34,438 nucleotides of DNA from a bacterium (lineage in GTDB: Bacteria; Patescibacteriota; Minisyncoccia; Moranbacterales; UBA2206): NCBI GenBank assembly GCA_029567195.1, contig JAKQLJ010000027.1, positions 1 to 34,438 of the forward strand. The letters run 5' to 3'. A program made the position numbers and the translations under genes. Positions 1 to 34,438 of the stretch are shown piece by piece. Position 1 is the first letter of the stretch, and each line of letters starts with the position of its first letter. The notes below the pieces were generated by a model. It did no database searches and was not told where the DNA came from. It saw only the letters and a program-made list of their open reading frames with translations.

Positions 1-175
1 TCTCCTTATAAAGGAGAGGGAGAAATTCAACCTTCTCCTTTATAAATCTGCCTGTCCAGTAGGCAGGAAGAAGGTTTATCTCTTTTACCCTCTCCTTATA
101 AAGAAGAGGGAGAAGTTTAACCTTCTCCTTTATAAGGAGAAGGTGGTCCCGATAAAATCGGGACCGGATGAGGTA
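1..175. repeat. Intergenic repeat cluster: two direct copies of a ~46-bp palindromic unit plus a short hairpin
   Basis: tctccttataaaggagagggagaaattcaaccttctcctttataa (1-46) recurs as tctccttataaagaagagggagaagtttaaccttctcctttataa (91-137); a ggtcccgataaaatcgggacc hairpin follows at about 145-165. Confidence 0.75.
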
Positions 176-200
176 GACTATGAAATGATTGGAGTGAGGT

Positions 201-228
201 AAAAAAGAGCTCCGATATACAGGAGCTC
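201..228 (-). terminator. Rho-independent terminator downstream of dnaK
   Basis: Minus strand: gagctcc-tgtatatc-ggagctc stem followed by TTTTTT. Confidence 0.75.
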
Positions 229-239
229 AATTTTAAGTC

Positions 240-2204
240 TTATTCTTTTTTATCTTCCCCATCCTTCGCTTCCCCTTCGGATTGGCTGGCGTCTTTCGTC
301 TCGGCGTCCTTCACGCTATCTTCCGGCTTATCGGAAGATTGCGTGTCCGCCGAAGAGGCGGATTGCTGACCTTGCGCTTCCTGAGCAGCCTTGTAAAGTT
401 TCTCGCCTATTTTTTGCGCAGCTTGGGACATTTCTTCAGTGGCTTTCTTGATCGCTTCGATATCATCGCCGTCTTTCACTTTTTTGAGCGCTTCGATCTT
501 TTCTTCGACTGGTTTCTTTTCATCAGCTGTGATTTTGTCTCCGGCATCGCGCAGCGCTTTTTCAGTGGTATACACAAGCGTGTCCGCCATATTCTTAGCT
601 TCGATAAGTTCCTTTTTCTTCTTGTCTTCTTCCGCGTGCACTTCAGCGTCTTTTCTCATCTTTTCAATTTCTTCTTTGGAAAGTCCAGTGGAAGCTTCAA
701 TGCGGATAGATTGTTCTTTGCCAGTCGCTTTGTCTTTGGCTTTCACGCTGAGAATTCCGTTGGCATCGATGTCAAAAGAAACTTCGATCTGCGGAATGCC
801 ACGGGGAGCCGGTGGAATGCCGTCAAGAATAAATCTTCCCAGAGTCTTGTTGTCTCCGGCCATTTGCCGGTCGCCCTGAAGCACATGGATTTCCACTGAT
901 GGCTGGCTGTCAGCCGCTGTGGAAAATACTTGCGATTTGGAAGTCGGCACTGTCGTGTTTCTTTCAATAAGCGGTGTCATAATTCCGCCCATCGTTTCAA
1001 TTCCAAGAGTGAGCGGCGTCACATCAAGAAGGAGAACATCTTTTACATCCCCTTGCAAAACTCCGCCCTGGATAGCCGCGCCCAGCGCCACCACTTCATC
1101 CGGATTGACAGTGAGATTTACTTTTTTTCCAAAATAATCTTCCACTGTTTTCACAACTAGCGGCATCCTGGTCATTCCTCCGACCATAATTATTTCATTG
1201 ATATCTTTGGCTTCCAGTTTAGCGTCATAAAGCGCTTTTTTCACCGGCTCCAGCGTTCTTTTGACAAGATCGCCGACCAGTTCTTCCAGTTTTGCGCGCG
1301 TCAGTTTCATCACCAAGTGTTTCGGACCATTGGCGTCAGTCGTAATGAAAGGCTGATTGACTTCCGTTTCCATGGCTGTCGAGAGTTCGATCTTCGCTTT
1401 TTCCGCCGCTTCCTTGATTCTCTGCAAAGCGAGTGGATCTTTTCCAAGATCAATCCCTTCCTGTTTTTTGAATTCATCGATTATCCATTGGATGATGATC
1501 TGGTCGAAATCGTCTCCGCCAAGATGGGTGTCGCCGTTGGTTGATTTCACTTCCACGGTGTCATCGCCTACTTCCAAGATGGAAATATCAAAAGTTCCGC
1601 CGCCCAAATCATAGACTGCGATTTTTTCATCTTTTTTCTTATTAAATCCATAGGCGAGAGCTGCCGCTGTCGGTTCATTGATGATTCTTCTCACCTTGAG
1701 GCCGGCAATTTCTCCTGCTTCCTTGGTCGCTTTTCTTTGCGAGTCGTCGAAATAGGCGGGAACAGTGATGACCGCTTCTTCGATCTTTTCGCCCAGCTTT
1801 TCTTCCGCGTCCGCTTTCAGTTTCGAAAGAATCATGGCGGAAATTTCCTGCGGAGAATATTCCTTGCCGCTCATCTCTACTTTTACGCCACCACCTGCCT
1901 GTTCGGTAGACAGGTTCGCTTTCACAATTTTGTACGGCATAAGCTTCAGATCTCTTTGCACTTCAACGTCCCCAAAAGCGCGTCCGATAAGGCGTTTGAT
2001 GGAATAAAGAGTGTTACCCGGATTGGTTACCGCCTGGCGTTTGGCCAGAAGTCCAACCAATCTTTCTCCTGATTTGGAAATGGCTACCATAGAAGGAGTG
2101 GTTCTCGCGCCTTCTTTGTTTTCGATGATCGTTGGGGAGCCGCCTTCCACGACTGCCATCGCCGAGTTAGTGGTCCCGAGATCGATACCTAATATTTTTG
2201 GCAT
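240..2204 (-). CDS. dnaK: Molecular chaperone DnaK (Hsp70); start trimmed to [16 protein letters not shown]
   Basis: [46 protein letters not shown] and VGGMTRMP motifs. The 20 N-terminal residues of the listed ORF are encoded by the palindromic leader. Confidence 0.97.
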
Positions 2205-2217
2205 AGTTTTGATTTTA

Positions 2218-2300
2218 CCCTGTGGAGTAAATTTTGCCTGTCTGCCGCCAGGCAGGCTTCGCAAAATTAATTTTTCCGTAGGAAAAATTACTCCATGGGG
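2218..2300 (-). repeat. Nested inverted repeat (predicted three-way junction) in the dnaK leader
   Basis: Outer stem ccctgtggagtaa (2218-2230) / ttactccatgggg (2288-2300), 11 of 13 paired; inner hairpins aattttg...caaaatt (2229-2268) and aatttttcc-gta-ggaaaaatt (2269-2289). Confidence 0.7.
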
Positions 2301-2366
2301 TGAATTTATTTATGTTAGTTATCCATTTCAGCCGCCTATCACTATAAGCGACTAAAAAGATAGCTA

Positions 2367-2395
2367 TTGACTAATTGGATAAAATAGAGAATAAT
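2367..2395 (+). promoter_or_regulatory. Putative sigma70-type promoter for the plus-strand unit
   Basis: TTGACT (2367-2372), 17-nt spacer, AATAAT (2390-2395), about 70 nt upstream of the ORF at 2466. Confidence 0.5.
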
Positions 2396-2465
2396 AAGGA
2401 CTTAATGAGACGGCCTGTTCTTTTACTCATACATATAAATTATTAGAAGACAAGGAGATGCGAAT

Positions 2466-2864
2466 ATGGCAAAACCAGAGGATGAACTTAACGGCCTGCA
2501 AAAAATCAGTCGCCTCTATTTTAAGCTTGATAAAACCACAGAGGGGGGGAAGGAATACTACGATTTATGCGCTTTTATCGAAAATTGCCTTTCGGAACAT
2601 CAGAAGCTCGAAGCGCAAAGTATAATCTATCAGATCCGTGAGCCGAAAGAATATGGAAGGGAAATCTATTCCATAGGCAGGATCCGGAATCTTTACAAGG
2701 AACTGCAGACCAAGGAAATTATGCAGGAATTCCACAGCCTCATCATGTTTGTTGAAGACCGCCTTCGCTATTACCAAATTCAGGAAATGAATGATGTAGC
2801 AATCCAGTCAGCCGCGATGGATAGGCGAAGTTTGTTCGAACCAAATGATAATCTCATTCATTGA
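2466..2864 (+). CDS. Hypothetical protein, 132 aa
   Basis: ORF with upstream AAGGAG about 9 nt before ATG and a plausible promoter; family not recognised. Confidence 0.7.
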   Translation: MAKPEDELNGLQKISRLYFKLDKTTEGGKEYYDLCAFIENCLSEHQKLEAQSIIYQIREPKEYGREIYSIGRIRNLYKELQTKEIMQEFHSLIMFVEDRLRYYQIQEMNDVAIQSAAMDRRSLFEPNDNLIH

Positions 2865-2882
2865 AAGAAAGGGGGTGAAAAA

Positions 2883-3011
2883 TTGAGAGAAAAACTCAAG
2901 TGGCTCAAAAAACGTTTCGGCGAAAAGGCCGTACGAGAAGCAATTATTCTCGTTGGTCTTGCCAAGGCCGAAAGCTTCCTGGCTTGCCGTGGCTTTTGCC
3001 CGGAAGCTTAA
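2883..3011 (+). CDS. Small hypothetical protein, 42 aa, TTG start
   Basis: GGGGGTG SD-like motif upstream of TTG; reads MREKLKWLKKRFGEKAVREAIILVGLAKAESFLACRGFCPEA*; followed by a terminator. Confidence 0.4.
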   Translation: MREKLKWLKKRFGEKAVREAIILVGLAKAESFLACRGFCPEA

Positions 3012-3045
3012 ATCTCGCGATTATAAGCAAGCTCCCCAACTCACA

Positions 3046-3081
3046 CTCGGTTAGTCGATCCTTGGCTAGCCGGGTTTTTTT
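3046..3081 (+). terminator. Rho-independent terminator of the plus-strand unit
   Basis: ctcggttag ... ctagccggg stem (with G-U pairs) followed by TTTTTTT. Confidence 0.7.
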
Positions 3082-3096
3082 ATTTATCAATGAACT

Positions 3097-3966
3097 CTAC
3101 TTCACCGTCACTTTTGCCGGCCGGATTAATCGGCCATTTATTTCATATCCTTTCTGGATAATCTTTTCAATCTTCCCGCCTCCTACTTTATCGCCTGTCA
3201 CTTTCTGTATCGCCTCATGAATAGACGGGTTAAAATCATCTCCTATTTTTGTTTCTATTTCTTCCACGCCGTTATCGGCCAAAACCTGACTGAGCTGCCT
3301 TTGAATATGCATTATTCCCGTGACCCAGGCATTGTTTTTTTGATCTTCCGGAATATGCCCGGTCGAAGCGTAAAAATTGTCCAGCACTGGCAAAATTTCC
3401 CGAATTAAATTCATATTGGCAAAATAAACTATCTCTTTTTGATTGTCATTTTGCCTTTTTTTATAATTTTCAAAATCAGCTTGGCAGCGCTTCCAGCTTT
3501 CGAGATATTTGCCTTCATCAATGCGCTCTTTGGCTTTTTTTATAATCCTCTTGACCCAATCATGATAATCATTATTTTTTTCTATCTCTTCTAATGTTTC
3601 CCACCGAAACTCTTCGTGCTCGTCGCTCAATTCTATTTCTCCACCTTTATACATAATGAGATAATCAATCATGATAATGTTTCCCACGTCGAGAGAAACT
3701 TTCTTTACACTGACCGGACCAATCATTTCAAAATCCACATCACCTATTTCTTCCCGGATCTCTCTTTCAAGTCCCGCTTCCAGAGTTTCATTGTCCTCCA
3801 ACCTTCCTCCAGCAAATTCCCATCGGCCAAAATGCTTCAGGAAATATTCCTGTGGATTTTTCGCTTTTAGCAAAAGGAATTTTTTCGTATTGTCGTCATA
3901 GATCAGCGCCTTTTGGGCTATAGGGACATGATATCTTTTTTGCTCATTTTTGTTTTCTTTATCCAT
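3097..3966 (-). CDS. Nudix hydrolase domain fused to a GrpE-like nucleotide exchange factor
   Basis: N-terminal Nudix box GRLEDNETLEAGLEREIREEIGD (GX5EX7REUXEEXGU); C-terminal GrpE signature ADFENYKKRQ...LPVLDNF...VLADNGVEEIETKIGDDFNPSIHEAIQKV...ILQKGYEINGRLIRPAKVTV-like end. Confidence 0.9.
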   Translation of the reverse strand: MDKENKNEQKRYHVPIAQKALIYDDNTKKFLLLKAKNPQEYFLKHFGRWEFAGGRLEDNETLEAGLEREIREEIGDVDFEMIGPVSVKKVSLDVGNIIMIDYLIMYKGGEIELSDEHEEFRWETLEEIEKNNDYHDWVKRIIKKAKERIDEGKYLESWKRCQADFENYKKRQNDNQKEIVYFANMNLIREILPVLDNFYASTGHIPEDQKNNAWVTGIMHIQRQLSQVLADNGVEEIETKIGDDFNPSIHEAIQKVTGDKVGGGKIEKIIQKGYEINGRLIRPAKVTVK

Positions 3967-3972
3967 AAAATT

Positions 3973-4737
3973 TTAACTTAGTTTATAAATTAAAGCGCTT
4001 CCGCCAAGATTGGCTGCTATGATTATTACAGCCGAAGTTCCCAGTAGTTTTTTCATATAATCCAAAAGTGATTTGTTCTTGGCGTATTTCATGCGTTTCG
4101 GGCCGATAATGGCCAAAATTCCCTTGTCTCCTTCCTTGGTCTTGTATGGCGAAACAATCATGGAACAATTGGAAATTTCCTTGATCGGATTCTCCTTACC
4201 AATGAAAATTTTCGTCTCTCCTACTTTTACCTTTTTAAGTATCGACTCGATATTTTCGTCGATATAGTCCAACACTTCCGCCACTTTGCAAAATTCGTCC
4301 ACTTCCCGAAATTCCGGCTTGGACAAAAGTTCACTAATGCCAAAATCATAAGATTCTTTTTTATCTCCGGTAATAGCCAGGTTGCCCGTCATAGAAGAAA
4401 GCAATTTGGCTGTTGTTTTCGATAGGCGGTTATTCTGAGCTTTAAGTTTCAGCATTTCTGTTTGCAGTTTTTTCTGTTCCGCCAAACTCAGCTTTTGCTC
4501 TCCCATTATTTCCTCTACAAAATACCTGTAACCCTTGTCTGTCGGAATCCGGCCGGCACTAATGTGCGGCTGGTAAAGATAGCCTTTTTCCTCCAGTTCC
4601 ACCATATCGTTTCTGATGGTCGCCGGACTGATCTTGAAATTATATTTTTCCGTCAAAACCTTGCTTCCGACAGGAATAGCGGTATTAGTATATTCTTCAA
4701 TAACGGAAGCCAGTATTTTTTTATGACGCAATTCCAT
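3973..4737 (-). CDS. hrcA: Heat-inducible transcription repressor HrcA (short, 254 aa)
   Basis: N-terminal winged helix ...NFKISPATIRNDMVELEEKGYLYQPHISAGRIPTDKGYRYFV; adjacent GrpE and upstream CIRCE. Confidence 0.93.
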   Translation of the reverse strand: MELRHKKILASVIEEYTNTAIPVGSKVLTEKYNFKISPATIRNDMVELEEKGYLYQPHISAGRIPTDKGYRYFVEEIMGEQKLSLAEQKKLQTEMLKLKAQNNRLSKTTAKLLSSMTGNLAITGDKKESYDFGISELLSKPEFREVDEFCKVAEVLDYIDENIESILKKVKVGETKIFIGKENPIKEISNCSMIVSPYKTKEGDKGILAIIGPKRMKYAKNKSLLDYMKKLLGTSAVIIIAANLGGSALIYKLS

Positions 4738-4743
4738 AAGAAT

Positions 4744-4824
4744 TTGTCATTCCCGCGCAGGCGGGAATACAGTGTAAAAGTTATATTTATTTTGTCAGAT
4801 TCCGGACTCGGTCCGGGATGACAA
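4744..4824. repeat. Palindromic intergenic element between CIRCE and hrcA
   Basis: Termini ttgtcat/atgacaa; internal hairpins tcccgcgcaggcggga and tccggactcggtccgga. Confidence 0.65.
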
Positions 4825-4829
4825 TATTA

Positions 4830-4857
4830 ATTATATCACCCTCTTAGCACTCGTCAA
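4830..4857 (-). promoter_or_regulatory. hrcA promoter overlapping CIRCE
   Basis: Minus strand TTGACG (4857-4852), 16-nt spacer, TATAAT (4835-4830). Confidence 0.75.
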
Positions 4858-4870
4858 GTCCGAGTGCTAA
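4844..4870. promoter_or_regulatory. CIRCE operator (HrcA binding site)
   Basis: Exact TTAGCACTC-N9-GAGTGCTAA. Confidence 0.97.
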
Positions 4871-4913
4871 CCAGCCATTAATACGCCGAAAAATAGCCTT
4901 TTCTTTCAGGAAA

Positions 4914-4948
4914 AATTAAAAAAAGCCAGGCAACTTGGTGCCCGGCCA
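4914..4948 (-). terminator. Rho-independent terminator after the zinc-ribbon ORF
   Basis: Minus strand ggccgggca-ccaagt-tgcctggc followed by TTTTTTT. Confidence 0.7.
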
Positions 4949-4962
4949 AAAAACAACTTTTC

Positions 4963-5202
4963 CTACATTAGATGAGTGATTCCTCCTTCACTTTCGCCTA
5001 CTATTTTCACGGAAAATGATTTAAGTTGCGTTCCTTCTTTGCTCACCGCCGTAATCCTTTCCGGCGGTTTATTGTCCTCTCTGTATTCTTCTCCGCAATC
5101 AGAGCAAGACGATATTCTCTCATCTCCTACCGTAAGACGAAAGAAAATTTCTCCTCCGCAAGAACAGATTTCGTTGTCCGAAGGCACTCTCATTTGCCTC
5201 AT
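4963..5202 (-). CDS. Small zinc-ribbon hypothetical protein, 79 aa
   Basis: CSCGG...CSDCG pattern; AAGGAGAG upstream of ATG; followed by a terminator. Confidence 0.7.
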   Translation of the reverse strand: MRQMRVPSDNEICSCGGEIFFRLTVGDERISSCSDCGEEYREDNKPPERITAVSKEGTQLKSFSVKIVGESEGGITHLM

Positions 5203-5328
5203 AGCTCTCTCCTTTTTTTCCTTGATTTTTTTACTAAAATCAACGGTAAAGCTGGAGCTAATTTATCAGAATTATCCCCTATTGTCAAAAAGGTTTTGAA
5301 AATATAAACAAAATATTTTATGAATTTG

Positions 5329-5399
5329 TTCCGAGACTAGGACTCGAACCTAGATTAGCAGAGCCAGAATCTGCTGTCCTACCATTAGACGATCTCGGA
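5329..5399 (-). tRNA. tRNA-Gln (anticodon CTG)
   Basis: TCCGAGA acceptor / TCTCGGA; anticodon arm GCAGA-TTCTGGC-TCTGC; T arm CTAGG-TTCGAGT-CCTAG. Confidence 0.93.
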
Positions 5400-5469
5400 A
5401 AAGAAAATAAGACTGATCCGCCAACTGCGGAAGTCTTGTTTTAAGATAACCGAAAACTAAAATTTAATC

Positions 5470-5500
5470 AACCCGATGAAAAAAGCCACATTGTGGCTTT
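5470..5500 (-). terminator. Rho-independent terminator downstream of the tRNA-like RNA
   Basis: Minus strand AAAGCCACAATGTGGCTTTTTTC. Confidence 0.7.
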
Positions 5501-5510
5501 GATTTTGTTT

Positions 5511-5640
5511 TGGAGCGGGCTAGGGATTCGAACCCTCACTTGGGGTGGAACCGGATAATTTCCCGAAAGAAGGGAGGAGGAGAAAAGAAAAAACCAGAAA
5601 ATTATCCCGGCTCCCCAAGCTGTCACCAAGACGCGCCCGC
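5511..5640 (-). ncRNA. tRNA-like noncoding RNA: acceptor, T arm and encoded CCA, with a ~20-bp hairpin in place of the anticodon arm
   Basis: 5' GCGGGC pairs with 3' GCCCGC followed by TCCA; T loop GGTTCGAATCC; internal helix CTTGGGG..AGCC.GGATAATTT / AAATTATCCGGTT..CCCCAAG; own terminator; no conventional anticodon arm fits well. Confidence 0.65.
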
Positions 5641-5669
5641 AAATATATAAAGAAAAAAGAACAACTATA

Positions 5670-6578
5670 TTATATCTTAAGATACCGCCTTATGGCAATC
5701 ATCGAGCTGACAACGCCCAAAAATGCTCCCACTATAAGTTGAATGCCCAAAAGATACAGGATGTTTCCGGTAAAAGCGGTAGAGATAATTTCCTTGGGAA
5801 TGACGGATGAAATTTGCGGAACGATAAAATTAAGGGTGATAAAAACAAAAAGAGTAGAAAGAATAAGGGCGATAACCGCATAGATAATTCCTTCAAAAAT
5901 AAACGGCAACCTGATAAACATATTGGAAGCTCCCACCAGCCGCATCACTTCAATTTCGCTTTTGTGGGTATAGATGGTAATCCTGATGGTATTAAAAGTA
6001 ATGAGAATGGAAATGACAGCGAAGAGGATGGCCAAACTCAAACCGATTCTTTTTGTCTCCCCGATCAGCCGATTAAGTTTTTCGATTATTTCCTTGTTCT
6101 TTCCGTAATTTACCCGACTGACGTCATCCTTAAAGGAAGCTTCTTTCACATAATTGGCAATAGCTTCATATTTTGCCGGATCATTTGCTTTTATAACAAG
6201 CGATGCCAGAAGCGGATTGTCTCCCAATTCTTCCAAAGATTTTATGATTACCGGCTCATCGGCATTGTTGCGCTTAAAATTTTCCAACGCTTGGCTTCTG
6301 GTAACATACTCCACTGATTTTACTTCCGAATAACCAGCCAAATCGCTTTTGGCTTTCAAGATGGCTTCTTCTTGAACATCAGTCTTGAAATATACGCTGA
6401 CATTGGCCTTTTCCTGAACATTTTTTAAAATCCCATCGGCTGTCTTGGTTACTACGAACAGAAGACTGACCACAAAAAGAGAAAGAAAAAGCACGGTCAC
6501 GGCGGCCACGCTCAACCAGCCGTTTCGAACAAAGTTTTTTAAACTCTCGCTAAATGTTCTGCCAATAACTAAAAGCAT
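5670..6578 (-). CDS. ftsX: Cell division protein FtsX
   Basis: FtsX-like permease topology; VSVYFKTDVQEEAI..., EIEVMRLVGASNMFIRLPFIFEG; adjacent to ftsE. Confidence 0.93.
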   Translation of the reverse strand: MLLVIGRTFSESLKNFVRNGWLSVAAVTVLFLSLFVVSLLFVVTKTADGILKNVQEKANVSVYFKTDVQEEAILKAKSDLAGYSEVKSVEYVTRSQALENFKRNNADEPVIIKSLEELGDNPLLASLVIKANDPAKYEAIANYVKEASFKDDVSRVNYGKNKEIIEKLNRLIGETKRIGLSLAILFAVISILITFNTIRITIYTHKSEIEVMRLVGASNMFIRLPFIFEGIIYAVIALILSTLFVFITLNFIVPQISSVIPKEIISTAFTGNILYLLGIQLIVGAFLGVVSSMIAIRRYLKI

Positions 6579-6721
6579 ATTTTTTATTTTTATCCTCCGC
6601 CATCGCTTTTTGTCTCGCCAAGGGCGATAAAAGCGAGAATCTTTTTGGACGGTATCGTTTTTTATCTAAAATTTATTATTTAAACCCGCTGAATTTCAAT
6701 TAAAAACAAAAAATGAGAGAA

Positions 6722-7405
6722 TCAGCTAATTTTATATTTGCCTTTGGCATCATCGGCTATAATTTTTCCCCTTTCCAAAACCACCACTCTTTTGGCGGCT
6801 TTGTTTACAATGTCCTTGTCATGGCTTGCCAAAAGAACGGTTGTGCCCAAATTGTTTATCTTTAAAAGCAATTCCACTATTTCTGCGGAAGAAACCGGAT
6901 CAAGATTTCCCGTCGGTTCATCGGCTACAATCACCAGCGGTTTATGAATCAAGGCTCTGGCCATCGCCACTCTTTGCTGTTCTCCGCCAGAAAGTTCGTG
7001 GGGAAACTTTTCCATCTTTTCCCCCAGCCCCACAATTTCCAAAATTTGCGGCACGTCTTCCAAAATTTCATTTTTTGGTGCTCCGCAAGCTTCCAAGGCA
7101 TAAGCTACGTTTTCAAAAGCGGTTTTCTTAGGCAGCAGTTTAAAATCCTGAAAAACAGTTCCGATATTTCTTCGGTGAAAAGGCAGTTTTCTCCTACTAA
7201 TGGAGTCCAAAGACTTTTCATTAAAATAAACAGCGCCGGCTGTAGGCATTTCTTCGGCATAAACCAATCTTAAGAGAGTTGATTTTCCCGCTCCGCTTTG
7301 GCCGACAATGGAAACAAATTCCCCTTCTTTTATTTCCAGACTGATATCCTCAAGGGCAACAAAATCATCTTTGTATTTTTTGGTAACTTGATCAAATTTA
7401 ATCAT
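6722..7405 (-). CDS. ftsE: Cell division ATP-binding protein FtsE
   Basis: Walker A GQSGAGKST, LSGGEQQRVAMARAL signature, ADEPTGNLD; pairs with ftsX. Confidence 0.93.
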   Translation of the reverse strand: MIKFDQVTKKYKDDFVALEDISLEIKEGEFVSIVGQSGAGKSTLLRLVYAEEMPTAGAVYFNEKSLDSISRRKLPFHRRNIGTVFQDFKLLPKKTAFENVAYALEACGAPKNEILEDVPQILEIVGLGEKMEKFPHELSGGEQQRVAMARALIHKPLVIVADEPTGNLDPVSSAEIVELLLKINNLGTTVLLASHDKDIVNKAAKRVVVLERGKIIADDAKGKYKIS

Positions 7406-7440
7406 AAATGACTTATATCAATTTATATTTTTATTATACA

Positions 7441-8544
7441 CTATTTTTTATTCCATCTCAAATATGCTTCGATAAATCCTTCCAAATTACCGCCGAAAAC
7501 ATCCTCAACATTGGCCGTTTCGTGCTTGGTTCTGTGATCTTTTACTAGTTTATAGGGATGGATGACGTAGGAACGGATCTGGCTTCCCCATTCAGCACTG
7601 GCTTGTTCTCCTCTGATTTTCTTTTTTTCCGCTTCCTTTTCCTCCAGATATTTTTGATGGATTTTGGCGCGCAAAATTTTCATGGCCTGTTCCTTGTTTT
7701 GCAACTGACTTCTTTCATTCTGGCAAGTTACCACGGTATTCGTCGGAAGATGGGTTATTCTCACCGCACTGTCCGTCGTGTTGACGCTTTGCCCGCCGGC
7801 GCCGGAAGACCGGAAAACATCCACCCTGATATCCTGTGGTTTTATCTCCACTTCTTTTATCTCTTCAATTACCGGCAGAACCTCCACCAAAGCAAAAGAA
7901 GTCTGGCGCAAATTATCGGCGTTATATGGAGAAAGTCGCACCAGCCTATGCACTCCGGCCTCACTCTTCATTTTTCCATAGGCGTGAACGCCGGAAATTT
8001 CCAAAGTTGCATTTTTTATTCCCGCTTCCTGCCCTCTCGTTTCGTTTAAAATTTTGGCGCGAAATCCGCTTTTTTCCGCCCATTTTAGATACATTCCTAA
8101 AAGCATCTCCGACCAATCTTGGGCATCTGCTCCGCCAGCTCCGGAATAAATGGACAAAATGACATCGTTCCGGTCATAAACTTCTGAAAAAAGAGTTCTC
8201 GTCTCCAGCTGGTTTATTTTTTCCTCCAAACCCTTAATTTCCTTTTTTGTTTCTTCCATGGAAGCTTTGGCAAAAGAAGAATCCTCTTCCGCCAAATTCA
8301 ATGTTTCTTCCAAATCATTAATCTTATTTTCCGTTTCCTCTGCCTCCAAAAGTTCTTTTTTTGTTTCCTCCAGTTCTTGCATTATTCGGGAAGCCTTTTG
8401 ACTATCGTTCCAGAAATCGGATTTATTTGATGCTTTTTCCAGATTGGAAATTACTTTTCTTTTTTCTTCCATCCCAAACATACTCCGAATATCCGAAGCC
8501 TTCTTTTTGAGTTCATCTAATTTATCTCTTAATTCTTTTATCAT
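7441..8544 (-). CDS. prfB: Peptide chain release factor 2
   Basis: SGAGGQSVNTTDSAVRITHLPT; uninterrupted frame; SPY at the discriminator tripeptide position. Confidence 0.93.
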   Translation of the reverse strand: MIKELRDKLDELKKKASDIRSMFGMEEKRKVISNLEKASNKSDFWNDSQKASRIMQELEETKKELLEAEETENKINDLEETLNLAEEDSSFAKASMEETKKEIKGLEEKINQLETRTLFSEVYDRNDVILSIYSGAGGADAQDWSEMLLGMYLKWAEKSGFRAKILNETRGQEAGIKNATLEISGVHAYGKMKSEAGVHRLVRLSPYNADNLRQTSFALVEVLPVIEEIKEVEIKPQDIRVDVFRSSGAGGQSVNTTDSAVRITHLPTNTVVTCQNERSQLQNKEQAMKILRAKIHQKYLEEKEAEKKKIRGEQASAEWGSQIRSYVIHPYKLVKDHRTKHETANVEDVFGGNLEGFIEAYLRWNKK

Positions 8545-8547
8545 TTT

Positions 8548-9309
8548 TTAATCAATAACCAACAGTCCGGCCATCAATCCCATCCCCAACACAAAAGCGG
8601 CTGTCTGCCAAAAGCCCTGTTTTACGGTATTATTTTTATGCAACTCCGGTATAAGATCGGTTCCGGCAATATAGATAAACCCTCCAGCTGCAAAAGGAAT
8701 GAGAAAATAAGTAATTTCATCAGCGCTAAAATTTATCACCAGGACAAAAACTGCTCCCAATATCGCCGTCATGGCCGTTAGGAAATTGAAAAGAAGCGCC
8801 TTAGCTTTGGAAAAACCGCCATAAATCAAAGAACCAAAATCTCCGATTTCCTGGGGAATTTCATGAAAAAATACCGCCAAAGTGGTGGCAATTCCCAGCG
8901 GAATGCTGACTAAAAAACTCGCCGCAATTACTATGCCATCTATAAAATTATGGACCATATCGCCAAAAAGAATAACATAGGAAAAAGGATGGGGATGTTC
9001 TTTGCAAGGTTCCAGATGACAATGGCGCCACCGGACAATTTTTTCCAAGATAAAGAAAGTCAAAATTCCCAATAATATGCAAAAAGAACTTTGTATGCTG
9101 TTTTCATTAATGTTGAAAGATTCAGGAATGAGATGAAAAAAAGCGTCTCCTAGAAGTGTTCCGGCAGAAAAACTCACCAAATAAACCAGCGAGTGATAAA
9201 GTTTGTTTTGATTTATAACTAACGTAAAAACACCCAAAAGAGAAATCAGGCTGACTGCAAAAACTGATATTAAAGTATAAGTCCAAACAGAAAACATTGA
9301 TAAAATCAT
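8548..9309 (-). CDS. ZIP family metal transporter
   Basis: SAGTLLGDAFFHLIPE, GDMVHNFIDGIVIAASF, VFFHEIPQEIGDFG motifs. Confidence 0.9.
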   Translation of the reverse strand: MILSMFSVWTYTLISVFAVSLISLLGVFTLVINQNKLYHSLVYLVSFSAGTLLGDAFFHLIPESFNINENSIQSSFCILLGILTFFILEKIVRWRHCHLEPCKEHPHPFSYVILFGDMVHNFIDGIVIAASFLVSIPLGIATTLAVFFHEIPQEIGDFGSLIYGGFSKAKALLFNFLTAMTAILGAVFVLVINFSADEITYFLIPFAAGGFIYIAGTDLIPELHKNNTVKQGFWQTAAFVLGMGLMAGLLVID

Positions 9310-9339
9310 TTACTAATTTATTTTTTCTGCCTCTCGGCT

Positions 9340-9879
9340 TCAAATATTTTTGTCCTTCGTTCCTATGATGCCTTGAATAAGCTCGATATGGCCAATTTCC
9401 ACCTGCATTAAGGCGCCAAAAAGTTTTCTGATATTATCTTCTGCGGCCTCTGAAGCGAATTTTTTATAAAGCGATGAGGCATGGTCTTCCAATTCTATGG
9501 TTTTTTGAAAATTCTCCAAGTCATCATCGCTGCACATTTCACTGCCTATTTCCGGCAAATCAATCCCTAAAATTTTTGTTGCGATAACGGCATGTTCCAA
9601 TTCCACTTTCGCCAGACGCTTATACATCTTATTTATCTTATATTTCGCCGCTTTTCCAGCCATACAATTATAAATAGCATTGGCCCGCATTTCAAGTTCG
9701 AGAGTTTCCATAAGATTTTTTCGGGAAATTTCGGAAAGTTCCGTTTTTTCACTCACTACCGGCCTTGCCTCATCCGCCGGTTTTATAAAATTATTTTTCG
9801 CTCCGCAAAAAGGACAATCGGACGGTTTTTCGGCCCCAATGTAGGCATCGCCGCAAATTTCGCAAATGTATAGGTTCAT
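9340..9879 (-). CDS. Rubrerythrin-like protein (N-terminal rubredoxin-like zinc/iron ribbon plus ferritin-like domain)
   Basis: YICEICGDAYIGAEKPSDCPFCGA, then helical E...EhxH motifs. Confidence 0.8.
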   Translation of the reverse strand: MNLYICEICGDAYIGAEKPSDCPFCGAKNNFIKPADEARPVVSEKTELSEISRKNLMETLELEMRANAIYNCMAGKAAKYKINKMYKRLAKVELEHAVIATKILGIDLPEIGSEMCSDDDLENFQKTIELEDHASSLYKKFASEAAEDNIRKLFGALMQVEIGHIELIQGIIGTKDKNI

Positions 9880-9913
9880 AAAATTTAATTAAACATGGTT
9901 AATTCATTATCTT

Positions 9914-11239
9914 TTAGCTATGGCTACTTTTTGATATTTTTTCTTTTTCCTCCGCAGATAAAAGAGGCGCCACTCTTTCCGCTTGTTTATTCACTAACTC
10001 CCGTTTGTTTTGTTCTTTCAAATAAATATTGGACATATCTTGGGGCTTCAATTCCGGAGAAACATCAAAGCTCCTGTTTTCAAAGTCTATGTTATAAATT
10101 AAAATGACCCTGTTTTCTGGGGTTAAAATGAACAATGGCAGTCCCGTTTCATGCGCCGATTTTAATTTGCTCCAGATTGAATCATAGCTGGTTTTTATAT
10201 TCCCTCTCTGATCATAATCATTTTTTAAGTTTGCTCTTGCTCCCGGCTCCTTAGGCAGATCGCCAAAAAACCATTTCAAATATATGCCGGATACTTCAGG
10301 ATTTTCAATCACCAACTCATTGTAATCGCACTGTTTTCTTTTATTTCCCCAGTGGTCAATTTTTATTTCAGCCGCTCCATTATCCTTGTTAATCGCCCTT
10401 TCAATTCCCTTGACGGACCTTACGTTTTCTCCGCCAACAATATGCCTATCCCTTAGGCCATAGGCAACGGTTCCAAGATCGCCTTCCGCTCCCGCCAATA
10501 CTTTTCCCTTGCCCAAAAAAAGCCCGAATCCGCCAGGAGAAAAAGTCCAATCGTTAGTATCGGGCCTCAGAGAAGAAGCAGAAATAGTCGGAGAAAGGCC
10601 GGCAGTTATTTCAATTTGATCCTGAAATCCCAATTCCTTGGTGTTTACCGCCCGATTATTATCAGACGGCTTCCAATCTTCATCTATGATATCGTGAACA
10701 AAAAAACAATTATGTTTTTTAATTAAATTTTTCAAATCTCTGCCCTCGAACTCTTCTTTTTCCTCATCCGTTTTTTCTTTTTCGCCGTTCCTTAAAATTT
10801 CTTCTTCTTTTTTTAGCTTAGCTTGATTTTTAAGAATCAACCCATAAGCGGCAAACATCTCCTTGAAACGCGTCGTTTGCTCTTCTTTTCGCAAAAGAAG
10901 ATCTTTTTCTATTGCTAAATTTTTTTCCAATTCTCTGATTTTCTTATATTCCAAAAGTCTATTTATAAAATTCAACTTTTTGGACTCAATTTCTTCCGAA
11001 ATTGCTTCCACTCTCTCCTTTAGTTCTTTTTCCCCTCGCTTAGCTTCTTGATAGTCGCCTTTGGCAATTTCTCTTTCCACTTTGACTGCCTGTTCCTTTC
11101 CCGAAGAGTCAGAAAACATCGAAATGCTTCTTTTAATATTTTCCTCATTTTCACTTATTCTTCTGTGAGCATCCGATTTTTCACCCAATTCCTGTCTTTC
11201 TGATTTTCCCGGCGTTTGAGCAATTTCTGGCTTAAACAT
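9914..11239 (-). CDS. Uncharacterised 441-aa protein with coiled-coil N-terminal half
   Basis: Long ORF, charged helical N-terminus and globular C-terminal part (LFLGKGKVLAGAEGDLGTVAYGLRDR...YNELVIENPEVSGIYLKWF). Confidence 0.85.
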   Translation of the reverse strand: MFKPEIAQTPGKSERQELGEKSDAHRRISENEENIKRSISMFSDSSGKEQAVKVEREIAKGDYQEAKRGEKELKERVEAISEEIESKKLNFINRLLEYKKIRELEKNLAIEKDLLLRKEEQTTRFKEMFAAYGLILKNQAKLKKEEEILRNGEKEKTDEEKEEFEGRDLKNLIKKHNCFFVHDIIDEDWKPSDNNRAVNTKELGFQDQIEITAGLSPTISASSLRPDTNDWTFSPGGFGLFLGKGKVLAGAEGDLGTVAYGLRDRHIVGGENVRSVKGIERAINKDNGAAEIKIDHWGNKRKQCDYNELVIENPEVSGIYLKWFFGDLPKEPGARANLKNDYDQRGNIKTSYDSIWSKLKSAHETGLPLFILTPENRVILIYNIDFENRSFDVSPELKPQDMSNIYLKEQNKRELVNKQAERVAPLLSAEEKEKISKSSHS

Positions 11240-11279
11240 ATTGTTTTATTCTAAAATTTATCCTAATATAAATTAGTGC

Positions 11280-11326
11280 CATCCTAGCCCCGACGTAAAG
11301 TCGGGGTCCCGACCGAAGCGTCGGGA
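11280..11326. repeat. Paired hairpins upstream of tRNA-Thr
   Basis: ccccgacgtaaagtcgggg and tcccgaccgaagcgtcggga. Confidence 0.6.
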
Positions 11327-11338
11327 CTCAATTCACTT

Positions 11339-11411
11339 GCCCTCTTAGCTCAGCTGGTAGAGCAACGCATTCGTAACGCGTAGGTCGTCGGTTCGAATCC
11401 GACAGAGGGCT
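11339..11411 (+). tRNA. tRNA-Thr (anticodon CGT)
   Basis: GCCCTCT/AGAGGGC acceptor; anticodon loop TTCGTAA; GTCGG-TTCGAAT-CCGAC T arm. Confidence 0.93.
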
Positions 11412-11519
11412 CAGGCTTAGGCAGGCGGGGCAATGGTATTCCGCCAAAGGCGGATAAACTCCAGCCGTAGGTTACCAATTCCCTGTCGCCTATCTGCCTA
11501 CAGGCAGGCCTGTGGCGAA

Positions 11520-11535
11520 AATCCGACAGAAGGCT
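11520..11535 (+). repeat. Near-identical copy of the tRNA-Thr 3' end
   Basis: aatccgacagaaggct versus aatccgacagagggct (11396-11411), 15/16 identical. Confidence 0.75.
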
Positions 11536-11578
11536 TAAATATAAAAAGCTTTTTTTATTTTGGATAAGAAAACTATCT

Positions 11579-12481
11579 TTATTCCACTAAACTAGCCAAT
11601 CTTCTAAATTCCGCATCAACCATTTTCTGGATCTGCCCGATGACCGGTTTGTTTTTTTCACTGAATAAGTGCTTGAATCTTCCCTGGGTTTTCAAAAATT
11701 CCTCCACCGGTTTTGGTTTTTCTGTCGCCCAATTTATTTTATACTTTCCTTTTTCAATTTCATAAAGCGGCCAAAAATTGGTTTCAGTCGCCAATTTGGC
11801 AATACTCACAAACTGGGAAGTAGGAAATTTCCAATTATTGGTGCAGGGAGAAAAAACCAAAAGAAAAGTCGGGCCTTCCGTTTCCAAAGCCTTCCTGGCT
11901 TTTTTCTTGAGATCAGGAAGATATGCCACATTGGCCTGGGCGGCATACGGCACTCCATGAGCCGCGGCAATGTCCATCAGATTTTTCCTAACTTCCATTT
12001 TTCCGAATGACATTTTGCCGGAAGGTGTTGTTTCTGTTGCCGCGCCAAAAGGTGTGGCACTTGACCTCTGGTTGCCGGTGTTCATATACCCGCCATTGTC
12101 ATAACAGACATAAAGAAAATTATGTCCGCGCTCCAATGCTCCAGAAAGTGATTGAAAACCGATGTCATAAGTCCCGCCATCTCCGGCAAAGGTAACAAAT
12201 TTTATTTCTTTTTTAATTTTTCCTTTTTTCTTTAAAATTTTATACGCCCTTTCCACACCGGAAATAGTCGCCGCCGCATTTTCAAAAGCATTGTGTATAT
12301 AGGGCACTTTCCAGGCAGTGTAGGGATAGAGAGTGGAGGTTACTTCCAAACATCCGGTGGCATTGGAAATCACTACCGGCACATCCGATTCACCCAAAAT
12401 CGTCCGAACAATTGTCGGAAAAGCGCAACCGGCGCAAGCGCTGTGTCCGGAAGCTAAATTTTTTGTCAGTTCTTTGTTCAT
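11579..12481 (-). CDS. porB: 2-oxoacid (pyruvate):ferredoxin oxidoreductase, beta subunit
   Basis: GHSACAGCAFPTIVRTIL, thiamine-diphosphate motif FAGDGGTYDIGFQSLSGALERG; gene neighbourhood. Confidence 0.93.
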   Translation of the reverse strand: MNKELTKNLASGHSACAGCAFPTIVRTILGESDVPVVISNATGCLEVTSTLYPYTAWKVPYIHNAFENAAATISGVERAYKILKKKGKIKKEIKFVTFAGDGGTYDIGFQSLSGALERGHNFLYVCYDNGGYMNTGNQRSSATPFGAATETTPSGKMSFGKMEVRKNLMDIAAAHGVPYAAQANVAYLPDLKKKARKALETEGPTFLLVFSPCTNNWKFPTSQFVSIAKLATETNFWPLYEIEKGKYKINWATEKPKPVEEFLKTQGRFKHLFSEKNKPVIGQIQKMVDAEFRRLASLVE

Positions 12482-12511
12482 GAAATTCTTTACTAATTAT
12501 CAATATGCCAA

Positions 12512-13651
12512 TTAAAGCAGATAACCGCTTTGGTTGTCACCCTTAACCAGATCCATTATCTGTTTTTGAAAGGTATCCCGACCGCCCAGACCATAAACAA
12601 CACTTTTTACTTTTTTTCCTATGGAATGGGAAATCTCCGAAGCCAAAACTTGTTTCGTTCCAAAAGCCAAATTCCTGTCCAGGACAATTACTTCCTTGGT
12701 ATCCTTCAGCGCTTTTTTTACCTCTTCATAAGGAAACGGACGAAACAGACTGATTTCCAGAAGCCCGACTTTTTCTCCGTCTTCCCGCAACTTATCAATG
12801 GCATCTTTTATAGTGCCGCCAACCGAGCCCATGGCCACCAAAATCTTTTCAGCATCTTCCAGTTTATATTTCTCGATTTTTTTATACGACCTTCCGGAAA
12901 TATGCCCGTATTCTTCATAAATTTTTTCCAATTCTCCTTCAACCGTATCAAATGCATCTGACAGGTCTTTTCTAAATTCAAAATAGGAGTTTTGAAGAGC
13001 CACCGGCCCGAAGGTTACCGGATTATCAATATCCAACAAATATTTTTCAGGGCTATATTCTCCGACAAATTTCTGAACCGCCTCTTTTTCCAAAATCTCC
13101 ATATTTTCCACCGAATGGGAAGTATTGAATCCGTCCATAATAACCATTACCGGCAATTTCACCTTTTCCGCCAATTTCATCCCCACTATTGTTTTATCAT
13201 AAACTTCCTGGGGAGTGGAACAAAAAATTTGCACCCAGCCGGAGTCGCGAGCTCCCATAACATCACTGTGATCGCCGTGAATATTAAGTGGCGCCGCCAA
13301 TGCTCTTGCCGACACCAGCATCAAAATTGGCCGCCTGAGACCGGAAGCGATATAAAGAATTTCGTTCATCAGCGCCAATCCCTGGGAGCTGGTGGCTGTT
13401 ACCGTTCTTGCGCCCGCCGCGCTCGATCCGACGCAAGCCGAAATGGCACTATGTTCCGATTCTACATGAATTACCTCCGTATCAACTTCTCCGTCGCTTT
13501 TGAACTTGGAGAAAACCTCGATTATCGGCGTTTGAGGCGTAATGGGATAGACCGCCATAACGTCGGGATTAATTTGTTTCAAAGCTTCCGCCGCCGCGTA
13601 TCCACCAGTAAGAGCTAACTTTTTTGAATTTTTCGTCATATTTTTATACAT
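12512..13651 (-). CDS. porA: 2-oxoacid (pyruvate):ferredoxin oxidoreductase, alpha subunit
   Basis: VMAVYPITPQTPIIE, TATSSQGLALMNEILYIASGLRRP; gene neighbourhood. Confidence 0.93.
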   Translation of the reverse strand: MYKNMTKNSKKLALTGGYAAAEALKQINPDVMAVYPITPQTPIIEVFSKFKSDGEVDTEVIHVESEHSAISACVGSSAAGARTVTATSSQGLALMNEILYIASGLRRPILMLVSARALAAPLNIHGDHSDVMGARDSGWVQIFCSTPQEVYDKTIVGMKLAEKVKLPVMVIMDGFNTSHSVENMEILEKEAVQKFVGEYSPEKYLLDIDNPVTFGPVALQNSYFEFRKDLSDAFDTVEGELEKIYEEYGHISGRSYKKIEKYKLEDAEKILVAMGSVGGTIKDAIDKLREDGEKVGLLEISLFRPFPYEEVKKALKDTKEVIVLDRNLAFGTKQVLASEISHSIGKKVKSVVYGLGGRDTFQKQIMDLVKGDNQSGYLL

Positions 13652-13652
13652 G

Positions 13653-13913
13653 CTACTTCTTCATAAATATGGCTTTTACCGGGCAAACTTCCGCACAGAC
13701 GCCGCAACCTTTGCAATATTCATAATCAATATCCGCCTTTGCTTTTTTTTGGCCTTGTCCTCTTTTCATTTCAATCGCCGCTTCCGGACAAAACGGAACA
13801 CAAGTGGCACAGCCAATGCATTTTTCTTTGTCCACTTCCGGTTTCATATACCGCCAATTGCCGGTTTTCGGAGCTTTTTTTATGTCGTGTTGTATGATTG
13901 CGCCTTCTTCCAT
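13653..13913 (-). CDS. porD: 2-oxoacid (pyruvate):ferredoxin oxidoreductase, delta (ferredoxin) subunit
   Basis: Two 4Fe-4S motifs CIGCATCVPFCP and CKGCGVCAEVCP. Confidence 0.93.
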   Translation of the reverse strand: MEEGAIIQHDIKKAPKTGNWRYMKPEVDKEKCIGCATCVPFCPEAAIEMKRGQGQKKAKADIDYEYCKGCGVCAEVCPVKAIFMKK

Positions 13914-13936
13914 GGTATTCTCTACTAATTACTAGT

Positions 13937-14509
13937 TTATACACTATCGTACGCTTTTTCGATCGCTGAAATATTTTTATCCGTTGCTTCCTTGCCTATT
14001 TTTGCTTCAAAAATATGCCTGAATTCCTCCACAACGCTTTCCAACTTTGTTATTTCCGTTACTTTGATAAATTTTCCCAGAATCACCGTGTTTGGCCGGG
14101 GCTGTCCCACTATTTCCATGGAAATTCTATTGGCATCCACCGGATAAATTTTCCCTTCAAATTTTATTATATTTTTTATTTCTTCAACAGTTTTTTTGCT
14201 GTTAATTATCAACGCTTCGTTCTTATCCAGACCTTCTGTCACAACGGTCCCGTCAAGAAGCGTTTCATCAAGAACCACCACCACATCAGGATCGGTCACC
14301 GGCTCATGGGTTCTGATTTCAGAATTTGAAATCCGAACATAAGTTTTGGTAGGTGCGCCGGATCTTTCCGGGCCAAAACTGGGAAAAGACTGGACAAACT
14401 TTCCTTCGACTAGAGCCGCCTGGGCAATAATTTCCGCCGCCGTTTTGGCTCCCTGCCCGCCGCGGGCAAAAAAGATTATTTCAAAAATTGTTTTATTGTG
14501 ATATTTCAT
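13937..14509 (-). CDS. porG: 2-oxoacid (pyruvate):ferredoxin oxidoreductase, gamma subunit
   Basis: IIFFARGGQGAKTAAEIIAQAAL...FGPERSGAPTKTYVRIS. Confidence 0.92.
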   Translation of the reverse strand: MKYHNKTIFEIIFFARGGQGAKTAAEIIAQAALVEGKFVQSFPSFGPERSGAPTKTYVRISNSEIRTHEPVTDPDVVVVLDETLLDGTVVTEGLDKNEALIINSKKTVEEIKNIIKFEGKIYPVDANRISMEIVGQPRPNTVILGKFIKVTEITKLESVVEEFRHIFEAKIGKEATDKNISAIEKAYDSV

Positions 14510-14607
14510 ACTTAAACATTATATCACATCAACAATAAGCGTTCAATATACTTTTTATATTTTTCTTTTCTTACTTTTATTTGGGAAAGAAAAGTAAGAA
14601 GATAATA

Positions 14608-14637
14608 CCAAAAAGAGCCCGCATCATGCAGGCTCTT
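14608..14637 (-). terminator. Rho-independent terminator after the thioredoxin-fold gene
   Basis: Minus strand gagcctgca-tga-tgcgggctc followed by TTTTT. Confidence 0.75.
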
Positions 14638-14655
14638 CTGAAGCTAAAAAGTATC

Positions 14656-15684
14656 TTATTTATTCAGCTGTTCATCAATTATTTTCTTGAACTGTTCAGC
14701 GCTGATGGCTCCTGTTTCAAACTGGTCGTTTATGAAAACCGCCGGTGTTCCAGAAATTCCGAATCCATCCGCCTCTTCTTTGGATCTATTAATTTTTTCC
14801 TGATATTTTTTGCTGTCAAGACACTGATTGAAATCAGCCGATTTCAGTCCCAACTGCTGGGCATATTCCTTGAATTTAGCCATATCTTTGGTATTTGACC
14901 AAGAAGCTTGATTTTGGTAAAGCCTGTCGCTGTATTCCCAGAATTTTCCCTGTTCCAAGGCACATTCAGCAGCCAAAGAAGCGTTTTCCGCTTGCGGATG
15001 AATATCCAACGGCAGATGTTTATAAACAAAAGCTACTTTATCTTTGTATTGGTTCATTGTCGTTCGAAGTGTCTGATAAAGAATTTTGCAATAAGGACAT
15101 TGGTAATCGGAAAAGACTGCCACAGTTACCTTGGAATCAGCAAGGCCAAAAGTAGCATCTCCCTCTTGGGCTTTGGGAAGTTCCAAATATTTGCCAGCCG
15201 GAAGACCCAACTCTTGAGTTTTTAGAACATAAAGGTTATCTTTTTTGTTGAATAATACTGAAGCCTGGAGATAAAAATCAGTTTTTTCGATATTTTCATT
15301 AAAAATAAAAGCAGGAAGCGTCTTTATGCCAAACTTGTCGATTAATTCCTTTCCTTTCACTGAATCATAAGTTACTTTTTCCGTGCTCACTGTTGGCAAC
15401 ACTCTTCTGAGCCAAACCAAAGGTTCGCTGATATCGCATTTTTCGCATGTGTCATCATTAATAATGGAAACTTCGACAGCTGGCTCGCCATAAGCCACCC
15501 AGGTTTTGCCATTGGCTTCAAAAATATCTGATTTATTCAGATTTTTTTGGGAATAACCGGCGCCTTTCATTATTTGGGCCACATCAACAAACAAACTGCC
15601 TAGAAAAAGGCCGGAAAGCAAAATAATAATGGAAATTAAATTTTTGACCTTCTTGCTTTCTTCAATTTTTTTATTTTCTTCCAT
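14656..15684 (-). CDS. Membrane-anchored protein with two thioredoxin-like domains (CEKC; DsbA-like CPYC)
   Basis: N-terminal TM; VSIINDDTCEKC and VAVFSDYQCPYCKILYQTLR...FGISGTPAVFINDQ. Confidence 0.85.
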   Translation of the reverse strand: MEENKKIEESKKVKNLISIIILLSGLFLGSLFVDVAQIMKGAGYSQKNLNKSDIFEANGKTWVAYGEPAVEVSIINDDTCEKCDISEPLVWLRRVLPTVSTEKVTYDSVKGKELIDKFGIKTLPAFIFNENIEKTDFYLQASVLFNKKDNLYVLKTQELGLPAGKYLELPKAQEGDATFGLADSKVTVAVFSDYQCPYCKILYQTLRTTMNQYKDKVAFVYKHLPLDIHPQAENASLAAECALEQGKFWEYSDRLYQNQASWSNTKDMAKFKEYAQQLGLKSADFNQCLDSKKYQEKINRSKEEADGFGISGTPAVFINDQFETGAISAEQFKKIIDEQLNK

Positions 15685-15713
15685 ATTGAAGTTTTAAATT
15701 AATTATTTATAAA

Positions 15714-16067
15714 TTATTGGGCGCTGTTTTCTTCTTGGGAATTTTCCGGATTGGTTTCCCCTCCTCCTTCAATCGCTCCGCTATTTTCCGCCTGATTTTC
15801 TGCTTCTTCCGCTTTTTTGTTTAAAATTTCCGCTTCCAACTGGTTGATATTGTAATCCTGACTCATTATTTTCATTTTGTAATCGTTAAAACCGATAGTC
15901 ACTCTCTTGGCCGCTTCGGTCTTAATGGCAATTCCTAAAAGTATTCCCAGAATAAAGAAAAGAACTAATTCGATATATAAATCCGTCTTTCTTTTTTTAG
16001 GATTGCCCTCTTCCACGTTTTCATTTTTAATTTCGGAAACCTGGGCATCTTTTATTTCTTCAACCAT
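15714..16067 (-). CDS. Hypothetical single-TM protein
   Basis: ORF with one hydrophobic segment LYIELVLFFILGILLGIAI; no recognised family. Confidence 0.65.
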   Translation of the reverse strand: MVEEIKDAQVSEIKNENVEEGNPKKRKTDLYIELVLFFILGILLGIAIKTEAAKRVTIGFNDYKMKIMSQDYNINQLEAEILNKKAEEAENQAENSGAIEGGGETNPENSQEENSAQ

Positions 16068-16206
16068 ATTTTTGAAATTTTATTAGTTTCTTATCTTGCT
16101 GATTATACCTTATCACAACGATTAAAATGCTTCAACTTGCAAAAATCGGCTATTATTGCATAATAACAGCTGCTCTTGGACAATCAAATGTTTATTTAAA
16201 AAGATA

Positions 16207-17463
16207 TTATTCCCTCCGCAAGGCTTCCATCGGACTGAGTCTGGACGCATTGCGGGCTGGAAAATAACCAAACACTATTCCCACAAAAGCTGAAAATCCA
16301 AAACCGATGACAATCGACCACCAGGTGATAGAAAGATCTATGGAATATCCGAAACTTTCAGCCAGAATTTCTCCGCTCCGGGAAGCTAAAGTTCCCAGCA
16401 CCAGACCGATTATTCCACCAAAAAGCGTCAAAAATATGGCTTCAAAAAGAAATTGGGCCAGAATATCAAAATTCTTGGCGCCGACTGATTTTTTTAGACC
16501 AATTTCATAGGTCCGTTCCGTTACGGAAACATACATCACGTTCATAATGCCTACGCCTCCTACGACGAGGGAAATGGAAGTAAGAGCCAAAAGAAGAGCG
16601 TTAAGAGCAAAAAATACTGAGTCAAGAATATCAAGAAATTCAATTATGGAGCTGACGGAAAAATCATCATCGTCCGGATTCTTAATATTGTGCATCTCCC
16701 TCATCTTGTCATTCACCTGGGCCATCGTCAGATCAAGCTTGCTCATATCCTTAATCTTATAAATTGATTCCATAATATAATCTGTGCCGTCTATTTTCTT
16801 TTGCACCGTCTGAAGGGGAAGATAAATCATATCATCAAAGTTCATCACGCCCATAACTGTTCCCCGGCTTTTGAGCGTTCCGACAACTTTGAACGTTTTG
16901 CCTTTTATCTTGATGCTTTTTCCAATAGCCGAAGAATCGCCAAAATAATATTCTTTGATGCCTGATCCCAGCACTGCCACCTGTTTCAGACTCTTGTCGT
17001 CTTCATCCGTGAACATCTGCCCTTCATCAATAACCACTTGTTTGTCCGCTTCCTGCACTCCGGCCGTAACTCCGAAAATCACCGCTTGTTTTTTCTTCTC
17101 TTCGAAGCTTGATATCTGCATGGAAATAACCATAGCATACCAAGCTCCGATATTATCCATCTTGGAAATTCTTTCAGCATCATCCAGTTTTAAAGTAGTA
17201 ATAGTCGTTCCACCTACCTGCCCCGTGGCATTAGCTTCGGAAGTCTTGGAAACTTTAGGCACTTTTACTTCTATAGCAATTATGTCAGAACCGAATGATG
17301 TCACTTGGGCTGTGACGTAATTTTTTACTCCTGTTCCAAATGAAAGGACCATGATGACCGAAGCTACACCGATGACAATGCCCAGAAGCGAAAGCAAAGT
17401 CCGCCCCAAGTTGGAACGGAGATTATTAAACGCCATTTTAATTGAAATTATGAAATGATGCAT
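16207..17463 (-). CDS. MacB-like ABC transporter permease (FtsX family)
   Basis: NLGRTLLSLLGIVIGVASVIMVLSFGTG...VGGVGIMNVMYVSVTERTYEIGLKKSVGAK. Confidence 0.9.
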   Translation of the reverse strand: MHHFIISIKMAFNNLRSNLGRTLLSLLGIVIGVASVIMVLSFGTGVKNYVTAQVTSFGSDIIAIEVKVPKVSKTSEANATGQVGGTTITTLKLDDAERISKMDNIGAWYAMVISMQISSFEEKKKQAVIFGVTAGVQEADKQVVIDEGQMFTDEDDKSLKQVAVLGSGIKEYYFGDSSAIGKSIKIKGKTFKVVGTLKSRGTVMGVMNFDDMIYLPLQTVQKKIDGTDYIMESIYKIKDMSKLDLTMAQVNDKMREMHNIKNPDDDDFSVSSIIEFLDILDSVFFALNALLLALTSISLVVGGVGIMNVMYVSVTERTYEIGLKKSVGAKNFDILAQFLFEAIFLTLFGGIIGLVLGTLASRSGEILAESFGYSIDLSITWWSIVIGFGFSAFVGIVFGYFPARNASRLSPMEALRRE

Positions 17464-17572
17464 TTTTCAAATTTAAAAATCAAATCTCAAAATGGAAAAT
17501 GATGGTGTAAAATGAAAGTTTTTTAACTTTGATTTGTCATTCTTATTTTTGATATTTTCACTTGAACTATCG

Positions 17573-18820
17573 TTATTCATATCTCAAAGCCTCCATAGGA
17601 CTGATTTTTGAGGCCTTGCGGGCAGGATACATCCCGAATATTACTCCGATTCCAATAGAAACAAGAGTGGCCACAACAATCGATTGCCAGGAAATTAAGA
17701 ACGGCCAATTATATTTCAACGCCTGCATAACAATAGCGGCAATAAAAGAAACGATTATTCCCAGAATTATTCCAAAAACTCCACCAAAAAAAGAAATTGC
17801 TGCCGACTCCACCAAAAATTGCATCAGAATGTTGTTGGTTTTTGCTCCGACCGCTTTTCGAAGACCCACTTCCCTGATCCGCTGATTGACCACGATAAGC
17901 ATCGTGTTCATGATACCTACTCCGCCGACAACAAGAGAAATTGTTCCAATCGCCAGAAGGAAATAGCGAAGCACATTGGTAATGTTTTTGACCATCTCGA
18001 GCGCTTGTGCCTGATCGCGAATTGAAAAATCATCATTTGCCGGATTATCGATATTATGCCTTTCGCGAAGCGTCGCTTTCGTATTGGCGATCGCATACGG
18101 GATAAGATCGGCGCTTTTGACCTTGGCTCGGATAAAAGCAATATGATCAATTCCAAGCATCAGCCTTTGGGCGGTAACTAGCGGAATAAAAACCGAGTCA
18201 TCCGCACTAGCTGTTCCAAATCCGGCTCCGCCTTTTGATTTAAAAACTCCGATAACGGTAAAACTCTGATCTTTCATGGTAAAAGTTTTTCCGATAGGAT
18301 CTTCATTTAAAAACAGATCGCGAACGATATTTTTTCCAATAACCGCTACTCTCGACATATCTTTTTCTTCAGTTTCGTTTATGAACCGGCCCTCTTCAAC
18401 TTCGGAATTCTCCACATTTATATAGCTGGCTGTTGTTCCCGTGAATGAAACGGTCAGATTTTCCCCTTTATATTTCGCCACTTCCGATCCCATAACATAA
18501 CCCGCCGCATTTTCTATTTCTATGACATTTTTTCCGTTTCTGAGAGCTTCCAAATCGCCGTATTTCAGGGTTTTTACCTTAATTCCCATTGCCGCTGCCG
18601 GAGGCCCTTTTTCATCGGACGCTCCCGGCAAAATACCAATGAGGTTGGAACCGATTCCAGAAACCTGGTCCAAAATCAAGGCTTGAGCCGATTGGCCGAT
18701 TGCCATGATAATAATAACCGACGCTACGCCGATAATAATTCCGAGAATAGTTAAAAACGAGCGGAACTTCGCCGCCATCAGGTTTTTGTAGGATATTCGG
18801 ATTGGATCAGTCAAACGCAT
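17573..18820 (-). CDS. MacB-like ABC transporter permease (FtsX family)
   Basis: FRSFLTILGIIIGVASVIIIMAIG...VGGVGIMNTMLIVVNQRIREVGLRKAVGAK. Confidence 0.9.
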   Translation of the reverse strand: MRLTDPIRISYKNLMAAKFRSFLTILGIIIGVASVIIIMAIGQSAQALILDQVSGIGSNLIGILPGASDEKGPPAAAMGIKVKTLKYGDLEALRNGKNVIEIENAAGYVMGSEVAKYKGENLTVSFTGTTASYINVENSEVEEGRFINETEEKDMSRVAVIGKNIVRDLFLNEDPIGKTFTMKDQSFTVIGVFKSKGGAGFGTASADDSVFIPLVTAQRLMLGIDHIAFIRAKVKSADLIPYAIANTKATLRERHNIDNPANDDFSIRDQAQALEMVKNITNVLRYFLLAIGTISLVVGGVGIMNTMLIVVNQRIREVGLRKAVGAKTNNILMQFLVESAAISFFGGVFGIILGIIVSFIAAIVMQALKYNWPFLISWQSIVVATLVSIGIGVIFGMYPARKASKISPMEALRYE

Positions 18821-18825
18821 AAAGC

Positions 18826-19307
18826 AGAATTTAGAATTATGAATTGCGAATTATGAATGTGAATACAGAATCCGGAATCAACATTCAAACTTACTGATTC
18901 TAGTTGCTTTTATCAATCCAATTATCAGTTTGTGGCATACAACTGTCTGGTTTGCAATTTTAATGAAATCCCCTTTGCTTATATGCCATACATCTCTAGC
19001 TATTAACAGTTGGTTTTGAACTTCTATCAATGACGTCTGTGATGTCACATAAAAATTAGCCTTGTCTTTTGCTGATTTTCTCGCAAAACCTTCAGCGATA
19101 TTGGATGTAAAAGATACTACCGCCCTTATTAATTGATTTGATAGGGCAAATCTTTCCCAATCTGGAAAATTTTTTGTAATTTTATAAATCATCAAGACTA
19201 GTTTATGACCTTCCTGCCAAACGATAAGGTCTGTAAACTTAGTAATTTTTCCAAACTCATTATTTTTTATCCCCATTCCAAATTCTTAATACTAAATTCA
19301 AAATTCT
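18826..19307. mobile_element. Candidate inserted cassette: four-helix-bundle gene bounded by A/T-rich inverted repeats
   Basis: Left agaatttagaatt (18826-18838); right end reverse complement agaattttgaatt (19307-19295), 12/13 identical. Confidence 0.4.
18878..19276 (-). CDS. Four-helix bundle protein (23S rRNA intervening-sequence protein/S23-like)
   Basis: FTDLIVWQEGHKLVLMIYKITKNFPDWERFALSNQLIRAVVSFTSNIAEGFAR... Confidence 0.88.
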   Translation of the reverse strand: MGIKNNEFGKITKFTDLIVWQEGHKLVLMIYKITKNFPDWERFALSNQLIRAVVSFTSNIAEGFARKSAKDKANFYVTSQTSLIEVQNQLLIARDVWHISKGDFIKIANQTVVCHKLIIGLIKATRISKFEC

Positions 19308-20043
19308 ATTTAAGTTTTTCTCCGTCCTGCGCCACTCTTCTGTTTCTTACCGGATCATCAGCAATAATCAATCCGTCTTTCATATAGAGGATCCTTTTGG
19401 CATGTTCAGCGGTATAAGTTTCATGAGTAACCAATATTACGGTGCGCCCTTCATTGTTCAGCTTCTGGAGAATCTCCATTACTTTTATCCCCGATTTCGA
19501 ATCAAGATTTCCCGTCGGCTCATCGGCAAAAACCACATCCGGTTCGTTCACTAAAGCTCTTGCTATTGCTACCCGCTGTTTTTCTCCGCCCGAAAGCTGA
19601 TTGCTCATATAATTAGTCCGGTGATCCATTCCGACAGCTTTTAGCGCCGCCATAACCTTATCTTCATTTTTTCCGTCCGGTTTTTCATCATAAAGAAGGG
19701 GAAGTTCCACATTTTCAAAAACAGTGGTTCTTGGGAGAAGATTAAAAGCTTGGAAAATAAAACCAATTTTTTTATTGCGAAAATTGGCTAGCGTGTCATC
19801 ATCAAATGTCGTAGTATCTTTTCCTTCAAAAAAATATTTTCCGTCAGTTGGACGATCCAGAAGCCCCAAAATTTGCATAAGCGTTGATTTTCCGCTACCT
19901 GATGGACCCATGATAGAAAGAAATTCCCCTTTTTCCACAGAAAAAGTCGCGCCACAAAGCGCGACCGTCTTCACGCCCTCGTTGTCATAAGTCTTGCAAA
20001 GGTTTTCGACTTGGATTAAGGTTTTATTTTCAGCAATTGACAT
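19306..20043 (-). CDS. MacB/LolD-type ABC transporter ATP-binding protein
   Basis: [34 protein letters not shown]. Confidence 0.93.
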
Positions 20044-20095
20044 AGATCAATAAAAAACCAACTTCGCACCACCGTGTGGGGCTTTTAGGTCTTAA

Positions 20096-20677
20096 TTACG
20101 CCGGCATACTTTCAATATTATTTTTGTCCTGCTCCCAATTAGCCGGATTTTTTAAAATATATTCGCGAATCTTTTCTAATTCTTTTTTGTTTCGAATGAT
20201 ATGATCATAAAATGATCGTTGCCAAATTTTTGTAATACACGATTTATTTTTTGATTTAATGAACCTAATGTATTCTACGGATGATTTTGACTTTAATATT
20301 TGAATTGTTCTTGATAATAAACCCGCATTTCTATTTAAATTGCGTAGGGACAGACCTTGTGTCTGTCCGCAATCTTGTATTCTATTTTGGGCGGACACCA
20401 GGTCCGCCCCTACATTTTTTTCTATAATTTCAATTATCAAATGGACGTGGTTTGGCATTATAATGTTTTCATCAAAAAACACATTTTCAAAATAATTTGG
20501 AATTACCTGTAAATTTCTTAAAACAATTTTCCCCAATTCACTTAAGATCATTTTTCTGTTAATAATCTTACCGAATAATTCTTCCCTGTCTTTTGCGCAA
20601 ACCGTCACAAAATACATTCCCTGTTGGGAATAATTGTAATTTTTCAATCTGGTTGTTTTTCTATTTTTATATTCCAA
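20096..20677 (-). CDS. REP-associated tyrosine transposase-like protein (Y1_Tnp/IS200-like)
   Basis: YFVTVCAKDREELFGKI...IMPNHVHLIIEI (HxH) and a C-terminal QRSFYDHIIRNKKELEKIREYI. Confidence 0.9.
   Translation of the reverse strand: MEYKNRKTTRLKNYNYSQQGMYFVTVCAKDREELFGKIINRKMILSELGKIVLRNLQVIPNYFENVFFDENIIMPNHVHLIIEIIEKNVGADLVSAQNRIQDCGQTQGLSLRNLNRNAGLLSRTIQILKSKSSVEYIRFIKSKNKSCITKIWQRSFYDHIIRNKKELEKIREYILKNPANWEQDKNNIESMPA
20344..20412. repeat. REPIN-like inverted pair of palindromes inside the RAYT coding sequence
   Basis: gtagggacagaccttgtgtctgtccgc, ~19-nt spacer, ggcggacaccaggtccgcccctac. Confidence 0.75.
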
Positions 20678-20683
20678 AAATTA

Positions 20684-21700
20684 TTATTTTTTCGTCAGCG
20701 TCACTACTTTTTCTCCGCCAGTCAGTCCTGAAGCGATTTCCATCATTCCATCATTGCCCCGAAGCCCGGTGGTCACATAAACCTTTTCAATCGTATTTGT
20801 CTTGGCGTCTTTCAATATTTCCACATATTTTTTGCCGTTTTCTTCTTTGATGGCCCGTTCCGGGACAGAAACGACATTATTTTTGGAATTGGTCTTGATA
20901 TCCAGATCGGCGCTCATGCCGTTTTTTATCCTCTGGTCGTAATTTAAGATTTTGAATTTCACTTTGTAATAAACAACATCCTGAATTATTGTCGAAGCTG
21001 GTTCAATGTCAATCACTTCTCCTTCAAAAACATCCTGCGAAGTAAACGCATCAAGAGTTATATCCGCTTTTTGCCCGAGGGCGATCTTTACGATATCTGA
21101 TTCCGGAACATCCGCTTTGACATCCAAATCCCCTTCTTGCGCCACGGTAACCACCGGAGTGTTGGAAGCCGCTGAGTTGGCAGTAATCGTTTCTCCCACT
21201 TCCCCGTTTCTTCTGATAATTATTCCGTCCATCGGGGAATACAAAACAGTATCCGCAAACTGGGCATAAATTTGAGTCACCGCAGCTTCCGCCTTTCTGA
21301 TTACCGCTCGCTGGGCATATTTTTGTTCTACCTTATAAGCACTGCCTTTTCTTTTCATATTGGCCAGAGTTTGCTTTTGCACCATTACTTCCTCTTTGGC
21401 CTGTTTGAGCTGGGCATATAAAGTTCCCTTATCAATGACCGCCACTTTCTGACCTTTTTTCACCCTGTCTCCTATATCCACATACAATTCCTGAATGATT
21501 CCGCTGGTCTTGAAGGAAAGTTCGACTTCATGCTGTGAGGCCGTTATGCCCGTGACTGAAACTGTCTGAGCCAATGTTCCTTTCTGAGCTTCCGCGGTCG
21601 TATATTCCACTTTCGGTTTTTTGTTTTTAAAATAAAAAAAACCTCCCGCTACAAGTAGAATTGAAATGATAATGACGTATGTTTTTTTCTTCTTGAACAT
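20684..21700 (-). CDS. HlyD/MacA-like periplasmic adaptor (membrane fusion) protein
   Basis: N-terminal TM; AQTVSVTGITASQHEVELSFKTSGIIQELYVDIGDRVKKGQKVAVID biotinyl-lipoyl-like domain; adjacent ABC genes. Confidence 0.88.
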   Translation of the reverse strand: MFKKKKTYVIIISILLVAGGFFYFKNKKPKVEYTTAEAQKGTLAQTVSVTGITASQHEVELSFKTSGIIQELYVDIGDRVKKGQKVAVIDKGTLYAQLKQAKEEVMVQKQTLANMKRKGSAYKVEQKYAQRAVIRKAEAAVTQIYAQFADTVLYSPMDGIIIRRNGEVGETITANSAASNTPVVTVAQEGDLDVKADVPESDIVKIALGQKADITLDAFTSQDVFEGEVIDIEPASTIIQDVVYYKVKFKILNYDQRIKNGMSADLDIKTNSKNNVVSVPERAIKEENGKKYVEILKDAKTNTIEKVYVTTGLRGNDGMMEIASGLTGGEKVVTLTKK

Positions 21701-21707
21701 AAATTAT

Positions 21708-21819
21708 TGTCATTGCGAGGAGTTCCGTCTTTGGAACGACGTGGCAATCTCGTGCTAATTTAGTAAATTTTTATTCTGCGAGATTGCTTCGGTCGAAAAC
21801 TCCCTCGCAAAGACATGAT
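21708..21819. repeat. Long imperfect palindromic intergenic element
   Basis: tgtcattgcgaggagtt ... aactccctcgcaaagacatgat, with gtggcaatctcg / cgagattgcttcg inner arms. Confidence 0.75.
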
Positions 21820-21820
21820 C

Positions 21821-22252
21821 TTACAGTAAACTTCTTTGTTTTTCTCTTGCGTCCAGCGCTTCATTCACAAGAGCGTCAGCAATTTTATTCTCTTCCCTCA
21901 TTATATGACAAAAAGTCACTTTTTGGAAATCCAGCATCAAATTCCAAATTTCAATAAAATTTTTCTGGATGTATTCTTCTTTCAGTTTGTATTGATGATT
22001 GAGCTGCTTGACCACCAGTTCCGAGTCCAGATAACATTCTATTTTCGTTTCCTTGGTTTTTTCTTTGCCAACAAGCGCTTTGATTTTTTTAAGCCCAAAA
22101 ATGAGCGCTTCATATTCCGCCTCGTTGTTGGTTTTCTCGCCGATATATTCGGCATATTTTTTGTCGAGCGTTTCAATCCACACGCCGATAGCCGCCGGTC
22201 CAGGATTATTCCTGGCTCCCCCGTCCGTATACATTTTTATAATGTTACTCAT
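21821..22252 (-). CDS. RNase HI family protein
   Basis: MYTDGGARNNPGPAAIGVWI, TNNEAEYEALIFGL, LDSELVVKQL, EENKIADALVNEALD. Confidence 0.9.
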   Translation of the reverse strand: MSNIIKMYTDGGARNNPGPAAIGVWIETLDKKYAEYIGEKTNNEAEYEALIFGLKKIKALVGKEKTKETKIECYLDSELVVKQLNHQYKLKEEYIQKNFIEIWNLMLDFQKVTFCHIMREENKIADALVNEALDAREKQRSLL

Positions 22253-22302
22253 ATTTATTTACCCTACTAAACAAGACGCAACCGCAAATTGGTGAAGCGA
22301 AA

Positions 22303-23016
22303 TTATCCAACAGGGTTAATTATTTTTTCCAAATATTCTTTTATTTTTAATTGTTCTTCGAAGGAATTTTCCAGTTCAATGCTCGCATATTCCGGAAGAT
22401 ATTGGACATAATCTTTGACATAATCCAGTTGAGAAAAATCACTCATAAAGTGATCGCATTTAATCCATAATTCCTCTTTGGTTTTGGGATCAATGAAAAG
22501 AGAAGCTTTTTTTGCCACCGCCGAAATATGCGAACAGCCAACTTTATATTTCTTGATTAAACCGTCCAGTTTTTCATAACCCTCATTTTTTTGAATTTTT
22601 CCCAAATCTTCCCAATGGGAAATGTCCAGACAAATTCCCGCTCCCAATTTAATGCCTTCCAAAAAACCTTCGTCTATCCGCAGAATATTTTCAATATAAA
22701 CTTTGTTTTTAACTTTTGTTTTCCTTAAAAATTCCAGCCCGGCCCTATTGGCATGAATATTAAACAAAGAGGTTCCGTATTTTTCCGAAAAATATTCCAA
22801 TTCCCATTCTTCCATATCATCGCGCAAATGAACGTGAGGAATTTTTTGAAGTTTAGTATTTTTCAAGAGGTCATAAAGCTCTTTGCGTTCCTCAGGTTCC
22901 AAAAAAGTTGGAAAAAGAGCAATTTCCCTCAACTCCAATCTATCAATTTCTCTTACTTTTGCCCGCCAATCCGATTTCGGCGTAGTGGTCAGGCCCAAAA
23001 GAATTTTTCTTTTCAT
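22303..23016 (-). CDS. TIM-barrel protein, possibly sugar phosphate isomerase/AP endonuclease-like
   Basis: PHVHLRDDM, FNIHANRAG, VYIENI, GICLDISHWED, CSHISAV, IELENSFEEQL pattern of beta-strand-end His/Glu/Asp residues. Confidence 0.6.
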   Translation of the reverse strand: MKRKILLGLTTTPKSDWRAKVREIDRLELREIALFPTFLEPEERKELYDLLKNTKLQKIPHVHLRDDMEEWELEYFSEKYGTSLFNIHANRAGLEFLRKTKVKNKVYIENILRIDEGFLEGIKLGAGICLDISHWEDLGKIQKNEGYEKLDGLIKKYKVGCSHISAVAKKASLFIDPKTKEELWIKCDHFMSDFSQLDYVKDYVQYLPEYASIELENSFEEQLKIKEYLEKIINPVG

Positions 23017-23034
23017 AATTATATTCTCTTTCAG

Positions 23035-24753
23035 CTATAAATTAGACTTTCTTATGTCAATCAGTTTAAGCTGTATTTTTTTATTCCCGTTCCATTCGTC
23101 CTCCGACAGAGTTGTTACCACATCGATAACATCGCCCTTTTTAAGATCGGAAAATTTATCACCCATGGAAAAACCGATGGAATCAAAAATTTTTGGATTG
23201 CCGTTTTTGGCTCGGACGGACATTTTCAAATGCTTATTGCCGTTGCCGACAATTTTCATATCTTCGATAATCAAATTTTTCATAACGAACACTGGCTCAG
23301 CGTTTCCCATTCCGAAAGGCTCCATCATTTTCAGTTCTTTCACAAACTCCCAATCCACATCTTCCGCTCTTATTTCCAAATCTGCTTCCAAAACCAAAAC
23401 AGCTTTTTCCTTGATTGCTTTTTTTTCTATCGCCCGCTCAAATTTTTCATAAAATCTATCGGCTTTTTCTTTTTTTAATCTTACCCCTGCCGCCTGAGCA
23501 TGCCCGCCAAATCTTTCCAAGGCGTCAGAACATTCTTCCAAAACTTCCATAATGTTAATTTCCGGAATACTTCTGAGGGACCCCACTAATTCCTTTTCCT
23601 GATGCTGAAGAACAATGGTTGGTTTTTTAAATTTATCAGCAATTTTTCCGGCCACCAGCCCCAATATGCCCACCGGCCAATGTTCATTTTGAGCGAAAAT
23701 AAATTTCTTGTCTTTGAATGAATTGATGGCCAGAATTTCCACCTCTTTGACAATCTGGGAAGTTATTTTTTGCCGGTCCTGATTTTTTACCTCGACTTCC
23801 AAAGCCATTTCCCTCGCTTTTACCCTATTTTTTTCAATTATCAGTTTATAAGAAACGCTGGCATGATCCATCCTTCCGGCCGCATTGATTCTGGGCGCTA
23901 TCTGAAAAGCTATCTTGTGAGTGTCCGGAATTTTGTCTTCGGAAATATCAATCCTTCCCACCTTGAACATTTCTTGAAGTCCTATTCTTTTTGTTTTGGA
24001 CAAAACAATAAGTCCATAGCGCACCAGCACCCGGTTTTCTCCCAATAAATTAACGCAATCTGCAATGGTGCCGATAGCCACCAAGTCCAAAGCCCACTTC
24101 AGTTGGTCTATCTTGTCGGGAGCCATTTTTTTATAGACCGCTTGAGCCAATTTAAAAGCTACGCCTACTCCGGCCAATTCTTCAAACTTAAATCCGGAAT
24201 TGGGTAGATGAGGATTTATGACCGCCAGCGCCCCTGGCAATTTGTCCGGCACATGATGATGATCGGTAATGATGACATCCATGCCTAATTTTTTGGCCAT
24301 TTCCACTTCCTCTACCGCCGTAATGCCGCAATCGACCGTAATAATCAAATCGGTTCCGCCAGATTTCAAAAATTTTATCGCTTCTTCATTAAGCCCGTAA
24401 CCTTCGATTTGCCGGTCGGGAATATAATAATTGACATTTTCAAATTCCAATTCTTCCAGCACATCAAAAAGAAGGGCGGTGGCCGTTACTCCATCCGCAT
24501 CATAATCGCCAAAAATGGTAATTTTTTCTTTATTTTTTTTCGCCTCCTCTATCCTTCCCACCGCTTTCTCCATTCCGGAAACTTTCATCGGATCGGTTAG
24601 ATCTTTTTCGTAATCAAACTGAAAAAAACTTTCAATCTCTTCCTGAGTTCTGATTCCCCTGGTTCTAAGAAGCGCTAAAATCAATGGGTTATATTTATCA
24701 ACAACAATTTGATTTTTTCCATCATCTTTGTTTTTTATTTTCCATTCCGCCAT
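23035..24753 (-). CDS. recJ: Single-stranded-DNA-specific exonuclease RecJ
   Basis: ITIFGDYDADGVTATALL, VDCGITA, DVIITDHHHVPDKLPGALAVINPH, GGHAQAAG. Confidence 0.95.
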   Translation of the reverse strand: MAEWKIKNKDDGKNQIVVDKYNPLILALLRTRGIRTQEEIESFFQFDYEKDLTDPMKVSGMEKAVGRIEEAKKNKEKITIFGDYDADGVTATALLFDVLEELEFENVNYYIPDRQIEGYGLNEEAIKFLKSGGTDLIITVDCGITAVEEVEMAKKLGMDVIITDHHHVPDKLPGALAVINPHLPNSGFKFEELAGVGVAFKLAQAVYKKMAPDKIDQLKWALDLVAIGTIADCVNLLGENRVLVRYGLIVLSKTKRIGLQEMFKVGRIDISEDKIPDTHKIAFQIAPRINAAGRMDHASVSYKLIIEKNRVKAREMALEVEVKNQDRQKITSQIVKEVEILAINSFKDKKFIFAQNEHWPVGILGLVAGKIADKFKKPTIVLQHQEKELVGSLRSIPEINIMEVLEECSDALERFGGHAQAAGVRLKKEKADRFYEKFERAIEKKAIKEKAVLVLEADLEIRAEDVDWEFVKELKMMEPFGMGNAEPVFVMKNLIIEDMKIVGNGNKHLKMSVRAKNGNPKIFDSIGFSMGDKFSDLKKGDVIDVVTTLSEDEWNGNKKIQLKLIDIRKSNL

Positions 24754-24825
24754 ACATCAATTGAAAACGAGGCGCCATACCCCGTTATTTTTAGGTGTTA
24801 AAAATTTTATTGTCTCCCAAAAGCT

Positions 24826-25407
24826 TTAATTATTCCCGTTGCCATTGCATTTAGAGCAAACAAACCTGGCTGAAAATTCATGCTTGTTTAAATCAAATAT
24901 CTTGAGAGCTAAGTCCAAGTTCCCGCCACATTTCTTGCATTGGAATTTTTCATCAAAATGAAGATCTTTAGCCAATTTCGGACCATCCAGCTCGCTGGAG
25001 CTAAATTTTATTTTGTATTCCCCCGCATCACCTAGCGTTGATTTTACTTTTTCCACTATTTGATTAGGCGTAATCATTCCCATCACAAAAAATTCCCTTA
25101 CTCCCATTTGTTTGGCTTTTTCTTCATCTTCCTTTCTCCCCATATGGGAAAACATCACAACCGGCACATTGCTAGTGGTAACATTCTTGGCCAGAGCTTC
25201 TTTTAGCCCGAATCCATCCATCCGAGGCATAATGATTCCGGTAAAAATGACATCCGGAATGTTTTTCGTCGCTTTATCGAGCCCTTCCAGTCCGTCAACT
25301 GCTTCCTCAACTTCAAATCCCTCTTTTTTGAAAACCTCCGCATACATTGTCCTTATTGATTCATCGTCGTCTATTATCAATATTTTTAATTTTTTTTCAT
25401 CGCTCAT
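24826..25407 (-). CDS. Response-regulator receiver domain protein with C-terminal zinc ribbon
   Basis: ILIIDDDESIRTMYAEVFKKEGFEV...CKKCGG...CSKCNG. Confidence 0.85.
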   Translation of the reverse strand: MSDEKKLKILIIDDDESIRTMYAEVFKKEGFEVEEAVDGLEGLDKATKNIPDVIFTGIIMPRMDGFGLKEALAKNVTTSNVPVVMFSHMGRKEDEEKAKQMGVREFFVMGMITPNQIVEKVKSTLGDAGEYKIKFSSSELDGPKLAKDLHFDEKFQCKKCGGNLDLALKIFDLNKHEFSARFVCSKCNGNGNN

Positions 25408-25422
25408 ATTTTTTTATTTAAC

Positions 25423-27471
25423 TTATAAAATGATTTTAACGTCCACTGTCACCGCCTCCCTGCCATCATTATAGATAAGCATCGGATTTATATCAAATTC
25501 CTTTATTTCCGGAATCTCCACAGCCAGCTGGCTTATTCCCAAAAGAGCCTTGGCTAAACTTTCGATGTCATAAGGTCTTTGTCCTCTCGTTTCACGAAAC
25601 AAAAATCCGATTTTGCTTCTCAGCAGTGATTCTTTTATCTGAGCTAGATTCAGAGGTGGAACAAGAAAATCCACCATATGAAAAACTTCCGTATAAATGC
25701 CGCCCAGTCCGAAAACGATTATCGGTCCGAACACGCCGTCTTTTTTTATTCCCAGAATCAATTCCACTTTTCTTTCCAACATCGGTTGGATAATGATTTT
25801 CTCTCCCGGAAAATTATTTTTCATCTCGTTTACAGCCAAATTCAATTCGTCGCTGTCTTTTATATCCAATATGAGCCCTTTTTTATCAGTTTTATGAAGA
25901 ACCTTGTCGCTGTCCACCTTAACCGCCACTGGAAACTTTATCTCTCCCGTTTTTCCATCTTCCCAAGAATCAACCGCATTTATTCCATATACATCCATCA
26001 CCCATCGGGCATCGGAGAAAAACAACGCTCCCCGCCCTTCTCCTTTGGCAACATTGATAATGTCCATAACGTCTTTCTGGCGTTTTGTGTTGATTTCTAC
26101 TTCTCCGGTTATTTCAGCCGCTCTGGTTTTTACCCATTGGGAATAGGAATTGATAGCATTGATTGCCTCTTCCGGAAATTTAAAATTAGGAACGCCGTTT
26201 TCCTGAAGCTTCTTGGAAGCTTTTTTTACTCTTTCCCCGCCCATAAAAACTGTTACTACCAGTTTCTCGCTTTTTTTATTAAACTGGATTATCTTGGAAG
26301 CGATTTTTCCCACAGGCGTTTGGTCTTGAGGAGTCAGAACGCAAACAATGGAATTGATATCTTTATCTTTTCCCAATAAGCTTAGCGTTTTTTTATACCT
26401 GTCTTCCTTGGCGTCCCCCAAGACATCCACCGGATTTTCCACTGACGATTCAAGAGGTAAAAATTCTTTTAGTTTTTCCTTGGTTCTTCTACTAATATCA
26501 GCCATCTTTATTTCTTTTCCCTTAAAGGCGTCGGTAGCTAAAACTCCCGGTCCGCCAGCGTTGGTGATAATGGCTATATTTTCGCCATTTGGTTCTTTGT
26601 TCTGAGAAAACAGACTGAGCAAATTAAAAAATTCTTCCGTTGATTGAGCGCGAATTATGCCGGCTTTGGAAAAAACGGCGCTCATAATTTCATCGCTCCC
26701 TGCCAACGCCCCCGTATGGGAGGAAATGGCCATCTGCGATTTTTCTGTTTTACCGGATTTTATAATAACTATCGGTTTTCTGGCGACCACTCGACTGGCT
26801 GTTTCCAAAAATTTTCTCCCGTTCCCTATGCCCTCCAGATACATTCCGATCACTTTCACTTCCGGATCATTGTCCAAATGTTCCAGCATCTCTGTTTCAG
26901 AAATAGTCATCTTGTTACCAATGGAAACAATATGGGAAAAATTAATATTTCTGTCCTTGGCTATATCCATAATGGCCACAATAAGCGCCCCTGATTGAGA
27001 AAGCAAAGCAACATTTCCCGCCGCTGGCATGCCGGAAGCAAAAGTGGCGTTAAGTTTGATCTTCGGCGCCACAAATCCCAAACAATTGGGACCCAGGATA
27101 TTCAATCCTTTTTCTTTGGCTATTTTTTTTATTTGCTCTTCCCTTTCCTTGCCTTCTTCTCCAATCTCTGAAAATCCGGCAGAAATTATGACATAATTTT
27201 TTATCTTTTCGGAACTTTCTAAAATTTCAGCTGGTATAAATTTAGCCGGAATGGCCATAACAGCCAGATCTACCGGATTCTCTATTTCGCTTAATTTTTT
27301 ATAGCATTTTCGGCCAAAAATTTCATCATATTTGGGATTGACAAGATACACCTCTCCTCTGTATCCCAATTCCAAAACGTTTTTAGCAATGACATTTCCC
27401 ACTTTCCCGTCCTCGGGAGAAGCGCCGATAATGGCAACGGATTTAGGATTAAAAAGATTTTCTAAATTCAT
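25423..27471 (-). CDS. Acetate-CoA ligase (ADP-forming), alpha-beta fused
   Basis: CoA-binding NPKSVAIIGASPEDGKVGN, LGPNCLGF, SQSGAL, SHTGALAGSD; C-terminal ATP-grasp VFGPIIVFGLGGIYTEVF. Confidence 0.92.
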   Translation of the reverse strand: MNLENLFNPKSVAIIGASPEDGKVGNVIAKNVLELGYRGEVYLVNPKYDEIFGRKCYKKLSEIENPVDLAVMAIPAKFIPAEILESSEKIKNYVIISAGFSEIGEEGKEREEQIKKIAKEKGLNILGPNCLGFVAPKIKLNATFASGMPAAGNVALLSQSGALIVAIMDIAKDRNINFSHIVSIGNKMTISETEMLEHLDNDPEVKVIGMYLEGIGNGRKFLETASRVVARKPIVIIKSGKTEKSQMAISSHTGALAGSDEIMSAVFSKAGIIRAQSTEEFFNLLSLFSQNKEPNGENIAIITNAGGPGVLATDAFKGKEIKMADISRRTKEKLKEFLPLESSVENPVDVLGDAKEDRYKKTLSLLGKDKDINSIVCVLTPQDQTPVGKIASKIIQFNKKSEKLVVTVFMGGERVKKASKKLQENGVPNFKFPEEAINAINSYSQWVKTRAAEITGEVEINTKRQKDVMDIINVAKGEGRGALFFSDARWVMDVYGINAVDSWEDGKTGEIKFPVAVKVDSDKVLHKTDKKGLILDIKDSDELNLAVNEMKNNFPGEKIIIQPMLERKVELILGIKKDGVFGPIIVFGLGGIYTEVFHMVDFLVPPLNLAQIKESLLRSKIGFLFRETRGQRPYDIESLAKALLGISQLAVEIPEIKEFDINPMLIYNDGREAVTVDVKIIL

Positions 27472-27483
27472 AACGATTTTTCA

Positions 27484-28452
27484 TTAAATTTTATTTTCAT
27501 CCAACAGCCCTTCAATTGCCCCGTAAAACTGGACAACGCTGGAGCTATTGCTGATGCCCCACTTGGTCGCCTCTTCCAAGCTCTTTCCCTTTATATGAGC
27601 GGCCAAAAAACCGCTGGAAAAAGAATCGCCGGCTCCGGTAGAATCGACGGCTCCTACTTCCATTCCCGGAATAAAAATTTTATTTTCTCCATCGGTTGCC
27701 CAAGCTCCTCTTTTTCCATCAGTAATGGAAACGATTTCAGCGCCCAAAGATTTTAATTTTTCCGCCAAAAATTCTTCGCTGTTGATTTGCGAGTCCGCCA
27801 AATTTTCCCCAAGACTGGAAACAATTTCAATCGATTCGTCCTTGTTGAGAAAAAGAATTTGAGTCTTGGAAATCATTTCCACTATTTTTTGCACATTGTC
27901 ATGAATGTTGGATTGTCTCGGATTGAAAGCCACTTTTATGCCGTTTTCTTGGGCTGCTGCAAAGATAACATCCAGGTCTTTTTCCCAATCGCCGTGAAGA
28001 TCGCCGATAAAAATCCATTCTGTCTTTTGGATATTTTCCGGAATTATTTCCAATTTTCCATTGGCTTTTTGATTGGTAAAAATGATTCTTTCTCCTGATT
28101 CTTTGTCCACAATGATAGCGGACATATCACTGCGACAGTCCGGTTCCTGGCTTACAAGTTCCGCGCCTACCCCGTTTTTTTCCAGCTCTTTTTTCATCCA
28201 ACTGGAAATTTCATCGCTTCCGATATGGGAATAGCACGATGCTTCAATTCCCAATCTGGCCAAACCCGCCGCTACGTTGGCCGCGCATCCTCCCAGCGCC
28301 TCATATCTCTCTTCTATCTTATATTTTGCTCCCAGCTCAAATGTTATTTTTTTCTGAGCCATTATATCTTCCGGAGTTTCTTCAATTTTTCCCTCCGAAG
28401 TTGGAAAAAAAATATCTTTGCAAATTGATCCGATAGAAATTATTTGTCTCAT
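27484..28452 (-). CDS. PfkB family carbohydrate kinase; start set at MRQIISIGSICKD
   Basis: GGCAANVAAGLARLG and DSTGAGDSFSSGFLAAHIKG. Confidence 0.9.
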   Translation of the reverse strand: MRQIISIGSICKDIFFPTSEGKIEETPEDIMAQKKITFELGAKYKIEERYEALGGCAANVAAGLARLGIEASCYSHIGSDEISSWMKKELEKNGVGAELVSQEPDCRSDMSAIIVDKESGERIIFTNQKANGKLEIIPENIQKTEWIFIGDLHGDWEKDLDVIFAAAQENGIKVAFNPRQSNIHDNVQKIVEMISKTQILFLNKDESIEIVSSLGENLADSQINSEEFLAEKLKSLGAEIVSITDGKRGAWATDGENKIFIPGMEVGAVDSTGAGDSFSSGFLAAHIKGKSLEEATKWGISNSSSVVQFYGAIEGLLDENKI

Positions 28453-28686
28453 AAATGATAACCAATGAACCAAGAACAGCGAAAAACATTCGCTACCCTA
28501 TGCCATTTTTTCAAAAAATTTATACTTTCCGATCGCTGATTTTATTATACCTTATTGCTCTTCTCCCTTCCAGTTCTTTCCCTTTGGCCTTAAACCGGAT
28601 ATTTTCAAGGCTTTTTAAACCACGAAAGCTCGATGGCGTCCGATAACCAGGCCGACTCTTTTTTCCTCCAGTTTTTGCATAATCTC

Positions 28687-29691
28687 TCATCGATTAATTT
28701 TAGTTTGCCCGCTGGTTTCCAATGATAAAAAAATGTCTTCAAATTCCATTTTTTTGTTTTCCTGATTTATTTTTACCTTTATCGCCAAGCCTTTTTTTGA
28801 TTCCGAACTGAAATATTGGTCAAAAATGAAATTGCCCAAAGAATAATATATTCTTTTGCCCATATAATCTTCCCAAGGCTGGGTTACATGGGGATGAGTG
28901 CCGATAACCAGATCGCCTCCCGCATCCACAAATTCTCTGGCTAATTTTTTTATGCTTTCCTCCGGTTCCGGTTTATATTCCGTTCCCCAATGAGTATAGA
29001 TAATAATCAAATCGGCTTCCGTTTTGGCCTGCCTGATGCTTTCCAGCGCTCTTTCTCCGGAACCTTTTTCAAATTGGTTATAATTTATAAACGCCAGTTT
29101 TACGTTTTCCATATTCTTAATCAGATATTCATTTCTGCCGCCAATATCGCCAAAATAGAATATTTTATTTTCTCCGAGATATTTTTTTGTTTCTTCCAGT
29201 CCCTTAGAACCAAAATTTAGAATATGATTGTTGCCGATATTAACCAAATTAATATTATGACTAGCCAAAGTCGGTGCTAAATTTTTCGGAAAGGTAAAAA
29301 CCAAGTGGCCTTTCTCTCCAATTTTGGTATATATGCTTTTTGAATTATTTTCCGTTATCGGCCCCTCGAGATTAGCCACCGCCAAGTCAAAGCCAGCCAG
29401 AAAGTTTTTCAAGTTTTCAAAAATATAATCATCGCCTTTTTTGGCCGCCACTTCCCTTATATAACGGTCAAACATCAAATCTCCCAGAAATATGATTTCT
29501 ATATCCTCCTTCTTTTTCAATTGGTCTTCCAAAAAATTTTTTTCTTCCGGCAAAACCTTAATTTGGCTGCTAAAAACTTTTTGGTTGTAACTCAAAAGAT
29601 TTTTTAGATATAAATTTCTCAACAAAAAAACGCCAATTATAAGCGTCGTAACCAAAAAAACAGCGAAAAATATTTTTTTCCATTTTTTCAT
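28687..29691 (-). CDS. CapA family (poly-gamma-glutamate synthesis-like) protein
   Basis: IIFLGDLMFDRYIREVA...NLEGPITEN...NIGNNHILNFGSKGL...HWGTEYKPEP...GTHPHVTQPWE. Confidence 0.9.
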   Translation of the reverse strand: MKKWKKIFFAVFLVTTLIIGVFLLRNLYLKNLLSYNQKVFSSQIKVLPEEKNFLEDQLKKKEDIEIIFLGDLMFDRYIREVAAKKGDDYIFENLKNFLAGFDLAVANLEGPITENNSKSIYTKIGEKGHLVFTFPKNLAPTLASHNINLVNIGNNHILNFGSKGLEETKKYLGENKIFYFGDIGGRNEYLIKNMENVKLAFINYNQFEKGSGERALESIRQAKTEADLIIIYTHWGTEYKPEPEESIKKLAREFVDAGGDLVIGTHPHVTQPWEDYMGKRIYYSLGNFIFDQYFSSESKKGLAIKVKINQENKKMEFEDIFLSLETSGQTKINR

Positions 29692-29728
29692 TTTTCTACT
29701 TTTTCAAGATTTATGAGAAAATTTTTAT

Positions 29729-31285
29729 TTATGCCAGCAAAGATTTTTTCTTCATTACCTTGGGCTTTTCTATAGAAAACATATCCAGAATTGTCGGAGC
29801 GATATTGCCCAAAACTCCACCGTCTGATAGTTTTTTTCCTTTAAATTTTTCGCCAATGAGCAAAAAGGGCACCGGATTTTTGGTATGAAAGGTGTTGGAT
29901 TGTTTGGCTTTTATATCATACATATCCTCCGCATTGCCATGATCCGCCGTTACTATAACTGTTCCTTTTTTATTTAAAATTTCTTTTACCAACATTTCAA
30001 TCTGCTGATCCAAAATCTCTACCGCCTTGATAGTGGCCCTGAAATCGCCAGTATGTCCCACCATATCGGCGTTGGCAAAATTAACGGCATAGAAATCATA
30101 AATGTCATAATGGATGTGCTTCAAAATGTGGGCGGTCAAATTATAAGCGGACATTTGGGGAATTTTGGCATAGGAATCGATTTTGGGAGAAGGCAACATT
30201 ACCCGGTCTTCGCCATTTACCGGATCGGCATAGCCGCCATTTAAAAAGTAAGTCATATGGGCATATTTTTCCGATTCAGCAATGTAGAGCTGTTTTATTT
30301 CTTTTAAGGCCATCGGCAATGTTCCGGAAATGGACTGGCCTCCCCAAACCGTATGGACATCAAGATCAGGACCGAAGTTAGTCATAGCTACAAAATAAAG
30401 GTCTTTAATTCTGTTGATTACCGGCATATCATCATTAATGATGCTGGATTTATTGGAAGCTACGAAAAGTTTGGCAAATTGGCGGGCTCTGTCGGAACGA
30501 AGATTAAAAAAAACCAGGCAATCGTTAGCTCGAACATTAGCGACTGGCTTTTCGTCTTCCATAATGACGGTCGGCGGCAAATATTCATCTATTATTCCTT
30601 TTTCGTAAGCCTTCTCTATGGCTTCTTCCGGAGAAGAAGCTACCTCACCGCGGGAAAAAACAATCGCATCAAACGCTTTGATAAGTCTTTCCCAATTTTT
30701 CGCCCTGTCCATGGCATAAAATCTTCCGGAAAGAGTGGCTATTTTTCCAATTTTTTCCTCTTTCATTATTTTCTGAAATTTTTTTAAGTGTTCTTTGGCG
30801 CTTTTGGGATAAGAGTCGCGTCCGTCCGTAAAAAGATGGCAGAAAACCTGTTCTACCTGATGCATCTTAGCCATTTTCAAAACTGCCCGAAAATGATCCG
30901 GATCGCTGTGCGGACTGTCTGAATCTCCCATCAGTCCCATTACATGAAAATTTCCCTGATGCTCCCTGATATGACGAACCGCTCCGGCTAAGGCCGGATT
31001 CATATAAAAACTTCCGTCTTGAATGCTTTTGGTAATAAAATATGAATCTTGAGACACTATTCTTCCGGCGCCGATGTTCATATGTCCGGCTTCCGAACCG
31101 CTCATTTTATTGTCTTCCAAGCCAACGTCTTTTCCTGTTGCTCCCAAAAGAGTATGCGGATAAAGTTCAAAAAGCCGATCCAATGCCGGTTTTTTGGCTA
31201 AAGTTATAGCGTTATATTTTGACGGACTGGCCACGCCGTATCCATCAAGAATTATCAGAGCTGTAGGCGATTTTTTTTTGAGCAT
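29729..31285 (-). CDS. gpmI: 2,3-bisphosphoglycerate-independent phosphoglycerate mutase
   Basis: ALIILDGYGVA, NKMSGSEAGHMNIGAGRIV, FTDGRDSYPKS, TADHGNAEDM; start adjusted to MLKKKSPTAL after the eno stop. Confidence 0.94.
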   Translation of the reverse strand: MLKKKSPTALIILDGYGVASPSKYNAITLAKKPALDRLFELYPHTLLGATGKDVGLEDNKMSGSEAGHMNIGAGRIVSQDSYFITKSIQDGSFYMNPALAGAVRHIREHQGNFHVMGLMGDSDSPHSDPDHFRAVLKMAKMHQVEQVFCHLFTDGRDSYPKSAKEHLKKFQKIMKEEKIGKIATLSGRFYAMDRAKNWERLIKAFDAIVFSRGEVASSPEEAIEKAYEKGIIDEYLPPTVIMEDEKPVANVRANDCLVFFNLRSDRARQFAKLFVASNKSSIINDDMPVINRIKDLYFVAMTNFGPDLDVHTVWGGQSISGTLPMALKEIKQLYIAESEKYAHMTYFLNGGYADPVNGEDRVMLPSPKIDSYAKIPQMSAYNLTAHILKHIHYDIYDFYAVNFANADMVGHTGDFRATIKAVEILDQQIEMLVKEILNKKGTVIVTADHGNAEDMYDIKAKQSNTFHTKNPVPFLLIGEKFKGKKLSDGGVLGNIAPTILDMFSIEKPKVMKKKSLLA

Positions 31286-31287
31286 AA

Positions 31288-32547
31288 TTATTGAATTTCT
31301 TCTTCTATTTTCATTAATCGATTGTATTTGCAAATTCTCTCACCGCGAGACAGCGATCCGGATTTGATATATTCCGCTCCCGCCCCCACGGCCAGATCGG
31401 AAATAAAATCATCGGTCGTTTCTCCACTGCGATGGGAAACCACCACTTTCATTTTATTCTTTTTGGCCATTTTTATACAGCTGATGGTCTCGCTTAAAGT
31501 TCCAATTTGATTGACTTTGATAAGCACGGCATTGCAAGCCTTTTCCGCTATGGCCGTCTTTAGCCGCTTTACGTTGGTAACCAAGAGATCATCTCCAATA
31601 AGCAAAGATTTATTTCCCAACTTTTCATTCATCGCTCGCCAGCCGGCCCAATCATTCTCATTCAATCCGTCCTCTATAGAAATAACGTTGTATTTTTCTA
31701 TCCATTCGTTATAAATATTAATTAAAACTTCCCGGGTCAAGTTGGCATTTTCCGGCTTGAAAACATATTGATCTGATTTTTCATCAAAAAACGACGAAGC
31801 CGCACTGTCTATTCCTATGTTCAATTCAACTCCTTTTTTGTATCCGGCTTTTTCAATGGCCTGATTGATAAGCTCAAGAGCCTGGGCATTGCTTTCCAAA
31901 TGCGGCGCAAATCCTCCTTCATCCCCCACCGAAACGGCAAAACCCATAGAAGAAAGAATGCCTTGAAGGCTGTGAAAAACTTCACTTCCCGCCCTTAACT
32001 GTTCCTTAAAAGTTTCGATGCCGCTGGGAACCAGTTTATATTCCTGAATGGAAAGTCCCGAATCGCTGTGCATTCCTCCGTTTATAATATTAAACATCGG
32101 GATGGGCAGTTTGTAAGCCGAAGTTTTCAATTTAAAAGTTTTGGCAACATAAGAGTATAGCGGCAATTTTTCTTCCATCGCCGCCGCTCGAGCGCAGGCT
32201 AATGACACGCCGAGAATTGCATTGGCTCCCAGCTTGGATTTGTTTTCCGTTCCGTCCAGATGTAGCATTCTTTTATCAATTTCCTCTTGATTTGAGACTT
32301 CCATCCCGACTATTTCCGGCTGGATTTTTTCATTGACATTATCCACCGCCCGTAAAACCCCTTTTCCTCCATAACGGCTTTTGTCATCATCTCTAAGCTC
32401 CAGAGCTTCAAAGGATCCAGTAGAAGCTCCGGATGGCACAGCGGCAGAGGCTTTTATTCCCGACTCCAACTCCACATCCACTTCCACTGTCGGATTGCCC
32501 CGGGAATCCAGAATTTCCCGCGCGTATATTTTTTTGATTTTTGACAT
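31288..32547 (-). CDS. eno: Enolase
   Basis: AREILDSRGNPTVEVDV, GGMHSD, SIEDGLNENDWAGW, VLIKVNQIGTLSET, VVSHRSGETTD. Confidence 0.96.
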   Translation of the reverse strand: MSKIKKIYAREILDSRGNPTVEVDVELESGIKASAAVPSGASTGSFEALELRDDDKSRYGGKGVLRAVDNVNEKIQPEIVGMEVSNQEEIDKRMLHLDGTENKSKLGANAILGVSLACARAAAMEEKLPLYSYVAKTFKLKTSAYKLPIPMFNIINGGMHSDSGLSIQEYKLVPSGIETFKEQLRAGSEVFHSLQGILSSMGFAVSVGDEGGFAPHLESNAQALELINQAIEKAGYKKGVELNIGIDSAASSFFDEKSDQYVFKPENANLTREVLINIYNEWIEKYNVISIEDGLNENDWAGWRAMNEKLGNKSLLIGDDLLVTNVKRLKTAIAEKACNAVLIKVNQIGTLSETISCIKMAKKNKMKVVVSHRSGETTDDFISDLAVGAGAEYIKSGSLSRGERICKYNRLMKIEEEIQ

Positions 32548-32611
32548 AATTATTTTTATTAAGATTTAGATATTTAAAATGACCTGATATGAGAACTAAT
32601 ATATTTTACTT

Positions 32612-34438
32612 CTAATTGGTTGATTCTACAATCCACCAGTCAAATTCAATCGGCTCGCTGGTTATTTCCGGAATTTCCACCTTGAAATCAGCTCTTATAT
32701 TTTTTTCTGTAACTGTTAACGGATTCTTAATGGCCTGTTTGGCTTTAGGAGACAAGAATATTTTGGAATTATCCTGGACGGCTATAGTTTTTATTATAAC
32801 ACTCTTTCCGTCACTGCCAGTTTCATCATCGATGCCGTCGGCATTCTCATCTTTCAAGACCGGCAAGATTACCGCCTCCCCGATTGTCGCCGCGCTTTGT
32901 TCCTCGATCTTAATCGTAAAGGCGCCCGCCACAATTCCGTCCGCTTCCAATTTTCCGTCCCCTATATTCACATTGCCAGCCACATCCTTATAAACCAAAG
33001 CATTGGCATTAAGGGCGGTAGCAAAATCAACTATAGCCTGGTTTTGTTCGGTTAATAATTTTATCTGCTCATCAAGCGCTCTTATCTGATCGCCCATGCC
33101 TAAAGCATTGCTTTCGGCATAAGTTGCCACACCTAATAAAGCTTCGTTTCGTCCGTTTTCCGAAGAAAGATCAAATTCCACCCCGTTAAATTTGAGGATA
33201 TTTTCCGCTAAATTTTCCGTCGCTTTTAACTTGCCTTCCAGTGCTATCTGGCCCAGCCTTATGATAGTTTTGTCCTGGAACTTGAAATAAATTCTGAAAT
33301 AACTGACATTATTCCAATCAATTTCTCCGGTTTTTTCTCCGTCACCAAGATAAAGCCGGACTTTATTCCAGCCGTCCATAAGATATGGATGGCTTGATTT
33401 GTTCCATTGAATTTCTCTTGTATCCATTTCATTTCCCAATTCCGTATGAAAATCGGAAATAAGGTCAGCGTTTTCTATGAATAAATCAAAAGTCAGATAG
33501 CCGTTTTCTATTTCATAACCGGAAACGTCCAATCCTTCATTCTTATTAACAGCAATATTCTGGAATTCTCCGATTCTTACATATTCTCCCCCAAACGATC
33601 CATTTTCCAGCAATGAATTGCCAAGATCAGTAGAAGCGCCGGCATTCATTTCACTAAAAGAATGGAAAACCTGGGAAACATTATCTCCCATTCCGGCTTC
33701 TTCCAGACCGGCCATCTTTCTTGAAATTTCATTCACCCGATAGGAAAGATAATTGACATTTTCTCCAACATAATCAATCTTATTAAGGCTCAATTCTGTC
33801 TCATTTAATTTTTCCATAATTAAATTATGATTTTGGGAAATACTTAGAAGGTCGCTCGAGAGAGAAACTGTATAATTTTTTAAACTTCCCAGTTCTATAG
33901 ATATTCCTTCTATGTCTTCCTGCTGTTCGGCTGCCGACAAAGCCAATTCCTGAACCGATTTAACCAAAACCGGAACCAGCCCTATGGTATTCAATTTTTT
34001 ATATCCGGTGGAAGAATCGGTGGTAACCAGTTTTGGAATGACCGCTTCTACTTCCTGAGCAATAAACCCAAGACTCATCGAAGCATTATTCTTTTCAAAT
34101 TTCCATTGATATTCCACCGGCCGGAGACTCATCAAAGCGTCAAGTCCGTATTCTTCCAAAGAAGAGATGTTCTTTTTGAAACGCCTGTCTGAGGTGCAGG
34201 TGATTGTTCCGTCAGTGGCGATGTCACAGCCGGTGTTGTTATCGCTGTTAAACCTGGCGATGGGTCCGGTGCCGGAAGCGATAACGTCCAGTTTGTAGAG
34301 AGGGTTGGTGGTGCCGATACCGACGTTGCCGTTTATTATTCTCATAGCTTCTGTAAATGTATCGCCGTCATACTGACCAAAAGCAATATTTTTTGTAGCA
34401 CCACTTGATGAATAGATTTGAAGCTGAGAAGCTCCTAT
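32612..34438 (-). CDS. Partial large surface/tail-like protein with an internal peptidase S74 chaperone domain (N-terminus beyond the window)
   Basis: Frame is open from 34345 to the window edge (...IGASQLQIYSSSGATKNIAFGQYDGDTFTEAMRIINGNVGIGTTNP); SDRRFKKNISSLEEYGLDALMSLRPVEYQWK...SLGFIAQEVEAVIP. Confidence 0.88.
   Translation of the reverse strand: MGASQLQIYSSSGATKNIAFGQYDGDTFTEAMRIINGNVGIGTTNPLYKLDVIASGTGPIARFNSDNNTGCDIATDGTITCTSDRRFKKNISSLEEYGLDALMSLRPVEYQWKFEKNNASMSLGFIAQEVEAVIPKLVTTDSSTGYKKLNTIGLVPVLVKSVQELALSAAEQQEDIEGISIELGSLKNYTVSLSSDLLSISQNHNLIMEKLNETELSLNKIDYVGENVNYLSYRVNEISRKMAGLEEAGMGDNVSQVFHSFSEMNAGASTDLGNSLLENGSFGGEYVRIGEFQNIAVNKNEGLDVSGYEIENGYLTFDLFIENADLISDFHTELGNEMDTREIQWNKSSHPYLMDGWNKVRLYLGDGEKTGEIDWNNVSYFRIYFKFQDKTIIRLGQIALEGKLKATENLAENILKFNGVEFDLSSENGRNEALLGVATYAESNALGMGDQIRALDEQIKLLTEQNQAIVDFATALNANALVYKDVAGNVNIGDGKLEADGIVAGAFTIKIEEQSAATIGEAVILPVLKDENADGIDDETGSDGKSVIIKTIAVQDNSKIFLSPKAKQAIKNPLTVTEKNIRADFKVEIPEITSEPIEFDWWIVESTN

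Follow-up and report, generated by a model that had tools for sequence, protein, structure and literature searches.

A tRNA-like RNA element with a long hairpin in place of the anticodon arm, encoded between ftsX and tRNA-Gln in a Moranbacterales genome

Between the ftsX stop (5670) and the tRNA-Gln(CUG) gene, the minus strand of the window (the whole stretch of 34,438 nucleotides analysed here) carries a tRNA-like RNA element of 130 nt, at 5640-5511, which is real and unusual. It possesses the acceptor stem, the canonical T loop, the D-loop GG and the CCA of a tRNA, and lacks the 7-nt anticodon loop, the UCC being part paired and part in a bulge. Of the two leading explanations, a tRNA-mimic RNA gene specific to the lineage has a slight edge over a tRNA copy that was remodelled and survives as a relic. 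As judged from the sequence and its predicted fold, there is a little less than an even chance that the element is a lineage-specific small RNA gene with a non-decoding tRNA-mimic product, convergent in layout with mascRNA and menRNA from human transcripts.

The gene reading is supported by the significance of the fold and by the rarity of its structural descriptor; a promoter-like site and terminator, intact and mismatch-free helices and the layout matching mascRNA and menRNA support it as well. Against a function stand the lack of any homologue in the searched genomes, viruses, phages and plasmids, the palindrome-bearing tRNA debris that this genome makes, a pyrimidine loop without excess pairing to gene starts, and promoter hexamers that lie within coding sequence. 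Since neither conservation nor covariation was found and the same genome holds tRNA copies broken by palindromes, a new RNA class is not established.

Position, parts and fold of the element

The features of the locus are as follows.

5670..6578, minus strand: ftsX, upstream neighbour of the element (Pfam FtsX_ECD/FtsX)
5669..5698, minus strand: predicted sigma70-like promoter TTGCCA-18-TATAAT, 11/12, within the last ftsX codons
5641..5662, minus strand: predicted U-rich leader of about 22 nt with a putative transcription start, left unpaired when the predicted transcript is folded and probably removed by RNase P
5635..5640, minus strand: acceptor stem 5' strand GCGGGC (sequence and fold)
5622..5632, minus strand: D-like hairpin GUC-UUGGU-GAC, 3 bp and a 5-nt loop with GG (fold; elbow contacts putative)
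5594..5620, minus strand: long helix 5' strand, in place of the anticodon arm (fold)
5565..5593, minus strand: pure pyrimidine tract UUUUUUCUUUUCUCCUCCUCCCUUCUUUC, 29 nt, mostly the terminal loop of the long arm (run scan and fold)
5538..5566, minus strand: long helix 3' strand, with a 3-nt bulge CCA at 5548-5546 (sequence and fold)
5522..5536, minus strand: T arm AGGG-UUCGAAU-CCCU, 4 bp, canonical T loop (sequence and fold)
5511..5520, minus strand: acceptor 3' strand GCCCGC (5520-5515), discriminator U and encoded CCA (5514-5511) (sequence)
5477..5500, minus strand: intrinsic terminator AAAGCCAC-AAT-GTGGCTTT and U tract, stem 5500-5482 (sequence and fold)
5328..5399, minus strand: tRNA-Gln(CUG), downstream neighbour of the element (ARAGORN)

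Read along the minus strand, the element runs GCGGGC GC GUC-UUGGU-GAC A (long helix) G AGGG-UUCGAAU-CCCU A GCCCGC U CCA. An earlier sequence-only reading of this DNA had described the GCGGGC/GCCCGC acceptor, the U, the encoded CCA, the T loop and the GTC-TTGGT-GAC hairpin, all of which were found where it had placed them on this strand, and had put the element 29 nt after ftsX, which agrees with the 29 nt between the ftsX stop and the first acceptor base. The same reading had a helix of about 20 bp replacing the anticodon arm; the replacement was confirmed, and the length comes to about 26 bp, in a bulged helix (5620-5594/5566-5538) closed by a pyrimidine loop of 27-29 nt. The 29-nt tract of this arm, within which CUCCUCCUCCC is contained, is the sole pyrimidine run of at least 20 nt detected by a run scan of the window. 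The 3' strand of the long helix includes, at 5550-5546, a UUCCA resembling U33-UCC-A37.

Linkers between the helices are almost missing (2, 1, 1 and 1 nt), and a single nucleotide separates the long helix from the T arm, giving a variable loop of about 1 nt against the 4-5 nt or more of a tRNA. The T stem has 4 bp plus one possible G.A and the acceptor has 6 bp, so that the stack of acceptor and T stem comes to 10-11 bp and not 12. The helices are free of mismatches, and the deficits relative to a tRNA are confined to the D loop, the variable loop and the T/acceptor junction.

The minimum free energy fold of the element is a closed, tRNA-like multiloop of four helices, as the sequence-only reading described it, with an energy of -52.1 kcal/mol where shuffled sequences average -40.1 (z -3.41; 1 of 200 shuffles does equally well). 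The interior helix alone gave a z of -3.8, with 1 of 1000 shuffles equally good, and 68 of 5000 shuffles closed into a multiloop of three or more branches. In the predicted transcript, 5662-5476, the leader stays unpaired and is followed by the tRNA-like body and the hairpin of the terminator, with pair probabilities of 0.99-1.0 for the acceptor, 0.96 for the D hairpin and 0.92-0.98 for the T arm; nearly all pairs of the long helix reach at least 0.84, a few at bulges having 0.5-0.75. A descriptor consisting of the T-loop, a 4-bp T-stem, a 6-bp acceptor and CC matched 0.075 times per shuffled window, and in 432 kb of loci the element is its only match that is not an ARAGORN tRNA.

That the metagenome-assembled genome joined a tRNA fragment to unrelated sequence is extremely improbable. 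Such an artefact would fit a fragmented assembly (54 contigs, 87% complete) and the occurrence of the element in one genome only, but helices pair perfectly across the junctions, and relatives share the synteny of the flanks.

Comparison with known RNA classes

The element had been claimed as an unclassified RNA, and the annotation programs gave no reason to classify it. ARAGORN left it uncalled in the default and intron modes (the calls at one very relaxed intron setting were judged nonsense), and Rfam at gathering thresholds, applied to the whole window, returned two ordinary tRNAs only, leaving the element unmatched by RF00005 and RF00023 among the rest. Weak matches to Phe_leader and STnc430 under permissive thresholds (E about 0.5-2), which the terminator drives, were judged chance. 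An ordinary or class II tRNA was rejected on the ARAGORN and Rfam results. An intron-containing tRNA was rejected as well, given that 907 excision constructs yielded 4 default ARAGORN calls (Ser, Ser, Stop and Glu), none of them Gly. An archaeal-type intron was rejected too, an archaeal-type tRNA splicing endonuclease not being found in this 87%-complete genome.

The likeness of the acceptor and discriminator U to those of tRNA-Gly, pointed out from the sequence alone, is real, and the UUCCA (U33-UCC-A37 of tRNA-Gly) adds to it. The element shares with tRNA-Gly(UCC) the GCGGGC acceptor, U73, the T arm and the UUCCA and CCAAG segment, but its anticodon is buried in the long helix, its D arm is short and its variable loop has about 1 nt. 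A functional tRNA-Gly(UCC) precursor, its anticodon loop interrupted on the 5' side by an intron that is spliced out before use, would account for the Gly-type acceptor, for U73 and for the 43-nt alignment of U33-UCC-A37 and the following CCCAAG with phage tRNA-Gly(UCC). We consider it very unlikely, as ARAGORN called no intron tRNA at default thresholds, the constructs and the endonuclease search came out as given above, the D arm is short, the variable loop is nearly missing and the T/acceptor junction is one base short. The insert is also much too small for a group I intron, and tRNA-Gly(UCC) has an ordinary gene of its own in the genome (G000:C31:1-59, truncated by the contig end).

The layout had likewise been compared with that of tmRNA, with the caveat that the element leaves no space for a tag ORF or pseudoknots. 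Like the tRNA-like domain and P2 of tmRNA, it bears a tRNA-like end on a long helix with the T arm adjoining, but it has no tag ORF, no pseudoknots and no RF00023 or ARAGORN match, and its acceptor is Gly-like with U73. A tmRNA or tmRNA fragment was rejected, in keeping with the caveat, and an ordinary tmRNA with the tag ANFITKAKTAIAQAFAPSFAPALA sits elsewhere in the genome (G000:C1:25896-26291).

The bacterial Y RNA YrlA, of 90-150 nt, resembles the element in carrying a tRNA-like domain on a long helix (PMC8394870), but it forms its long stem from its own two ends and binds Rsr, whereas the ends of the element form the acceptor. YrlA/Ro RNA was rejected; no Ro/TROVE protein was found in this 87%-complete genome and no Rfam match was obtained. 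In the Bacillus cereus group, tRNA-Other, a pseudo-tRNA inside a regulatory RNA, is like the element lineage-restricted, tRNA-like and probably outside translation (PMC3399842); it differs in having a Trp anticodon and a far larger transcript, whereas the element has no anticodon loop and appears as a short unit of its own.

Conservation, tRNA ancestry and palindrome-broken tRNA copies

The order ftsX-tRNA-Gln is common in genomes of the family and was seen in some genomes of the order, and the element is missing from this interval in relatives. A single-sequence covariance model of the element (R1) found just the element when run on genomes of the family (34), the order (131) and the phylum (380), among which its own genus has no second genome; the weaker matches in the family were ordinary tRNAs. 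A trimmed, insert-tolerant model (R2), run on the family genomes only, recovered the element at 73-89 bits and besides it tRNAs alone. A D-loop/T-loop pattern gave four matches in GTDB contigs, none judged a relative, and no match in viral contigs. Phages and plasmids yielded tRNA-Gly 3' halves and short matches only, and blastn for relatives returned only short matches, to tRNA T arms or pyrimidine tracts. With no homologue in the searched genomes there is no covariation; a lack of conservation and covariation among relatives, which the sequence-only reading had named as refuting its claim, is thus the outcome that the covariance-model searches gave. No relative carries the element, which leaves two readings: a young gene for a tRNA-mimic RNA, or what remains of a tRNA gene after remodelling.

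Its sequence makes derivation from a tRNA likely. From the anticodon on, phage tRNA-Gly(UCC) genes can be aligned to the final 43 nt (TTCCA-CCCAAG...AGGGTTCGAATCCCT-AGCCCGC-CCA), in a comparison with two genes selected by the very search that found the alignment, and the differences lie mostly at the variable loop and the T/acceptor junction. The D region is like that of tRNA-Gln with a shortened loop (CGTCT-TGGT-GACAGC), and the best non-self matches of R2 are tRNA-Gln genes, two of them the syntenic genes beside ftsX (in G010 and G004). Compared with the tRNAs of relatives, the element fits Gly(UCC) and Gln best and about equally well, and its arms fit no single tRNA of its own genome end to end. 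The parent may have been of either type, the sequence favouring neither Gly(UCC) nor Gln.

The strongest counter-evidence to a functional reading is the set of palindrome-bearing tRNA copies. In the same genome, a tRNA-Arg(TCT) copy (L063 1470-1555; G000:C4, about 3744-3829) has its D loop split by a 23-nt palindrome, CCTGCCTGCCGGTTTAAGGCAGG; the copy is 100% identical to the tRNA in both of its pieces, the acceptor 3' side is lost and the intact gene lies just downstream. A 5' copy of tRNA-Arg(GCG) (L034 about 520-600, minus strand; G000:C16) is split at the same place in its D loop by a longer palindrome, of about 40 nt, belonging to the CCTGCCTGCCGGTTTAAGGCAGG family, and the intact tRNA-Arg(GCG) follows. 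The 5' piece of a tRNA-Gln(TTG) (L044 1172-1193; G000:C33) stops in the D loop and has hairpins after it, and two Lys pieces, one with a palindrome of the CCTGCCTGCCGGTTTAAGGCAGG family in the T arm, flank the intact tRNA-Lys (L063 1698-1719 and 1894-1938; G000:C4). In the relative G039 (L093), a tRNA-Gln copy directly after ftsX, at the syntenic locus, is split by a GC-rich palindrome of about 60 nt. Within this genome the palindromic repeats appear to have a preference for tRNA copies, and the broken copies here and in G039 mark palindromes in tRNA copies as a habit of the lineage.

These copies give substance to the view that the element is a remodelled relic, in which a duplicated tRNA copy (Gly-UCC- or Gln-type) beside tRNA-Gln received a palindromic insertion in its anticodon loop and became functionless, perhaps still being transcribed. 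We regard this as a serious possibility, short of probable but nearly equal in likelihood to the gene reading. It is consistent with the broken or truncated Arg(TCT), Arg(GCG), Lys and Gln(TTG) copies, each near an intact gene, with the split tRNA-Gln copy of G039 at the locus of the element, with the R2 matches to tRNA-Gln genes, two of which lie in the ftsX neighbourhood, and with the absence of the element from every relative searched. However, in the examined copies the acceptor no longer pairs or the 3' part is gone, whereas the element keeps all helices perfect; its hairpin lies outside the repeated palindrome family, no second copy of it being found in the genome; its arms match no one tRNA of the genome; and a predicted promoter-like site and terminator frame it. 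The sequence-only reading had itself offered a decayed tRNA with an inserted palindrome as the alternative: such copies do exist in the genome, but with every helix of the element intact, simple decay is hard to reconcile with it. Were the element a relic, it would illustrate how a palindrome inserted into a tRNA copy may pass for a new class of RNA when sequences are scanned.

Three further irregular tRNA loci were observed. In relatives (L115 1110-1433, L127, L132 and L133), tRNA-Phe(GAA) is split at about position 33/34 by about 230-250 nt, the anticodon loop probably holding a group I intron. A tRNA of the genome under study (L059 from 1501; G000:C28:4443-4516) has an apparent 6-nt anticodon loop, CTCAAA, for which ARAGORN reports the 2-base anticodon 'ca'; the cause may be a deletion or a misassembly, or the tRNA itself may be unusual. 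A tRNA-like sequence with a shortened D region (L065 1501-1575, minus strand; G000:C32:3912-3986) scores 16.8 bits against RF00005 and has no ARAGORN call.

Transcription signals and possible role

A promoter-like site of the kind predicted in the last ftsX codons occurs at 1 of 30 ftsX 3' ends compared, namely the end bearing the element. The minus strand of the window holds six sites of equal quality, five besides this one, so that its presence at the element by chance is possible. The terminator attributed to the element is present; it starts about 10 nt past the CCA, and the same palindrome is also reported on the plus strand. Because the -35/-10-like stretch ahead of tRNA-Gln comes after this terminator, the element looks like a unit of its own, and the promoter-like site and terminator together predict a stand-alone transcription unit.

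The position of the element 29 nt past the ftsX stop and ahead of a terminator would also suit a 3'-UTR element of the ftsEX mRNA, with the tRNA-like fold serving as an RNase P cut site or stability cap and the released RNA as a by-product. The ftsX start region moreover tops the 32 gene starts of the window in pairing with the pyrimidine loop (-13.7 kcal/mol), but such a duplex energy does not stand out: -12 is reached by 12.5% of the coding stretches used as controls. Since ftsX of relatives lacks the element, and the predicted promoter-like site past most of ftsX suggests separate transcription, we hold the 3'-UTR reading to be unlikely. Taken together, the 32 gene starts showed no excess pairing with the pyrimidine loop over coding controls and, if anything, paired worse, which leaves an anti-Shine-Dalgarno regulator acting on gene starts unsupported.

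Released by RNase P from longer transcripts, human MALAT1 and MEN-beta, mascRNA and menRNA are like the element in having a tRNA acceptor and T arm, a CCA end, a small D arm with two guanines in its loop, a longer stem that takes the place of the anticodon arm and adjoins the T arm, and missing linkers (PMC11693755). They differ in being human, in receiving CCA post-transcriptionally and in their compact loop, whereas the loop of the element is pyrimidine-rich and its CCA is encoded; the likeness is one of layout and not homology, and processing of the element is predicted.

In the predicted fold, the acceptor, the T arm, the GG-bearing mini D arm and the encoded CCA make up an intact tRNA-like end. 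If the element is a tRNA-mimic RNA gene, then by analogy with mascRNA and menRNA RNase P would cut at G5640 (U at -1) and the 3' end would be trimmed to CCA, the tRNA-like end protecting and maturing an RNA of about 130 nt. The working part may be the long arm with its C/U-rich loop, which could bind a protein or pair with purine-rich RNA. The gene would probably have arisen from a duplicated tRNA gene with a tRNA-Gly(UCC)-like 3' half and a tRNA-Gln-like D arm. More doubtful is the full analogy, by which the element would be a bacterial counterpart of mascRNA: a dedicated, RNase P-matured tRNA-mimic gene of recent tRNA-duplicate origin, with the tRNA end as a module for maturation and stability and what was once the anticodon arm as a regulatory hairpin with a C/U-rich loop. 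Provided that it is transcribed and processed, the element would be a case of a bacterial tRNA gene that became one for a small RNA by keeping only the part read by the tRNA-processing machinery, the same solution as in the human MALAT1 tail, and as the genome holds plausible intermediates in its palindrome-broken tRNA copies, the origin of such RNAs could be traced.

Elsewhere in the window, at 3097-3966, one ORF encodes an N-terminal NUDIX domain ahead of GrpE, an unusual fusion.
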